Assembly: GCF_037963145.1 (NCBI RefSeq)
Contig: NZ_CP150144.1
Span: 1,116,001-1,180,000 of the forward strand
Length of the DNA stretch: 64,000 nt
Origin: Oceanobacillus sp. FSL K6-2867
GTDB taxonomy: Bacteria > Bacillota > Bacilli > Bacillales > Amphibacillaceae
Direction: 5' to 3'
The notes below the pieces were generated by a model. It did not search any database. It saw nothing but the letters and a program-made list of their open reading frames with translations, and was not told where the DNA came from. This document shows positions 1-64,000 of the stretch, one piece after another (positions within the stretch are counted from its first letter, which is position 1; each line of letters starts with the position of its first letter). Made by a program: the position numbers and the translations under genes.

Positions 1-388
1 TTAACACTTGTTTAATAACCGATATTTGGTCACTGCTATCCAATATGGTAAAGCTGCTGCTATATCCAATCCGATCAATATCACGTCGTAAAATACGTAC
101 GCACATTGAGTGGAAAGTAGAGACCCACATTTGCTCACCTTGAGCACCAACAAGCCTGCGTACACGTTCCTTCATTTCTCGTGCAGCCTTATTCGTAAAC
201 GTAATCGCCAAAATATTTCTTGGTGAAACTTCTTTCTCATCCATTAAATAGGCAATCCGGTGTGTCAAAACTCTTGTTTTTCCACTTCCCGCTCCCGCCA
301 TAATTAATAAGGCCCCTTCTGTATGTCTAACAGCTTCTTGTTGCTCTTTATTTAATCTATTTATCATTTCGTCAAAAGTCTGACTCAT
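1..388 (-). CDS. pcrA: ATP-dependent DNA helicase PcrA, N-terminal part (runs off the window)
   Basis: About 129 residues of a UvrD/Rep-family (SF1A) helicase are visible; the rest lies beyond the left edge. The protein opens [20 protein letters not shown], followed by the Walker A stretch [11 protein letters not shown] at about residues 32-42 and the motif Ia stretch [11 protein letters not shown]. PcrA translocates 3' to 5' on single-stranded DNA and acts in repair and in clearing recombination or transcription intermediates. It lies 14 bp downstream of pcrB on the same strand, as in B. subtilis, where pcrB-pcrA-ligA form an operon. The ATG at 388 follows the ribosome site AAGGAGTGATC. Identification is secure; nothing can be said about the C-terminal half. 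Confidence 0.95.
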
Positions 389-402
389 GATTTGATCACT
401 CC

Positions 403-1089
403 TTACCCTTTTACCGCTGCTACTGTTTTAAGTGCATTTTTGATATCGGTATAGATACTATTTCCAACTATTATTACATCTGCATGTTCTTTCATTTCCT
501 TTGCCTGCTCAGTATTCTCGATTCCACCACCATAAAAAAGGAGTGTGTTATCAAGCTCTTGCTTCACTTCTTTCACAAGCTCAGGATCTCCATATGTACC
601 ACTATACTCTGCATAAAAAATAGGCAAGTGGAAAACATGCTCTGCCATATACGCATAAGCCTTCACATCATCTTTATCCGGTAAATAGCTATTCGTATAC
701 GTAAATGCCTTCGCATCTTCATTCAATATACAGTATCCTTCGAAAAATATCTCGCTGTACTCCATCATATCGATATACTCTTTAATCGCTTTATGCTGGA
801 TATCCATCATAAACTTTTTCTCCTTGGAATTGAGCACCATTGGGATAAAGTAGTAATCAAATCCAGGAGTGAGTGCTTCTTCATTGGATATCTCCAAAAT
901 ACATGGAACCGTATGGCTGCGGCGAATCCGTGATAATAAATCAAGAACACCATCCAAAGTTACATCATCCGTTCCGCCAACGATTATTGCATCCGTACCT
1001 GATTCGCAAATTAAATCTAAATCTTCGTCCGAAATTTCTTTTGCTGGATCAAGCTTAAATATATGTTTCCATTCATTTATTGTATTCAA
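403..1089 (-). CDS. pcrB: Heptaprenylglyceryl phosphate synthase PcrB
   Basis: This 228-residue TIM-barrel prenyltransferase of the GGGP synthase/PcrB family joins sn-glycerol-1-phosphate to heptaprenyl diphosphate, giving an archaeal-type ether lipid in Bacillales. Features matching the B. subtilis protein are [10 protein letters not shown] at the N-terminus, [12 protein letters not shown] (about 28-39), the Tyr-rich EYSGTYGD segment and the phosphate-binding LFYGGGI and VIIVGNSIY loops near the C-terminus. The start is a TTG at 1089, chosen because GGAGG lies about 8 bases upstream and homologues begin at this point. Placement between yerC and pcrA is the standard Bacillus order. Confidence 0.93.
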
Positions 1090-1228
1090 AAGTTGATTCC
1101 TCCATCATCATTTTCCATTAGTCTATTATACCAAAAATCAAGGTAGGAATTTAGCAATTTGAGGAATGTTTATAAAATCGAAATATAAGAAGAAATACAG
1201 TAATAGGATAGATAACTTTGAATAAAAT

Positions 1229-1508
1229 CGCAAGCGTCCGGTTAACGAGGTACGAACTGCGCCCCGAACTTCGCAGTTGTTCGACGGGTCGAACATTCCT
1301 ACGGAGGGCATAAAGGAAACATGCTCTTTTAAGGGTATGCCGATGTTCGGTGCAGTCTGATTTTAATCGGCCATCATTTTACCTGAAGTCGATGCCCAAT
1401 TTCACTACAAAGGTATAAGTGCAACTAAGCCTCATGTCTTGCCAGTCGACAAGCCTGTTTTAGATTGTGATGAGGTGAGGGAAGTCTCGCTAGCCGTTGA
1501 GCGCTTCG
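1229..1508 (+). repeat. Structured intergenic repeat, copy 1 (about 280 bp)
   Basis: A 280-bp block between pcrB and yerC is closely matched by a second block at 21174-21460 in the same orientation, with about three quarters of bases shared by eye. The ends are complementary: the 5' end carries AAGCGTCCGGTTAACGAG and the 3' end CTCGCTAGCCGTTGAGCGC, so the element could fold into a closed stem. An internal hairpin is formed by CCTCAT and ATGAGG around 1432-1483. No open reading frame is shared between copies. It could be a MITE-like repeat or a structured RNA; the family is not identified. Confidence 0.75.
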
Positions 1509-1526
1509 TGGTCATCGCATGAACAA

Positions 1527-1575
1527 AAGAATAGAAACCGTAGCCCTAGCTGGGACACGGTTTCTATTCTTTTTC
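1527..1575 (-). terminator. Terminator after yerC (bidirectional shape)
   Basis: A 14-bp perfect stem, AGAATAGAAACCGT paired with ACGGTTTCTATTCT, has A/T runs on both sides. It overlaps the yerC stop codon and closes the yerB-yerC transcript. Read from the plus strand it is followed by TTTTT, so it may also end readthrough from the left. Confidence 0.8.
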
Positions 1576-1860
1576 CTTGATTCTATCTAAAACCATCATA
1601 TAACCATCACTGCCATAATTAAGACATCTTCGAACACGGGATATTGTTGCTGTCGATGCTTTTGTTTCATTTTCAATTGCACTGTATGTCTTGCCTTCTG
1701 TCAGCATCTTAGCAACTTGCAAGCGCTGGGAAATAGACTGAATCTCTGACATTGTTGCAATATCATCAAAAAAGCGATAGCACTCTTCTATATTTTCCAG
1801 TGATAGGATAGCTTCGAATAATTGATTTAACTGTTTTCCACGTAGTTTATCGATTTGCAA
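1564..1860 (-). CDS. yerC: TrpR-like DNA-binding protein YerC
   Basis: This 98-residue protein belongs to the YerC/YecD family, which shares the helix-turn-helix fold of the Trp repressor. The HTH can be read in MLTEGKTYSAIENETKASTA followed by TISRVRRCLNYG (about residues 53-84), the family's diagnostic end being ISRV.RCLNYG. Length is normal for the family (about 100). It follows yerB by 21 bp on the same strand and precedes pcrB, the conserved neighbourhood. The physiological target is not known to me; it is described only as a putative regulator. Confidence 0.9.
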   Translation of the reverse strand: MQIDKLRGKQLNQLFEAILSLENIEECYRFFDDIATMSEIQSISQRLQVAKMLTEGKTYSAIENETKASTATISRVRRCLNYGSDGYMMVLDRIKEKE

Positions 1861-1881
1861 GACAAAACCCTCCTGATTATT

Positions 1882-2934
1882 CTACTCGTTTGATATTGTG
1901 ACAGACTGCTTGATTCCTGGATCTGTTGGTACAACATTGATCCATGTCTTTCCAGGAACAAGACCAATCGGTTCGCCATCTTTCACAGGGAGGATGCGTC
2001 CATCCTTGTTCTCCCATTGAACCTCTTGCACGTGGCCTTTTTGAATCAGGTAACCATCTCCGCCTGATTTCAAGTCAATCGCCCTGCGCCCTGCATCATC
2101 AATTACTTCATGGAAGGCTTCTACTATAAAAACATTATCCAATTGGATTGCAGCATCCGTATTTAAATCAACGGACGGCTCCCCATTACTGGAGCGTGCA
2201 TACTTGCCGCTAGCTTCATCATATGTGTATTCAACACTTTCTGATGTGTTATCACCATACTCAATCTTAACTTGAGCAGCATTGCCGCCACTAAGAGTCT
2301 CTGTTTCCTCTGCCGTTAGAAAGTTCAGCGGCTCCTGTGCAGTAGTCGTTTCATATCCTTTCGTTGATGCTGCATCATAAACAGCACCAAGCTGCAGATA
2401 AGAATTATGCGGTGCTTCGCGGAAGGACTCTCTCTTAAATAAAACTCCATCATTATCATAGGTAGAACCATTCAAGAAATTAATGCCACGATTTGCGATC
2501 ATATCATTTACAAATCCAGCAGCGCCGTGGTACACATAAATTGCGCCATAACCAGCTGCAAGCTCAAAATAGTACTCTCTTGCACTCCTCACCGGTCCAA
2601 CAACCTCTGGAAGTTCACTTTGATATAATGCAAGAAAGCGAGTAATCGTACCTTCTGCTAAAATTTCAAAAACGATATCTGCTTCTGATAACCCAGATTG
2701 CGGCCTGGCAGCAGCGTGATTATTTACCATAACAGCGATTGTTCGATTATCCACTGACTCTTCCGTTCCGATACCCGTTAGTGGGAATGCAGCGGCATAA
2801 CGATTATTATCCTCTGGTTGCTTTTCAGGGGCATTGTCCTTCTCTCTATTATCATCTGCTGCTTGATTATCCGACGAACAAGCAGCAAGTGCCAGAACAA
2901 AGACCATTAGTGCTAACAAAAGCATTTTCTTCAT
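1882..2934 (-). CDS. yerB: DUF3048 lipoprotein YerB
   Basis: This 350-residue protein has a lipoprotein signal, MKKMLLLALMVFVLALAAC, with lipobox LAAC at residues 16-19, then a low-complexity Asp/Asn/Glu linker to about residue 50. The DUF3048 region follows, with VMVNNHAAARPQSGL, EGTITRFLALYQ and GPVRSAREYY. It is expected to be anchored on the outer face of the membrane. The function is unknown; YerB-type proteins have been considered cell-envelope factors. It is encoded just upstream of yerC, as in B. subtilis. Confidence 0.9.
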   Translation of the reverse strand: MKKMLLLALMVFVLALAACSSDNQAADDNREKDNAPEKQPEDNNRYAAAFPLTGIGTEESVDNRTIAVMVNNHAAARPQSGLSEADIVFEILAEGTITRFLALYQSELPEVVGPVRSAREYYFELAAGYGAIYVYHGAAGFVNDMIANRGINFLNGSTYDNDGVLFKRESFREAPHNSYLQLGAVYDAASTKGYETTTAQEPLNFLTAEETETLSGGNAAQVKIEYGDNTSESVEYTYDEASGKYARSSNGEPSVDLNTDAAIQLDNVFIVEAFHEVIDDAGRRAIDLKSGGDGYLIQKGHVQEVQWENKDGRILPVKDGEPIGLVPGKTWINVVPTDPGIKQSVTISNE

Positions 2935-2976
2935 TTATGTCCACACTCTCTGTTTTAGTCTATGTTCTATTATATG

Positions 2977-4737
2977 CTATCGCATCGTTGCTGGGAAGAG
3001 AATTGTCCGATTCTTTATGTCCACTAGCCCCTGTTGTGTTATACGTAAGAACGGCAAATGTGTTGCTGATAGAAATAAAAGGCTATAAAATGGATCGCTA
3101 AAATTATAGCCAGCTTCTTTTAAGCAATCTTTTAATTTTTCCTCTTGTTTGATTAAATTTCCGATTGACTCCTTCGATATAAATCCATTAAGTACAAGAG
3201 GGATTTCGGCTAAAACTTCTCCATCATGAACAATGACAATACCACCGCCTATTTCTTTCAATCGTTGCCAGGAAAGCAAAATATCCTTTTTGTTTTTCCC
3301 AATAAACACAATATCACCTGAAGCAGAAAAACTGCTCGCTATTCCCCCTATGTCTGGTGCGAAACCGCGAATCGTCGTATTGACTCGCCATGTACCTTTT
3401 CGATCCATTAACAGCAGAAATTGATCGCCACTTGCTCCTAAATCATCTACGTTAATATCCATCTCAATACTGTACGGCTTGACGATTACATTGTTCACCA
3501 TTTCTAATCCAATCGGAACGGAGAATTGCAGATCCCCTTTATCTAAATCCCAGTCAAAGGTTGCTGGACCTATTCCATACTCATCCCAGTTAATTATTGG
3601 CTCTGCTTCTTGCACTTGCTGTTCTCGCAGAATCCATTTCCCTTTTGCCAGAACACTATCAGGGTGTGGATTTGTTTTATCCGTTAATATATTAATGTGA
3701 GCGACACGCCCAGGTGCTATACTGCCAATATGCTCATCCAGATGGAAGTGTTTTGCTGCATTATAGCTTGCCATGCGGTATGCTTCCTCCAGCGGAATTC
3801 CTTTTTCTATCGCAATTTCAAGACATACATTAATGATGCCTTTTTGCATGAAAGCCGGTGTCGGTCCATCCATCGTTAACATCATATTATCAAAGTTTTT
3901 GAGACCTGAATCAAGAATTTCTTCTATAAGGATTGGTAAATCTGGTCTAATGACAGAGTAGCGCAATGCAGCACTATAGCCAAGTCGCAAGCGGCGAATA
4001 ACTTCCTCACCTGTCATCGCTTCATGATCTGCACTTACACCAAGCAGCTTCATTTTGGTTAAGGTTTTCTCCGAAGCTCCTGGCAAATGCCCTTCCACAG
4101 GCTTCCCTAGACGTTTTGCCTCCTGAATCCAATAAAGCAGCCGGTCATTTCCAGCAAGCAAACTTGGCCATGCTGTTAATTCACCACCCTGCACTACATT
4201 GGGATGTGATAGCCATGATAGAACATCTGGAGTGTTATAAAATTCATCTTCATCATGTAGAGCTGTCTGCGAATCAAAGCGTGCCCACCAATACATAGAA
4301 ATCGGTAATTTATTGAATTCCTCTATTATAGAAAACGCTTTCTTTTTGTCTAATGTCAAATTCCACGTCAAGCTGTCATTAACCAATGTTGTTGTGCCAA
4401 ATCTTGCAGCATGAAAAGCTAATGCTTCCGGATTTGCTAACTGAAATGGATGTGCATGGGGTTCAATATATCCTGGAACCAAGTATTTTCCAGCACAGTC
4501 AATCACTTCTGCATCATCGAGCCGCTTTGGTAATTGTTCACCTACATAAATAATACGGTCATTAAAAATCCATATATTTGCTTCCAGCCATTGTTTTGTA
4601 TATACATTTAAATATGTGGTGTTTTTCAGTACAAGTGTCGGTGCTGCTAAGCCATCAATTACTTTTACATGCTGTCTTAATTCACGGTTACGCCAATTTA
4701 GCCCATTGATCATTTCATATCCCAACTCTCTACTCAA
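2977..4737 (-). CDS. yerA: Adenine deaminase-like amidohydrolase YerA
   Basis: This 586-residue protein belongs to the AdeC/amidohydrolase superfamily (B. subtilis YerA is about 580). The metal-site motif is seen as PGYIEPHAHP (about 92-101), with further ligands suggested by VEGHLPG and by VSADHEAMTGEE. A second domain typical of adenine deaminases follows from about residue 400. The likely reaction is deamination of adenine to hypoxanthine and ammonia, but YerA is a divergent paralogue and its substrate should be treated as unproven. It lies downstream of purD, as in B. subtilis, consistent with purine salvage. The gap to yerB is 42 bp. Confidence 0.85.
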   Translation of the reverse strand: MSRELGYEMINGLNWRNRELRQHVKVIDGLAAPTLVLKNTTYLNVYTKQWLEANIWIFNDRIIYVGEQLPKRLDDAEVIDCAGKYLVPGYIEPHAHPFQLANPEALAFHAARFGTTTLVNDSLTWNLTLDKKKAFSIIEEFNKLPISMYWWARFDSQTALHDEDEFYNTPDVLSWLSHPNVVQGGELTAWPSLLAGNDRLLYWIQEAKRLGKPVEGHLPGASEKTLTKMKLLGVSADHEAMTGEEVIRRLRLGYSAALRYSVIRPDLPILIEEILDSGLKNFDNMMLTMDGPTPAFMQKGIINVCLEIAIEKGIPLEEAYRMASYNAAKHFHLDEHIGSIAPGRVAHINILTDKTNPHPDSVLAKGKWILREQQVQEAEPIINWDEYGIGPATFDWDLDKGDLQFSVPIGLEMVNNVIVKPYSIEMDINVDDLGASGDQFLLLMDRKGTWRVNTTIRGFAPDIGGIASSFSASGDIVFIGKNKKDILLSWQRLKEIGGGIVIVHDGEVLAEIPLVLNGFISKESIGNLIKQEEKLKDCLKEAGYNFSDPFYSLLFLSATHLPFLRITQQGLVDIKNRTILFPATMR

Positions 4738-4885
4738 CCTTTTGCTTTATTTTACCATATTTTCACTTTAAAGGGGTAAATTAATTATAAATTAAAATTA
4801 ACTTAATAAAATTGAAAATTTGGTCACTTTGGCAAAGGATGTATGAGGTTGGTCGGAGGATTCTTAGCTTTGAGTTGTTCTGGGG

Positions 4886-5087
4886 TAGTGCTGTTTCTTT
4901 TGGGGATGGTGCTGTTTCTCCGGGGCATGGAGCTGTTTCTTACCGAGATGGTGCTGTTTTCTCGGGGCGTGGTGCTGTTTCTTACCGAGATGGTGCTGTT
5001 TTCTCGGGGCGTGGTGCTGTTTCTTACGGAGATGGTGCTGTTTCTTACGGAGATGGTGCTGTTTCCTCGGGGCGTGGTGCTGTTATA
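4886..5087. repeat. Tandem repeat (minisatellite) of about nine 21-bp units
   Basis: Units of 21 bp each begin GGTGCTGTTTCT or GGTGCTGTTTTC and alternate between a CTTACCGAGAT-type end and a TCGGGGCGT-type end. On the plus strand they would translate as 7-residue units such as GAVSYRD and GAVFSGR, and on another frame as hydrophobic VLF-rich units. Neither frame has a ribosome site or a plausible end. Adjacent copies are nearly identical (the pair from 4931 is repeated almost exactly), which points to recent slippage or unequal exchange. Confidence 0.85.
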
Positions 5088-5117
5088 CGGTTCTGTGAGT
5101 TAATTTTCCATATAATA

Positions 5118-5150
5118 ATAAACCACTCCCTTTATGGTGGGAGTGGTTAT
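5118..5150 (-). terminator. Terminator of the purine operon
   Basis: A hairpin just beyond the purD stop pairs AACCACTCCC with GGGAGTGGTT and is followed on the minus strand by TTTATTATTAT. It is the expected end of the pur transcript. Confidence 0.75.
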
Positions 5151-5157
5151 TACTTAA

Positions 5158-6402
5158 TTATTTGCCTATGTCATTTCTAAAGAAAAATGCTGGATGCTCC
5201 ATATGAGGATGTAGCAATTGGTAGGCATTTTCAGTTGCTGCTTCGAGTGTAGGGGCCTTAGCGCCAACCAAAAGAACACGGCCTCCATCGGATACGATTG
5301 TGTCACCTTCAAGCTTTGTTCCTGCATGGATAACAAACGTACTGTCTCTTACCTCAAAAGTTGGGATTGCTGATCCTTTTTGATAAGTATCTGGATAGCC
5401 TTTAGATGCTACAACAACACCTGTACATGCTGCAGCCTCCCAATCTAATTCTGGATTTTTGCCATCTAATACGTCGTTGAAAACTTGGAATAGATCGTTT
5501 TTTAATAACGGCAAAACAACTTGCGTTTCCGGGTCTCCGAAGCGTGTATTAAACTCGATCACCTTTGGACCATTTGCAGTCATGATTAAACCTGCATATA
5601 AAATCCCCGTGAAGGGTCTGCCTTCTTTTATCATGCCGTCAGCTGTTTTTTGTAAAATATGCTTCATTGAGAAATCTAAATGCTCTTTAGTAACATCTGG
5701 AACAGGTGCAAATGCGCCCATTCCCCCTGTATTCGGACCCTCATCATAATCATAGGCTCGTTTATGGTCACGTGCTGTCACCATTGGATAAACTTGATTT
5801 TCATGAACAAAAGCCATTAATGAAAATTCTTTTCCATCTAAAAACTCTTCAATCACAACAGTAGCACCAGCATTAGCAAAAGCTTTTGAGATGAGCATAT
5901 CGTCTACAGCCTTTAGTGCTTCGTCTTTTGTTAAGGCAACGATAACTCCTTTTCCTGCTGCTAGCCCATCTGCTTTAATAACGATTGGCGCACCTTTTTC
6001 CTCAATATACGCTTTTGCTTTATCTGGTTCTGTAAATACCGCGTAATCTGCTGTTGGAATCTCATATTTTTTCATAAATTCTTTTGCAAAGCTTTTACTT
6101 CCTTCAAGCAATGCAGCTTCTTTTGTTGGAGCAAATACTCGAAGTCCTTCCTCTTGAAAACGATTTGCAATCCCGTCGTTTAAAGGGTTTTCCGGGCCAA
6201 TCACTGTTAGATCAATTGCTTCTTCCTTTGCAAATGATACAAGGCCATCAATATCCATTTCATCGATTCCTACACATACCGCATCACCCTGCATTCCACC
6301 ATTTCCCGGCGCTGCATAAAGGGTTTGGATTGCCTTGCTTTCAGCAAGCTTCATGACAATGCTATGTTCACGTCCTCCACGTCCAACTACTAACACTTTC
6401 AA
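5158..6402 (-). CDS. purD: Phosphoribosylamine-glycine ligase PurD
   Basis: This 414-residue ATP-grasp enzyme of step 2 joins phosphoribosylamine and glycine to give GAR. It shows the N-terminal VLVVGRGGREHS, the ATP-grasp segment APIVIKADGLAAGKGV (about 138-153), DHKRAYDYDEGPNTGGMGA (about 212-230) and the metal-site EFNTRFGDPETQ. All are normal, so the enzyme looks active. It is the last gene of the operon, separated from purH by 77 bp that contain a terminator-like hairpin. The ATG at 6402 follows GAGGAGGGTTTCA. Confidence 0.95.
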   Translation of the reverse strand: MKVLVVGRGGREHSIVMKLAESKAIQTLYAAPGNGGMQGDAVCVGIDEMDIDGLVSFAKEEAIDLTVIGPENPLNDGIANRFQEEGLRVFAPTKEAALLEGSKSFAKEFMKKYEIPTADYAVFTEPDKAKAYIEEKGAPIVIKADGLAAGKGVIVALTKDEALKAVDDMLISKAFANAGATVVIEEFLDGKEFSLMAFVHENQVYPMVTARDHKRAYDYDEGPNTGGMGAFAPVPDVTKEHLDFSMKHILQKTADGMIKEGRPFTGILYAGLIMTANGPKVIEFNTRFGDPETQVVLPLLKNDLFQVFNDVLDGKNPELDWEAAACTGVVVASKGYPDTYQKGSAIPTFEVRDSTFVIHAGTKLEGDTIVSDGGRVLLVGAKAPTLEAATENAYQLLHPHMEHPAFFFRNDIGK

Positions 6403-6424
6403 TTGAAACCCTCCTCAGATAAAG

Positions 6425-6472
6425 TTAAAAAGCCACCACGATCGTGGGTAAGTCTCCACCGATCTGGTGACT
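6425..6472 (-). terminator. Attenuator-like hairpin between purH and purD
   Basis: On the transcribed strand an imperfect stem (AAAGTCACCA-GATCG-GTGG against CCACGATCGTGGTGGCTTT) ends in TTTTT, the form of a rho-independent terminator inside the operon. The right arm contains the 12-bp palindrome CCACGATCGTGG. It may reduce transcription of purD, or be a leaky intercistronic structure. Confidence 0.55.
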
Positions 6473-6479
6473 TTAATGT

Positions 6480-8012
6480 TTAATGTTTAAAATGGCGCAT
6501 TCCTGTATAGACCATTGCAATGCCATGCTCATCACAAACATCGATGGAATCCTGATCACGTTTTGAACCGCCTGGCTGTATGATCGCTGTAATGCCAGCT
6601 TTAACTGCTGCTTCTACCGTATCCGGCATTGGAAAGAAGGCATCAGATGCCATCACAGATTCCTGCGCTTTTTCCCCAGCTTGTTCAATTGCAATGTTTG
6701 CTGCGCCAATCCGATTCATCTGTCCTGCGCCAACACCAATTGTTTGGTTATTCTTAGCAAGTAAAATCGCATTTGATTTCACATGCTTTACAGCCTTCCA
6801 AGCAAACAATAGGTTTTTCAATTCTTCTTCTGTTGGCTTGCGTTTCGTTACAACGTTCAAATCATCAACAGAGACATTTCCGTTATCGCTATTTTGGATT
6901 AAGACACCGCCATTAACCGTCGTGAGTTTTTTTGTTGGTATCGTATCATTTGCCAATTCCAGTTCAAGCAAGCGGATGTTTTTCTTTCTTGTCAAAATTT
7001 CTAGAGCATCTGCACTAAACCCAGGAGCAATAACAATTTCAAGGAAAATTTCGCTTAGCTTTTCAGCAGTAGCTTGATCGATTTCCCGATTACAAGCAAC
7101 AATCCCACCGAAAATAGAAATTGGGTCGGCATCATACGCACGGCTGAATGCTCCTTCAATCGTTTCAGATATACCAATTCCGCAAGGGTTCATATGCTTT
7201 ACTGCAACTGCTGCTGGTTCTTGATATTCTGCTAAAATTTCAAGTGCAGCATTGGCGTCTTGGATATTATTATAGGATAGTTCCTTACCATGCAATTGTT
7301 TAGCTGTTGCTAAACTCATCGTTTTATTTATAGGGTTTCGATAAAAAGCTGCCTGCTGATGCGGGTTTTCTCCGTAACGCAAATCTTGAACCTTTTCATA
7401 TGTAATCGTATAGGTTTCAGGAAATTCCTCATTTGTTTCTGACATAAAATATTGTGCAATCATCGCATCATAATTCGCTGTATGACGGAATACTTTTGCG
7501 GCTAGTTGTTTACGAATCCCTGAATCTAGCTGTTCAGCTTGGACTGCTTCCAGCACTTTATTATAATCAGCTGGATCAACAACTACTGCTACATCTTCAA
7601 AGTTTTTTGCAGCAGAACGAAGCATGGTTGGCCCGCCAATATCGATATTTTCGATGATTTCCTCATTGGAAACACCTTGCTTCTCTAGGGTTTGCTTGAA
7701 TGGATACAAATTTACAACAACCATGTCAATTGGTGAAATATTGTTTTCTTTCATTTGCATCATATGGTTTGGGTTGGAACGTTTTCCTAGTAAGCCACCA
7801 TGAACCAATGGATGCAGTGTTTTGACACGTCCATCCATAATTTCTGGAAAGCCAGTTACATCATCAACAGGCTTTGCCTCAATTCCAGCATCAACTAGGG
7901 TACGCAGTGTGCCGCCTGTTGAAATAATTTCATAGCCTTCTTCTACAAGACCTTTCGCGAATTCGGTAAGATTACTTTTATTTGAAACACTGATTAGTGC
8001 TCTCTTGCTCAT
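6480..8012 (-). CDS. purH: Bifunctional AICAR formyltransferase/IMP cyclohydrolase PurH
   Basis: This 510-residue enzyme carries out the last two steps to IMP. The IMP cyclohydrolase (MGS-like) domain runs from SKRALISVSNKSNL through STGGT, DGRVKTLHP and the NIDIGGPTMLRSAAKN segment. The formyltransferase domain has RYGENPHQQAAFY, the catalytic VKHMNPCGIG (about 265-274) and SDAFFPMPDTVEAA, and ends TGMRHFKH. All diagnostic motifs are intact and length is normal. It lies 10 bp after purN. Its substrate AICAR normally comes from PurB, whose gene is missing from this operon. Confidence 0.95.
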   Translation of the reverse strand: MSKRALISVSNKSNLTEFAKGLVEEGYEIISTGGTLRTLVDAGIEAKPVDDVTGFPEIMDGRVKTLHPLVHGGLLGKRSNPNHMMQMKENNISPIDMVVVNLYPFKQTLEKQGVSNEEIIENIDIGGPTMLRSAAKNFEDVAVVVDPADYNKVLEAVQAEQLDSGIRKQLAAKVFRHTANYDAMIAQYFMSETNEEFPETYTITYEKVQDLRYGENPHQQAAFYRNPINKTMSLATAKQLHGKELSYNNIQDANAALEILAEYQEPAAVAVKHMNPCGIGISETIEGAFSRAYDADPISIFGGIVACNREIDQATAEKLSEIFLEIVIAPGFSADALEILTRKKNIRLLELELANDTIPTKKLTTVNGGVLIQNSDNGNVSVDDLNVVTKRKPTEEELKNLLFAWKAVKHVKSNAILLAKNNQTIGVGAGQMNRIGAANIAIEQAGEKAQESVMASDAFFPMPDTVEAAVKAGITAIIQPGGSKRDQDSIDVCDEHGIAMVYTGMRHFKH

Positions 8013-8022
8013 TACGAATACC

Positions 8023-8589
8023 TCACTTTGTTTGTAAAAGTTGATTAATTACTTTTGGATATAATTGATGTTCTACTTTATGGACACGCTTCGTTAATGA
8101 TTCCTCTGTATCATCCTGGAGAATTGCCACCTCTTCTTGGGCAATAATTGGCCCTGTGTCAATTCCTTCATCAATAAAATGAACAGTAACTCCAGTTGTT
8201 TTCACTCCGGCGCGATATGCTTGACCAATTGCATCCATCCCTGGAAAAGCTGGCAATAGTGACGGATGGATATTGACGATTCGGCCTTCATACCGATTCA
8301 GTAATGTTGGTCCTGCAATTCTCATATAGCCCGCAAGAAAAATCCAGGAAACCTCAGATTCTTCCAATCTATCAATAATTGCTTTTTCATAGGCTGTTTT
8401 GTCTGGAAATTGTTTTGCATCGAAAACAAATGCAGGAATACCATATTTATCAGCCTTAGCAATAACACCTGCACTGGACTGGTCACAAACGAGTAACGCA
8501 ATATCACAGGCAAGATGTTCTGTTTCCATGATTGCTTCGAAATTACTTCCCGTACCAGAAGCGAAAATGGCTGCTTTTATCTTGCTCAT
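8023..8589 (-). CDS. purN: GAR transformylase PurN
   Basis: This 188-residue enzyme of step 3 transfers formyl from 10-formyltetrahydrofolate to GAR. It shows the N-terminal [12 protein letters not shown], the catalytic [12 protein letters not shown] (Asn and His of the active site) and [17 protein letters not shown] with the catalytic Asp. Nothing is missing. Its start overlaps the purM stop by 4 bp (ATGA), indicating translational coupling. Confidence 0.95.
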
Positions 8590-9605
8590 GATGAAAATTG
8601 CACTCCTTCAGTAGTTGTAACACTTCCGATAACAGCGGCTTCCTCACCAGCTTCTTTTAAAATCGTTAATGTCCGGTCAACATCAGCTTCTTCAACAACC
8701 AATGCCATTCCAATCCCCATGTTAAAGACACCATACATTTCTTTTTCTGAGATACTTCCTTTTTCTTGGAGGAAGCTGAATATTTCTGGAATGTTCCAGC
8801 TGCCCTTATTAATTTCCACACCCAAACCTTTTGGCATCATTCTTGGGAAGTTCTCATAGAAACCTCCACCTGTAATATGGGAGATTCCTTTTACCATAAT
8901 TTCTTCCAGAACAGCGGCTACAGGTTTAGCATAGATTTTCGTTGGGGTCATTACTGTTTCTCCAAGACTGGCAGATAATCCTGAGTAGGTTTCTTGCAAA
9001 TCCAGCCCATCAATTACTTTGCGTACAAGTGAATAGCCATTGGAATGAATACCGCTGGAGGCTATGCCGATAACGACATCACCCGCCTTGATTGCTTCCC
9101 CTGTAACCAGCTTTGATTTTTCAGCGATTCCAACAACAAATCCTGCAAGGTCGTATTCATTTTCTTCATACATACCAGGCATTTCAGCTGTTTCGCCACC
9201 AATAAGTGCAGCTCCTGCATCAACACATCCATTGGAGATTCCAGCAACAATTTGTTCAATCATTGCAGGTTCATTTTTTCCACAAGCAATATAATCAAGA
9301 AAAAACAGTGGCTGTGCACCTTGGGCAACAATATCATTGGCACACATTGCAACAAGATCAATTCCAACTGAGTCATGCTTATTTAACTCGAAGGCAAGCT
9401 TCAATTTTGTACCAACACCATCTGTACCAGAAACCATCACAGGTTCTTTATACGTAAAACCAGAAAGGTCAAATAGCCCTGCAAACGAGCCAATTCCGCC
9501 TAAAACTTCTGGACGTGTCGTTTTTGCAATATGCTTTTTCATTCGTTCCACAGCCTCATAGCCCTTCTCCACGTCTACTCCAGCTTGCTTATATACATCT
9601 GACAT
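8586..9605 (-). CDS. purM: AIR synthetase PurM
   Basis: This 339-residue enzyme of step 5 closes FGAM to AIR using ATP. Key regions are [15 protein letters not shown] (about 58-72), [47 protein letters not shown] and [10 protein letters not shown]. Length and motifs are normal. The ATG at 9605 is preceded by AAAGGGTGTG. A 256-bp insertion-like spacer separates it from purF, unlike the tight spacing seen in B. subtilis. Confidence 0.95.
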
Positions 9606-9861
9606 GAATACACACCCTTTTTACATTTATCATACATTTAAGCGGCAGTTAAAAAAGCCTAGTAAAATGACACATCGAAAAAATAGGAACTTCTACTAAT
9701 AACACCATGTCCTGTGGACAACGCAGAAGCCAGCAAGCCCCGCAGTACTTAAAGCTTCGTTGCACAGGTCTGGTCACTGTCGGCGCCCGCAAAAGGACGT
9801 TGCGAACTAAGCCGCTCCCGGTCCTTTAACTCTTTTTTTAAACAAACATCTATGGAAGAAA
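9606..9861 (-). repeat. 256-bp spacer with a folded repeat-like element inside the pur operon
   Basis: No gene fits here. From about 9706 to 9829 the transcribed strand can form two hairpins: AAAGGAC with GTCCTTT (9792-9827), and CCTGTGCAACGAAG with CTTCTGCGTTGTCCACAGG (9711-9768). The segment is richer in G+C than its surroundings. It resembles mobile or structured intergenic elements seen in related Bacillaceae, but it has no second copy in this window and I cannot name its family. A run of seven Ts lies upstream near 9832-9838. Confidence 0.6.
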
Positions 9862-11214
9862 CTACTCACCCGAAATATTAATGGGATAATTGCCAGTCAT
9901 ACACGCACTGCAAATTCCTTGATGAATAGTCTTATCCCTTACAATCGCCTTTTCCATTCCTTCTACAGAAAGATATGCCAAGCTGTCTGCACCAATCATT
10001 TCACATAATGCGTCAAGCGAATAATTTGCAGCAATCAGCTCTTTTTTCGTAGACATGTCGATGCCGTAATAACAAGGATTTTCAATTGGCGGCGAGGCAA
10101 TTCGAACGTGTACCTCAACTGCTCCTGCTTCCCTTAACAGTCGAACAATTCGTTTGCACGTTGTTCCTCTTACTATTGAATCATCAATCATCACGACTTT
10201 TTTCCCTTCTACAATTCCACGAACAGGGGAGAGCTTCATCTTCACACCTTGTTCACGCAATTCCTGAGAAGGCTGAATGAATGTCCGGCCAATATAACGA
10301 TTTTTAATGATTCCCATTTCATATGGGAGACCACTCTGCTCTGCATAGCCAATAGCTGCGGATATGCTGGAATCTGGCACACCTGTTACAACGTCCGCTT
10401 CTACGGGAGATTCCTTTGCTAACTCTTTGCCCATCCTTTTTCTTGATGCATGAACATTGACATGATTTAAATCGCTATCTGGTCTTGATAAATAGACATA
10501 CTCCATCGCACATAATTTACGTTGTTCTCTCATCGCAAATCGTATTGATTTTAGTCCTTCTTTACTAATAATAATAAGCTCACCAGGAAGTACTTCACGT
10601 TCGAAAGTTGCTCCAACAAGGTCAAATGCACTTGTTTCTGAAGCAACAACATAAGACTCCCCTAACTTCCCAATTGATAATGGACGTATACCGTGCGGAT
10701 CTGTCGTGACATACATTTTGTCTTCTTTTAAAATGATGAAGGTAAAAGCCCCATTTATTTTTTGCAGTGCTTCTACAATTGCTTCTTCGGTAGTTGACTG
10801 TTCACTTCGCTTAATCAAATGTGCGAGTATTTCTGTATCTGTAGATGTTTGTAAAATACTGCCTGAATCCTCTAGCTCTCGACGAAGTGTATGTGCATTT
10901 ATAATGTTTCCACTGTGTGCAAATGCGATACTCGTTGTTTGCGAGCGAAATAATAATGGCTGTACACTATCAACCTCCGTACCTTTATCTCCCTGTGTCG
11001 AATAGCGTACATGACCAATTGCTGCATGACCTTGAAGTTCTTTAAAGTTGGCATGCTTAAACACATCGTTCACTAATCCTAAGCCTTTGTGAAGCTTTAA
11101 TGTTTCACCATCACTTACAACAATACCTGTACCTTCCTGTCCGCGGTGCTGCTGTGCGTGTAACCCGTAATATGTTAGTTCTGCTGCCTTTTCGTGACCC
11201 CAAATCCCAAACAT
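9862..11214 (-). CDS. purF: Amidophosphoribosyltransferase PurF lacking its N-terminal nucleophile
   Basis: This 450-residue protein clearly belongs to the PurF family: glutaminase-domain segments HRGQEGTGI and GHVRYST, then the phosphoribosyltransferase VVMIDDSIVRGTT (PRPP loop) and GVPDSSISAAIGYAE. However, it starts directly at MFGIWGHE. PurF enzymes are made with a short propeptide and then Cys1 (B. subtilis ends its propeptide NEEC, then GVFGIWG). Here the in-frame upstream bases still read EIKCLKEE, then TGA and Arg, then the ATG, so the Cys codon is a stop and no upstream ATG remains. The oxyanion-hole segment AHNGN is AHSGN. A good ribosome site (AGAGG, 8 bases) serves the new ATG. 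The glutaminase half should be inactive; ammonia-dependent activity is possible. Confidence 0.85.
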   Translation of the reverse strand: MFGIWGHEKAAELTYYGLHAQQHRGQEGTGIVVSDGETLKLHKGLGLVNDVFKHANFKELQGHAAIGHVRYSTQGDKGTEVDSVQPLLFRSQTTSIAFAHSGNIINAHTLRRELEDSGSILQTSTDTEILAHLIKRSEQSTTEEAIVEALQKINGAFTFIILKEDKMYVTTDPHGIRPLSIGKLGESYVVASETSAFDLVGATFEREVLPGELIIISKEGLKSIRFAMREQRKLCAMEYVYLSRPDSDLNHVNVHASRKRMGKELAKESPVEADVVTGVPDSSISAAIGYAEQSGLPYEMGIIKNRYIGRTFIQPSQELREQGVKMKLSPVRGIVEGKKVVMIDDSIVRGTTCKRIVRLLREAGAVEVHVRIASPPIENPCYYGIDMSTKKELIAANYSLDALCEMIGADSLAYLSVEGMEKAIVRDKTIHQGICSACMTGNYPINISGE

Positions 11215-11228
11215 TCGTCATTCCTCTT

Positions 11229-13451
11229 TTAAGCATTTGATTTCAATAAATTAGGAATAGCTTCTTTCCATAATTTATTGAGTTGTTCAACATTTTCATT
11301 AATAATCTGCTTACCATCTACAGTTACCGTTAATGTTTCGTCATTTGTCACAACACCAATTTGCGTTGCTTGATCAAATAACTGCTCAAATTGTGCTTTG
11401 TTTTCATTTTTTACAGTTACGATAAATCTTGATTGTGCCTCACTAAATAATGCAGTTGTAGGGTCACCTGTTAGTTCCACTTTGGCTCCTAATCCTTTTT
11501 CATTAAAAACACTTTCGGCCAGTGCAACACCAAGGCCACCTTCTGACAAATCATGTGCAGATTCAACGAGCCCTTGTCCAATTGCTTCTAACAATTGTTT
11601 TTGACGTTTTGCTTCAACCTCTAAATCGATCACTGGTGCTTTTCCAGAGTAGCTGCCTTCGAGAATATTCTGTAATTCACTGCCGCCAAATTCCGAATGC
11701 GTTTCACCGATTAAATAAATTGCATCATCAGCTTGCTGGAAGTTGTTTGCTGTAACATCTTTTGTTGTTTCTAAGAGACCTACCATCCCGATAATCGGTG
11801 TTGGCATGATTGCTTCTCCTTCTGACTGATTGTACATGGAAACATTTCCGCTAATAACAGGTGTTCCGAGTGCGAGACAAGCCTCGCTGATTCCGTCTAT
11901 GCTTTTTTCCATTTGCCAGTACACTTCCGGGTTTGTCGGATTACCATAGTTTAAGCCATCTGTTAACGCTAATGGCTTTGCACCCGAACATACGATATTT
12001 CGTGTAGCTTCAGCAACGGCTATCTTTCCTCCAACCTCCGGGTCTAAATAAATGTAACGAGAATTACAGTCGGTTGTAATCGCAATTGCTTTATCCGTTC
12101 CTTCAATCCGAACAATCGCTGCGTCACTTCCAGGTCCTGCAATGGTATTGGATTGTGCCTCTGTATCAAATTGCTTATATGCCCATTCCTTACTCGCAAT
12201 TGTAGGCTGCTGCAATAATTTTCTTAGGATTTCTTGATGATCTTCTACTGTTGGCACACTGTTTTCCATTTCTTTAGATTCTTTGAAATATGCAGGTTCT
12301 TTTGTTGGCAGGTTATAAACTGGTGCATCTTCTGTCAGCGCATCAACCGGAATCTCTGCCCATATTTGTCCATGCTGTTTAATACGAAATGTCTTTTCTT
12401 CAATAACCTCACCAATTGCTACTGCTTCCACATCATGTTTCTTAAAAATATCAAGGATTTCTTGTTCTTGTCCCTTTTTAACAACGAGTAACATTCTTTC
12501 TTGAGACTCAGACAGCATAATTTCATATGCATCCATATTGTCTTCACGCTGCGGCACAAGATCAAGGTTCATTTCGATACCTGTTCCTGCTTTACTAGCC
12601 ATTTCACTTGCAGAGGATGTTAAACCAGCAGCACCCATATCCTGAATACCAACAAGTGCCTCAGAATGAATCACTTCCAGGCAAGCAGCAATTAGTTTCT
12701 TTCCAATATGTGGATCACCAATTGCTACTGCTGATGTATTATCTTTGTCTCCTTCAACGACATCTGATGAGAATGTTGCCCCATGAATGCCGTCTCTTCC
12801 CGTTGACCCACCAGCATAAATGACAGTATTGCCAACACCAGCTGCAATACCTTTTTGCACATCGTCATGATTTACAAGACCGACAACCATTGCATTGACG
12901 AGCGGGTTCTCTTTATAGCTTGCATCAAATTGAACTTCTCCACCAACGGTTGGTACACCAATCACATTTCCGTAGCTGGCAATTCCACGGATAGCTTCTG
13001 AAAATAACCATCCTGTACGTTCTGAATTCAGGTTACCGAATCGTAATGAGTTCATTGCAGCAATTGGCTTTGCACCCATGGAAAAAACATCACGAACAAT
13101 ACCGCCTACACCTGTTGCAGAGCCTTCGAATGGTTCTACTGCTGAAGGGCTGTTATGGCTTTCAATCTTAAATACAACTGCTTGGTTATCTCCGATATCT
13201 ACAACCCCAGCACCCTCACCAGGTCCTTGCAGAACATGTTCTCCCTTTGTCGGGAATTTACGTAATAAGGCTTTGGACGATTTATAACTGCAATGCTCTG
13301 ACCACATCACCGAAAAAATACTTGTTTCTGTATAGTTTGGATAACGATCCATCTTTTCTTTAATCATTTTGTACTCTTCGTCACTTAACCCTAACTCTTC
13401 GTATAATTGCTCTGCTTCAATTTGTTCAGGTTTGATATTTTTAATGTCCAT
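11229..13451 (-). CDS. purL: FGAM synthase large subunit PurL, with an altered active-site motif
   Basis: This 740-residue protein is the small-type PurL, which works with PurS and the glutaminase PurQ to convert FGAR to FGAM (step 4). Length is normal. Recognisable segments are [15 protein letters not shown] (about 46-60), [23 protein letters not shown]-type loops, [14 protein letters not shown], and [16 protein letters not shown]. The motif ESHNHPSA, close to invariant in the family, reads ESHNSPSA here (Ser101, codon AGC). No purS or purQ lies upstream; purK is 59 bp away. The ATG at 13451 follows GGAGGGAACAAAGC. Whether the enzyme works, perhaps with free ammonia, cannot be decided from sequence. 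Confidence 0.92.
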
Positions 13452-13510
13452 GCTTTGTTCCCTCCGTCTATTTCATTTTCTATGGTTGTAGATTTTTTGG
13501 CTATTTTAAT

Positions 13511-14644
13511 TCATCCATTCATGAATGCGCTAAATGCTTCAATTTGCTTTTGGACAGCTTCGCTTTTTTCTGCAATAAATGTTATATGTCCCATTTTTCG
13601 TTTTTCTTTCGGCTCGGCTTTTCCATATAAATGGACAAAACCATCTTCTGCCAGTGGCAATGCCTTCAATACACCGTCCAAATTCTCACCTAAAATATTA
13701 ATCATTACTGCTTCGTTCAGCAATTCAATATCAATTAATGGAAGCCCGCAAATAGCACGAACATGCTGAGAAAATTGCGAAATATTACAAGCTTCAATCG
13801 TATAATGTCCAGAATTATGCGGTCTTGGTGCCATTTCATTTAAGAAAATACGTTCACCTTGCACAAACATTTCAATGGCAAATGTTCCAACAATGTTCAT
13901 TTGGTTGGCAAGGATTTCAGCAGCTTCATATGCTTTATCCTGAATAGCCGGACTAATAGTTGCCGGGACGGTTGTTTGATACAAAATATGATTACGATGC
14001 TCGTTCTCAGCTATTGGAAAGAAGGTTATTTTCCCTGTTTGTGACCTTGTAAAAACAACAGAAATTTCTTTATCGAACGTTATCCATTGCTCGATAATGC
14101 AATAGCCGTGTTTCTCTGCAAATTGTGCTGCTTCTTCTGTATCTTCAACTGAATTTAATTTAATTTGTCCTTTGCCGTCATAGCCGCCACGGCATGTTTT
14201 AATAACTGCTGGAAATGTACATGCATGCAATGCTTCCCTGCATTCCGCTGCATTTGTTACGATTGCGAATTCTGGAATAGGCAGCTTCATTTCCTGCATT
14301 AAGCTTTTTTCCTTTTCACGGTTTTGTGTCACTTCAAGTGCATATGCTCCTTGTGGCAGCTTGCCTTGTTTTTCAATATAGGCAGCTGCAGTCAAATCGA
14401 CATTTTCAAACTCATATGTGATCACATCACTAATTTCTGTTAATTCTTTAATTGCATTCATATCATCGTAAGCAGCAGTAATCTGAATATCAGCTACTTG
14501 AGCGGTTGGACAATCTGGTGTTGGATCGAGCACAGCAATTTTATATCCCATGTAGCGAGCTGCGATTGCCATCATCCTGCCCAGTTGTCCACCGCCGATA
14601 ATTCCAATTGTATGGGGTGGAAGTAAGCTTTTATTTTTTTGCAA
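13511..14644 (-). CDS. purK: N5-CAIR synthetase PurK
   Basis: This 377-residue ATP-grasp enzyme uses AIR, bicarbonate and ATP to make N5-carboxyaminoimidazole ribonucleotide. It has the N-terminal [38 protein letters not shown] (about 146-160) and [17 protein letters not shown] (about 268-284), all intact. It overlaps purE by 14 bp. In related species purB, purC, purS and purQ follow it; here the next gene is purL. Confidence 0.95.
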
Positions 14645-15125
14645 GATCTTCCCTCATTTCCGAAACCTTCTTTTTCATTGTTTCACGATAATTTTCTAGA
14701 TTTTTAGCAATTTCTTCATCAAACGTGCCTATAATTTGTGCAGCGAGGATACCTGCGTTCGTTGCTCCAGCCTTGCCAATCGCAACCGTTGCTGTTGGCA
14801 CACCACCAGGCATTTGTACGATGGATAACAGAGAATCAAGTCCATTCAATGCTTTGCTTTGAACTGGTACACCAATGACTGGCAAAGTCGTTTGGGATGC
14901 AACCATTCCAGGGAGATGTGCAGCACCCCCCGCCCCTGCAATAATTGCTTTTAAGCCACGTTCACGTGCTGTTTTTGCATATGCAAACATATCATCTGGT
15001 GTACGATGCGCAGAAATAACATCCTTTTCATATGGGACATTCAGTACTTCAAGAATGTTACAAGCGTGTTCCATCGTGTCCCAATCTGAAATACTACCCA
15101 TAATTACGCCTACCTGAGCCATCAA
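14631..15125 (-). CDS. purE: N5-CAIR mutase PurE
   Basis: This 164-residue class I PurE converts N5-CAIR to CAIR. It carries [10 protein letters not shown] (about 9-18), SAHRTPDDM with the catalytic His, [12 protein letters not shown] (about 63-74) and [17 protein letters not shown]. It is the first gene of the operon, about 255 bp downstream of the riboswitch aptamer. The ATG at 15125 could equally be the next Met (MAQVGVIM). Confidence 0.96.
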
Positions 15126-15275
15126 ATCCCTCTTTCTATCATTAAAGTTATTTCAAACATTCAAACATTATTGAATTTAGTGTAAGAAAGTTTCCATTAG
15201 AAAATGCAGTTTATTTTGCTGCATTTCTTTGCAGATCTTAGATTAAACGCTGGTTTTCCTTACTGCCAACTAAAA

Positions 15276-15324
15276 AAGTCTATTCGTCTCCCTCAAAATG
15301 AGAGAAGATGAATAGACTTCCAAA
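15276..15324 (-). terminator. Riboswitch-controlled terminator before purE
   Basis: On the transcribed strand GTCTATTCATCTTC pairs with GGGAGACGAATAGAC (with a few mismatches) and is followed by TTTTTT. It lies between the guanine aptamer and purE, the arrangement of a transcription-terminating purine riboswitch. Confidence 0.85.
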
Positions 15325-15373
15325 CCTTCGATAAAAGTGAAAACATTTCATTGTTTTACACAATGGTTCACCT

Positions 15374-15446
15374 TCCCTCATAGTCCAGCATTTACGGTGC
15401 AGGGTAGAAACTTCTGAGCCATATTCTCAGGAAATATATGAGGAAC
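15374..15446 (-). ncRNA. Guanine-type purine riboswitch aptamer of the pur operon
   Basis: The transcribed strand shows the three-way-junction hallmarks: P1 arms CCTCATA and TATGAGG, the J1/2 segment GAATATGGC, the core AGTTTCTACC, CCGTAAATG and GGACTATGAGG. The base that sets specificity (the C in GACTAT) is that of guanine/hypoxanthine aptamers; adenine aptamers have U. Guanine binding should favour the downstream terminator and shut the operon down. Confidence 0.93.
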
Positions 15447-15466
15447 CCTATTTATTTGTCGAATTA

Positions 15467-15543
15467 AGCATAACAAAACAAATCTAAAAAATCAACTCAT
15501 TTTCGTACGATGCTTAATTAAAAGTGATTAACGTCCGGATTTT
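15467..15543 (-). promoter_or_regulatory. Promoter and PurR-like boxes of the pur operon
   Basis: A sigma-A promoter reads TTGATT (15490-15495), 17-bp spacer, TATGCT (15467-15472) on the minus strand. Upstream lie two oppositely oriented segments resembling PurBoxes (consensus AWWWCCGAACWWT): ATTTTCGTACGAT at 15499-15511 on the plus strand and AAAATCCGGACGTTAAT at 15527-15543 on the minus strand, each with a few mismatches. The spacing and position fit the B. subtilis PurR operator. The promoter call is stronger than the operator call. Confidence 0.65.
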
Positions 15544-15617
15544 ACTGGGTAAAGCTTTATTTTATATCAATAGTTATTCACGAAAGAATTGTATTTAAAT
15601 TTGGGCTCGAAAGGTAA

Positions 15618-15670
15618 TTGACAAGTAACAATGTATTAGTGTACTATTTGGATAGTACACTAATACATTG
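15618..15670 (+). promoter_or_regulatory. Promoter with a perfect 19-bp-arm palindrome (YtrA-type operator)
   Basis: TTGACA (15618-15623), an 18-bp spacer and TACTAT (15642-15647) precede the ABC/GntR operon. A perfect inverted repeat with 19-bp arms separated by TTGG fills 15629-15670 and covers the -10 box. It contains AGTGTA and TACACT half-sites like those bound by B. subtilis YtrA. The GntR-type regulator encoded in the same operon is the obvious candidate to bind it as an autorepressor. Confidence 0.85.
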
Positions 15671-15688
15671 TTATGAGGAGGATGAAAA

Positions 15689-16474
15689 ATGAATGCATGG
15701 TTGTCATTAACAAAGAAGGAATTTCAGCTTGGTCTGCCCGCTTTTCTTATTGCTTTACTTTTATATGCAGGTATTTTGAGCGGTGGGTATTTTACTGGTA
15801 ATTACGTTGGTTACACAGAAGGTTTGCTATCAGTGGCATTTGGTTTTGTTGTAACACTCCATATCTTTTTTCTGCCGTTTTATATGTACTATAGTTTAAG
15901 TGCCGAAAGAAAAAGACTTCACTTATGGCTGCACACACCAATGCCGATTGCAGGATTGCTTTCTGCAAAAATAGTTACAGGCATCATTTTTATGATAATG
16001 ACCTTTGTCATATTCTTTGTCAGCTCAACGCAATTTTTCCTTCATACATTGGATTTTTTCAATCAGGAAACAGTCTTTAATCTGGTAGGGTCCATTACTG
16101 TTTTGGTGTTTACTTTTGGACTTTTTATCGCAGCGACCTTTCTGTTTTTCTGGTCTATTTTTCTGACTTTTAGTCAGCTGATGAATGACTTTGTCAGCTT
16201 CATACTAACGTTTATTCTCTTTTTATTCCTATCTTGGATCTATGGGACTTTTATGGACCTGTCCTTTATGCAAACATTAACAGACTGGGGAAGTATTCAG
16301 GTCAATGATATTATCGTTGGATTTGAGTTTGGTTATGTTGAGAATGCATTTGAAGCACAAGCAATGAGTGAATCATCGATCTTCTATATCGGACATTTTG
16401 TTCGGGATATTGTTGTAGCAGTCATTATGTTTATTGCTGCTTGCTGGATTATCGAGAAAAAAGTTGAGGTGTAA
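15689..16474 (+). CDS. ABC transporter membrane protein
   Basis: This 261-residue very hydrophobic protein has about six predicted membrane segments and no soluble domain, typical of ABC-2 type permeases. Its short Arg/Lys-rich loop SAERKRLHLWLHTPMP is of the kind seen in this class. It is the first gene of a three-gene operon with a GntR-type regulator (3 bp downstream) and an ABC ATPase. Such YtrA-linked exporters in B. subtilis are induced by cell-wall antibiotics; the substrate here is unknown. The ATG at 15689 follows GAGGAGGATGAAAA. Confidence 0.75.
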   Translation: MNAWLSLTKKEFQLGLPAFLIALLLYAGILSGGYFTGNYVGYTEGLLSVAFGFVVTLHIFFLPFYMYYSLSAERKRLHLWLHTPMPIAGLLSAKIVTGIIFMIMTFVIFFVSSTQFFLHTLDFFNQETVFNLVGSITVLVFTFGLFIAATFLFFWSIFLTFSQLMNDFVSFILTFILFLFLSWIYGTFMDLSFMQTLTDWGSIQVNDIIVGFEFGYVENAFEAQAMSESSIFYIGHFVRDIVVAVIMFIAACWIIEKKVEV

Positions 16475-16477
16475 GGT

Positions 16478-16858
16478 ATGGCAGACATATTCCATTCATC
16501 CCAGCCAATTTACCAGCAGCTTGCGGAACGAATGAAAAAACAAATTATAAGGGGGGAACTGGCCCCGGGTGATAAGCTTCCATCTGTCAGGGAAACAGGA
16601 ATTAAAGTGAATGTTAATCCCAATACTGTACAGCGCACTTACCGGGAGCTGGAATCGATGCATATCGTAGAATCCAGGCGCGGCCAGGGAACCTTTGTTA
16701 CAGAGGATAATAAGGTGCTTGAAACCATCCGTGAAGAAATGAAAACAGAATTGATGTCGAGCTTTTTTAAAGGAATGCATGAAATGGGTTATACAAACGA
16801 GGAAATCAAGCATGGGCTAATCGATTTTTTAAATGAGAAGGGAGAGCAAGATGCATGA
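16478..16858 (+). CDS. GntR-family regulator, YtrA subfamily
   Basis: This 126-residue protein has an N-terminal winged helix-turn-helix: PIYQQLAERMKKQIIRGEL, then PGDKLPSVRETGIKVNVNPN with the recognition helix TVQRTYRELE, and the wing GQGTFV at about residue 75. Only a short C-terminal tail follows, as in the YtrA subfamily, which lacks a large effector domain. It lies 3 bp after the permease and overlaps the ATPase start by 4 bp. It probably represses its own operon through the palindrome at 15629-15670. Confidence 0.9.
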   Translation: MADIFHSSQPIYQQLAERMKKQIIRGELAPGDKLPSVRETGIKVNVNPNTVQRTYRELESMHIVESRRGQGTFVTEDNKVLETIREEMKTELMSSFFKGMHEMGYTNEEIKHGLIDFLNEKGEQDA

Positions 16859-17544
16859 TTACATTATCAAATGTCTCGAAAAGATACGGCACTAAAAAAG
16901 CATTAGATCATGTTAATTTAGAGCTGACACCAGGAAAATTAATTGGTTTAGTCGGTGAAAACGGCAGCGGGAAATCAACAACACTGAAACTGATTGCTGG
17001 ACTCAACTACCCGACAAATGGAGAAGTTCAGGTTAATGGCGAAAAAGTTACCCGCAGAATTGCAAATTCCGTATCCTATTTATCGGAGCTTGATGAGTAT
17101 TATCGTTTTTTCACGGTAAAAAAAGCAATTGAATTCCAAGCGAGTCAGTTTAAGGATTTCGATAAGGAAAAGGCTTATGAAATTTTGAAATTTATGAAGC
17201 TGGATCCAAATGATAAATTAAAACATTTATCCAAGGGAAACAGAGGTCGGCTGAAAATCGTACTATCCCTAGCGCGGAATGTACCAGTCATCTTAATGGA
17301 TGAACCATTTTCCGGACTAGACCCGATGGTTCGCAACTCTATTGTGAAGGGGCTTATTTCCTTCATTGATCTTGAAAAGCAGCTTGTTCTTATTACGACG
17401 CATGAAATTAGAGAAGTAGAAAATATTCTCGATGAAGTAGTGGCGATTAAAGCAGGTTCCATTATTGGTCACCATAATGTGGAAGAACTGCGTGAACAAA
17501 AGCAAATGGGTATTGTTGATTGGATGACAGAGGTTTATGAATAA
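16855..17544 (+). CDS. ABC transporter ATP-binding protein
   Basis: This 229-residue ATPase has Walker A GENGSGKST (about 34-42), a signature-like LSKGNRGRLKIVLSLA (the usual LSGGQ is replaced by LSKGN, as in many drug or antibiotic-type exporters), Walker B VILMDEPFSGLD (about 145-156) and the switch His in TTHE. It pairs with the membrane protein at 15689 to form an exporter of unknown substrate. Its start codon overlaps the regulator stop. Confidence 0.9.
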   Translation: MITLSNVSKRYGTKKALDHVNLELTPGKLIGLVGENGSGKSTTLKLIAGLNYPTNGEVQVNGEKVTRRIANSVSYLSELDEYYRFFTVKKAIEFQASQFKDFDKEKAYEILKFMKLDPNDKLKHLSKGNRGRLKIVLSLARNVPVILMDEPFSGLDPMVRNSIVKGLISFIDLEKQLVLITTHEIREVENILDEVVAIKAGSIIGHHNVEELREQKQMGIVDWMTEVYE

Positions 17545-17564
17545 GCAGCATATTTGTTTCATTC

Positions 17565-17601
17565 ATCCCCGTAAATCTGCTTTTATTTACGGGGATTTTT
17601 T
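17565..17601 (+). terminator. Terminator of the ABC/GntR operon
   Basis: ATCCCCGTAAAT pairs perfectly with ATTTACGGGGAT and is followed by TTTTT. Confidence 0.9.
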
Positions 17602-17659
17602 ATATGGTTATCGCATCATCCTTCCCCCTTATCAAGCTATTTCTTGTAGTCATTCCTAT

Positions 17660-17697
17660 AAAAAATGAATAGACTTATAAATGTCTACTCATTTTTC
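17660..17697 (-). terminator. Terminator downstream of the yebE-like gene
   Basis: AAAAATGA-TAGAC pairs with GTCTA-TCATTTTT, with one mismatch and T tracts at both ends, just beyond the stop codon at 17707. Confidence 0.75.
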
Positions 17698-17706
17698 TTG
17701 ATATAT

Positions 17707-18315
17707 TTAATTGGAATCATCTTTTATCAGCGTTTCTTGCTTTTTTGCCGCTTCAGCAGCAGCCTTTTTCTTCGGGGTCATTAACTTTCCTCTTCGAACT
17801 TGCTTAACCCAAAATCCACCGTGAATCCGTTTTGGTTCATAGGATATGATAAATGCTTTTGGATCTATTTCCTGGATCAGTTCATATAGCCTTAACTCAT
17901 ATTTTCTCGGAGTGAGAATTGATATCGATAACCGATCTCCGTCCATCCCGTACGATGACCAGCTTGTGACCCCATATCCTTTTTCTCTGATTCGCCTTGT
18001 AAACTCCAGATCTGGATTGGTAGAAACAACATTGACCGTTATGTAACCGAGTGCCAGCTTCTCTTCAATAATGGAACCAATAATTAATCCCGTACCAAAC
18101 CCAAGTGCATAAGCAAGCAAGTTTTGTATTTCATTTAAATTATCCAGTACAAGTCCCAAACCAACAATATATACGGTTATCTCAAACACACTGACAAAAG
18201 CAGCAATATATTTGCGCCCCTTAAGTGTCAAAATCATTCGGATAGTCATTAATGATACATAGACAACATTAACAGCAAAAATAATTGCAAGCATAATTAA
18301 TGCGTTACTTAGCAA
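17707..18315 (-). CDS. UPF0316 (DUF2179) membrane protein, YebE-like
   Basis: This protein of about 202 residues has three N-terminal membrane segments ([20 protein letters not shown] between the first two) and a C-terminal cytosolic DUF2179 domain with [33 protein letters not shown], and [17 protein letters not shown]. It matches B. subtilis YebE, whose gene also lies near purE. The start is taken as the TTG at 18315 because AAAGGGGGA lies 6 bases upstream; an ATG 14 codons earlier has no ribosome site. Its function is unknown; DUF2179 domains are often thought to bind nucleotides or other small ligands. Confidence 0.85.
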
Positions 18316-18503
18316 TGGGATTCCCCCTTTGACATCTTTATTATAAAGGTTATTCAAAAATTAAACATGCACTTTTAGAATACCTCAAATTAAACTTAAT
18401 TTGTACATTTGCATGAAAAAATTTTTTATGGTTCACTCTGAGCAAAAGACAAATCAAATTGGTGTCCTGCACAAATAAAGCGCAGAGACACCGTTCATGA
18501 AAG

Positions 18504-19763
18504 CTATGCCAGGAACGATTGAATAGCAGTAACAAAACTATATGTTCCAAGACCAAGACAGATGATAACAACAACAGAACCGATTATATTTACCTTTAGA
18601 GAATTGCGAAAACCGCCAAGTGTTTTTTTGTTGTTCATAATAATCATTAGCAGGATTGCAATTCCAGGTAAGAGAATACCATTTAATGCTTGTGCAAAGA
18701 GAAGTACATCCAATGGTTGGAAATTAAACATAAACGTAATGATTCCAATAAGAATAACGGACACAAAGACAGCTTTAAAACGCCAATTCCTCATCCCATT
18801 TTTCCATTTCAGCATGCTGCTGACCGTGACTGCTGCTCCAAGTGCTGATGCAGTAGCAGAGGAGAATCCTGCTGAAAAGATGCCAATAGCAAGAAATGCT
18901 TCTGCATAGCTGCCTAATAGCGGCTCTAATTGTACCGCTAAATCAACAACACTTTGAATTTCCATTCCTCTCATTAATGTCCCGGATGTGACTATAATCG
19001 CAATTGTAATCAACCCTCCGACACCAATTGATAAATATATATCCCAACGAGACTTTTTTAAATGCTCAGGCCGGTTCCATCTCTCCTGCACAGATGTCGA
19101 GTGAATAAATAAGTTATATGGTACAACCGTTGTCCCGATTAACGCAATCACCGTGATAATGGACCCGACCGGAATAGTTGGGATAAACATACCTGTAAGA
19201 ATCCCACCAATATCCGGCTTTGCTATTAACATGGTTGTAATAAAAATAACACTCATGAGAACAACAAATACAATCATTAATTTCTCAATTAATTTATAGC
19301 TTCCTGTTAAACCAAGTATCAGAATGATTACACCGACAATGGGACCAATCATATTAACTGACCCACCTGTTAAGGCAGATATTCCTAATGATGTTCCATT
19401 TAAATCACCGCTCATATATGCTGCACAGCCGACCGAAATGGATATAATCACAAACCACATGACACTGTATTTTATAATTGGATTTGCAAACTGATCCCTT
19501 ATTGCTTCCGCCAATCCTTTTTGGGCGATAATTCCAAGGCGAGCTGACATTTCTTGTAAAACCATTGTAGCAACAATGGAAAATACAACAGCCCAGACAA
19601 GTGCGTAACCAAATGATGCACCAGCCTGCGTTGCAGTTGTTATAGTTCCAGGACCGACAAATGACGCTGCAATAATAGCCCCTGGCCCAACGCTCTTTAT
19701 TTTATCTACGATTGTGTCCTTCCTATCTGCTGACCCCTCGTTTTCTTGCTGGGATAAACCCAT
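18504..19763 (-). CDS. Nramp-family-like membrane transporter lacking the DPGN motif
   Basis: This 419-residue protein has about eleven membrane segments and matches the Nramp (PF01566) fold. Canonical metal transporters have DPGN in helix 1 and MPHN in helix 6. Here helix 1 reads SFVGPGTITTATQAG (about 35-49) and helix 6 TTVVPYNLFIHS, so both the metal-binding Asp/Asn and the Met are absent. The GPG form resembles the YcsG-type branch more than MntH. Metal transport should therefore not be assumed; another cation or an organic substrate is possible. There is no clear operon partner. Confidence 0.8.
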   Translation of the reverse strand: MGLSQQENEGSADRKDTIVDKIKSVGPGAIIAASFVGPGTITTATQAGASFGYALVWAVVFSIVATMVLQEMSARLGIIAQKGLAEAIRDQFANPIIKYSVMWFVIISISVGCAAYMSGDLNGTSLGISALTGGSVNMIGPIVGVIILILGLTGSYKLIEKLMIVFVVLMSVIFITTMLIAKPDIGGILTGMFIPTIPVGSIITVIALIGTTVVPYNLFIHSTSVQERWNRPEHLKKSRWDIYLSIGVGGLITIAIIVTSGTLMRGMEIQSVVDLAVQLEPLLGSYAEAFLAIGIFSAGFSSATASALGAAVTVSSMLKWKNGMRNWRFKAVFVSVILIGIITFMFNFQPLDVLLFAQALNGILLPGIAILLMIIMNNKKTLGGFRNSLKVNIIGSVVVIICLGLGTYSFVTAIQSFLA

Positions 19764-19955
19764 TGACTCACCTCTGATTTTTCTATTTTTTAATCCCTAT
19801 GTTCCAAACTGCGTGTATATGTATGACAATCCGTTAACAAGCAGTATTGCTACATATTTTTTCTACTACCCTTCTTATATGGGTGTAAAACAAAATTTTT
19901 AGGTAAATGCTCCAATAGTAAAACGTAAGGAAGTGTGCTGTATTCAGCAGACATA

Positions 19956-19996
19956 AAAAGAGGAACGGCTATATTATCGCTAGATAACCGTTCCTT
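19956..19996 (-). terminator. Terminator after the MOSC gene
   Basis: AAGGAACGG and CCGTTCCT form the arms, and the minus strand continues CTTTTT. Confidence 0.75.
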
Positions 19997-20027
19997 GTAT
20001 ACTTCTCAAATAATTTTATAGGGTTTG

Positions 20028-20567
20028 TTAAAACCCTCGCAATCTCTTTTGCAGTGTACGTCTCCAAATATCCCCCAGAGCATCACATGCATACAAATCA
20101 TCTGCTGCGCGAAAATCATCCTGATGCAAATACACAACTTCAGTACATGCCGCAATAGACCATTCTGGATATGGGCGCTCAAGCAATTCGAAATCTGTTG
20201 CACCTTGTATCAAGCCCTCCTGTATTACGCGAAAATACCAGCCTGTTTGTAATCCATTTTGAAGTTGCTGTCTTGACATTGGACCTGGCTGCGATACTTG
20301 AATTACGGCGTCGCCAATTTTAAAGGTATCTCCAATAAAAACCGTAAATTCATCCATTTCCAGTACAGCAAAATGTTCACCGTTCGTTCCGATCTCCTGC
20401 AAGTCTGTATAATGTTTAATTGGGTAAGCAAAAATCGCCTTATCCAGCTTGCTTTTCGCGACTTCTCCACTTTCTGTATCTCTTAAAAATCCCGTTTTCT
20501 GTAATGAAAAGGGCTTTTGAATTTCCTTATTATTTAAAAATATTTTATGTACGTAAGGTTCTTCCAT
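20028..20567 (-). CDS. MOSC-domain protein without the usual Cys
   Basis: This 179-residue protein is of the small YiiM-like MOSC type. Recognisable pieces are YTDLQEIGTNGEHFAV, FIGDTFKIGDAVIQVSQPG and the end segment GDIWRRTLQKRL. MOSC domains carry sulfur on a conserved Cys, normally in QPR.PC; this protein reads QPGPMSR, so that Cys is replaced. It may bind a ligand without sulfur transfer, or have lost activity. Divergent msrA starts 75 bp away. Confidence 0.75.
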   Translation of the reverse strand: MEEPYVHKIFLNNKEIQKPFSLQKTGFLRDTESGEVAKSKLDKAIFAYPIKHYTDLQEIGTNGEHFAVLEMDEFTVFIGDTFKIGDAVIQVSQPGPMSRQQLQNGLQTGWYFRVIQEGLIQGATDFELLERPYPEWSIAACTEVVYLHQDDFRAADDLYACDALGDIWRRTLQKRLRGF

Positions 20568-20642
20568 TATGTCACCCGCTTATTTATGATATAGTATATT
20601 TTACTAGATTTTCGTTCTAATTCATACAGGGGGGAATTATCA

Positions 20643-21164
20643 ATGACAATTAAAAAGGCGACATTTGCTGGAGGGTGCTTTTGGTGTATGGTAAAGCCAT
20701 TTGATCAATGGGATGGTGTACATAGCGTAATCTCCGGTTACATTGGTGGACATGTGGAAAATCCAACATATGAACAAGTGAAAACAGGTACGTCAGGACA
20801 TTATGAAGCAGTAGAAATCACCTATGATCCGGAGATAATTTCCTACGAGACAATTGTTGATTTATTTTGGAAGCAAATTGATCCAACAGATGATGGTGGA
20901 CAGTTTGATGATCGTGGCGATCAATACCGTACTGCAATCTTTTATCATGATGAAGAGCAGAAAGAATTAGCTGAGCATGCCAAACAGGAATTAGCTGCTA
21001 GTAGCAAATTCTCAAAGCCTATTGTTACAGCAATTCTTCCAGCAAGTCCATTTTATCATGCAGAAGATTATCATCAGGATTTTTACAAAACACATAAAGC
21101 GGAATATGAAGAAGACCGCGCGAAGTCTGGAAGAGATGAGTTTATTAATTCTGTTTGGAAATAA
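20643..21164 (+). CDS. msrA: Peptide methionine (S)-S-oxide reductase MsrA
   Basis: This 173-residue protein carries the catalytic motif AGGCFWCMVKPF (about 9-20), SGYIGGHVENPTYEQV, GHYEAVEITYDP and FYHAEDYHQDFY, all typical of MsrA. It reduces the S form of methionine sulfoxide in proteins. The ATG at 20643 follows AGGGGGGAATTATCA. There is no msrB next to it. The structured repeat copy 2 begins only 10 bp after the stop. Confidence 0.96.
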   Translation: MTIKKATFAGGCFWCMVKPFDQWDGVHSVISGYIGGHVENPTYEQVKTGTSGHYEAVEITYDPEIISYETIVDLFWKQIDPTDDGGQFDDRGDQYRTAIFYHDEEQKELAEHAKQELAASSKFSKPIVTAILPASPFYHAEDYHQDFYKTHKAEYEEDRAKSGRDEFINSVWK

Positions 21165-21173
21165 TGAACAAAA

Positions 21174-21460
21174 GCGCAAGCGCCCGGTTAGCGACGTACG
21201 GACTGCGCCCCGCACTGTGGGGTCGTTCGGCTTGTCGAACATTCTTACGTAGGAGATAAAGGAAACATGCCTCCTCAGGGTATGCCGATGTTAGGCTCAG
21301 CTTGATTTTAATTGGCCATCCTTTTTCCCCAGAGTCGATGCCCGATTTCACCGCAAGGGTATAAGTGCGACTAGGCCTCATGTCTTGACAGTCGGCAAGT
21401 CTTCTTTAGATTGTCATGAGGTGAGGGAAGTCTCGCTAGTCGTTGGGCGCTGGAGCTTGA
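21174..21460 (+). repeat. Structured intergenic repeat, copy 2 (about 287 bp)
   Basis: This is the second copy of the block at 1229-1508, in the same orientation. Its ends read GCAAGCGCCCGGTTAGCGAC and TCGCTAGTCGTTGGGCGCTG and can pair. The inner hairpin CCTCATG with CATGAGG (21377-21422) holds a smaller CTTG/CAAG stem. Between the copies many differences fall at both sides of stems, so folding appears to be kept. It follows msrA and precedes the 21558 gene. Confidence 0.75.
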
Positions 21461-21526
21461 CGTGGCTCCTCCGGTATCTAAGTTATCCACAGCATTCAAA
21501 TTTTATAGTTTCCTATACCATCAAGT

Positions 21527-21553
21527 AAAAGAGCTGCCTGAAAAGACAGCTCT
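21527..21553 (-). terminator. Terminator after the C26 amidotransferase gene
   Basis: GAGCTG and CAGCTC arms are followed by TTTT on the minus strand, just past the stop at 21558. Confidence 0.75.
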
Positions 21554-21557
21554 CCTT

Positions 21558-22271
21558 CTATTTAGAAATACATGCCGTAATAAAACCAGCGTAAATTTTA
21601 AGTGATGCTTCATCATTTACTTCTGCCATGCCCTCCGGATGCCATTGTAAACCAAGGGCAAAAGGATGGATTTTACTCTCAATTGCCTCGATTACGCCAT
21701 CACTTGCAGTCCCACTAACCTGGAACTCTTCCGTAACCATACGATTAGCCTGATGATGATAGCTATTCACACGTAGTTTGTCTTCACCTGTAAGCTTGTG
21801 TAATAACGAGTCTTTCTCGACATCAACGAAATGAGAACCATAATCAAAAGGGGCTTCTTGTGAATGCTGAAGCAATTGTTTATCGATTTGTGAATAAATA
21901 TCCTGATACATATCTCCACCTGCAGCAATGTTTAAAATCTGACTCCCCCTGCAAACACCAAGAATTGGCTTTTTCTTATCCAACATTTTTTGAATCAGGT
22001 TAAATTCTGATCGGTCCCGTTCTGGTATAATCAAACCAAGCTTAGGATGTGGTTCTTCTCCAAATAAAATAGGATCAATATCCCCACCTCCTGTGGCATA
22101 AAGACCATCCAACCGATTAACAATTTCTGCAACGTCCCCTTCTTCTATTATATATGGTAGAATGACAGGGATTCCACCCGTTCGTATAATCGCTTTCACA
22201 TTTCGATTGGCTGTGCTGTAGTACGCTCGATCTGTTTCCATCGAGGCTGTTACTCCAATAATTGGTTTCAT
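21558..22271 (-). CDS. Class I glutamine amidotransferase-like hydrolase (peptidase C26)
   Basis: This 237-residue protein is of the PuuD/gamma-glutamyl-GABA hydrolase type. The nucleophile Cys is in PILGVCRGSQ (about 95-104), the catalytic His-Glu pair is in LQWHPEGM, and the substrate loop YATGGGDIDPILFGEE (about 58-73) is typical. It probably hydrolyses a gamma-glutamyl amide. The partner enzymes of a putrescine pathway are not nearby, so the substrate is open. Confidence 0.88.
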   Translation of the reverse strand: MKPIIGVTASMETDRAYYSTANRNVKAIIRTGGIPVILPYIIEEGDVAEIVNRLDGLYATGGGDIDPILFGEEPHPKLGLIIPERDRSEFNLIQKMLDKKKPILGVCRGSQILNIAAGGDMYQDIYSQIDKQLLQHSQEAPFDYGSHFVDVEKDSLLHKLTGEDKLRVNSYHHQANRMVTEEFQVSGTASDGVIEAIESKIHPFALGLQWHPEGMAEVNDEASLKIYAGFITACISK

Positions 22272-22442
22272 AACAACTCCTCCTAACTGTTTTGTGCAAC
22301 CATAGCATTCTGATTAATCTGTTATTTATTTTTTTCTTAACAATTCTATTTAACACTAAAAAATCATGGTATAGTAGTCTAACATATCTATTTTTCCTGC
22401 GATTTAAGCATAAACTTCATATAAAAGGAGGTCTAAATACGT

Positions 22443-23615
22443 TTGTCCGTACAAAAATCACTTATACCTTTAAAAACATTGTTTGTAAGCTTTCATGCCT
22501 CCAATACCATTCTTATTAGTTTTTTACCACTCTATTTGTATTATCGTGGATTAAACGGAACTGAAATTGGCTGGGTGCTTGCAGTTGAATCATGTGCTTC
22601 TCTTCTTGCACAGCCAATTTGGGGTTATTTGAGCGATAAATTCAAAACAGTACGAAAAATACTGTTCATTTGTGTTATCGGTCTTCTGATTGGAAGTTCC
22701 ATCTTTTTTCAGATGGATACTCTATCGACCATCTTAATTACTGGTGCTGCCTTTTATTTCTTCGCAACACCAATAGGAGCATTGAGCGATAGCCTCGCCC
22801 AAAGACGAGCAGATGAATTAAATGTATCGTTTGGGTCTATTCGTATGTGGGGTTCTGTAGGCTTTGCAATATCAGCATTAATTGTTGGCAAAATTCTTGA
22901 TCAATTCGGCGTTCAATATATGATTTGGCCCTATTTATTTTTTGGATTCGTTATTTTATTAGTCCTCATCCCAATGCAGGATGTGAAAGTAGAATCAGAG
23001 CCTGTAAAATTAAAAGATGTTCGCAGAATTGTTGCAAATAAACCTTTTCTTCTTTTTCTGGCTGTTATTGTCTTTATTACCATAACCCACCGCATGAATG
23101 ATTATTATATAGCACTTTACATTGCAGAGCTCGGTGGAAGTGAATCTTTAGTTGGGCTTGCATGGTTTATGGGGGTTATTTCAGAAGCTGCAGTTTTTGC
23201 ACTTGCAGGCTTTTGGTTCAGAAAGTATCGTACATTGATCTTTATTATTTTTGCTGCAATCCTATATACAATCCGCTGGTTCTTATACGCATATGTTGAT
23301 GATCCGATGCATGTCATCGCCCTTCAATTCATGCACGGTTTAACCTTTGGTGTATTTTACACGGCAGCATTTGAATATGTGACACGATTAATACCAAGTT
23401 TTTTACAATCGACCGGGCATCTCATTTTCTTCTCGGTGTACTTTGGTCTTTCCGGGATTATCGGCTCCCTGGCAGGTGGTCCGATTATCGAGGTATTTGG
23501 TGGAAGCACGATGTATTTATTTATGGGATCTCTCGCAGCAATCGGAACGGTCTCGCTTATACTTTACCACTTGCTGCCATTTGGAAAAGAGAATACTGTT
23601 CGCGAAATGGAATAA
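22443..23615 (+). CDS. MFS transporter (MFS_1-like, YwbF type)
   Basis: This 390-residue protein has about twelve membrane segments, with SFLPLYLYYRGLNGTEIGWV, WGYLSDKFKTVRK (the loop 2-3 signature) and FGSIRMWGSVGFAI, the pattern of the MFS_1_like/nucleoside-sugar permease group. The start is a TTG at 22443 with AAAGGAGG about 11 bases upstream. The substrate is unknown; relatives are annotated as sugar or nucleoside permeases. It is monocistronic, with its own terminator at 23623. Confidence 0.8.
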   Translation: MSVQKSLIPLKTLFVSFHASNTILISFLPLYLYYRGLNGTEIGWVLAVESCASLLAQPIWGYLSDKFKTVRKILFICVIGLLIGSSIFFQMDTLSTILITGAAFYFFATPIGALSDSLAQRRADELNVSFGSIRMWGSVGFAISALIVGKILDQFGVQYMIWPYLFFGFVILLVLIPMQDVKVESEPVKLKDVRRIVANKPFLLFLAVIVFITITHRMNDYYIALYIAELGGSESLVGLAWFMGVISEAAVFALAGFWFRKYRTLIFIIFAAILYTIRWFLYAYVDDPMHVIALQFMHGLTFGVFYTAAFEYVTRLIPSFLQSTGHLIFFSVYFGLSGIIGSLAGGPIIEVFGGSTMYLFMGSLAAIGTVSLILYHLLPFGKENTVREME

Positions 23616-23622
23616 TGTATTA

Positions 23623-23653
23623 GGAGCTTCTATTATGTAGCAGCTCCTTTTTA
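23623..23653 (+). terminator. Terminator after the MFS gene
   Basis: AGGAGCT and AGCTCCT arms are followed by TTTTT. Confidence 0.75.
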
Positions 23654-23795
23654 TGTCTTCATAATGATCCAAAGGATTACTATTGGTTAAGCCTTGGATA
23701 TCCGTAAGTTATCGTTAAACTATTTGTGAACATCAGCTTTTTTCTTTAAAACATCAGCCACTTCATTGTGAAGTTCAGCATTTGGACAAAGACAT

Positions 23796-23835
23796 AAAAA
23801 AACCAAGAGAAAACAAACATTCTCTTGGTTTTTTT
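23796..23835 (-). terminator. Bidirectional terminator after pbuG
   Basis: A perfect 16-bp stem, AAAAAAACCAAGAGAA with TTCTCTTGGTTTTTTT, lies just beyond the pbuG stop at 23840. Confidence 0.93.
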
Positions 23836-23839
23836 ATAG

Positions 23840-25144
23840 CTAACTTAAGAAAATAAAATAAAGAATAAAGACAATGAATAATCCGTACATAATGGGATGT
23901 ATTTCTTTTGCCCGCCCTTTTACAATCATTGTTATTGGATAGAATATAAAACCAATCGCAATTCCTGTTGCAATACTATAGGTTAGTGGCATCATGAGTA
24001 CCGTTAAAAAAGCAGGTACTGCGATCTCAAATTGATCCCATTCGATATGTTTCAGCGCACTTGCCATCATGACACCGACGATAATTAATGCTGGTGCAGT
24101 CACTTCTGCTGTTACAACACTTAATAATGGTGAGAAGAACAAGGCCAATAAGAAAAATCCAGCTGTAACAACAGAGGTAAATCCTGAGCGTCCCCCTACA
24201 GCAACACCAGACGTTGATTCGACATAAGAAGTTGTTGTAGATGTACCAACAACTGCTCCAACTACAGTTGCAGTCGAATCTGCAAACAATGCTCTTCCTG
24301 CACGAGGCAGTTTATTATCCTTCACTAAACCAGCTTGTCTTGCAACTGCTAACAGTGTCCCAGCAGTATCAAAGAAATCAACAAATAAAAACGTTAGAAT
24401 AACAACGAGCATTTCTAATGTAAAAATTTCACCAAAATGCATAAATGCCTGGCCAAATGTTGGCTCCAGACTTGGAACAGAACTCACGATACTGCCAATT
24501 CCAGAAGGTACAGCGATTAATCCGAAGATCATTCCCACAATAGCTGTCAGAATCATTCCGTAAAAAATTCCAGCCTTTAGACCGAGCGTTAGAAGTATAA
24601 CGGATACGACAACTCCAAAGATAGCCAGTAAAACAGTTGGTGAGGTTAAGTCACCAAGTGAAACTAAAGTGGCTTCATCACTAACAATAATTCCTGAGTT
24701 AATAAGCCCAACTAAAGCAATGAACAACCCAATTCCTGCTCCAACAGCCAGTTTCATATTGGATGGAATAGCATTAATAATAATTTCACGTAAGCCTGTT
24801 AATGTAAAAATAATAAAGATAATTCCTGATGCTAAAACTCCTGCTAATGCCGTTTGCCAAGGAATCCCATAGCCTAATACAACGGTGTATGCAAAAAAGG
24901 CGTTCAATCCCATTCCCGGTGCCAATGCAATTGGATATTTCGCAATCACTCCCATAAATAATGATCCAACAGCAGCAGCTATGGCAGTTGCTGCAAAGAC
25001 AGCCTGCTCATCCATTCCCGCTTCTGAAAGTATTGATGGGTTAACAAAAAGAATATAAGCCATCGCTAAAAACGTTGTTAAACCAGCCATAAACTCCGTT
25101 CTGTAATTCGTCCGCAGTTCATCAAACTGAAAATACTTCTTCAT
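23840..25144 (-). CDS. pbuG: Hypoxanthine/guanine permease PbuG
   Basis: This 434-residue membrane protein of the AzgA-like NCS2 family opens YFQFDELRTNYRTEFMAGLT with TTFLAMAYILFVNP (about 23-36). It shows APGMGLNAFFAYTVV (about 74-88) and VDFFDTAGTLLAVARQAG (about 250-267), hallmarks of guanine/hypoxanthine permeases. It takes up purine bases. Regulation is visible upstream: a PurR-box pair, a strong promoter, and a guanine riboswitch with terminator, so it should be co-repressed with the pur operon. If the de novo operon is defective, this uptake route becomes important. Confidence 0.93.
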   Translation of the reverse strand: MKKYFQFDELRTNYRTEFMAGLTTFLAMAYILFVNPSILSEAGMDEQAVFAATAIAAAVGSLFMGVIAKYPIALAPGMGLNAFFAYTVVLGYGIPWQTALAGVLASGIIFIIFTLTGLREIIINAIPSNMKLAVGAGIGLFIALVGLINSGIIVSDEATLVSLGDLTSPTVLLAIFGVVVSVILLTLGLKAGIFYGMILTAIVGMIFGLIAVPSGIGSIVSSVPSLEPTFGQAFMHFGEIFTLEMLVVILTFLFVDFFDTAGTLLAVARQAGLVKDNKLPRAGRALFADSTATVVGAVVGTSTTTSYVESTSGVAVGGRSGFTSVVTAGFFLLALFFSPLLSVVTAEVTAPALIIVGVMMASALKHIEWDQFEIAVPAFLTVLMMPLTYSIATGIAIGFIFYPITMIVKGRAKEIHPIMYGLFIVFILYFIFLS

Positions 25145-25255
25145 TTACTTTCCTCCTCAACTTTTCATAAATTAGAAAACTTGGTATTGGCTATGCTTTT
25201 CAGCGTTCCTGCGCAGCACTTATGCAGACAGAATAGTTTTATAGTTTCAATCTGC

Positions 25256-25287
25256 AAAAAAAGCTCTTGATATCCTAACCAAGAGCA
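25256..25287 (-). terminator. Riboswitch-controlled terminator before pbuG
   Basis: GCTCTTG and CAAGAGC arms are followed by TTTTTT on the transcribed strand, downstream of the aptamer. Confidence 0.85.
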
Positions 25288-25356
25288 CTACCTGTTTACT
25301 ATGCAATGAGGAGTAATACAAGAGATTAAAACAATACCTTGATTACTTTCATCTTT

Positions 25357-25420
25357 GCGTAGTCAGACCGTTTACGGTGGTCTGGTAGAAACTCTGGGCC
25401 CTATCCCCGAAATTATACGC
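25357..25420 (-). ncRNA. Guanine-type purine riboswitch aptamer of pbuG
   Basis: The transcribed strand has P1 arms GCGTA and TACGC, AGAGTTTCTACC, CCGTAAACGG and TGACTACGC. The specificity base is C (GACTAC), pointing to guanine or hypoxanthine. Aptamer, spacer and terminator are in the standard order. Confidence 0.92.
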
Positions 25421-25443
25421 TTTTCTTTTAAATCACATCAATA

Positions 25444-25514
25444 GATTACTAACTTATTTTTAATTTGTCAACAAATCACGAACATTGCAATGTAAAAATA
25501 TATTAATGTTCGTT
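25444..25514 (-). promoter_or_regulatory. pbuG promoter with a PurR-box pair
   Basis: On the minus strand TTGACA (25467-25472), 17 bp and TAATCT (25444-25449) form a near-consensus promoter. Upstream, ACGAACATT and its inverted copy AATGTTCGT (ends at 25514 and 25479) sit as a converging pair separated by 18 bp, matching the CGAACAWT core of PurBoxes. This supports PurR control on top of the riboswitch. Confidence 0.8.
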
Positions 25515-25687
25515 AATTTCAATGAAAATAATACAATTATTAATACCACAAAATCTTTCTCATCTAATTTACCTAATCATACCAATTATCATTTATAATG
25601 GAGATAGGGATAATTTTGGAAATAAACTTCAGCATCTTTTATTTTATCCCAATAAGAGAAATACATAATACAAGAGGAGCTGTTCTC

Positions 25688-26932
25688 ATGAAACGTCTAT
25701 TTACCAATTTACTGATTGTGATGCTTGCACTTGTTATCACTGCCTGCCAATCAGAAGAAACTGTTTCTTTTTCCGATGAGCAACTAGAGGAAGGGTTACG
25801 TACGGAGATTGAAAAAACAGACGGAGAGTTGTACGAATCAGATTTCGATGAATTAGTGGAACTCGATCTTTCTGGTTTAGGTATTCAGGATCTTACCGGA
25901 ATAGAGTTTTTGGATGATTTGAAAATTTTATCATTAGAAGATAATGAAATTAATGATTTCTCTCTTTTAAAGGATTTAGAAAATCTCGAAGAAGTTAATG
26001 TAAGGAGTAATCCAGTTGATGAAGAGCAACAAGCACTATTAGATGAATTAACCGAACAAGACGTTGTCGTTCATTTCACAGAGGAAACAGAGGTCGTTGG
26101 AAGTCCGGACGGTCCGGGTGGCTTTTTGTGGAAAGTAGAAAATGGTGATACAACCGTTTACCTGCAAGGAACCATTCATGCTGGAACGGAAGACTTTTAT
26201 CCATTAAACGAAAAAATTGAAAATGCATATCGAGAATCAGATGTCGTTGTGCCCGAAATTGATATAACCGATTTAAATGTAATGGAGGTACAGCAATTAA
26301 CAATGGATCTTGGCGTCTTTCAGGACAGGACTACAATAGAAGATCATATTCCAGAAGATGTGTATTCTGAATTATCTGCAACACTAGATGAACTAGGACT
26401 GCCGTTACAGATGGTTGAAAGCTTTAAACCATGGTTCCTATCCTCCACCATTCAACAGCTCATGACAGAACAGCTTGGCTTCATGCACGGAGTAGACCAA
26501 TACTTTTTAGACAGAGCCGCCCAAGATGACAAAGAAATTATTGCCCTCGAAACCGTTGAAGAACAGCTAGGCATCTTCGCAGATACATCGGATGACTATC
26601 AAATTCAAATGTTAGAAGAATCATTAGTTGACATTGATGATTATGAAGAGGATATGCAAGAGCTATTTAGCCTTTATAAAGAAGGAGATGTCGATGAACT
26701 ATTAGCTGCTTTAACCGAAGAAGAGGCAGAACCATCAGCTGAAGACCAAGCATTTATGGAAGCATTGAATGATGAACGAAACTACGGGATGGCCGATACA
26801 ATTGGGGAATTTCTTGAGGAAGATAATGGCGATACATACTTTGTTATTGTCGGAAGCTTGCATTTGATTATGGAGCCTCATGTTGTCTCTATTTTGGAAG
26901 AAGAGGGGTATGAGGTGGAGCATGTTTATTGA
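25688..26932 (+). CDS. Lipoprotein with leucine-rich repeats and a TraB/GumN domain
   Basis: This protein of about 414 residues has lipoprotein signal MKRLFTNLLIVMLALVITAC, with lipobox ITAC. Residues about 45-115 hold leucine-rich repeat units such as LVELDLSGLGIQDLTG and LKILSLEDNEINDF. From about residue 140 a TraB/GumN domain follows, with the conserved GTIHAG near its start and IVGSLHLI near its end, giving the two His motifs expected of this putative metal-dependent hydrolase family. The protein is strongly acidic. The ATG at 25688 is chosen because AGGAG lies 9 bases before it and the lipobox follows at the right distance. Its role on the outer membrane face is unknown. Confidence 0.85.
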   Translation: MKRLFTNLLIVMLALVITACQSEETVSFSDEQLEEGLRTEIEKTDGELYESDFDELVELDLSGLGIQDLTGIEFLDDLKILSLEDNEINDFSLLKDLENLEEVNVRSNPVDEEQQALLDELTEQDVVVHFTEETEVVGSPDGPGGFLWKVENGDTTVYLQGTIHAGTEDFYPLNEKIENAYRESDVVVPEIDITDLNVMEVQQLTMDLGVFQDRTTIEDHIPEDVYSELSATLDELGLPLQMVESFKPWFLSSTIQQLMTEQLGFMHGVDQYFLDRAAQDDKEIIALETVEEQLGIFADTSDDYQIQMLEESLVDIDDYEEDMQELFSLYKEGDVDELLAALTEEEAEPSAEDQAFMEALNDERNYGMADTIGEFLEEDNGDTYFVIVGSLHLIMEPHVVSILEEEGYEVEHVY

Positions 26933-26986
26933 TTGTATGGTTCTCGTAATGATGATGATGTAGTTTACGCTACTCAATAGAGGTGC

Positions 26987-27023
26987 AAAAAAAGCTGTCT
27001 CTTGAAATTGAGACAGCTTTTTT
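26987..27023 (+). terminator. Bidirectional terminator between the TraB gene and hmp
   Basis: AAAAAAGCTGTCTC and GAGACAGCTTTTTT pair perfectly around TTGAAATT. Confidence 0.92.
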
Positions 27024-27214
27024 CTCAGATTAAATTCCGGTAAGTGCAATTACTTTACTTTTCGTTTTTCTTATCTGTATTTGTTATGAAATCTTATTAA
27101 TCGTGCGGTTTGTTATAAAGGTGTTGCTGAAAGGTGTTTTCAGCCGACTATTAATATTCGTGTTGAAACGTTACATTTACGCTGTTTGTGGCTATTAAAT
27201 AAAGTTTTTCAAAC

Positions 27215-28435
27215 TTATGCTTCCTCAATTGTGCTGATGGGACTGAATAATTCATAGGTACGTTGTTCTTTTGGTACGCCCCATCCCTTAAGTGCATCGT
27301 TTATGGATTTTAAGAACGGAAGCGGACCGCAAAAATAAAAGTCTTTCTGATTATCAGATAGAACGGTTTTTAGCCAGTCCAAGTCAATGTATCCCTCTTT
27401 ATCATAACGATTTTCGAATCGATCCTGTTCAGTAGGCTCAGAATAGCATACAAAAGTAGTTATATTCTTGTATGCCTTCGCTAACTTTTCCACATGTTCT
27501 CTCATCGCATGAACTTTACTATTCGGAGTTGCATGGATAAATGTGACTTCACGGTCAGGGTGAGTTTCAACCAAAGTATTGAGCATACTCATCATTGGCG
27601 TTATCCCTACTCCTCCACTAAGCAAAACAATCGGCTGTTCTTCTGTTGTATACGTAAAATCACCAGCGGGTGCCCTAATTGGCAATGTGTCTCCTGCTGC
27701 GACTTCATTATGGAGATAATTCGAAACAATACCGGCCGGTGCACCATTTTGAGAATCTTCACGTTTCACGCTGATCCTGTAATACTCCTTATTAGGAGCA
27801 TCTGACAAGCTGTAATGTCTCATGTGCAAGTATTTTTCGCCCTTAATTTCCGCCTGTATTGTAAGGTATTGACCAGGCTTATAGGCGGGTATACTTTTTC
27901 CATCTTCAGGTTTTAAGTAGAAAGAGGTAATCACTTCACTTTCTTTTACTTTTTGATCTACATAAAAGGAACGATTTCCAATCCATCCACCTGATTTTTG
28001 CTCCGTCTGCTGGTAAAGTTTGTCCTCAATAGCAATAAAAATATCTGCAATGGATTGGTAAGCTTTCTCCCATGCCTCAATGACCTCATCTGTTGCTGCA
28101 TCACCGAGCACATCTTTCACCGCCACGAGTAAGGTTTCACCTACAATAGGATATTGTTCAGCCTGCACACCTAATGCTCGATGTTTTTCAGTCACTCTCC
28201 GCACCATTGTTTCGATCGCTTCTAGATTATCAATATTTGCACCAGCTAAATAGACGCCGTAAGCCAATGCTCCCTGCTGAATACCGCGTTTTTGATTTGT
28301 CTGATTAAACATGTTGTACAAGTCAGGAACACGTGTGAATAACAATTCATAAAACCTTTCACCAATTTCCTGACTATGCTCCTGCAATACCGGAGCAGTT
28401 GATTTAACAATTTTAATCGTATTTTCGTCAAGCAT
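27215..28435 (-). CDS. hmp: Flavohaemoprotein Hmp (nitric oxide dioxygenase)
   Basis: This 406-residue protein has a globin domain (1-140) with the proximal His in VTEKHRALGV (about 84) and a ferredoxin reductase-like FAD domain with MRHYSLSD (about 207-214). The NAD-binding domain has LLSGGVGITPMMSML (about 268-282) and FYFCGPLPFL near the end. It converts NO and oxygen to nitrate using NADPH, and protects against nitrosative stress. It is a single gene with about 190 bp upstream; I did not find a clear NsrR or ResD box there. Confidence 0.95.
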   Translation of the reverse strand: MLDENTIKIVKSTAPVLQEHSQEIGERFYELLFTRVPDLYNMFNQTNQKRGIQQGALAYGVYLAGANIDNLEAIETMVRRVTEKHRALGVQAEQYPIVGETLLVAVKDVLGDAATDEVIEAWEKAYQSIADIFIAIEDKLYQQTEQKSGGWIGNRSFYVDQKVKESEVITSFYLKPEDGKSIPAYKPGQYLTIQAEIKGEKYLHMRHYSLSDAPNKEYYRISVKREDSQNGAPAGIVSNYLHNEVAAGDTLPIRAPAGDFTYTTEEQPIVLLSGGVGITPMMSMLNTLVETHPDREVTFIHATPNSKVHAMREHVEKLAKAYKNITTFVCYSEPTEQDRFENRYDKEGYIDLDWLKTVLSDNQKDFYFCGPLPFLKSINDALKGWGVPKEQRTYELFSPISTIEEA

Positions 28436-28590
28436 TAAATTACTCCTTCCATACTTAATGTTGCTGCCATTGTTAGTATGTACTTATTCACTTATCTTAA
28501 TGTTCTAAGAGGGCATGAAGTTTATTTCACAACACTGCAATTCTATATGTATACCACTAAAATGGTGCTAAAAAGTTTGTTCAGAAAAAT

Positions 28591-28636
28591 AAAACATCTT
28601 CTAATTGTAAGTATCCAATCATTTAGAAGATGTTTT
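28591..28636 (-). terminator. Terminator downstream of the 28762 gene
   Basis: A perfect 14-bp stem, AAAACATCTTCTAA with TTAGAAGATGTTTT, has T-rich flanks on both strands. It lies about 125 bp past the stop of the 28762-29220 gene. Confidence 0.8.
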
Positions 28637-28761
28637 TAATTTTTGTTTTATTCCCCATCAACAGCTGCTTGCCGATATCCTCACCTGAGATTAATTCTGG
28701 AAAAGCATCTGGAATGTTTTTTCTATTTTTAAAGTTTCCAAGAACTGTGATGATGAATTCA

Positions 28762-29220
28762 TTAATATGAATCGAGCCAGTTGTAAAACTTCCAGATAAC
28801 AATAAAGAAAATAAAGTATCCGAAAAGGGAAAACTCATGCTTCCAGACATTCGAATGAACAAAAAAGCCAAGTTGTTCCATTATTTGTTCCATGATGTAT
28901 ATAAAAAGGCTGCAAATAAATAGAAATACACACCGGGGGATTAATTTTTTAAACCCTTTTAATATAAAAATAATCACACAAGAAGAAACTGGAAGTGCAC
29001 AAAGAGTAAATAAGATATTAATCGTAAATATTTCAGGAAGAGGACGCTTTGGAAAGAAATAAAGACCAGATCCTACTAACAAAAGATCCAAATAAGTTCC
29101 AATAAACGAGCTAAAAATAATGATAAATAAATAGGCTTTGATACTTTGATTTCTATGGTAAGAATGCTTCTTTTGCAAGAATGGCAATTTCGATTCTTTC
29201 CAATGTTTTACAGTATTCAT
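28762..29220 (-). CDS. Small membrane protein, CBO0543-like
   Basis: This protein of about 152 residues has four hydrophobic segments and ends SLFGYFIFFIVIWKFYNWLD. The pattern of FIGTYLDLLLVGSGLYFFP followed by RPLPEIFTINILF resembles the CBO0543 family of uncharacterised Firmicute membrane proteins. The ATG at 29220 is preferred to one five codons earlier because GGAGA lies about 8 bases before it. It overlaps the 3' end of the DUF2515 gene by about 68 bp. Function unknown. Confidence 0.65.
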   Translation of the reverse strand: MNTVKHWKESKLPFLQKKHSYHRNQSIKAYLFIIIFSSFIGTYLDLLLVGSGLYFFPKRPLPEIFTINILFTLCALPVSSCVIIFILKGFKKLIPRCVFLFICSLFIYIMEQIMEQLGFFVHSNVWKHEFSLFGYFIFFIVIWKFYNWLDSY

Positions 29221-30253
29221 TGTAAATGTCTCCATTCGTTAGTTGATCGTCTTTTTTTAAGTAATGAATCACTTGCCAATCCGAATACCAATCTGCAATT
29301 TCCGCTTCTGTTTGTTCAACATGATCCCATGCATATTTTAAAATCGGACTATATAATTTAGGGGAATTTGGTTTTATGTGACAGTTCTTTATTCTTCGTT
29401 GATAAGGAACTCCAGGTGTCGATTCATTGATATCGTTAAATACATGCGGCCATAAGTCTTTTCTAGAGGCTGTGTGGGGCTTTTGAATAGCCCATTTGTA
29501 AATGTATGGATAATTTTCTTCATGAAAAAGGATTTCGTATAAACGTTTACCTAATAAAATACGCTCACGTAAAGAGCCAAATTGCTGTATCGTTTGGCCG
29601 ATAATTTCCACTTTTATTCCATCGGTATATGGAAAAAGGATTTGATTTAATTCCAATAATTCCTGGAGTTTGAATTCTAATGTTTTAAGTACAGTAGTTT
29701 GATAATAAGAATTCTGGATGACTCTTTCTTCTAAATAGTTTTGTTCATTAATAATGAGTGCGATGGCCAGAAGATATTCATCTTTCACTTGATAAAAGTA
29801 ATTCCAAATTACTTCCATAAAAAAGGAAATATTAAATAATGACAAAAGATAGAATAAGTTGGTGTTCCTTTTTATACTTTCTTCATATAGGAGCAGTTGA
29901 GGATAAATATCTTGGAAAATTAACCAATTTCCACGCTCTAAAAAAGAGAAAAATTGTTCTTGTTCCTCTTCCGATAATAACTTGGATAATAAACTTCCTT
30001 TCAAATCTGTCATATTCCAACCGCCGTTCCGGGAAACCATGTGACCTAGAAAAGCCCAGTGAATTTCTGGAAACCTTTTATAAAAGTCCAAGTAGGCATT
30101 TGTTCTCGTGATATTATTTACATTTTTCCGTTTCGTTTCACTATAAATGAAATCGATTAATTGGCGTTCCCTGTCACTTAGCTGCTTTTCATTTATCGTT
30201 TGTCTTGGCCAATTTAATAATTCCTTTTTTATCCTTTTTAATGTGGGAGTCAT
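29153..30253 (-). CDS. DUF2515 family protein (YppC-like)
   Basis: This 366-residue protein has the DUF2515 hallmarks NNITRTNAYLDFYKRFPEIH, then WAFLGHMVSRNGGWNMTDLK (about 66-85). No signal peptide or membrane segment is evident and the function is unknown. It lies divergently from the terpenoid cyclase gene (204 bp apart) and overlaps a small membrane-protein gene at its end, which suggests these two are co-transcribed. Confidence 0.8.
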   Translation of the reverse strand: MTPTLKRIKKELLNWPRQTINEKQLSDRERQLIDFIYSETKRKNVNNITRTNAYLDFYKRFPEIHWAFLGHMVSRNGGWNMTDLKGSLLSKLLSEEEQEQFFSFLERGNWLIFQDIYPQLLLYEESIKRNTNLFYLLSLFNISFFMEVIWNYFYQVKDEYLLAIALIINEQNYLEERVIQNSYYQTTVLKTLEFKLQELLELNQILFPYTDGIKVEIIGQTIQQFGSLRERILLGKRLYEILFHEENYPYIYKWAIQKPHTASRKDLWPHVFNDINESTPGVPYQRRIKNCHIKPNSPKLYSPILKYAWDHVEQTEAEIADWYSDWQVIHYLKKDDQLTNGDIYNEYCKTLERIEIAILAKEAFLP

Positions 30254-30456
30254 TTTCTTGCCGTCCCGTTTCTTTTTTAGACATGAAAAGATGGGAAATC
30301 ACTCGCCTTTTATTAAAATTATTTAGTAATTATTTTATTGATGTGGTTGAAAATAAATGATGAAGTATTTAAAAAAATATGAAACTATATTCTGCCTTTT
30401 TATGAATTTTTGCAGGAACGAATGAATAACATTTTATAGTTATGGAGGTGTATAGC

Positions 30457-32352
30457 ATGAGAGGTAAAATTGGGGAGGAAATAAATCGTCTAGTAGGGAT
30501 ATTAAAAAAGGATCAATCTCCTGATGGTTCCTGGCATTACCCCTTTGAAACAGGAATTTCTACGGATGCATATATGATTATTCTACTCCGCACTTTGGAA
30601 TTAAATGATGAAAATCTGATTCAGTCTTTAGTGGAGAGAATTCTTAGTAAGCAAGAGGAAAATGGTGTTTGGAAACTCTTTTATGATGAGAAAGATGGAA
30701 ACTTAACAGCAACCATTGAAGCGTATTATGCACTTTTATATTCAGGTTACCAAAACAAGAAAGATAAAAAAATGCTAGCTGCCAAACACCAGATTTTAGC
30801 CTTAGGCGGTATAGAGAAAAGTCATATGCTTACGAAAATAATGCTCTCCTTAACTGGTCAATATAAATGGCCCAGCTTTTTTCCAGTTCCGCCTGAATTT
30901 GTACTTTTACCATTATCATTCCCCATTAACTTTTTCGACCTCTCTGTTTACGGAAGAGCAAACCTTGCTCCCATTCTAATCCTTGCTGACAATAAATTCT
31001 CCACCAAAACAAAAAACAGTCCGGATCTCTCTGATTTATTTTATTCAAGGGAAAAAGCGGAAACAGATGATTTTTTTCTAAATGATCGATCAGAAGAGTG
31101 GCGTTCGCTTTGTTCATATATTCAACAGGGAATTAAAAATATTATAGGTTTCCCAGCGTATATAAAATCCATGGCCATCCAGCAACTGAAACAATACATG
31201 CTAAATCGAATCGAAGCCGATGGGACATTGTACAGTTACTTTAGTTCAACTTTCCTTATGATCTTTTCTTTGTTATCAATTGGTTACCCAAAAAATGATC
31301 CAATTATAACGAAAGCGGTGGAAGGATTAAAATCAATGGCTTGTCAAATTGACGGTCATACCCATATTCAATATACAACGGCAAATGTCTGGAACACATC
31401 CCTAATCAGTGATGCACTGCAACAAGCTGGTGTCTCATGGGAAGAACCAGTGATTCAGAGTGCCAATAACTATCTACTTAGGCGCCAGCACTATCGTTAT
31501 GGTGATTGGATGATTCATAATCCTCACAGTTTACCAGGTGGCTTCGGATTTTCTCATATTAATACCATAAATCCAGATGTGGATGATACCACAGCTTCCT
31601 TAAGATCCATTGCCCATTTGACAAGACATAAACCTGAAAATCATCAAGCCTGGGACAGAGGGATAAACTGGTTATTTTCCATGCAGAATGATGATGGAGG
31701 ATGGGCTGCTTTTGAAGAAAATGTGGATAAAAAAATACTAAATTTCATTCCAGTTGAAGGGGCTAAATATCTATTAACGGATCCCTCTACTGCAGATTTA
31801 ACAGGCAGAACCTTGGAGTTCTATGGAAATTTTACCAATCTGTCAAAAAATCATTCAGCAATGAAAAGTGCGGTAACTTGGCTAAGACGGCATCAAGAAA
31901 AAAATGGTTCCTGGTATGGAAGGTGGGGTATTTGTTATATTTACGGAACTTGGGCTGCCATTACTGGTATGATTTCTGTAGGTGTAGATAAAGGGCATTC
32001 TTCGATTCGACAAGCTATAAAATGGCTAAAGGATATACAAAATTCAGACGGAGGATGGGGGGAATCATGTAAAAGTGATATCAATCAAACCTATACGTCA
32101 TTAGGAATGAGTACGTTAACACATACAGCTTGGGCATTAGATGCATTAATTGCAGCATCAGATAAAAAAACTCCTGAGATAGAGAGGGGAATAATATTTT
32201 TATTAAGAAATTGCGATAAAGAGGATTGGACCTCTTCCTATCCAAAAGGACAGGGAATGGCAGGAGCATTTTACATTCATTACCATAGTTACCGGTACAT
32301 TTTTCCTCTGTTAACCCTGAGCCATTACAAACGAAAGTTTTTGGAATCCTAA
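30457..32352 (+). CDS. sqhC: Terpenoid cyclase of the squalene-hopene/sporulenol synthase family
   Basis: This protein of about 631 residues is built of QW repeats (for example QDGSW-type QSPDGSWHYPF near the start and NSDGGWGESCKSD near the end) in two alpha/alpha barrels. The protonating Asp motif is PDVDDTTASLR (about 370-380). The DDTT form and GSWYGRWGICYIYGTWAA match the B. subtilis SqhC type, a tetraprenyl-beta-curcumene cyclase that makes sporulenol in spores, rather than classical DDTA hopene cyclases. The ATG at 30457 is chosen because GGAGGTG is placed 6 bases upstream. No partner prenyltransferase is nearby. Confidence 0.85.
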   Translation: MRGKIGEEINRLVGILKKDQSPDGSWHYPFETGISTDAYMIILLRTLELNDENLIQSLVERILSKQEENGVWKLFYDEKDGNLTATIEAYYALLYSGYQNKKDKKMLAAKHQILALGGIEKSHMLTKIMLSLTGQYKWPSFFPVPPEFVLLPLSFPINFFDLSVYGRANLAPILILADNKFSTKTKNSPDLSDLFYSREKAETDDFFLNDRSEEWRSLCSYIQQGIKNIIGFPAYIKSMAIQQLKQYMLNRIEADGTLYSYFSSTFLMIFSLLSIGYPKNDPIITKAVEGLKSMACQIDGHTHIQYTTANVWNTSLISDALQQAGVSWEEPVIQSANNYLLRRQHYRYGDWMIHNPHSLPGGFGFSHINTINPDVDDTTASLRSIAHLTRHKPENHQAWDRGINWLFSMQNDDGGWAAFEENVDKKILNFIPVEGAKYLLTDPSTADLTGRTLEFYGNFTNLSKNHSAMKSAVTWLRRHQEKNGSWYGRWGICYIYGTWAAITGMISVGVDKGHSSIRQAIKWLKDIQNSDGGWGESCKSDINQTYTSLGMSTLTHTAWALDALIAASDKKTPEIERGIIFLLRNCDKEDWTSSYPKGQGMAGAFYIHYHSYRYIFPLLTLSHYKRKFLES

Positions 32353-32424
32353 AGGATCACTTATTAACTTGACTTTTGCAATTTTGAATTTTACCTAGCG
32401 GATGCCAAATTTTCTAACGTTAAA

Positions 32425-32445
32425 GCCCTTGTCACACACAAGGGC
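32425..32445. terminator. Hairpin between sqhC and the dehydrogenase gene
   Basis: GCCCTTG and CAAGGGC arms lie between convergent genes at 32352 and 32558. The T tract is weak, so this is a probable rather than certain terminator. Confidence 0.5.
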
Positions 32446-32557
32446 AAATTCATTCAAATCCCCATCTAGTACCTTTATGATTCTTTCCCGATAACTTCCA
32501 ATTAAATTGTTTTTCTTCGTAAGATAGCATTATTTACATTACCAAGGTTGATAGTTG

Positions 32558-33667
32558 TTAATCTAATTCTGACAGTGAAATCCTATAAAGCTTGTCATCA
32601 TTATTCTCTGGAGCACCCCGTCCATCTCCATTATTACTAATAAAATAAAGATAGTTATCCTCAATCCGTACATCGCGGATTCTACCAAGACCGGTTATAA
32701 CTTCACGGTATTCCCCTGTTTTAAGATCAAATTCCAAAACGGCAGTCCCTCTAAGGGCGGCAACATATAATTTTTCATTATCATATGCCATCCCAGATGG
32801 TGCCCAAGTCGATTCATTTCCAGAAGTATATAAAGGCGAAATCATTCCTTCCTGCTCTTCTTCTCCTTCCATAATCGGCCAGCCGTAATTTTGACCTGCT
32901 TCAATTAAGTTCACCTCATCATTGGCATTATCACCATGCTCACTGGCATACATCGTGCCCCCCGATGACCAAGTCATCCCTTGTGGATTTCGATGTCCAT
33001 AACTATAAACATATGAATCTGGAAATGGATTATCATCTGGTATTGATCCATCAAGGTTCATTCTTAAAATTTTACCGCCTAATGAATTAAGATCCTGGGC
33101 GATTTCACGATTAGAAGCATCCCCAGCTGTTGCATAAAGGGTTCCGTCTGGTCCTATTTTAAGTCTCCCTCCATGATGGTAATTACCACTGGGAATTTGG
33201 TCAAGAAGCAGACTCTCTTCTCTCCATATATTATTTTCCAATCGAAGTGTTACGATACGATTATATTGCCCTTCACTAGCTTCATACGTATAATAGGCAT
33301 AGGCAAGGTTTGATTCAGAAAAGTCAGGAGCAAGCACAAAACCAAGCAGCCCTGCCTCTGAAGCAGTTGATACCTCTTGCTCGAGTTCTACATTTTGTCG
33401 TTCTGCTTCTCCCCCTTCTATTTTGACAATACTACCGGGTCTTTCGGTTAAATAGAATGTATCTTCCAGTTTCTCGATCGACCACGGGACATCCAACTTC
33501 TCTGCAATAACTTCTAAACTTTCAATAGGCAATGATAACTCTTCTTGTTGCGTATCATCCAAATTATTGAATGTTTCTTGATCACTAGAAGAATTTTCCT
33601 CATCATTTGCAGAACAACTAATAAGGAAAAGAACACCAATTAAATATCCTGATAACATTCTTTTCAT
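32558..33667 (-). CDS. Lipoprotein of the glucose/sorbosone dehydrogenase (GSDH) family
   Basis: This protein of about 369 residues has lipobox LISC after an 18-residue signal, then an Asp/Glu/Ser-rich linker, then a six-bladed propeller. Diagnostic segments are VPWSIEKLEDTFYLTERPGS, EAGLLGFVLAPDF, GNYHHGGRLKIGPDGTLY, YSYGHRNPQGM and EHGDNANDEVNLI. Members related to E. coli YliI use PQQ to oxidise aldose sugars; whether this one binds PQQ is not certain. Start at 33667 is chosen because GGGGAG is 8 bases upstream. Confidence 0.85.
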   Translation of the reverse strand: MKRMLSGYLIGVLFLISCSANDEENSSSDQETFNNLDDTQQEELSLPIESLEVIAEKLDVPWSIEKLEDTFYLTERPGSIVKIEGGEAERQNVELEQEVSTASEAGLLGFVLAPDFSESNLAYAYYTYEASEGQYNRIVTLRLENNIWREESLLLDQIPSGNYHHGGRLKIGPDGTLYATAGDASNREIAQDLNSLGGKILRMNLDGSIPDDNPFPDSYVYSYGHRNPQGMTWSSGGTMYASEHGDNANDEVNLIEAGQNYGWPIMEGEEEQEGMISPLYTSGNESTWAPSGMAYDNEKLYVAALRGTAVLEFDLKTGEYREVITGLGRIRDVRIEDNYLYFISNNGDGRGAPENNDDKLYRISLSELD

Positions 33668-33709
33668 TTTCATCACTCCCCGCGTATAAAGAACTATTCC
33701 GGTATTATT

Positions 33710-33743
33710 AGTTGAATTATCGTTCTACAACGATAATTCAACT
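33710..33743 (-). terminator. Hairpin terminator after the alcohol dehydrogenase gene
   Basis: A perfect 15-bp stem, AGTTGAATTATCGTT with AACGATAATTCAACT, stands about 85 bp beyond the stop at 33829. Confidence 0.65.
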
Positions 33744-33828
33744 ATTTAACTAGATACCAGTATGAATGATAGTCAAATTAAATTTCCAATTAATCTATCT
33801 ATTCAATAGTAGTTACTAAATTACAAAA

Positions 33829-34869
33829 CTACATAGTACGAATATCGATTACGAATCGATACCGAACATCAGAAGCCAGGACGCGTTCGTAAGCTTCATC
33901 AATTTGATCGGCAGAAATAATTTCAACCTGAGGCACAATGCTGTGTTCAGCACAGAAGTCTAACATTTCTTGTGTTTCACGGATACCACCAATCATGGAA
34001 CCAGCAAACGAACGACGATGACCGATAAGAGATTGTACATTTAATGACAATGGTTCTCCAGGAGCACCAACATTAACCAATGTGCCATCAAGCGTAAGTA
34101 ATCCAAAATAGGCATCCATATTAATTTTTGCACTTACTGTATTAATAATTAAATCAAAAGTGCCCGCGAGTTTTTCAAATGTTTCCGGATTACTTGTAGC
34201 GTGGTAGTCAACTGCCCCAAATTGCAATCCATCGTCTTTTTTATTCAATGTTTGGGATAGAACAGTTACTTCTGCTCCCATCGCATGCGCAATTTTGACT
34301 GCCATATGGCCAAGTCCTCCCATTCCCACAACTGCTACCTTTTTATCTGAACCAGCTTTCCAATGATTTAATGGAGAATAGGTTGTGATACCTGCACAAA
34401 GCAACGGTGCTGCAACCGCAAGATCAATACTCTCAGGAATGCGGAGTACAAAGTCTTCCGATACGACAATGTGGGTGGAATAACCGCCTTGCGTATGATC
34501 CCCGTATTTATCAACCGCTGCATAGGTATCTATTTTGCCATTGAGGCAGTACTGCTCTTCCCCTTTAAGACAATTCTCACATTCCCCGCAGGAATCAACC
34601 ATACAGCCGACACCTACTCGATCACCGATTTTATATTTTGTAACCTCAGAACCAATATTCGTTACGATTCCTGCAATCTCGTGTCCAGGAACAAGCGGAT
34701 AGTGCACTTCTCCCCAATCACCGTGAGCAGTATGAATATCAGAATGACATATACCAGCATATTTGATTTCTATTAGTACATCATTTTTATCCAAGTTACG
34801 ACGTTTAATTTCAGCTGCTCGAAATGAATGATTTGGTCCATCGACAGCTCGTGCTTTAGCAGTTACCAT
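33829..34869 (-). CDS. adhA: Zinc-dependent alcohol dehydrogenase (AdhA/CAD type)
   Basis: This 346-residue medium-chain dehydrogenase has catalytic zinc ligands in AGICHSDIHTAHGDW and PLVPGHEIAG, structural zinc Cys residues in DSCGECENCLKGEEQYC (about 92-108), and the nucleotide-binding VAVVGMGGLGHMAVKIA (about 173-189). It matches the cinnamyl-alcohol-dehydrogenase-like group of B. subtilis AdhA, an NADPH-type aldehyde reductase induced by formaldehyde and methylglyoxal through AdhR. A MerR-type promoter and operator lie upstream, and an AdhR-like gene is divergent. Confidence 0.85.
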   Translation of the reverse strand: MVTAKARAVDGPNHSFRAAEIKRRNLDKNDVLIEIKYAGICHSDIHTAHGDWGEVHYPLVPGHEIAGIVTNIGSEVTKYKIGDRVGVGCMVDSCGECENCLKGEEQYCLNGKIDTYAAVDKYGDHTQGGYSTHIVVSEDFVLRIPESIDLAVAAPLLCAGITTYSPLNHWKAGSDKKVAVVGMGGLGHMAVKIAHAMGAEVTVLSQTLNKKDDGLQFGAVDYHATSNPETFEKLAGTFDLIINTVSAKINMDAYFGLLTLDGTLVNVGAPGEPLSLNVQSLIGHRRSFAGSMIGGIRETQEMLDFCAEHSIVPQVEIISADQIDEAYERVLASDVRYRFVIDIRTM

Positions 34870-35004
34870 AAATTAAAACCTCCGATAATATAATTTTAAA
34901 ATACTGGGCTTGTTGTAAATGCCAATAAATAAGATAACCTAAGATTCAATTTCCTTTAATTCACTTTTAATCCATATATACCATCACTCCTTTTCTAGGG
35001 AATC

Positions 35005-35035
35005 ATGTTACCCCATGAAGTTAACTCGAGGGCAA
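35005..35035 (-). promoter_or_regulatory. MerR-type promoter/operator of adhA
   Basis: On the minus strand TTGCCC (35030-35035), a 19-bp spacer and TAACAT (35005-35010) form a promoter with the long spacer typical of MerR-activated genes. The spacer is filled by the dyad CCTCGAGTTAACTTCATGG centred on GTTAAC, like the AdhR operator of B. subtilis. Confidence 0.8.
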
Positions 35036-35148
35036 ATAATTAGTATCTTTTTTTCAACTTTACATTTCATGATTTATGACACAAACAGCATCTTTTTAAG
35101 ATATAGTTTTATAAAAAGATACTGCTTTTCTATGTACATAGATTAATT

Positions 35149-35207
35149 TTGACGCTTCTGAAATACTGTGATAAAATCCCTCCCAAACCTTAAGTTAACT
35201 CAAGGTT
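35149..35207 (+). promoter_or_regulatory. Promoter and operator of the MerR/AdhR-type gene
   Basis: TTGACG (35149-35154), 17 bp and TAAAAT (35172-35177) form a sigma-A promoter. A nearly perfect 22-bp palindrome at 35186-35207, AACCTTAAGTTAACT then CAAGGTT, lies over the expected transcription start, which suits autorepression rather than activation. Confidence 0.7.
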
Positions 35208-35232
35208 CATATTTAAAAGGGGTGAAATAAAA

Positions 35233-35646
35233 ATGACCTATTCAATCAGCGATGTTGCCAAAAAACTAAATCTCACGATACACACGATACGTTATTACGA
35301 CAGAGAGGGATTAATACCCTTTATAGAACGCACCGCTAATGGCACAAGAGTTTTTAAGGAATCGGATGTGGACTTATTAAAAATTATTCAATGCTTGAAA
35401 TCTAGCGGAATGGCTATTAAGGACATCAAGACATTTATTGAATGGTGTTCTGATGGAGATTCCACATTAAAACAAAGATATGAACTATTTATAGAACAAA
35501 AAGCCGTTGTAGAAAGACAAATGGAAGAACTAAAAAAGACCTTAGATGTAATCGAACATAAATGTAACTATTATAAGATTGCACTTGATGCAGGAACAGA
35601 GGATGTTCATAAAAACAATAAAATAGGAAACACCGTTTTTGATTGA
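35233..35646 (+). CDS. adhR: MerR-family regulator, AdhR-like
   Basis: This 137-residue protein has an N-terminal winged HTH, SISDVAKKLNLTIHTIRYYDR then EGLIPFIERTANGTRVF, followed by a coiled-coil dimer helix (about 80-120). A Cys lies in KTFIEWCSDGDSTLKQR (about 76), equivalent in context to the single aldehyde-sensing Cys of AdhR-type regulators. It is divergent from adhA, and identical operator cores are found before adhA, before itself and at 36375. The ATG at 35233 follows AAAGGGGTG. Confidence 0.85.
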   Translation: MTYSISDVAKKLNLTIHTIRYYDREGLIPFIERTANGTRVFKESDVDLLKIIQCLKSSGMAIKDIKTFIEWCSDGDSTLKQRYELFIEQKAVVERQMEELKKTLDVIEHKCNYYKIALDAGTEDVHKNNKIGNTVFD

Positions 35647-35650
35647 TATA

Positions 35651-35695
35651 AATCATCTGTATTTCATAATTCTGTATATGAAATACAGATGATTT
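35651..35695 (+). terminator. Terminator after the MerR gene
   Basis: ATCATCTGTATTTCATA pairs with TATGAAATACAGATGAT over 17 bp and is followed by TTTTATTTG. Confidence 0.88.
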
Positions 35696-35756
35696 TATTT
35701 GTTTTTCTGTAATTCAATCAAAAACCTACTGATCGCTAAGTCACTAAAAAGACGTA

Positions 35757-36209
35757 CTATGCAGTAATTTTATACAATGAATTTCGAAGCATAATAAAAA
35801 TAAAACCAATCACCAGCGAAAGCATCCCTACGAATAAAATATATTTCGTTCCAATTTGCGCTATGATAACTCCTGCGATACCTGCTCCAATCGTGGTACC
35901 TAAGTCAACAGATGTTAGGAATAATCCATTTGCAAAATCTGGAGCTTTCGGAGCAGATGATGTAATCCAATATTGGTTGATGTTTGCACCAATCCCCCCG
36001 AGTATCCCCCAAACTAAAATAATAATTGCGGTAGGTACCGTAAGTTCAGCCACAAAGTAAAAAATTAGATAAACAGCGGTTAATACAATAGGAAAAATAG
36101 TTACAGTACGGATAGGATAGTCTGTAAGTAATCTGCCAGCCATCACATTCCCTACAATATTAGCCAATCCATACACAAGCAACATGATACTGATTAAATT
36201 AGCCGACAT
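35757..36209 (-). pseudogene. C-terminal remnant of an MFS transporter
   Basis: This 150-residue open frame holds about five membrane segments and reads MLLVYGLANIVGNVMAGRLL, VWGILGGIGANINQYWITS and NGLFLTSVDLGTTIGAGIAG, which correspond to the C-terminal half of AraJ/YtbD-like drug-export permeases (usually about 390 residues). The frame continues only 12 codons upstream before a stop, so the N-terminal half is gone. A perfect 17-bp inverted repeat lies at 36261-36302, close to the break. It is probably non-functional. Confidence 0.75.
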
Positions 36210-36260
36210 ATAATATTGAAAAGCGCAACCAAATAAATTGAAAATTTAAAGTTCAACATA

Positions 36261-36302
36261 ATAGAATCCAGTATATCTTAATTTGGATATACTGGATTCT
36301 AT
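36261..36302. repeat. Perfect 17-bp inverted repeat near the truncated MFS gene
   Basis: The arms ATAGAATCCAGTATATC and GATATACTGGATTCTAT are separated by 8 bases. There is no T run on either side, so it is not a typical terminator. It may mark the deletion break or be an operator. Confidence 0.7.
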
Positions 36303-36374
36303 ACTTATTTCACCATTCTATCGGTTTTATTTTTCTAAAGAGCAGCAGGAAATTCGATATTTTTTTATATGGGG

Positions 36375-36405
36375 TTGCTCTAAAGTTAACTCTAGGGTGT
36401 AAAAT
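36375..36405 (+). promoter_or_regulatory. Third AdhR-type promoter/operator, before the CAP-domain gene
   Basis: TTGCTC (36375-36380), a 19-bp spacer and TAAAAT (36400-36405) match the MerR-activated promoter architecture. The spacer carries CTAAAGTTAACTCTAGGG, with the same GTTAAC core and flanks as the adhA operator. Confidence 0.7.
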
Positions 36406-36525
36406 GTAAAGATATGCGAAGGAAGAATTGACTACAATATAAATATAATATAGTAATTAAGATTGTTACATGAACAGAATTCTGTTTTTGATAGAACAAA
36501 GTACTAGCAAAGGAAAAAGGTTGGG

Positions 36526-37677
36526 ATGAATATTTTAAAGCGACTGTTTTTTATGCTGTTAATCATATTGTTGGCTTTTTGGACAAAACCGTTTTGGAGA
36601 GATTCCGTTCGTGAATATATTCCTGAAGCCGTTTATGATACTTATCAATCTGCGAAAGAATTTACCACCCAAGTGATAGATAATGATTTTGACATTAACT
36701 TTGATTTTGACAAAGTAAAAGATCAAGCAACATCTTTTTACGCTTCTATTGTCGATTCTGGACAAGAACCAGAGCACGAACAAGTCGAAAAGCCAGAATT
36801 AACAACGCCAGATGAGCAATCTTTTTCCGTTGGAAATGTGGGATTGGGTGATACAAAAGACGAGGTTGAAGAAATGTATGGAGAGTCTATGCGTGAAAGT
36901 GAGAATGAATATGGTGTAGATTGGTCCACTTACCATGAAAACTACCAGAATTTCATGATGGTTGCTTATGACGAACAAGAGGTTGTTCGTGGTTTGTTCA
37001 CCAATCAAGATTTGCTTTCTTCACAGTTTGATATAGCCTTAAGAGACTCAAAAACTCTTGTGAACGAAAAGTTGGGAAAACCAGAAAAAGTGATTCGCAA
37101 TGGCTGGTTTAACTACCAAATTAACAGTGAAGGGGAATACGATGTCTACCAAATAGATGGGAACTATGTAACGATTTTTTACGATATTCATGAGGATGAT
37201 GAAGTAACAGCTATTCAAATAATTGATCAGGACTTAGAATCTGCGAAAGATACCCTATATACAGCTGGCAGTGAAGCATTAAAAGAGGGATTTGAATATC
37301 AATTATTTGACTTAACCAATGCTACTCGTGTAAATCACGATCTTCCTATTTTACAGTGGGACGAAGATGTAAGAGAGACCGCAAGAAAGCACAGTACCGA
37401 TATGGCAGAAAATCAATATTTCAGTCATACAAATTTACAAGGCCAGTCTCCTTTTGATCGAATGAGAGAAGATGAGATTGCTTTCACAAGTGCTGGAGAA
37501 AACCTGGCTTATGGGCAATTTAGCAGTATTTTCGCTCACCAAGGTCTAATGAATTCACTGGGGCATCGTGAGAATATATTGCACAATGGCTTTAATGAGT
37601 TAGGAATTGGTGTTGATTTTAATGCCGACAACCAACCATTTTATACGGAGAGTTTTTTTAGTAATCAAGGGTTATAG
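36526..37677 (+). CDS. CAP-domain (SCP/PR1) protein, YlbC-like
   Basis: This 383-residue protein has one N-terminal membrane anchor (LFFMLLIILLAFWTKPFW), an acidic linker, a CAP-associated N domain from about residue 100 (SVGNVGLGDTKDEVEEMYG) and a C-terminal CAP domain from about 255. That domain has FDLTNATRVNHDLPILQWDE, ARKHSTDMAENQYFSHTN, SAGENLAYGQ and SLGHRENILH. It is probably exported and surface-attached; CAP domains in spore formers are functionally obscure. The upstream AdhR-type promoter suggests aldehyde-responsive control. Confidence 0.85.
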   Translation: MNILKRLFFMLLIILLAFWTKPFWRDSVREYIPEAVYDTYQSAKEFTTQVIDNDFDINFDFDKVKDQATSFYASIVDSGQEPEHEQVEKPELTTPDEQSFSVGNVGLGDTKDEVEEMYGESMRESENEYGVDWSTYHENYQNFMMVAYDEQEVVRGLFTNQDLLSSQFDIALRDSKTLVNEKLGKPEKVIRNGWFNYQINSEGEYDVYQIDGNYVTIFYDIHEDDEVTAIQIIDQDLESAKDTLYTAGSEALKEGFEYQLFDLTNATRVNHDLPILQWDEDVRETARKHSTDMAENQYFSHTNLQGQSPFDRMREDEIAFTSAGENLAYGQFSSIFAHQGLMNSLGHRENILHNGFNELGIGVDFNADNQPFYTESFFSNQGL

Positions 37678-37692
37678 TAATCTTTGATAGCT

Positions 37693-37729
37693 AAATGAAG
37701 AGGCCTGGACATATCTAGCCTCTTCATTT
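37693..37729 (+). terminator. Terminator after the CAP-domain gene
   Basis: AAATGAAGAGGC and GCCTCTTCATTT form a perfect 12-bp stem. Confidence 0.8.
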
Positions 37730-37762
37730 AGGCATGGGCTCGTTTTATACCGCTAAATTAAT

Positions 37763-38563
37763 TTAATATAAAAGATTAACGATGTTATATATATTTACAA
37801 AAATAATAACCAAGATAGAAATATTAAATATTTTTTCAACTTGTGTATTGGACATTTTTATGACGATACTAGACCCAATAAAACCGCCGATTATTCCCCC
37901 TATTATCATATAAACCAGCATTGACAAATCATAACTAGAGAAACCGGTAGTAAGTGCAATCAATATCAGAGCGGACAACTGTGAAAAAAAGATGATATAG
38001 ATTGAATTAATAGCCGCATTCTTCGCATTCATAGAGAAAAGCAATATTAATATCGTTACATTTAAAGGTCCTCCACCTATTCCTAAAAATGCCGAAAGAA
38101 AACCCAAAATAAAACCTATTGTTAATATTATAAGTCTATTTTTAAAAACAAAGGATGTAAGCTTATCCTTTTTTATAAAGTAGATAAAAATTAAGGTAAG
38201 CAGCAATGCCAGTGTTGCAGATTGGATAAACCCTGTTACAGTTGGCATATTAAGAGAAATCGCAATGATGTTAAATATTACTTTACCTAAAATCCCACCA
38301 AATATTGAACCCACCGCAAGAATCGAGCTGACTACTTTATCGGTCTTATGTCCTTTTTTCCTAAATTTAACTAATGACATTGTTGCCATTGCTAACACTG
38401 TTGCTGCTGATAATACACCAATTGTAGGTAGATCAAAATGCCCAAATAGATCTAAAACCGGCTTGATGATTATTCCCCCACCTAAACCAGCAACAGCTCC
38501 AAGTGTTGACGCAAGCAGTCCAATGACGAAATATATGATAAATATAAAAATCATCTCCATCAA
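37763..38563 (-). CDS. TauE/SafE-family membrane protein
   Basis: This 266-residue protein has about eight membrane segments in two related halves: GLLASTLGAVAGLGGGIIIK near the N-terminus and GFLSAFLGIGGGPLNVTILI in the middle are the duplicated family motif. TauE/SafE proteins export sulfite or sulfur-containing organic anions. It is the last gene of the beta-glucoside operon (43 bp after the kinase-like gene), an unusual partner whose substrate is unclear. Confidence 0.85.
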   Translation of the reverse strand: MMEMIFIFIIYFVIGLLASTLGAVAGLGGGIIIKPVLDLFGHFDLPTIGVLSAATVLAMATMSLVKFRKKGHKTDKVVSSILAVGSIFGGILGKVIFNIIAISLNMPTVTGFIQSATLALLLTLIFIYFIKKDKLTSFVFKNRLIILTIGFILGFLSAFLGIGGGPLNVTILILLFSMNAKNAAINSIYIIFFSQLSALILIALTTGFSSYDLSMLVYMIIGGIIGGFIGSSIVIKMSNTQVEKIFNISILVIIFVNIYNIVNLLY

Positions 38564-38606
38564 TCAAAAAATCAAGATATATAATTATTCTTCAAAGAGT
38601 TGATCC

Positions 38607-39233
38607 TTAGCTTTTAATCTTTGCTCCCAATGAAGATTTTATTATTTCGGCACACTGGCTCATATCTAATGCATTTGTTACAAAAGCGTCCGTATTAAGA
38701 CATAAGTCGTACTCACTCATTTTTCCGCGTTCAATGTTTGAAAATGATTTATAATAAAGCTCTCTTAGCTTAGATTGTTGATGAATAAAGTCCAACGCAT
38801 TTTCTTCTGCCACTCCAGAGACACGAATACAGCGTTCTATCTTCTTACTGATATCGGAGGTATATGTGTAAACATTTAAAAAGTCCACTTTTCCTTTTAA
38901 TACGATGTCCGCACCTCTTTCCATAAGGATGCAAGGTCCTTCTTGAACCGCTTTTAAAATAGAACCGGAATAAGCTTTAAAAATTTTACTGGATAAATCA
39001 GCATTGCTGTCATTTGTTGACTGCACGGTGTCATCATCAACCTTCATATTTGCTAATTTCTCATCATAGTCTCTTAAAACATTTTCTTCAATTCCTGATT
39101 CTTTTGCTGTCTTGATTAACAAATTTTCCTCACCGTAAAACGGTATTCCTAACTCCTCTGACAAATGTTTCCCTACTAGTCTTGCACCACTGCCAAATTC
39201 ACTGGTCAAAACAATATATTTTTTAGTCATCAT
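38607..39233 (-). CDS. Cytidylate kinase-like protein (Cytidylate_kin2 family)
   Basis: This 208-residue protein has an atypical P-loop, YIVLTSEFGSGARLVGKHLS (about 6-25), followed by LGIPFYGEENLL and the lid region LMERGADIVLKG. This fits the Cytidylate_kin2 group (PF13189) found across Firmicutes rather than true Cmk. The substrate is unknown. It lies between the 6-phospho-beta-glucosidase and TauE genes on one strand, so it is probably co-expressed with beta-glucoside use. Confidence 0.8.
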   Translation of the reverse strand: MMTKKYIVLTSEFGSGARLVGKHLSEELGIPFYGEENLLIKTAKESGIEENVLRDYDEKLANMKVDDDTVQSTNDSNADLSSKIFKAYSGSILKAVQEGPCILMERGADIVLKGKVDFLNVYTYTSDISKKIERCIRVSGVAEENALDFIHQQSKLRELYYKSFSNIERGKMSEYDLCLNTDAFVTNALDMSQCAEIIKSSLGAKIKS

Positions 39234-39280
39234 ACCAATCCTTTCTTGTCAGGAAAGTATAAAACTTCCCTGATCGATAC

Positions 39281-40699
<1,419 letters not shown>

Positions 40700-40730
40700 T
40701 TAAAAACATAGTTTGCTATTTTATTAATCA

Positions 40731-42611
40731 TTAAGGCAATTTAATCAATGCTTCGCCCACATTCACATTTTTTTCTGTAATACTTAATACATCCGCATAA
40801 TCATTTGAATTTGTTATTACGATAGGTGTAATTACTTCATATCCCTCTTGCTTAATTGCATTGATATCAAATTCTAATAATAAATCACCTTTTTTTATCG
40901 TTTGTCCTTTAGTTACCTTCGGTGCATAATGTTGACCATCTAATTGTACCGTGTCAATTCCAACATGGATCAGAATTTCTGCCCCTCCCGCACTTGTAAT
41001 ACCTATCGCATGATGGGAGTCAAGCAAGGCTGTTACTGTACCATCAATGGGGGCAAATACTTTACCTTCCCCAGGGATAATTGCCACACCTTTTCCTAAT
41101 ACCTCCTGTGAAAACACACCATCATTAACTTCCTTTAGTTCAACTGATTTCCCTTTGATCGGTGCGTAAATTACATTATCATCACTATCTTTTTCTTTTA
41201 GTACTGTCTCTGTTTCTTCTTGTATGCTCTCGGATAATTGTTCTGTTTCTTCCTTAATGCCTAAGAAGTATGCAACCACAAATGAAACAACAAATGCTAT
41301 AACAATCCCTATAATAGCGTAAATGAATACTGAGAATCCGTCCGGTCCAATATAGCTGGGTAATGCGAGGATTCCTGGCGGTACTTGAGCGAACCTTCCA
41401 ACTCCCATAATTCCTAAGAATAGACCTCCAGCTCCACCACCGATCATCGCTGCAATTAATGGTCGCTTATATCGCAAATTAACACCATATAAAACTGGTT
41501 CTGTAATACCTAATAGAGCTGTAATTCCCGCAGAAGAGGCCAATGCTTTAAGTTCTTTATTCTTGGCGCGAAAACCTACAGCAATACCTGCACCACCTTG
41601 GGCGATATTTGAAACTAACATGCCTGGTCCTGCAACAGGGTCAAAACCTTTTGTTGCAAGCTCATTGATTCCAATAGAAATTAATCCGTAATGCATACCA
41701 ACCATGACTAATAATGGAGTGGCAGCGCCTACTAGTGTTGGTACTAGCCAGCTCACTTTTGCATTTAGAAATGTAAAAATTTGCGCAAGACCGATACCTA
41801 AATAATTCCCAAGTGGTCCTAATACAATCAATGTTACAATTGCTACGATAAAAATAGTAAATAAAGGTGCTACAATGATTCTTATACTTTTCGGAATAAT
41901 TTTATTGACAAACGGTTCAACATAGGACATAAACCAAATAGCCAGTATAATTGGTATAACTGTTGATGAATAACTGACTAAACCAATTGGAACCCCCAGA
42001 AAGTCAAATCCTTCACCATTGTCTTGTGCTATTTTGACCATTGATATAAAAGATGGATGCAGCAGTATTCCACCAATAACCATTGCAATATATTGATTGA
42101 CTTGGAATTTCTTTGCTGCTGAAACTGCTAGGATAATCGGTAAGAAATAGAAACCAGCATCACCCATGAAAGTTAAGATTTGTAATATAGTAGATTCTGA
42201 TGATAACAAACTAAAGCCATTTATAATTGCAACTACCGCTTTTAACATTCCAGCTCCAGCTAACACCGGAATAATTGGAGTAAAAATCCCAGCAATAATA
42301 TCGATGACCTTTGATATTTTTCCTCTGTTATCTTCTTTTACTTTATTTCCGTCGCTATCATTATCAAAATTACCTAGTTTAGCTAATTCTTTATAAATTG
42401 AATCTACATCTGTGCCAACGATAACTTGATATTGACCTCCTTTGTTCGCAACCCCGACAACACCTTCTGTACTTTCTAGCCCATTTGTATCTGCTTTACT
42501 ATCATCATTTAAATTAAATCTTAGACGTGTATAACAATGTGTGACATACTTTACATTTTCCTTACCGCCAACTTTTTCTAAAATGGCAGAAGCAAGATTT
42601 TTAAAATCCAT
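40731..42611 (-). CDS. bglP: PTS beta-glucoside-specific EIIBCA
   Basis: This protein of about 626 residues has domains in the order B-C-A. EIIB has the phosphorylated Cys in YVTHCYTRLRFNL (about 26). EIIC spans about ten membrane segments with GITEPVLYGVNLRYKRP. EIIA has the active His in GGAEILIHVGIDTVQLDG near residue 550. It imports and phosphorylates beta-glucosides. The start at 42611 (MDFKNLASAILEKVGG) is preferred to a longer frame because AGGAGA lies 7 bases upstream and EIIB domains begin here. Confidence 0.95.
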   Translation of the reverse strand: MDFKNLASAILEKVGGKENVKYVTHCYTRLRFNLNDDSKADTNGLESTEGVVGVANKGGQYQVIVGTDVDSIYKELAKLGNFDNDSDGNKVKEDNRGKISKVIDIIAGIFTPIIPVLAGAGMLKAVVAIINGFSLLSSESTILQILTFMGDAGFYFLPIILAVSAAKKFQVNQYIAMVIGGILLHPSFISMVKIAQDNGEGFDFLGVPIGLVSYSSTVIPIILAIWFMSYVEPFVNKIIPKSIRIIVAPLFTIFIVAIVTLIVLGPLGNYLGIGLAQIFTFLNAKVSWLVPTLVGAATPLLVMVGMHYGLISIGINELATKGFDPVAGPGMLVSNIAQGGAGIAVGFRAKNKELKALASSAGITALLGITEPVLYGVNLRYKRPLIAAMIGGGAGGLFLGIMGVGRFAQVPPGILALPSYIGPDGFSVFIYAIIGIVIAFVVSFVVAYFLGIKEETEQLSESIQEETETVLKEKDSDDNVIYAPIKGKSVELKEVNDGVFSQEVLGKGVAIIPGEGKVFAPIDGTVTALLDSHHAIGITSAGGAEILIHVGIDTVQLDGQHYAPKVTKGQTIKKGDLLLEFDINAIKQEGYEVITPIVITNSNDYADVLSITEKNVNVGEALIKLP

Positions 42612-42642
42612 AAATATCTCTCCTGTTAATAGTTTGTGTAAT

Positions 42643-42705
42643 AAAAAATACCCACCGGTTACAAAAGAAATCAAATCGTGATCTCTTCTATAACTGGTGG
42701 GTATA
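42643..42705 (-). terminator. Antitermination-controlled terminator before bglP
   Basis: ATACCCACC-GTTA and TAAC-GGTGGGTAT form the arms, followed by TTTTTTA on the transcribed strand. Its 5' arm overlaps the RAT at 42700-42723, so binding of the BglG-type protein should prevent this hairpin. Confidence 0.88.
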
Positions 42706-42723
42706 GCCTTTCGTAACAATCCC
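42700..42723 (-). promoter_or_regulatory. RAT antiterminator site before bglP
   Basis: The transcribed strand reads GGATTGTTACGAAAGGCTATACC, a variant of the LicT/SacT-type RAT consensus (GGATTGTTACTG ... AGGCAAAACC). Confidence 0.75.
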
Positions 42724-42737
42724 AAACCTATTTAGTT

Positions 42738-43580
42738 TTACATACTTTCCTCAATAACTCTTCTTATGTGAATTGTAAGATATATAATTTCATCTTCTGA
42801 TAATTGGCTATCCAATTCTTTATTAACATATTCTTCGATTCGTTGTGCACACTTATATTCTTCAGGGTACTTTGTTTTAATTACATCCAAAAATCCTAAG
42901 TCTTCTTTTGTAACCTTTTCACCCTTGGATATTCTTCTTACAAAATACTTTATGTGTGTATAAAATCGATCATAGTGTATGGAGCTTTCATTAAGCTCGA
43001 TGCCATAATGATACTTTACGATATCTAATATTTTCTTTTGCCTTTTTACAAATTCAATCGTTTCCTGAAGCTTTACAGTGTCATCCATTTGGGCATTCAC
43101 TAAATGCAATGCGATAAAACCAGCATCAGAATCACTAAGCCTTATACCATGTCTTTTTTCAATAATATTCAAAGCTTCTTTAGCAATTAAATATTCATGG
43201 TTATAGAATCTATTGATTTCCCACAACAGCGCATTTCTGATCTTTTTTCCCTTTTTAGCACGATCAATCGCATGGAAAATATGATCTGTTAAGGCTAACC
43301 AAATTGTATCATCTAATTTTTTATCTAAGGAGTTCATTGCAAACCTGACGATTTCATTTGTAGTCTGAATATATGAATAAGGAATGTTAGAAAGCAACAT
43401 TTCAAGATAATTACTGTTCTTCTCTCCTTCATCTATTACATATATTCTTTCTATTAATTTTTCATCAATATTATCATTTTTTTGCTTTTGAAATCCCAGT
43501 CCTTTGCCCATCACAAGTACTTCTTTATTGTCCTTAAATGAACGAACTAAATTATTGTTAATAACCTTATCTATTTTCAT
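42738..43580 (-). CDS. licT: BglG/LicT-family transcriptional antiterminator
   Basis: This 280-residue protein has an N-terminal RNA-binding CAT domain (residues 1-55, opening MKIDKVINNNLVRS and KEVLVMGKGLGFQKQ), then two PTS regulation domains. Their phosphorylatable His are seen in ALTDHIFHAIDRAKK (PRD1), ALHLVNAQ, YDRFYTHIKYFVRR (PRD2) and YLTIHIRRV. EIIB of the adjacent PTS should inactivate it without sugar; HPr should activate it. It binds RAT sites in its own leader and before bglP. Confidence 0.93.
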   Translation of the reverse strand: MKIDKVINNNLVRSFKDNKEVLVMGKGLGFQKQKNDNIDEKLIERIYVIDEGEKNSNYLEMLLSNIPYSYIQTTNEIVRFAMNSLDKKLDDTIWLALTDHIFHAIDRAKKGKKIRNALLWEINRFYNHEYLIAKEALNIIEKRHGIRLSDSDAGFIALHLVNAQMDDTVKLQETIEFVKRQKKILDIVKYHYGIELNESSIHYDRFYTHIKYFVRRISKGEKVTKEDLGFLDVIKTKYPEEYKCAQRIEEYVNKELDSQLSEDEIIYLTIHIRRVIEESM

Positions 43581-43635
43581 AAATCAAATCTACTCCCAAG
43601 GTTATTCCAAACCAACAATGAAATTATATTAAAAT

Positions 43636-43663
43636 GGTATAGCCTACTTTGTAGTAACTACCC
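43636..43663 (-). promoter_or_regulatory. RAT-like site 2 in the antiterminator-gene leader
   Basis: The transcribed strand reads GGGTAGTTACTAC, then AAAG, then TAGGCTATACC, the same layout as the site at 43695. Confidence 0.65.
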
Positions 43664-43694
43664 AAATACTTTCATAAATCAGATTGAAGAGAAT

Positions 43695-43722
43695 GGTATA
43701 GCCTATATTACAGTAACTATCC
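43695..43722 (-). promoter_or_regulatory. RAT-like site 1 in the antiterminator-gene leader
   Basis: The transcribed strand reads GGATAGTTACTG, TAAT, ATAGGCTATACC. Compared with classical RAT, GGATTG is GGATAG and CAAAACC is CTATACC: changes on both sides of the lower stem that keep pairing. Confidence 0.7.
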
Positions 43723-43737
43723 AATCAATCTACAGTA

Positions 43738-43766
43738 ATATTATCCTTTTTTGATAACGTTGTCAA
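43738..43766 (-). promoter_or_regulatory. bgl operon promoter with an overlapping cre site
   Basis: On the minus strand TTGACA (43761-43766), 17 bp and TAATAT (43738-43743). The plus strand at 43752-43765 reads TGATAACGTTGTCA, a full match to the CcpA cre consensus TGWNANCGNTNWCA, covering the -35 box and spacer. CcpA binding should block initiation when preferred sugars are present. Confidence 0.9.
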
Positions 43767-43886
43767 CAATCCAACAAATCATTTTGTCCCGGGCTTTTAG
43801 ACACAGGTAACTTGCTGTTAGACTTCTGGATTCAGAAAAATTTTAATTCGAATCATAGCACGGATCTTTCTTTAGAGCAAATACAA

Positions 43887-43933
43887 TAAAAAAAGCCTAA
43901 TTCTAGTTACCTTTAGTAAAGAATTAGACTTTC
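43887..43933 (-). terminator. Terminator after ccdA
   Basis: AGTCTAATTCT and AGAATTAGGCT arms are followed by TTTTTTT on the minus strand. Confidence 0.85.
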
Positions 43934-43973
43934 CTCAAGACAATCAATCCATTAAATTAAGTACTTATAATGA

Positions 43974-44696
43974 CTAAAAACCTTGAAAGTCCCCAAAAAT
44001 TGGTGCTAACAGAGCGTTGACAAGAGTAAATTTATCAAAAAACAAAACAACTCCCATTATAATCATAATACTTCCGCCAATTCTCATGAACATCCTACTG
44101 TATTTTTTTATCCACGTAAATTTAGCAATAAAAAATGCCATTAAGAAAAACGGAATACTAAAGCCTAATATATAAGAAATCATATACCATAGTCCTTGGG
44201 ATGGGTTTGCACCAACAAGTGTTAACGTAGCTGCTAATATAGGTCCCATGCAAGGTGTCCAGCCTAATGCAAAAGCTAATCCTATTATGATCGTACCGAT
44301 GTATCCAGTTGGTTTATTCTGAATGCCAAATTTATAGTCTTTCATCAAAAACTTCGGCTGGAATACTCCAATAGTTACCAAGCCAAAGAATACAATTAAA
44401 ATCGCTCCTATTTGCCGGATTAAATCACCATATTGCACATACCACGTTCCAATTAAACTTGCACTCCCTGCTGTTCCAAATCCCAGCACTAAATAGATGA
44501 TTGAAAATCCTAATAAAAAGAAAATGGTATGCATCATTGCTTTTCGTTGCCCGCTCCATTTACCGCTCTGGATATCTGATACACTCATTCCAGTAATATA
44601 TGATAGAAATGCCGGATATAACGGGAATACACAGGGTGAAACAAAAGATAACACACCTGCACCAAACGCAAGTAAAATGGAAATATCCGCCTGCAT
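43974..44696 (-). CDS. ccdA: Thiol-disulfide transporter CcdA
   Basis: This 240-residue protein has six membrane segments and the two Cys motifs of the DsbD/CcdA family: LSFVSPCVFPLYPAFLSY (about 16-33) and ALGWTPCMGPILAA (about 142-155). It passes reducing equivalents from thioredoxin across the membrane for cytochrome c maturation and sporulation. No resA or stoA is next to it. Confidence 0.93.
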   Translation of the reverse strand: MQADISILLAFGAGVLSFVSPCVFPLYPAFLSYITGMSVSDIQSGKWSGQRKAMMHTIFFLLGFSIIYLVLGFGTAGSASLIGTWYVQYGDLIRQIGAILIVFFGLVTIGVFQPKFLMKDYKFGIQNKPTGYIGTIIIGLAFALGWTPCMGPILAATLTLVGANPSQGLWYMISYILGFSIPFFLMAFFIAKFTWIKKYSRMFMRIGGSIMIIMGVVLFFDKFTLVNALLAPIFGDFQGF

Positions 44697-44750
44697 GTTA
44701 GCCCCCCTATTACCTTTACTTTAGTAACCATTACTTTTTCAGTACCTATT

Positions 44751-44882
44751 TTACCTTGCCTTACTTTTGTTAAGTTGATGCAATGCCATTAATATTTCTT
44801 TTTTAGAGTATATCTCAAATAACGATTTAATTTGATCTCTCTCTTCTTTAGAAAGTGTTTTAGTTGTTTTGAGCTGATACAT
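44751..44882 (-). CDS. Possible 43-residue small protein
   Basis: A short frame, ATG to TAA, encodes MYQLKTTKTLSKEERDQIKS followed by a Lys-rich helical tail ending NKSKAR. An AAAGGGAAG segment lies about 8 bases before the ATG. The codon use is like that of neighbours and the predicted product is a basic helix. It lies between mnmA and ccdA on the same strand. No family is recognised. Confidence 0.45.
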   Translation of the reverse strand: MYQLKTTKTLSKEERDQIKSLFEIYSKKEILMALHQLNKSKAR

Positions 44883-45056
44883 GTTACGCTTCCCTTTTCA
44901 AATGATTGCTTTAATATAAGACCATGCTGTCTATCGATCTAATGATTATTCTTGAAATATAAACTATTAAATATAGCAAGAGTGATTATCCTTCTTTTGT
45001 TATCAATCTTCTTTCTCGGTTAACATCATCTGCGGATGTATCACTCCGTTTCTTAT

Positions 45057-46193
<1,137 letters not shown>

Positions 46194-46424
46194 TTATAAA
46201 TCCTTTTGACCTTTAACCTTTAAACGATGAACTTTTAAAGGGGTGACATCATTACCCAGTGGATCCAGCACTTTCATTCCTGAAAAAGTGTGGAGCACTT
46301 GGCCACGAATGGCACGTAAATAATCTTCTCGAAGGACCTGCTGCTCAACTTTTTCAGCATTGGTCAGTCCTTCTTCACGCTGTTTCTTTGCTAACTCATT
46401 AATTCTTGGTAACAAGTCAATCAT
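46194..46424 (-). CDS. DUF896 (UPF0291) small protein
   Basis: This protein of about 76 residues has MIDLLPRINELAKKQREEGLT..., the LREDYLRAIRGQVLHTFSGM segment and a C-terminal VTPLKVH, matching the YnzC/YozC group of cytosolic SOS-associated or unknown small proteins. The ATG at 46424 is chosen; a GTG three codons earlier is an alternative. Confidence 0.8.
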   Translation of the reverse strand: MIDLLPRINELAKKQREEGLTNAEKVEQQVLREDYLRAIRGQVLHTFSGMKVLDPLGNDVTPLKVHRLKVKGQKDL

Positions 46425-46462
46425 GCTTTTCACCGACCTAACTAACTAATTTCGTTTCGTGT

Positions 46463-47005
46463 TTATTCAATAACTTCAGTATGGAAGCAACGCATCATAT
46501 GGTTTACCATTGTCTCTCCAAGATCCGTAAATGTTGCGATACCCCGTTTATGAATAGCCGTTTTGAACCCTTCTGCATCTGCTCCCGAAACCGTTAAAAA
46601 GTCACAGATATCTGTGGTTACTCCAACTGTATGAACTTTTTCTACTCCTGAATTCTTTAAGGTTTCAGCTAAATCTGTTTTAAAGAATGCATTATAGTTT
46701 GTTTTTGGGGAATAAATCAGGTTTTTATTATCCTTATTATTTTGAAACCAATCATATAAATCCCCGTATAATTGTTGTCCTTTAGTACCTTCAACATTAT
46801 GGGACGGCCATAATTCAAAGTGTGGATCATTTGGCTGATGTGCATCCATTGATACAACAACCATTTCCCCACCTTCTAAAAATTTTGTCGCCAGATCCTT
46901 AATATAAGGTACTATTTCTTGTGCGGGCTTGCCAACAGTTAATGTTCCATCGTCTGCTACAAAATCATTGCTCATATCTACGATTAACAAAGCTTCTTTA
47001 GCCAA
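46463..47005 (-). CDS. pncA: Nicotinamidase (isochorismatase superfamily)
   Basis: This 180-residue cysteine hydrolase has the catalytic Asp in LLIVDMSNDFVADDGTL, metal-site SMDAHQPNDPHFELWP (about 52-67) and the nucleophile in VGVTTDICDFLTVSGA (about 128-143). The D-x-H...DPHFELWP form is typical of B. subtilis YueJ-like nicotinamidases, which make nicotinate from nicotinamide. It lies next to pncB, and nicotinamide is what the nearby sirtuin-like proteins would release. Confidence 0.9.
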   Translation of the reverse strand: MAKEALLIVDMSNDFVADDGTLTVGKPAQEIVPYIKDLATKFLEGGEMVVVSMDAHQPNDPHFELWPSHNVEGTKGQQLYGDLYDWFQNNKDNKNLIYSPKTNYNAFFKTDLAETLKNSGVEKVHTVGVTTDICDFLTVSGADAEGFKTAIHKRGIATFTDLGETMVNHMMRCFHTEVIE

Positions 47006-47083
47006 TTAAAACCAACTCCTACAGTTTTATTTTGAAATAACTTTACAGTTGATACGCATAAAGTGTTCCATGAATGTAGTTGT

Positions 47084-47127
47084 ATGGAGGCAGATAAAGT
47101 ACGGTATAAGTCTCTATCTGCCTCCAT
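47084..47127. terminator. 13-bp hairpin between pncB and pncA
   Basis: ATGGAGGCAGATA and TATCTGCCTCCAT pair perfectly. The T run (AATTTTT) is on the plus side, so for the minus-strand genes it is a stem without a classical terminator tail. It may partly separate expression of pncB and pncA. Confidence 0.5.
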
Positions 47128-47214
47128 GAATTTTTCCCAACGATCATATCGCTCTCTCTTTTAAAGCGGGTAAATAAGTGATATCCAAATTAAACTAAGC
47201 TTAGAAGTCCTTGA

Positions 47215-48678
47215 TTAAATGGCCGATATCGTTTTTAAGTTATGCTTTTTAGCTTGTTCTATATTTTTCATTTTGTTATCCCAACAGGCTTGACTCAAAT
47301 CGACTGGATATTCTGCCGGGTTTAAAGAGCGCTTGTATTCTTCCCATAAAAGGTCTAATTGTTGCTCGGCATATGATTGAATCTCCTCAACTGGAGGACA
47401 ATCATATAAAAGCATGCCGCCCTCAAAGATATCTTCGTGCAAGTCTTTGGCTATGAAATTCGTGACAAAACTTCCAATGTACGTATGCACTGGATGGAAC
47501 ATATGCAGTTTAGACTCTTTTTCAGGCTGTTCATAAGCCAAGGCAATATAATCCCCTTCTGATTTACTCGTAAGCTTGTTAATAATACGGTAGACCTTTT
47601 TTAATCCTGGTGTTGTAACTTTTTCAGGACTCGAGGAAATTTTGATTCGATCGGTCATCTGTCCAGTATCATCTTCCATCGATACCATCTTATACACAGC
47701 ACCTAAGGCTGGTTGGTCGAAGGCAGTAATTGCTTTGGTGCCAATTCCCCAGGCATCGATTTTCGCTCCTTGTGCATTTAAATTCATAATGGTATACTCA
47801 TCAAGATCATTTGAAGCTATAATTTTGGTATCAACAAAACCTGCTTGATCTAATAATTTTCTTGCTTCCTTGGAGAGATAAGCTAAATCTCCACTGTCTA
47901 ATCGAATACCTTCAAAATTTATGTTATCCAGCTCTTGCGCAACTCTTATTGCATTGGGAACACCAGATTTTAAAGTATCGTAAGTATCCACCAGGAAAAC
48001 ACAGTTTTTATTTCGTTTCGCGTACTTATGAAAAGCGATATATTCATCTTGGTACGCTTGAACATAGGAATGAGCATGTGTCCCGGAAACAGGAATACCA
48101 AATCGTTTTCCTGCCCGAACATTGCTTGTGCTAGAGAAACCGCCGATATAAGCTGCTCTCGTCCCCCATAATGCGGCATCGAATTCATGTGCACGTCTCG
48201 TACCAAATTCTGAAACAGATTGCTCTCCCGCAATTTGCTTGATGCGAGAGGCTTTTGTAGCAATTAGCGTTTGATAGTTTACTATATTCAACAATGCCGT
48301 TTCAATTAGTTGCGCTTCAACTAATGGTGCTTCGATACGCAGCATCGGTTCATTGCCAAATACAATTTCTCCTTCCTTCATAGCACGAACATTTCCTGTA
48401 AAACGTACTGTTCGTAAAAAGTCAACAAAATCTTCCGGGTAGCCTAGATCCTCTAAATAGTTTAAATCACTTTCAGAAAAATGGAAGTTCTGGAGATAAT
48501 CGATGATTCGTTCTAACCCAGCAAATATCGCATACCCATTTCCAAATGGCAGTTTTCGAAAATACAGTTCAAATACAGCTTTTTTGGTATGGATATTATC
48601 CTCCCAATATACCTTTGCCATATTAATTTGGTACAGGTCTGTGTGAAGGGCGAAACTGTCATCAACATAGCTGGTCAT
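47215..48678 (-). CDS. pncB: Nicotinate phosphoribosyltransferase PncB
   Basis: This 487-residue enzyme has the N-terminal DSFALHTDLYQINMAKVYW, SVSEFGTRRAHEFDAALWG (about 157-175), GTHAHSYVQAY with the phosphorylated-His region (about 201-211) and the RLDSGDLAYLS and ASNDLDEYTI segments. It forms NaMN from nicotinate and PRPP with ATP. It is the B. subtilis YueK type and is near pncA in both organisms. Confidence 0.95.
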   Translation of the reverse strand: MTSYVDDSFALHTDLYQINMAKVYWEDNIHTKKAVFELYFRKLPFGNGYAIFAGLERIIDYLQNFHFSESDLNYLEDLGYPEDFVDFLRTVRFTGNVRAMKEGEIVFGNEPMLRIEAPLVEAQLIETALLNIVNYQTLIATKASRIKQIAGEQSVSEFGTRRAHEFDAALWGTRAAYIGGFSSTSNVRAGKRFGIPVSGTHAHSYVQAYQDEYIAFHKYAKRNKNCVFLVDTYDTLKSGVPNAIRVAQELDNINFEGIRLDSGDLAYLSKEARKLLDQAGFVDTKIIASNDLDEYTIMNLNAQGAKIDAWGIGTKAITAFDQPALGAVYKMVSMEDDTGQMTDRIKISSSPEKVTTPGLKKVYRIINKLTSKSEGDYIALAYEQPEKESKLHMFHPVHTYIGSFVTNFIAKDLHEDIFEGGMLLYDCPPVEEIQSYAEQQLDLLWEEYKRSLNPAEYPVDLSQACWDNKMKNIEQAKKHNLKTISAI

Positions 48679-48745
48679 AACAATTTCCTCCTAAGATTAC
48701 AAATTATGCTTAGCTTCTAAATAACAAAAAATTTTGATTTCATAT

Positions 48746-49324
48746 CTATTCGTTTATTTCATTACTTTTTTGTAAAAGATCTTTCGCAAAATCAACAAGT
48801 TCGTGAGCTTCTTTAGTACGCAGATATTTTACATCTAAACCATCAGGGCCTAAACGGAAACGATCTAGTGCATCGGCATCCTTGAAAATCCGATACAGCA
48901 ACAGCCCTCGTTCATCAACGTTTGGTGATTTTTCAATTTCTGATATACCTAATGCATCATCTTGGTCATGGTAATAAGTGATATAATAGGTCCGCTCATC
49001 ATAAGGCAAATCGTTCTCACGGCAATATGCTTTGTAATACTCTGCTGCCCGTTTTCCATGTCCCCTATCAATCCCATCATCCATGCGGCGAGAATCGTGG
49101 AAAATAGCGGCCATTCCTAATGCATCCTGTTCCAGCTCACTTAACCCCTTTTTGTGACCGATAAGAAGTGCAAGCATCAACACACGAGCACAGTGTTTTT
49201 TCGTATGCAATTCACTTTTTGGCAGCCAAAATTCTACATTTTTCTCCATATACCTAACCATTCGCTCATACTTTTTCTTAATTGGCAGATACTCAGGAGC
49301 ATCAAGAACATTTGATAAAAACAT
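48746..49324 (-). CDS. HD-domain phosphohydrolase
   Basis: This 192-residue protein has the HD-type metal site: TKKHCARVLMLALLI (first His), AAIFHDSRRMDDGIDRGHGK (HD pair, about 94-113), YYHDQDDA and KDADALDRFRLG (last Asp). It probably hydrolyses a nucleotide or phosphoester. It sits 23 bp after a sirtuin-like gene within the NAD cluster, so a nicotinamide-nucleotide or ADP-ribose substrate is a reasonable guess only. Confidence 0.8.
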   Translation of the reverse strand: MFLSNVLDAPEYLPIKKKYERMVRYMEKNVEFWLPKSELHTKKHCARVLMLALLIGHKKGLSELEQDALGMAAIFHDSRRMDDGIDRGHGKRAAEYYKAYCRENDLPYDERTYYITYYHDQDDALGISEIEKSPNVDERGLLLYRIFKDADALDRFRLGPDGLDVKYLRTKEAHELVDFAKDLLQKSNEINE

Positions 49325-49347
49325 CTTTCATTCCTCTCCGTTTCCAA

Positions 49348-50190
49348 TTACTTTAACTGTACTAATTGTTGTAATACTTCTGCAGTATCACCATTGATAC
49401 CAATAGATTTCGCAGCAATTTCTTCAGGAATATAGAGTTCTCCCTTGTTGAGCGTAATGTAGGTAGCATTTTTCTCGGCATTCGTTATATCCATAAATGG
49501 CGCTTTAATCAATTGATTTCTTGCACCTACTCCTAATTCCAGCAGAACTAATTTTTTCCCTTGGTTCTTATCAATAAAATCCTGATAAGCTTTGAAGCTT
49601 GCTTGCCAAGCCTCTCCTTTTAAAAAGTTTCTGTCTACCTCTAAATGAACTTGCATTGGACCGCCACACTCTGGACACTCAGGAACTAGATCTGAAGGGA
49701 CTTTTCCATTTTCCTGTTTTCGTGCCATTTCGCTTAATACGTTATCACCTGAGTAAATTTTATCATGACAACCATTTATGCATTGCAGATTCCTGCAATT
49801 TCCCTCTATCTCAAAGAGGCGATTTTCTGGAAATCCTGCTTGTCTGAAATGGTCATCTATATTGGAAGTAACTACAAAAAAGTCTTTATCTTCTACAAGT
49901 TTATACAGATTTTTCATTACCGAACTTGCTTCCCCAGTGTATAAAAAGTAGTCGTACATCCGACTGAAGAATGCCCACTTTTCTTCCTCGGAAGGAAATG
50001 GATAAAAGCAGCCCTGTATAATACTGCGAAAACCATACTTCTCACGGAAATCACCGAAGTTTTCTATGAAATCCTTGTTTTCAGCGAAAATATGAATACC
50101 CTCCGAGATTGAAAGACCGTTACTTGCACCGATAACAATCCCGTCAGCCTCTTTGACTTTTGTTATTACTTCTGAATATATATTACTCAT
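49348..50190 (-). CDS. Sirtuin-like protein 1 (class M-like)
   Basis: This 280-residue Rossmann-type SIR2-family protein has the NAD-binding VIGASNGLSISEG (about 19-31), the VTSNIDDHFRQAGF segment (Asn110, corresponding to the TQNID motif) and a zinc ribbon with Cys137, Cys141, Cys172 and Cys175. The catalytic His of ordinary sirtuins (HG) is replaced: EIEGN, Glu129. Class M sirtuins (SirTM) have Gln at this place and remove or add ADP-ribose rather than deacetylate. It is the most divergent of the three copies here. It lies 105 bp after sirtuin-like 2. Confidence 0.82.
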   Translation of the reverse strand: MSNIYSEVITKVKEADGIVIGASNGLSISEGIHIFAENKDFIENFGDFREKYGFRSIIQGCFYPFPSEEEKWAFFSRMYDYFLYTGEASSVMKNLYKLVEDKDFFVVTSNIDDHFRQAGFPENRLFEIEGNCRNLQCINGCHDKIYSGDNVLSEMARKQENGKVPSDLVPECPECGGPMQVHLEVDRNFLKGEAWQASFKAYQDFIDKNQGKKLVLLELGVGARNQLIKAPFMDITNAEKNATYITLNKGELYIPEEIAAKSIGINGDTAEVLQQLVQLK

Positions 50191-50295
50191 ATAATTTTAC
50201 CTCCTACGATACTAAAGTTGCACGCTTAAAGCCTGTCCAAATCAAACGAGCTGATTTGCTTATCGCAATTTATTGGAATGCTGTAGCCTTCTTTA

Positions 50296-51174
50296 TTAAA
50301 GTACACCTTGTTTCTTCTCTTTTTTCATTTCAACTAAAACATCCTGCAGCACTTGCGCTATATCTTCATGAATAGCTGTTCCCTTATCATTTAACTCTTT
50401 TGGCAGCAATGCATCTTTCGGATTGATGGTAATATAGTATGCATCAGGCCAGCTGTAAGTCATGTTCCAGAAGGGTTCTTGGATGAACATCGGAGTCATT
50501 CGTCCAACACCTAACTCCAAAAAAAGTACTTTCTTATTTTGGTTTTCAAGAAGAAATTCACGATATTTTTTATGCTCATCTCTATATTTGGATCCTTCCA
50601 AAAATACAAATGATCGCACCCACAGTTCCATAGGTCCACCACATTCCGAGCACTTGGGAATCATGCCAGATGGAACCTTCGTTCCTTCCATGTGGGTACA
50701 CATTTCTTTTGCCTGTTCCACAAAAGGATAGACTTGGTCGTGACAAGGGCCCGAGCATTGTATCGATGTCCAATTCCCTTGAATGGCACTGACCTTTTCT
50801 TCAGGGAAAACTTGTAAAAATTGTGTATCCTGATTTGTCGTAAGAATAAAGTATTCTTTATCTTGCAGGATTTGTTCTAAATCCTTGTATGGCTGTCCGA
50901 CAGGAACTTCTGCTACAAAGTTAATCAAAGTTGCGAGATATGCCCAGCGTTCTTCCTCCGTACGGAATTTATGGTAAAAGCCTCCAAAGATACTATCGAT
51001 TCCATACGCTTCAGCAAATGCGTTAAAATACTTTCGAAACATTTCATCGTCTCGATACCAGTTATATCCTGCAGCAGCGGACATACCGGAAGCACCGCCA
51101 ACTACAATTGCTTCAGCTTCTTGAATTTTTTGTCTTAATGTAGCTATATTGTCTTGATATTGTTGTGAAATCAT
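50296..51174 (-). CDS. Sirtuin-like protein 2 (class M-like)
   Basis: This 292-residue SIR2-family protein has AIVVGGASGMSAAAGYNWY (about 22-40), LTTNQDTQF (Asn114; Gln replaces the usual Ile/Val), Gln132 in AIQGNW where classical sirtuins have the catalytic His, and zinc Cys140, Cys144, Cys175 and Cys178. Gln at the catalytic place is the class M (SirTM) feature, suggesting ADP-ribosyl chemistry. It is about 60 percent alike by eye to sirtuin-like 3 (52119-52988). A promoter and operator block lies upstream at 51320-51381. Confidence 0.85.
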   Translation of the reverse strand: MISQQYQDNIATLRQKIQEAEAIVVGGASGMSAAAGYNWYRDDEMFRKYFNAFAEAYGIDSIFGGFYHKFRTEEERWAYLATLINFVAEVPVGQPYKDLEQILQDKEYFILTTNQDTQFLQVFPEEKVSAIQGNWTSIQCSGPCHDQVYPFVEQAKEMCTHMEGTKVPSGMIPKCSECGGPMELWVRSFVFLEGSKYRDEHKKYREFLLENQNKKVLFLELGVGRMTPMFIQEPFWNMTYSWPDAYYITINPKDALLPKELNDKGTAIHEDIAQVLQDVLVEMKKEKKQGVL

Positions 51175-51444
51175 ATTTTACATATCCTCCTAATGGTTTT
51201 TATTCGCAGTCGAAAAACATCTAAATTTCCACCACTTTGCTAGTATTTAGATTCAATTAAAAGTATATTTCTCTTTATTGCACTGCGAATCCCCTTTTTT
51301 GTTTCTAAATACATTATAATGTTTGTATAAAACAGGAAACAAGTATGCACTTTTTTGACGTATACTATCTAAAAGGATAGTGATATTCGAAAATTTAATG
51401 TTTACGCACTAACAGATAATCAGGTTAAAAACATTCCTTTTTTG
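51175..51444. other. 270-bp gap between sirtuin-like 2 and the NadD paralogue
   Basis: This region holds no complete gene. It carries the promoter of sirtuin-like 2 and copy A of the 44-bp block (51338-51381). The same block at 53090 is followed by an HxlR gene; here nothing codes for a regulator. Confidence 0.7.
51318..51381 (-). promoter_or_regulatory. Sirtuin-like 2 promoter and duplicated operator block A
   Basis: On the minus strand TTGTTT, an 18-bp spacer and TATAAT make a promoter for the gene at 51174. The 44-bp block 51338-51381 begins AACAAGTATGCACTTTTTT and ends with the dyad TACTATC...GGATAGT. It matches 53090-53133. Confidence 0.75.
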
Positions 51445-52074
51445 TTAGACTTTCTCCCTATTTTGATACAAATTATTGTTTTTAATATATTCATAACATT
51501 TCTCAGGGAGTAAGTATCGCGGTTCTCCTCCCTGTTGGAATTCATCTCGAATAAAAGTTGAGCTTGTCTCCATAGCCAGTCCTTTGTCGACTAAATGGAA
51601 AGTTTGACCATCATCTGCATTGCGCAAAATCGGGGATCTTGCAATCACAGCTAACATATCAATATCATTTCTCGCCATGACAATAAACTTATTCTCATGT
51701 ACAAGCTCCTTTGTCTTTTTCCACTTTCCCTCTCCGATATCCACTAGTAGATCAGCCCCCATAATGAAAAAGACCTCATCATCGGAATATACTTTTTTAA
51801 AATGCTCCAATGTATGGTAGGTAGCAATATCCCAAGCATGCTGATTCATCTCATAATCGTTGGCGACAAACTTATCATTATCGTTAATCGCTAAACGGAT
51901 TAGTTTCCAACGATGATCATCAGAAATATGGATCCGCTTGTCAGGACGCTGATGGGAACTCGGCAGGAAAATGACAAAATCCAATTTATAACGATGTGCG
52001 ACTGTACTTGCCGTCCATAAGTGGACATTTGTAATTGGATCGAATGATGATCCAAAGATTCCAACTTTCCCCAC
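51445..52074 (-). CDS. NadD-like nucleotidyltransferase (divergent paralogue)
   Basis: This protein of about 209 residues is of the nicotinate-nucleotide adenylyltransferase type. The nucleotide-binding motif normally GGTFDPIHNGHL reads GSSFDPITNVHL (about 8-19), with the first His and the Gly changed. FIMGADLLVDIGEGKW (about 101-116) and the phosphate-site SSTFIRDEF (about 172-180) are kept. The expected reaction is NaMN plus ATP to NaAD. The start is the GTG at 52074, with GGGGAG 6 bases upstream. It lies 44 bp after sirtuin-like 3, within the NAD cluster, and is probably an extra copy beside the housekeeping nadD. Confidence 0.82.
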   Translation of the reverse strand: MGKVGIFGSSFDPITNVHLWTASTVAHRYKLDFVIFLPSSHQRPDKRIHISDDHRWKLIRLAINDNDKFVANDYEMNQHAWDIATYHTLEHFKKVYSDDEVFFIMGADLLVDIGEGKWKKTKELVHENKFIVMARNDIDMLAVIARSPILRNADDGQTFHLVDKGLAMETSSTFIRDEFQQGGEPRYLLPEKCYEYIKNNNLYQNREKV

Positions 52075-52118
52075 AATATTCTCCCCTTGAAACAACCCCC
52101 ATATCATATAGAACATCG

Positions 52119-52988
52119 CTATATCATTGGGTTAGTTTTTCTTTTTTTCATGACATCTTGAAGTACACGCGCAATATCTTCATTAATTGCAAGCCCTTTA
52201 TTCGCTATCTCTTTAGGCACTTCCGCATCAATAGGATTAATACTGATATAGGATGCACCGGGCAGACTAAAAGTCATCTCCCAAAATGGCTCTTTAATAA
52301 ACATTGGTGTCATTTTTCCTACACCTAATTCCAGGAATAGAACTTTCTTATATTTATTTTTTGTAAGATAAACTTGAAATTTAATTAATTCGTTTCTAAA
52401 AGAGCTGCCTTCCAAAAATATCCGAGAACGGACCCATGGCTCCATATCATGGCCACACTGTGGGCATGTTGGAATTAATTCTGTTGGAATTCTAGTTTCC
52501 TCCATATTTTGATACATTTTGTCAACTAGCTCTTTATTGAAATAAACCTGATCATGACAACGATTGCTGCATTGAAAATAACGCCAATCCCCTTGAATCA
52601 CAGACACTTTCTCTTCAGGAAAAACCTTTGAAAACTGCGTATCCTGATTTGTTGTCAAAATGAAATAGTTTTTATTCTGAAGCAGTTGTTCCAAATCAAG
52701 ATAGGGCTGACCTGGTTCAGCATCGTATACAAACTTGATTAAAGTAGCAATATAAGCCCACCGTTCTTCCCTTGATTCAAAAGGATAGTAAAAGCCGTAA
52801 AAAATATTCTCGATCCCGTATTTATCAGCAAATTTTCCAAAGTAATTTAAAAAAATTTCGTCTGTCTGATACCAGTTATATCCCGCCGCAGCGGACATTC
52901 CAGCTGCACCCCCAACTACAATCGCCTCAGCTTCTTCCAATTTTTGATGTAATTCTGCTATATGGTCTTGATATTGTTGATCTAACAA
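52119..52988 (-). CDS. Sirtuin-like protein 3 (class M-like)
   Basis: This protein of about 289 residues is a close paralogue of sirtuin-like 2, aligning without gaps over the first 150 residues: AIVVGGAAGMSAAAGYNWY (about 22-40), LTTNQDTQF (Asn114), Gln132 in VIQGDW, and zinc Cys140, Cys144, Cys175 and Cys178. The start is taken as the TTG at 52988 (GGAGG 10 bases upstream) because it gives MLDQQYQDH, in register with MISQQYQDN of paralogue 2. It is divergent from the HxlR gene and shares the operator block at 53090. Confidence 0.85.
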   Translation of the reverse strand: MLDQQYQDHIAELHQKLEEAEAIVVGGAAGMSAAAGYNWYQTDEIFLNYFGKFADKYGIENIFYGFYYPFESREERWAYIATLIKFVYDAEPGQPYLDLEQLLQNKNYFILTTNQDTQFSKVFPEEKVSVIQGDWRYFQCSNRCHDQVYFNKELVDKMYQNMEETRIPTELIPTCPQCGHDMEPWVRSRIFLEGSSFRNELIKFQVYLTKNKYKKVLFLELGVGKMTPMFIKEPFWEMTFSLPGASYISINPIDAEVPKEIANKGLAINEDIARVLQDVMKKRKTNPMI

Positions 52989-53061
52989 TATAATCATTCC
53001 TCCAATTATGTCTAAAAGCATTTCAGCTTCGTTTTGAAACATCGCTTTACTTGAATCTAAA

Positions 53062-53133
53062 TGTATTATATAGTTGATATAAATTAATTAACAAGTATGC
53101 ACTTTTTTACCGCATACTATCTTGGAGGATAGT
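53062..53133. promoter_or_regulatory. Divergent promoter region with operator block B
   Basis: On the minus strand TTGTTA, 18 bp and TATAAT form the promoter for sirtuin-like 3. The 44-bp block (53090-53133) contains AGTATGC/GCATACT and ATACTATC/GATAGTAT inverted repeats and overlaps the -35 box. The HxlR gene starts just to its right. The block is the obvious binding site for that regulator. Confidence 0.75.
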
Positions 53134-53139
53134 ATAAAC

Positions 53140-53478
53140 ATGGAAAAGACTAATTTTAATGCTACCGACAACCAGGAACCTTTTTTTGGATACACTCTTT
53201 CTATCATAAGCGGAAAATGGAAACTGCAAATTATCTATCATTTATCCAAAAATGGTGCTGTACGCTATAATGAACTTCAGCGTATGCTAGGTAAAATAAC
53301 CTTCAAAACACTTAGCACTGCACTGAAGGAAATGGTGAATGACGGGATTATTCATCGTAAGGAATATCCGCAAATCCCCCCCAAGGTCGAATATAGCCTT
53401 ACTGAGAAAGGACAAACTCTATGGCCTATCATTCAGGAAATGTGTCAATGGGGAGAATATAATCAGCCACAAAAATAA
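53140..53478 (+). CDS. HxlR-family transcriptional regulator
   Basis: This protein of about 112 residues has a winged helix of the HxlR type: FFGYTLSIISGKWKLQIIYH, RYNELQRMLGKITFKTLSTA, LKEMVNDGIIHRKEYPQIPP and VEYSLTEKGQTLWPII. There is no extra effector domain and only one Cys, in the C-terminal MCQWGE. It is divergent from sirtuin-like 3, and its operator is duplicated before sirtuin-like 2, so it probably controls the sirtuin/NAD genes. The ATG at 53140 follows GGAGG by 11 bases. Confidence 0.88.
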   Translation: MEKTNFNATDNQEPFFGYTLSIISGKWKLQIIYHLSKNGAVRYNELQRMLGKITFKTLSTALKEMVNDGIIHRKEYPQIPPKVEYSLTEKGQTLWPIIQEMCQWGEYNQPQK

Positions 53479-53528
53479 TTGCAAGAGTACTCCTATAACC
53501 TCGCTCAATAAAAGGAAAACAAAAGTAA

Positions 53529-53562
53529 AAACCCGGGAGAAGATAATCCTCGTCCCGGGTTA
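53529..53562 (+). terminator. Terminator after the HxlR gene
   Basis: AACCCGGGA and TCCCGGGTT (allowing one bulge) form a GC-rich hairpin about 50 bp after the stop; the T tract is weak. Confidence 0.6.
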
Positions 53563-53628
53563 AAATATTTGTTTAATTATGTACTGTCTTTTTGTAATTT
53601 GGAGACATGCTTTTTTTATGTCAGCTTA

Positions 53629-54069
53629 TTACGTTGCACTCAATGGATTCTGCTGTTTAACTTCTTTTATGGATAAATACAAAGAATAGTTTCCATATTC
53701 AAGAATCTGATTAAGAAATTGATTCAATTGTTCTTGAGTACTCACTTTTACTTTCAAATGGTAACACCCTTCTCCTGATACACGATGTGCTTCAACCACT
53801 TCTTTCCGTTCTTTAATACATCTCAAAAATGGATCATGGTTTGCTGTTTTCATATAAATTATTACAAATGCAGTAAAGATTAATCCCAGCTTCATTTCAT
53901 CTGCTATTAAAGAATATGCTTTAATTACACCACTATCTTCAAGCTTTTTAATCCGATTCCCTACAGCTTGTCCTGTCATATGAATTTGTTCGCCCAAGTC
54001 TTTCCATTGAACACGTGAATTTTCGGATAGTAGCTGAAGTATTTGAAAATCAATGTTATCAAGTTCCAT
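53629..54069 (-). CDS. Lrp/AsnC-family regulator
   Basis: This 146-residue protein has the N-terminal HTH LDNIDFQILQLLSENSRVQW, MTGQAVGNRIKKLEDSGVI and a C-terminal RAM domain with VVEAHRVSGEGCYHLKVKV (about 91-109). It probably responds to an amino acid or related metabolite. It is divergent (118 bp) from the isochorismatase-family gene at 54188, its likely target. Confidence 0.88.
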   Translation of the reverse strand: MELDNIDFQILQLLSENSRVQWKDLGEQIHMTGQAVGNRIKKLEDSGVIKAYSLIADEMKLGLIFTAFVIIYMKTANHDPFLRCIKERKEVVEAHRVSGEGCYHLKVKVSTQEQLNQFLNQILEYGNYSLYLSIKEVKQQNPLSAT

Positions 54070-54187
54070 AATTAATTCCTTTCATCATGAAATGATTTGC
54101 TGCAAAAGTGTTTCATCAAAGTATCGATAGAAACCATAGTATCATTTATCATTATATTGTATCAAAAAATTATATGAGGTGATAATA

Positions 54188-54742
54188 ATGAGTACTGCTT
54201 TAATTATTGTTGATATTCAAAATGACTATTTTCCAAATGGAAAAATGGAGTTAGTCAATCCTGATAAAGCTGCTGCTAACGCTGCTAAGGTTCTAGAATG
54301 GTTTAGACAGCATAATAAAGATAATATTTTTCACGTTCAGCATATCGCAAGTGATTCAGCACTAGGATTCTTTCTTCCAGATACAGAGGGTGCTGAGATA
54401 AATGATACTGTTCAACCATTAGAAAACGAAAGCATTATTACGAAACATTTCCCTAATAGCTTTTTAAAAACAGAATTAGAAAGTGAATTAAAAGAAAGGG
54501 GAGTAACCAAAGTTGTGGTTGTAGGTATGATGACACATATGTGTATTGATGCAACCGTAAGAGCTGCTGTGGATTTAGGTTATGAAACTACACTTATTGA
54601 AGATGCTTGCGCTACAAGAGAATTATCTTATGAAGGTAAAGCAGTTCCAGCTGAACAAGTTCATTATGCATTTGTCGGCGCGCTTGAAAGTATGTATGCG
54701 ACTGTAACATCAACCGAAGATTTTCTAGCAGAAAAAAAATAA
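54188..54742 (+). CDS. Isochorismatase-family cysteine hydrolase
   Basis: This 184-residue protein has TALIIVDIQNDYFPNGKMEL (catalytic Asp), ITKHFPNSFLKT (catalytic Lys region) and the nucleophile in VVVVGMMTHMCIDATVRAA (Cys about 117). It lacks the DPHFELWP metal loop of the nicotinamidase at 46463, so it acts on a different amide or ester. The start at 54188 follows GAGGTG 6 bases upstream. Confidence 0.85.
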   Translation: MSTALIIVDIQNDYFPNGKMELVNPDKAAANAAKVLEWFRQHNKDNIFHVQHIASDSALGFFLPDTEGAEINDTVQPLENESIITKHFPNSFLKTELESELKERGVTKVVVVGMMTHMCIDATVRAAVDLGYETTLIEDACATRELSYEGKAVPAEQVHYAFVGALESMYATVTSTEDFLAEKK

Positions 54743-54794
54743 TTTCGTTTAACTGAATCATTAGCAGGAGTTATTATGAATTTATAGTTTGTTT

Positions 54795-54843
54795 CTGTCC
54801 ATGACGGTCTAGTTTCTTAAGTTTACCGTCATGGACAGTTTTG
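54795..54843 (+). terminator. Terminator after the isochorismatase-family gene
   Basis: CTGTCCATGACGGT and ACCGTCATGGACAG form a perfect 14-bp stem followed by TTTTG. Confidence 0.85.
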
Positions 54844-54892
54844 TTAAGACAGAAACAACGAATAAGTTGTTATTCTAAAAAGTCTTCATTGC

Positions 54893-55804
54893 TTATTTAG
54901 AATTAAGATCTTCAATAGAATCGATATCCATATACTCAGGAACAACAAGCCCGATTTTAGCACCAGTTAGGTTAGGGCCTAAATCCACAATGTTATCCTG
55001 ATTTGCCTCATAAAAATCTTTATGTGTCAGCGGCAGCCAAGCTCCTAGAGTGGCATCTGCATCTCCTGTAGCAATCGATTCAAACATAATGGCTACGTCT
55101 AACTCGGTTACCGTGACGTTAAACCCTTTTTGTTCCATCACTTCTTTTAAAACACCTGAAGATGCACGTTCGGAATCCCACGGTGTTGAAGCAAGTACGA
55201 TTTCTGTTCCGTCAACATCTTCTACGCCTTCCACCCATTCCGCTACTCTATCTTGGTTATCCTCAACCCATTGTATTGCTACTTTTTCTATATCTGTACC
55301 AGATTCTTCAGCTTCATACATAATTGCTTCCATATCTTCTACATTCCATTCGAATTGATCAATTAATTTATAAGCTTCTGGTTTTTCCTCTTTTAGTCCA
55401 GTTTTTGCCAGCGAATTAATGGTTTCCTCTCCACCATAAACTCCTTTTGGGTCTTCCAGATATTTCATATCTGGATACTCCGCAAACATCCAATGCGGGT
55501 TCCATCCAGTAATTATAATCGGTTCCTCATTCTCAATTGCACCACCAAGTTCAGTCATCATCGCTCCAGTAGAAGATAATTCTACGTTCCAGCCCTGCAA
55601 ATTATCGTATTCTTCGATTGCCTTCTCCGTTGTAACCGAGATTCCTGCTCCTGGTTCAATCCCAGTGATAGTATAATCCACTTCTTTACTATAATCAGCT
55701 TTACCATTATTGTCCGCTGCATTTCCATCTGAACTGCCGCAAGCTGCAAGTAAAAATATAGCCAAGATTCCAAAAATTACCCCTGCAAGTTTTCCATTTT
55801 TCAA
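54893..55804 (-). CDS. Glycine betaine-type substrate-binding lipoprotein (OpuAC-like), orphan
   Basis: This 303-residue lipoprotein has lipobox LAAC (residues 19-22). The OpuAC fold is shown by ITGIEPGAGISVTTEKAI, IIITGWNPHWMFAEY with the aromatic cage Trp residues (about 97-111), STPWDSERASSGVL and TLGAWLPLTHKDFY. The C-terminal IGLVVPEYMDIDSIEDL is in the usual place, so the protein is complete. It binds glycine betaine or a related osmolyte outside the membrane. No OpuAA or OpuAB gene is next to it, so the ATPase and permease must lie elsewhere. Confidence 0.88.
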   Translation of the reverse strand: MKNGKLAGVIFGILAIFLLAACGSSDGNAADNNGKADYSKEVDYTITGIEPGAGISVTTEKAIEEYDNLQGWNVELSSTGAMMTELGGAIENEEPIIITGWNPHWMFAEYPDMKYLEDPKGVYGGEETINSLAKTGLKEEKPEAYKLIDQFEWNVEDMEAIMYEAEESGTDIEKVAIQWVEDNQDRVAEWVEGVEDVDGTEIVLASTPWDSERASSGVLKEVMEQKGFNVTVTELDVAIMFESIATGDADATLGAWLPLTHKDFYEANQDNIVDLGPNLTGAKIGLVVPEYMDIDSIEDLNSK

Positions 55805-56376
55805 AACTAACTCCTCCTGTTTGTCTGTGTCTACTCTCTTCTTACAGAAACATCATTAAGCTTTATAAAGCTTTCAATCGCTTTCAACAAATCTTGCCTA
55901 AACAATTAAGAAGAGATAAATACAAATTATAATTAAATATGTTACATTTCTTTCTACACATTTTCAAATCGCATATTAATGCAAATAGATGAGTATGACT
56001 GGATATAGCCCATTCCGCCTAATAAAATAGTGAAAAATCTTAAGTTTGGTCTTTTTTCCTCTATAATGAGATTGAGAAAGTGAAAACTCCCTCTCTTCCT
56101 TTGTTCATTTCAAACAGTATGCTTTGTAAAGTAAGTCGATCGGAAGTGATCAGGAAAAAACTAGCATCAGGACAAAACTCAATTGAGTTTTTTGTCAGCT
56201 AAACGAAAAACAAAGATAAGCTGGCTAATAGATTCGTTATATACTTAATAAAATACTATTTTGGTTTACTCAGTTCATTTAATATTGTATTTTAAAGGGG
56301 GAATTCCAAATTTTATATAAGTTAGGAATAATCTTTCCAGGAAATGAACCATCGATAATTAAGGAGGTACATAATA
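55805..56376. other. 572-bp gap between the OpuAC-like gene and the SDR gene
   Basis: I see no gene here. It is AT-rich with a small palindromic hairpin, AAACTCAATTGAGTTT followed by TTT (56178-56196), and the ribosome site of the SDR gene at its end (AAGGAGGTACATA). The length leaves room for osmotic-stress promoters, which I could not define. Confidence 0.6.
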
Positions 56377-57081
56377 ATGACTAAACAATTAGCAGGTAAA
56401 ACGGCCATTGTTACAGGGGCAAGCAGTGGAATCGGAACTGCAATTGCAAAAGAGATTGCTAAGGCAGGTGCTAATGTGGTGCTTGCTGCAAGAAGTCAAG
56501 AGAAGCTTGCACAAATAGCAAAAGAGATTAGCCAAAATGAAAAAACGTTATGTGTTAAAGCAGACGTGACGAACCAAAAGGATGTTGACTCCCTTGCAAA
56601 GCTAGCAAAACAGGCATTTGGAAATGTAGATATATATATTAATAATGCCGGGAAAATGGGTTCGAGCAGAGTTTTAAAAGGAGATGTGTCTGACTGGGAA
56701 GAGATGATTGATATCAATATAAAGGGAGTTCTCTATGGTATTCATTCAGTCTTGCCTGCTATGCTGGAAAAAGGCAGTGGTCATATTGTTAATATCGCTT
56801 CTGATTCAGGGTTTGAAGTTACAGAAAGACTTACAGTGTACTGTGCAACAAAATTTGCGGTACGTGCAATCTCCACAGGATTGGAAAAAGAACTTGCCAA
56901 AACTGGCGTTCGCGTCACCAATATTTCTCCAGGCATGGTTGAAACGCCATTAAGTTCAAAAAGTCCATTTGACAGCGACAGAAAAAAACTTTTGCCGGAA
57001 GACATTGCACGGGCGGTAGTTTATGCAGTTACTCAGCCAGATTACGTAAATGTAAACGAAATTTTGGTTAGACCTATTTAA
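56377..57081 (+). CDS. Short-chain dehydrogenase/reductase
   Basis: This 234-residue classical SDR has the cofactor motif TGASSGIG (about 14-21), NNAG (about 88-91) and the catalytic Ser...YCATK (Ser at about 141, Tyr 155, Lys 159). The Arg after the second strand (LAARSQEKL) suggests NADP(H). The substrate is unknown. It is a single gene with a strong ribosome site. Confidence 0.9.
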   Translation: MTKQLAGKTAIVTGASSGIGTAIAKEIAKAGANVVLAARSQEKLAQIAKEISQNEKTLCVKADVTNQKDVDSLAKLAKQAFGNVDIYINNAGKMGSSRVLKGDVSDWEEMIDINIKGVLYGIHSVLPAMLEKGSGHIVNIASDSGFEVTERLTVYCATKFAVRAISTGLEKELAKTGVRVTNISPGMVETPLSSKSPFDSDRKKLLPEDIARAVVYAVTQPDYVNVNEILVRPI

Positions 57082-57303
57082 TCTGTTATACAAGAACGCA
57101 TACCATGAGATTATTAAATGCTGAGACCTAAAAAAAGAGATAAAGACGAGCAATATATTCGGCCTATTGCAAAGATCTATTTTAGAAAACTTTATAGTTA
57201 GGGAAATGGCCACCTGGACCAAGCCCCTGACTATAGAAAATATCTTCATCCATTACTCTCTATTGTTCTGGGGACCGAATTTCATAATGTACTCTCTTTT
57301 TCA

Positions 57304-58491
57304 TTATTCGAATAAGGGAGAGAACGTTGGTAATGAATCAGTAAAAGAAGAAATGGGTTTTTCCGCTTCTTCTTTCGTTACTGTACAATGATTCAACGAT
57401 TCTATAAGTTGTTTCTTATCCATGTTTCTGCCTATAAAAACAAGCTCTGTCATTCTGTCTCCTGTCTGTTCATCCCATTCTTCAAATATAGCTGGATCTT
57501 GTGCTCTTAATTCTTCCTGTTCTTTTTCTGAATAGCTAGCAAGCCACCTGCCAGCACCTTCCAGGGTTATCAAGGAACCCGCCTGTGACAAGAATCCTGC
57601 TATATCATTCCTTGTGACTAACCAAAAGAAGCCTTTTGCCCGGAGTATTTCCTGCGGCCAATTCTCCAGCCATTGCCGAAATCGTTCAGCATGGAATGGT
57701 TTTCTGCTTCGATAAACAAATGAACTGATACCATACTCTTCGGTCTCCGGTATATGTTCCTCATTCAATTCTTTTATCCACCCTGCTCCCTGGCTTGCCA
57801 TTTCAAAGTTAAATTGTCTGGTATGCAGCACTTGTAATGGATCTATTTGGCCAAATTTCGCTGGAATAATTTTCGCTTGCGGATTTAACTTATAGAGCAA
57901 ATGTTTTAACTCAGCTATATTGTCGCTCGTAATCTTATCTATTTTATTTAAAACAATTACATTGGCAAATTCAATTTGATCAACCAACAAGTCGACAATC
58001 CCTCTTTCATCTTCCTCAGAAACATGCAGTTGCCGGTCCGTTAACAAATCTTCCGACCGATAGTCCTCCCAGAACTGGTGCCCATCTATAACTGTTACCA
58101 TCGTATCAAGCTGGAAAAGTGCATTTAAATCTATTCCTAATTCTTTGTCTGCATATACAAAACTTTGGGCGACCGGAATCGGCTCCGAAACCCCGCTCGA
58201 TTCAATTAACACATAATCGATGTCCAAATTAGCCAGTTTTTCCAGCTCAACAATTAAATCTTCTCGTAATGTGCAGCAGATGCAGCCATTTGTCATTTCA
58301 ACCATATTTTCATCTGCTCTGATAAACCCGCCTTCCTTCACAAGTTTAGCATCTACATTAATCTCGCTCATATCGTTCACGATTATTGCTATTTTAAACC
58401 CATGCTGTTTTTCAAGCAGATGATTAAGCAGGGATGTTTTTCCCGCTCCTAAAAATCCGCTTAATACTGTTACTGGAACTTTTTTGCTCAT
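57304..58491 (-). CDS. COG0523 GTPase A (zinc metallochaperone, YciC/ZagA-like)
   Basis: This 395-residue G3E GTPase has Walker [19 protein letters not shown] (about 8-25), the metal-binding [15 protein letters not shown] (Cys-x-Cys-Cys, about 67-81), [13 protein letters not shown] and the guanine-specificity NKID. The C-terminal domain is typical ([14 protein letters not shown]). Family members deliver zinc to client enzymes when zinc is scarce. It is the last gene of the operon starting at 63036, and its start overlaps the dcd stop by 4 bp. Confidence 0.92.
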
Positions 58492-59039
58492 TTCCCCACA
58501 CTTCTTTCTCTATCAATATATATACGACTTGGTGTAGCTCCTTTTTGAAATAAATATTTACCACTATACCCTTCTGTTATCTGGTCTACCTGCGCTATTA
58601 CCAATTGGCAAATGCGCATACCGACTTGCAACTGTACAGGTACACGATTCGCATTAAACAATTCCAAAGTAATTTGTCCTGAAAATCCCGGATCAATCCA
58701 CCCCGCATTTTGAATAAAGATGCCAAGTCTACCAACAGAGCTTCTTCCTTCTACAAAAGCTGTTAAATAATCAGGTAAACCTATTTGCTCCAATGTGGTT
58801 CCTAACATAAAGGTTTGAGGCGGAATTGTTATCGTATCCTTTTCTGTTACTTCAATTTCCCGATAGCTTGCCGGCTTATCAATGGATAAATAAGAGGTGG
58901 ACATATCATCAATAATTAAAAATTCCTTACCTAGACACAGATCAACAGAAGCCGGCTGAATACTTAATTCCTTAAAAGGTTTGATAGACATTTGGTTATC
59001 GTATACGATTTTTTTAATCGTTTGTCCTGATAAAATCAT
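58488..59039 (-). CDS. dcd: dCTP deaminase
   Basis: This 183-residue trimeric dUTPase-fold enzyme has [17 protein letters not shown] (about 27-43), [13 protein letters not shown] (about 93-105) and the catalytic Glu in [15 protein letters not shown] (about 116-130). It deaminates dCTP to dUTP (or to dUMP if bifunctional), supplying the thymidylate route. This enzyme needs no zinc, whereas Bacillus usually relies on a zinc-dependent dCMP deaminase (ComEB). Its location between two zinc-chaperone genes behind a Zur-type box suggests it replaces that enzyme during zinc starvation. Confidence 0.9.
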
Positions 59040-59052
59040 CTGCTACAGCTCC

Positions 59053-60243
59053 TTACGATACTCTCCAAGGAAATGGGTTTCTGAATCGGGACCAGTCCTC
59101 ACCCAGTTCCGACTCACTTAACAGGCAATGTTCCAAATCCTCCGTTATCTGCTCACGATCCAAATCCATTCCAATAAAAACAAGCTTTGTATGACGGTCT
59201 CCATATTCCGGACCCCATAAATCTCTAACTTCCGGATTATTTTTTAATATTTCTTTCTGCTGAGCTTCAGGTAACGAATCTACCCAATAAGCTAAAGGTT
59301 CTACTTCAACAGAAGGGCCTGCTTGCGAAAGCAATAATGCCATATCATGATGTGTGGCACACCATATTATCCCTTTTATCCGAACAATTTCTTCAGGCAA
59401 TTCTTGATACCAGCTTACCAGGCGCTCCGTGTGGAAAGGTAGTCTTGATGTATATACGAACGAACCAATCCCATATTCTTCGGTTTCCGGCGTATGATTT
59501 TCGATTCCTTCATTCAATTCCTTTAACCAGCCGGCAGATTCACTAGCCTTCTCAAAATCAAATAAATTGGTATTTAATATTTCTTTCGGCTCTATTCTAC
59601 AATGTTGGGTACGGATAACTTTTGCTTCTGGCTGTAATTTACGGATTACCTGCTCCAGCTTCTGCAAATCCCCTTCTTTTACCAAATCGGTTTTATTCAG
59701 GATAAGTACATTACAGAATTCAATCTGATCAATTAGTAAATCAGCAATATTTCGCGTATCCGCATCACTAACTGCCTGCTTTCTGCTGAGCAGTGAGTCC
59801 CCAGATCCAAAATCATGCCAGAATCGGTTCGCATCAACAACCGTCACCATCGTATCCAGGCGGCAGTATTTTGTTAAATCAATTCCCATCGTTTCATCAA
59901 TATAAGAGAATGTCTGGGCAACAGGAACTGGCTCACTAATTCCAGAGGATTCAATCAGAATATAATCAATTTCTTCTTTCTCGACTAGCTTTTCAACCTC
60001 TACTAACAAATCCTCCCGCAGCGTGCAGCAGATGCAGCCGTTTGACATTTCAACCAGCTTTTCTTCTGTGCGTGAAAAACCACCTTGTGTTTGGACTAGC
60101 TCACTATCTATGTTCACTTCACTCATATCATTAACAATGACCGCCGCCTTTAATCCATCTCTATTATGTAAGATATGATTCAGCAGCGTTGTCTTTCCTG
60201 CGCCTAAATAGCCACTTAATACTGTAACAGGAATTTTTTTCAT
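59053..60243 (-). CDS. COG0523 GTPase B (zinc metallochaperone)
   Basis: This 396-residue paralogue of GTPase A has VLSGYLGAGKTTLLNHIL (about 7-24), [18 protein letters not shown] (about 66-83), ESSGISEPVPVAQTF and NKTD. The two copies are about half identical. It lies 13 bp before dcd and 19 bp after the FeoB-like gene. Like A it has no His-rich stretch, so zinc storage is not implied. The two may serve different client proteins. Confidence 0.92.
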   Translation of the reverse strand: MKKIPVTVLSGYLGAGKTTLLNHILHNRDGLKAAVIVNDMSEVNIDSELVQTQGGFSRTEEKLVEMSNGCICCTLREDLLVEVEKLVEKEEIDYILIESSGISEPVPVAQTFSYIDETMGIDLTKYCRLDTMVTVVDANRFWHDFGSGDSLLSRKQAVSDADTRNIADLLIDQIEFCNVLILNKTDLVKEGDLQKLEQVIRKLQPEAKVIRTQHCRIEPKEILNTNLFDFEKASESAGWLKELNEGIENHTPETEEYGIGSFVYTSRLPFHTERLVSWYQELPEEIVRIKGIIWCATHHDMALLLSQAGPSVEVEPLAYWVDSLPEAQQKEILKNNPEVRDLWGPEYGDRHTKLVFIGMDLDREQITEDLEHCLLSESELGEDWSRFRNPFPWRVS

Positions 60244-60262
60244 TTATTTTTCCTCCTTTTTC

Positions 60263-61933
60263 CTATAAAAAGTATAATCCTGAAGCTAGAATTGCTGCGC
60301 TCACAACACTTGTCAGCATTTGCTTCCATCCAATTGACAAGGAAGTCTTCCAGCCAAGCTCCCTGCCAATCGTAAATAAGGTTACAAGGCAGGCAGATAA
60401 CGTTGACGCTAAGTAAACACAAATAAAAATCTGACTGACTGACATGTCCATTAATAAACTTCCCTGCCCCTCATTTAAAACAAGGAGCCCATCCTTCCTG
60501 ATCAAAGAGAAAACCAATCCTGGTGCTGCATCTGAAGGCAGTGAGAACAGATGCAATAACGGCATGACAAGCCAGCTGAAAATGGCTAATACACCTATGG
60601 CTTGGAGCAGAGATGCAATGAGACATATCAATAAAAAGATAGGCATAGCCTGCACTAGAAACTGTTTAACAGCACCGGAAACTTTCCACCGAAATGCACG
60701 CCAGTTAATTTTTTGTATATATGGAAGTGAAGGAATGTGTACCAGCTCATTTGCCTCATTTCGGTTCCAAAGTCTTGTATGAATCGCTCCCACTATAAAT
60801 AAGATGAGTAAATAAGGAATAAATAAAAGCGGAGCGTGAGCTGCATTAAAGATAGACAGCGTGGCACCTATTTGATAACTGCATGCAGAACCGAATGCAA
60901 TTAATGAAACACAAGATACACGGGTACAGCTGCTGCAGCTTCTGCTTTGAAAGACTGCGACAACATTGCAGCCAAAACCAGTAATCACGGGAAGTAAATC
61001 CCTTCCTCTTAAACCAACTTTGCGCAGCCAAGGATCAAGTGCATTCGTTAGATGCTCCTGTATACCAATCTCTTCTGTGAGAGTTGTCATGATACTTATC
61101 AAGATAACAACTGGAAAAGCCCACAGAAATGAATAAGAACCTAAGGTAATCAATCCGTAATCGCCTATCAATATATTTGCAAGAACTGGTGGAGCATGAT
61201 CTATCCATGAAGTTATCGGAACAAGAAGATATCGTTCTGTTGCCGGCTCCAGCCAAGAGGCAAATAAAAAAGCACCAAATACAGGCAAGGCAAACATGGC
61301 AAAAATAAATGAACAAGCCAGCATTGGCCCTGCTATCGGTACACGAAATACCGGAATTAATTGATTGACGTCATGTGGGGAAGATGGGAGGAAATGGAGA
61401 ATACTTTTGGCAGCTCCCCACGCCTGGGCATTCCCGATACATGTGATAACTTCCTCCTGTTTCATTTCAGCCATCTCTCTCGTATTAACCCAGACAACCG
61501 GTACCTGTAATAAATCCCTCACTCTATTTTGTTCGGCTTGGGACGGCAGATATTTATCCCGATGCGTTGCAACAATCGCAACTTCCCTTCCTTTCAAATT
61601 CAGCTCCGATTGCAGATCCGTCAACTCTTCTTTCAGAGTGGCAGCTTTCACAACCAGCAGCAGTGTCTCCTCTCCCTGTAAATGATCTAAAGTTAGTTGT
61701 GTACTCCTGCTATCCGTACCCAATTGAAGTCCCGGCAGATCTGTTAATCGTATATTACGATCTAATCTGCAGGAGGCTTTTAAAGCGGATATAGTTGATC
61801 CTTTTATATTGCTGGACAATGCATTTTTTTCACCGGTTAATTTACGAAACAAACCGGATTTACCCACCGATTCATAGCCAATAAGCAGCACTTCCTTCTT
61901 AATCGGAGGAGAATCATGAACGTAATCTAGCAT
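60263..61933 (-). CDS. FeoB-like GTPase/membrane transporter
   Basis: This protein of about 556 residues has an N-terminal G domain (GYESVGKSGLFRKLTGE, about 18-34, with DLPGLQ as the G3 region), then a large membrane part with Gate-type segments (about 230-550). In FeoB the core has conserved NVPAI...TRT; here it reads FGCNVVAVFQSRSCSSCTRV (about 333-352), with several Cys. It is shorter than typical FeoB (about 660-770). The start at 61933 is chosen because the ATG overlaps the upstream stop (ATGCTAG) and GGAGAG is 8 bases before. In this Zur-type operon, zinc rather than iron is a likely substrate. Confidence 0.82.
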   Translation of the reverse strand: MLDYVHDSPPIKKEVLLIGYESVGKSGLFRKLTGEKNALSSNIKGSTISALKASCRLDRNIRLTDLPGLQLGTDSRSTQLTLDHLQGEETLLLVVKAATLKEELTDLQSELNLKGREVAIVATHRDKYLPSQAEQNRVRDLLQVPVVWVNTREMAEMKQEEVITCIGNAQAWGAAKSILHFLPSSPHDVNQLIPVFRVPIAGPMLACSFIFAMFALPVFGAFLFASWLEPATERYLLVPITSWIDHAPPVLANILIGDYGLITLGSYSFLWAFPVVILISIMTTLTEEIGIQEHLTNALDPWLRKVGLRGRDLLPVITGFGCNVVAVFQSRSCSSCTRVSCVSLIAFGSACSYQIGATLSIFNAAHAPLLFIPYLLILFIVGAIHTRLWNRNEANELVHIPSLPYIQKINWRAFRWKVSGAVKQFLVQAMPIFLLICLIASLLQAIGVLAIFSWLVMPLLHLFSLPSDAAPGLVFSLIRKDGLLVLNEGQGSLLMDMSVSQIFICVYLASTLSACLVTLFTIGRELGWKTSLSIGWKQMLTSVVSAAILASGLYFL

Positions 61934-63036
61934 TGACACATCTCTCCGCACATGGAAAGATCATTCAAATAAAAATTCTCTTGTTTATACATTTCTAAAA
62001 TAGATAAATCAGAATTCAATCTCTGGCCAATCGCTTCTGCTACTATCGCAAACCGCTGGCGGAATTTATAAATGTAACAAAAAATATGACTATCATGTCG
62101 CAATTCCGAACCAGCTAAAAACAGCCCTGGAGTATCGACCGACTCATCTGTCTCATTAACCAGCACTCCACCATGCTTACCACGTGTGACCAAGTTCTCG
62201 ATTAAGGTTGTACTTCCTTTAAAACCTGTTGCTAAGATTGGTCTTACAGGCGTAAAGTATACTTCTCCATCATTCGTATACACATCATATCCGGAAGCTT
62301 TTTCTTCAATATTGGTTACAGCTGTATTTCCTGCAACTTTTAATAAATCCGAATCAAATAATTGACGGACACGATTATAGGTATAGACGGATAAGGCAAT
62401 ACTCGGATTACTATTATCCAACTCCCATGTATTTGTCCTGGCAATTACAGTAACCTTTTTGCCAAGCTTACCTAATTGGTAAGCAGCATCCATCCCGCTT
62501 TCATAGCCTCCGATAATGATAAAATCATCTCCATCCAGCTTCTCCCAAGATGGAACCAAACTATTATGTACGCCAAGGTCAGCCCCTGGAAAAGGAGTTA
62601 ATTCTGGATATTGGTACTCTCCCCCAGCCCATACAACATAGCGACTTTGATAAAATCCTTTTGACGTATCTATTGAAAAAATAGAATCCTTTTTGTTTAT
62701 TCGATTTACCTGAACACCTTTTTTAATTGGAATGGCGAAATGGTTTGCAACCACATTCAGATATTCCGTATATGCTTCTCCTGGAGGATGCTCCATATCA
62801 AGCGTATAGGCTGGCGAAGTTTTCGGTACAACAGCATTTAAATCTGTCTGACCAAATCCTTGTGCTGGAAAGGAAGGTGTTATAAATTTCATTTCCTTTG
62901 GCCAGCGCGAAAAGGTAGCACCTATATCTTCCTTTTCTAAAATAAGATAAGATACTTTCATTTTCTGCAGTATAGCTGCGACACCGATTCCTGAAGGACC
63001 CGCCCCTACAATAATGACATCATATATTTTATTCAT
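61927..63036 (-). CDS. FAD/NAD(P)-binding flavoprotein with a Cys-rich tail
   Basis: This 369-residue protein resembles YpdA/CzcO-type flavin-dependent oxidoreductases: FAD-binding VIIVGAGPSGIGVAAIL (about 7-23), LEKEDIGATFSRWP, and the NAD(P)-binding FIIIGGYESGMDAAYQLG (about 172-189). The segment RPILATGFKGST precedes a C-terminal helix. It ends with CGEMCQC, which could bind metal or relay electrons. It is the first gene of the operon; a Zur-type box lies 13 bp before the start, next to the ribosome site GGGAGGGTTACT. The reaction is unknown. Confidence 0.82.
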   Translation of the reverse strand: MNKIYDVIIVGAGPSGIGVAAILQKMKVSYLILEKEDIGATFSRWPKEMKFITPSFPAQGFGQTDLNAVVPKTSPAYTLDMEHPPGEAYTEYLNVVANHFAIPIKKGVQVNRINKKDSIFSIDTSKGFYQSRYVVWAGGEYQYPELTPFPGADLGVHNSLVPSWEKLDGDDFIIIGGYESGMDAAYQLGKLGKKVTVIARTNTWELDNSNPSIALSVYTYNRVRQLFDSDLLKVAGNTAVTNIEEKASGYDVYTNDGEVYFTPVRPILATGFKGSTTLIENLVTRGKHGGVLVNETDESVDTPGLFLAGSELRHDSHIFCYIYKFRQRFAIVAEAIGQRLNSDLSILEMYKQENFYLNDLSMCGEMCQC

Positions 63037-63048
63037 AGTAACCCTCCC

Positions 63049-63070
63049 AAATCATAATCATTACGATTTA
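63049..63070. promoter_or_regulatory. Zur-type box 1, at the operon start
   Basis: The sequence AAATCATAATCATTACGAT plus TTA matches the B. subtilis Zur consensus (AAATCGTAATNATTACGATTT) with one arm change. It lies directly before the ribosome site of the 63036 gene, so it probably overlaps the transcription start. Confidence 0.82.
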
Positions 63071-63406
63071 CAGACCGAAAATTAAGCAAGCGAATATTGA
63101 ATGATCTTCCTTCCAGTTCTTGATGGTTAAGAAGCTATCTCATATATACGACCTCGCTTTTTTATTTTTCAACATCCATTGGCTTACTAACAGCTTTTAT
63201 TATCATTCCCTAAAAGCAGTCCATGACGCGTTTCCAACTCTTTTCTTCACTATACGTGGGCACCATTTACGGATGTTTTTCTTTGGATAAATTTCTATTA
63301 CTCGATCATATTATCTTGCCAATTTTTATCTATTAAGTCTCTGAATCACATCACCTCAAAAAGTAGAATGACTATGGATTATTTATAAATTATCTCGATC
63401 AATCAT

Positions 63407-63429
63407 TTAATCGAAATCATTACGATTAA
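63407..63429. promoter_or_regulatory. Zur-type box 2
   Basis: The stretch TTAATCGAAATCATTACGAT plus TAA keeps the ATCATTACGATT arm intact and the left arm with one change. No gene starts within 300 bp on either side. Confidence 0.7.
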
Positions 63430-63507
63430 GAGCTAAAAAATATATTTATTTATGTAGTTTATATTACTTCATTTTTTAACGTCCCTACTAGATTGTTAAA
63501 ACAATAC

Positions 63508-63530
63508 ATAAATCGTAATGATTACGTATT
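63508..63530. promoter_or_regulatory. Zur-type box 3
   Basis: The stretch ATAAATCGTAATGATTACG then TATT has the best core, with AAATCGTAATGATTACG exactly as in the consensus. It stands about 80 bp from box 2. Confidence 0.75.
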
Positions 63531-63807
63531 ATACTCATTTATTCATAAGTTTGCAACCTTTATTATTACATTTTATTTTTTATTGAAAATCAGACCAGTG
63601 AATCTATTCCAGCCTATGATGCTTTAAATATCTCAGTAATGGTCTTTTATTGCTCCCAACCTACGTTTAAAAGTAATGTCAAAATTATTGGCAACACTTG
63701 TTGCATAGGTTCATTCTTTATCATATTATCTTCCACTTGTCTGAAAAGGTTTTTCCCTTTTGCACTGCTAGCACAATATAACGATAAATTTCACAGGGAA
63801 AGCAGTA

Positions 63808-63840
63808 AAAAGTCCGACTAACAGTTAAGTTATCGGACTT
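63808..63840 (-). terminator. Terminator-like hairpin near the right edge
   Basis: AAGTCCGA and TCGGACTT arms are followed by TTTTT on the minus strand. The transcript it would end must come from right of 63840, where no gene is visible inside the window. Confidence 0.6.
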
Positions 63841-64000
63841 AAATAAATGGATTCTATATTAGTGATATAATACGGTTTCTGTTATTTTTCCATTTAAACC
63901 ATAATAGTATAGGAAGTATAACTAATAGAGTGAATTAGCGTACACTTCGTGTAGCTATTAAAAATAAAATAAAGCACTCTCTACATAACTTCCACATTAT

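Follow-up and report, generated by a model that had tools for sequence, protein, structure and literature searches.

The 64,000-nucleotide stretch of the Oceanobacillus sp. FSL K6-2867 chromosome analysed here (the window) holds, at 46463..53478, all eight genes that a preliminary description had reported, most of them with domain matches to Pfam and NCBIfam. Together with two predicted operators, they are arranged as follows:

46463..47005, minus strand: pncA, nicotinamidase-type hydrolase of the isochorismatase fold, TTG start (PF00857, 82.5 bits)
47215..48678, minus strand: pncB, nicotinate phosphoribosyltransferase, NAPRTase (NF006697, 902 bits)
48746..49324, minus strand: HD-domain hydrolase (PF01966, 25.2 bits, cut-off 22)
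49348..50190, minus strand: SirA, “EG” sirtuin (Pfam SIR2, 28.6 bits, cut-off 24)
50296..51174, minus strand: SirB, “QG” class-M-like sirtuin (match to 5a3a, 5e-46)
51341..51368, plus strand: predicted HxlR-type operator, copy 2, before SirB (pattern match)
51445..52116, minus strand: nadD paralogue, lying between SirB and SirC (TIGR00482, 138 bits, cut-off 112)
52119..53042, minus strand: SirC, second “QG” sirtuin (62% identity to SirB; QG_EG clade)
53093..53120, plus strand: predicted operator between SirC and HxlR (pattern match, kept in relatives)
53140..53478, plus strand: HxlR-family regulator, divergent from the sirtuins (PF01638, 110 bits, cut-off 20.8)

Judging from the sequence, the ATG at 53140, located behind GGAGGA, is the more likely start of the HxlR gene and the true start of SirC is probably near 52985-52997. 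An Rfam scan of 44500-56500 returned no known RNA element, promoter-like sites matched the shuffled expectation (35 vs 34.5) and terminator-like sites slightly exceeded it (10 vs 6.0). The recurrence of gene order and content in relatives indicates that the locus is more than a chance assembly, and the linkage of the sirtuins, the HD gene and PncB/PncA extends to several genera of two phyla. The label of “triple class-M-like sirtuin” initially given to the locus is appropriate for SirB and SirC, which have the class M Gln, and not for SirA, which has a Glu; nor does the triplet form a unit, relatives showing one EG sirtuin with one or more QG sirtuins instead. The Glu of SirA, the EG/QG pairing, the operator and a classical SirTM operon elsewhere in the same genome had been overlooked in that description.

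Active sites of the EG and QG sirtuins

According to PMC4518038, described sirtuins have a catalytic His, or a Gln in class M. At this position SirA displays Glu129 instead of either residue, and SirB and SirC share the class M “QG” active site in place of HG; the catalytic His of the canonical Sir2/CobB HG motif is absent, all three sirtuins having Q or E. SirA is the only one reaching the Pfam SIR2 cut-off, while SirB and SirC reached no Pfam family and match the NCBIfam sirtuin models far below cut-off. Compared with 5a3a, the structure of the S. pyogenes class M sirtuin, SirA gives a match of 3e-42 and its AlphaFold model (pLDDT 94.4) a TM of 0.91; SirB is similarly close in sequence. The EG clade holding SirA (tree support 100/100) and the clade formed by the QG partners of EG (98/99) are both well delimited.

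The conservation of the active site was assessed by a residue census from which we excluded duplicates, proteins shorter than 215 aa and those containing stops, leaving 154 rows; five rows repeating proteins of the own genome were then removed, giving 50 proteins with E, 98 with Q and a single one with L (L026, counted neither as EG nor as QG). Glu129, Asn110 and Asn248 are found in 50/50 distinct EG proteins, as are His114 and Asn24, the Arg192 equivalent in 0/50, and the Pro of GVGx[NT]TP is missing from 49/50, SirA included. The QG proteins carry the Gln, an Arg at the position of Arg192 and the TP of this motif in 98/98 cases, and SirB retains the Gln, Arg, Asn and GVGxxTP. SirA has kept the ADP-ribose-binding residues and lost the Gln/Arg pair, with an invariant Glu, His and Asn in and near the site. 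All four zinc cysteines have been lost in 14 of the 50 EG proteins, which still keep Glu129, His114, Asn24 and Asn110, and this constancy points to selection on the active site. Such a clade with an invariant Glu, the rest of its site remaining constant even without zinc cysteines, leads us to predict a new NAD or ADP-ribose chemistry. No EG sirtuin or cassette of this kind is described in the titles and abstract starts searched, which cover few subscription papers.

Genomic context, companion genes and regulator

Using two EG peptide patterns, 48 named EG loci were gathered, several of them on contigs of only 3-7 kb. A QG sirtuin adjoins EG or lies one gene off in 47 of them, the lone EG being that of L024; the motif rule left a sirtuin labelled “?” in four loci, identified by tblastn as an interrupted EG gene in L032 and L049. 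Zn-Macro, GcvH-L and LplA genes were each found in 0/48 of these loci. Their absence, already pointed out for the window locus, does not apply to the whole chromosome: at C1:1788092, 620 kb from the cassette, lies a classical operon of SirTM, Zn-Macro, GcvH-L and LplA. As the two systems coexist in one genome, a functional overlap between them is possible. The own genome also has a Pfam SIR2 match at C1:2468083. Lacking linkage to a Zn-macrodomain at the window locus and in the 48 related loci, SirB and SirC were filed as class-M-like rather than class M.

The reciprocal approach, starting from a QG profile, yielded 52 loci (for the class of G548, the best 30 of 64 matching genomes), of which 47 have Zn-Macro and five EG as partner, none having both or neither. 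These five EG loci represent four operons, two of them in the genomes on which the search was centred (own and G548), and without these two genomes the partner is Zn-Macro in 46/48 and EG in 2/48, with the same best 30 of 64 for the G548 class. Two loci, L155 and L159, scored as “neither” by the motif rule (tally 47/3/2) and were placed in EG operons by reading of their rows. The EG and QG distances are correlated over 45 loci (r 0.77, the best of 1000 permutations reaching 0.31), and a full-length Zn-Macro match is absent from 32/38 cassette genomes. The mutual exclusion of macrodomain and EG may come from one ancient split, each QG clade retaining its partner.

The other companions are less constant. 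An HD gene directly follows EG in 19/48 loci, as it does downstream of SirA, and PncB is near EG in 15/48, followed by PncA in relatives and on two megaplasmids. HD and PncB are each missing in the majority of EG loci, which indicates that recycling is not essential to the EG/QG pair. The NadD paralogue, regarded in the preliminary description as a regular part of the salvage pathway, occurs in 1/48 related loci, which makes it incidental and rules it out of the cassette core; a further NadD is encoded at C1:50334. The pncB gene is the sole copy of the own genome at E 1e-20. A background linkage of PncB to such sites was rejected, none of 29 PncB loci of relatives having a sirtuin, HD or MnmA gene within ~1.5 kb. 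Salvage clusters of the pncA-pncB-nadD type, with PncA-like and NadD-like genes flanking PncB, were found in four of these 29 loci and encode NadD-like proteins 60-63% identical to that of the window; unlike the cassette, the 29 loci lack sirtuin, HD and MnmA neighbours. De Souza and Aravind (2012) reportedly dealt with NAD-utilizing pathways.

The profile match and metal-ligand residues of the window HD protein are those of an HD-domain hydrolase, with H39, H75, D76, H88, H118 and D150 invariant in an alignment of 33 close homologues, and it shares the domain and fold of YpgQ-like HD-superfamily hydrolases. Foldseek gave no match under 0.001, and in a second structure comparison the matches listed comprised numerous HD and phosphodiesterase folds with tied scores, including enzymes acting on ADP-ribosylated ubiquitin, a lead only. 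Identification as YqeK was not retained: 2o08, which we take to be a YqeK structure, is among the weak Foldseek matches and absent among the VIA matches listed.

The regulator has the HxlR winged helix (PF01638), and an HxlR gene is found in 18/48 EG loci, in divergent position in 16. An operator-like motif, AGTATGC-N11-GCATACT, derived from its two copies in the window, is present in the HxlR-sirtuin region of the cassette in 17/17 HxlR-bearing relatives examined; the window copy at 51341 belongs to a 93-nt segment that repeats the SirC/HxlR region with 75% identity. Three of the 17 relatives have a further, exact copy in front of a DsbD/CcdA-like gene, which seems broken in two of them. YodB-type HxlR members have an N-terminal sensor Cys, which is absent from the window protein; the only Cys common to all 17 homologues is a C-terminal one, L012 alone having one more.

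Close EG relatives were found in 2/398 genomes of the class, the own genome included, at a cut-off of 1e-80 that would miss the distant lactobacillus-type EG. They are also located on megaplasmids, and EG/QG pairs occur on plasmids amid transposases.

A putative two-sirtuin ADP-ribosylation module

From the genes, their pairing, their residues, the conserved operator-like motif and the occurrence on plasmids, we infer the activities, substrates, HxlR binding and signal of the following scheme. A new ADP-ribosylation system, one of the functions initially suggested along with NAD-sensing and defence, is still the best reading: the cassette could be a horizontally moving, stress-controlled module of two diverged sirtuins, with QG writing and EG standing in for the macrodomain, a proposal to which we give about even chances. 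SirB and SirC would use NAD to ADP-ribosylate a putative target and free nicotinamide, as SirTM does. SirA would be a near-constant second enzyme in the place of the Zn-macrodomain of classical SirTM operons, most likely acting on the ADP-ribosyl product of QG by hydrolysis or further transfer, or alternatively forming a joint active assembly with QG. Where present, the HD enzyme would probably cleave freed ADP-ribose, or else a pyrophosphate or diester related to it, and PncA and PncB would return nicotinamide to NAD synthesis. HxlR would turn the units on through AGTATGC-N11-GCATACT, probably under thiol or electrophile stress.

Among described systems, the SirTM/Zn-macrodomain operons (Rack 2015, PMC4518038; Ariza 2024, PMC11490716) come nearest to the cassette. 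SirTM is presented in PMC4518038 as an ADP-ribosyltransferase linked to oxidative stress, and class M is defined by this activity without deacylase activity. SirB and SirC keep the equivalents of Asn118, Gln137 and Arg192, share GVGx[NT]TP with SirTM and are close in sequence to 5a3a. Unlike these operons, the window locus has no macrodomain, GcvH-L or LplA and includes a Glu-type sirtuin, SirB and SirC belong to a separate clade, and HD and NAD salvage genes are often present; the extended SirTM operon (GcvH-L, LplA2, LLM/OYE) differs likewise, GcvH-L and LplA accompanying the sirtuin in 0/48 EG loci. The cassette resembles a modified form of a known protein-tagging system, with another protein substituted for the usual remover of the tag. 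In its most specific version, EG would be a sirtuin-fold ADP-ribosyl hydrolase, the first “eraser” sirtuin, having taken over the role of the macrodomain, with HD, PncA and PncB recovering both halves of NAD; we consider this version tentative, the hydrolysis being a guess from residues and EG possibly being a non-catalytic partner.

Such a partner, which would only bind ADP-ribose or NAD and serve QG as sensor or as regulatory subunit, would fit the loss of the Gln/Arg pair, accompanied in 14/50 EG proteins by that of all four zinc cysteines, but it is rather unlikely considering that Glu129, His114, Asn24 and Asn110 are kept in 50/50. As possible as the eraser version, without being probable, is a joint NAD hydrolase, a QG and EG assembly active only together that would turn NAD over under stress, PncA and PncB restoring the pool. 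It has a precedent in human FAM118A and FAM118B, described in PMC12700824 as processing NAD well only when mixed, both active sites being needed; like EG and QG in this reading, these are two diverged, cooperating sirtuin paralogues. The near-constant pairing and the linked salvage genes fit this hypothesis, whereas QG retains the residues required for transfer in SirTM, many pair loci have no salvage genes, and the FAM118 proteins, which belong to SIR2_2, use an active-site His found at this position in neither EG nor QG.

The pairs located on plasmids amid transposases, and the designation of a sirtuin-macrodomain pair as type-II toxin-antitoxin-like in PMC9503650, could evoke a QG toxin ADP-ribosylating an essential target and neutralised by EG. 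The metabolic companions, the conserved divergent regulator and the QG duplications without matching EG would be atypical for such a system, which we judge improbable. Less probable again is an anti-phage defence by NAD depletion: sirtuin NADases are known in defence systems (PMC9503650) and the cassette is sporadic and mobile, but salvage genes would counteract the depletion and no defence gene was recognised, by annotation, among the annotated neighbours. The search for a defence function, as suggested earlier, found no evidence for it: PADLOC, whose library covers described systems, gave no match for the eight window proteins, no EG was detected on viral contigs and a phage collection contained one distant EG match (31.7%).

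For the ADP-ribosylation module, the position of EG where other SirTM operons have the macrodomain is a genetic clue to its function. It bears on the further targets and roles of SirTM systems, called an open question in PMC11490716. The small size of the cassette proteins makes them amenable to in vitro assays, and if the eraser reading is true, writing and erasing would both be carried out by sirtuins.

Locus organization and genomic setting

The preliminary description reported three sirtuins within a set of NAD salvage genes, and family scans bore out its gene names at the locus, confirming the observation itself. Two sirtuin types are represented: SirA (EG type) carries Glu129 at the catalytic His/Gln position, and SirB and SirC are class-M-like (QG type). 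The following features were retained:

Against the + strand: HxlR gene (divergent); SirC and NadD paralogue; SirB, SirA, HD, PncB and PncA; then the MnmA gene
Window 45057-46172: second mnmA copy (tRNA 2-thiouridylase), sharing 71% identity with the gene at C1:95022 of the same genome
Window 53629-54742: genes next to HxlR for an AsnC/Lrp regulator and a second isochorismatase-type hydrolase

The window covers positions 1,116,001-1,180,000 of the genome, a single contig of 4.40 Mb, which elsewhere holds one Pfam SIR2 sirtuin and another NadD. The nearest named relatives of SirA come from Virgibacillus and other Bacillaceae. Among the 48 named loci found by search with EG, an MnmA gene lies near the cassette in nine, the AsnC/Lrp regulator in 11 and the second isochorismatase-type hydrolase in 10; the latter two may be cassette members.

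Active-site residues of the QG and EG sirtuins

SirB resembles the class M sirtuin (SirTM) of S. pyogenes (structure 5a3a, 5e-46) and shares 62% identity with SirC. SirTM requires Asn118, Gln137 and Arg192 and carries a GVGx[NT]TP motif (PMC4518038). In a residue census cleared of own-genome repeats, the Asn, Gln, Arg and TP were all kept in 98/98 QG proteins, whereas in the 50 EG proteins Gln was always replaced by Glu and the Arg was never found (0/50), Asn standing for the motif Thr in 49/50 and Pro being absent from 49/50. All 50 EG proteins retained Asn110 and Asn248 (SirA numbering) and displayed Ser23, Asn24, Ile28, Phe35 and His114, each found in 0/98 QG proteins, as was Glu30 (48/50 EG). 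Because sequence alignments place SirA Asn24 at the position of SirTM Ala34, which contacts nicotinamide (PMC4518038), the comparison suggests that the pocket of EG is changed. The predicted structure of SirA is confident (pLDDT 94.4), with 5a3a as best match (TM 0.91, 29% identity).

The four zinc cysteines are all lost in 14/50 EG proteins (nine Bacteroidota, four lactobacilli and one Pseudobutyrivibrio), which nevertheless keep Glu129 and His114. A cation-efflux (zinc transporter) type gene lies between QG and EG in L034, L035 and L038 (Pfam checked in L035), and in L039 it stands two genes downstream of EG; all four loci are from Bacteroidota, where EG lacks the zinc cysteines.

Pairing of EG with QG and exclusion of the Zn-macrodomain

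A QG gene adjoins EG or stands one gene off in 47 of the 48 EG-found loci (exception, L024), near which none of the classical SirTM partners, Zn-macrodomain (Zn-Macro), GcvH-L and LplA, was found. A QG-profile search, run to lessen the bias of locating loci by EG, matched 19/398 genomes in the class of the window (E 1e-60) and 64/391 in that of Clostridium sp. CX1 (E 1e-40), the 30 best-scoring loci of these 64 genomes being counted. The resulting 52 loci comprised 47 with Zn-Macro and without EG, and five (four operons) with EG and without Zn-Macro, two of the loci (L155, L159) being placed in EG operons by reading their rows, against the labels of the motif rule; every locus had exactly one of the two. 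When the two search-centre genomes were left out, the figures were 46/48 with Zn-Macro and 2/48 with EG. Zn-Macro was matched over its full length in six of 38 cassette genomes searched; a further 12 gave partial macrodomain matches alone, and the other 20 gave none at 1e-10.

Mutual exclusion of EG and Zn-Macro is clear as a pattern, but each QG clade may simply have inherited its own partner. In a 91-row tree, EG formed one group (support 100/100) and its QG partners another (98/99), separate from macrodomain-linked QG proteins; the branch uniting EG with its partners was weak (90/37), and long branches were seen for the outgroup and for one EG row (L040). Across 45 loci, EG and QG-partner distances correlated at r 0.77, against a maximum of 0.31 in 1000 permutations. 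The cassette is a SirTM-type variant, and its EG sirtuin belongs to a clade of which no description was found in a literature search by title and abstract start covering few subscription papers.

Own-genome EG matches included, 2/398 genomes of the window's class have EG at 1e-80, a cut-off that misses distant EG. In Mesobacillus foraminis and Paenibacillus sp. 37, QG-EG-HD-PncB-PncA with an HxlR gene is located on megaplasmids; lactobacillus plasmids bear a bare EG/QG pair without companions. Two lactobacillus plasmids carry, among insertion sequences, an EG fusion with a Cupin_5-like region, which scored 27.7 bits in one (above the cut-off of 25) and 21.4 in the other (below it):

L131 7001-8320: EG fusion
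L134 5965-7296: EG fusion

Companion genes, putative regulation and proposed pathway

In 19/48 loci HD comes directly after EG; these are 16 of L002-L019 (Bacillales, Clostridium), one from Cellulosilyticum and two from Bacteroidota. Similarity to the window genes placed PncB near the cassette in 15/48 and PncA in 8/48, a measure that undercounts weak homologues; in Phocaeicola (L031) isochorismatase and NAPRTase follow HD, and NAD synthase is present in L002 and L012 (Pfam). The EG tree requires five changes for HD and nine for PncB, both therefore having been gained or lost repeatedly. Around 29 control PncB loci of relatives, no sirtuin, HD or MnmA neighbour was found within about 1.5 kb.

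Two copies of the sequence AGTATGC-N11-GCATACT are present, one in the SirC-HxlR interval and the other before SirB, both within a 93-nt repeat (75% identical). The sequence occurs at the cassette in 17/17 relatives searched, all picked for the presence of HxlR. The own genome has 17 places with up to three mismatches (control pattern, one), the only exact matches being the two cassette sites. From this position and conservation, HxlR is predicted to bind the motif. In three of these relatives (L206, L207 and L222) an exact copy is found in front of a DsbD/CcdA-like gene; one of the three genes is intact, and the other two appear to be interrupted. This CcdA link and the role of SirTM in oxidative stress (PMC4518038) lead us to infer a thiol or electrophile signal for the putative HxlR control. 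A different DsbD/CcdA-like gene lies beyond mnmA (window 43974-44696), with homologues 75-77% identical near the cassette in L002, L005 and L018. A sister motif, ACTATATG...AAAGTGCGTACTT, is repeated at 2.368-2.418 Mb of the own genome (L191-L198 and further places), surrounding an HxlR gene and OMP decarboxylase/HUMPS family genes (Pfam checked in L196). Single representatives of other lineages have Rrf2, TetR or AraC regulators nearby.

Judging from its residues, QG would convert NAD and a target into ADP-ribosyl-target and nicotinamide; EG could next hydrolyse the mark, transfer it further or catalyse jointly, and HD may cleave ADP-ribose or a related compound. By fold, the HD protein had no Foldseek match under 0.001, and a further comparison gave many tied HD and phosphodiesterase structures. 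Nicotinamide would be turned into NaMN by PncA and PncB, and NadD and NadE would complete NAD. The NAD cycle of the preliminary description is chemically sound, with only PncA and PncB recurring to any extent with the cassette, and its interpretation overall is partly supported. The same genome also holds a classical operon:

C1:1788092 (L071): GcvH-L, Zn-Macro, SirTM, LplA and luciferase-like oxidoreductase

The cell therefore has both kinds of system, and the classical operon is a control of natural origin with which the paired-sirtuin cassette can be compared.
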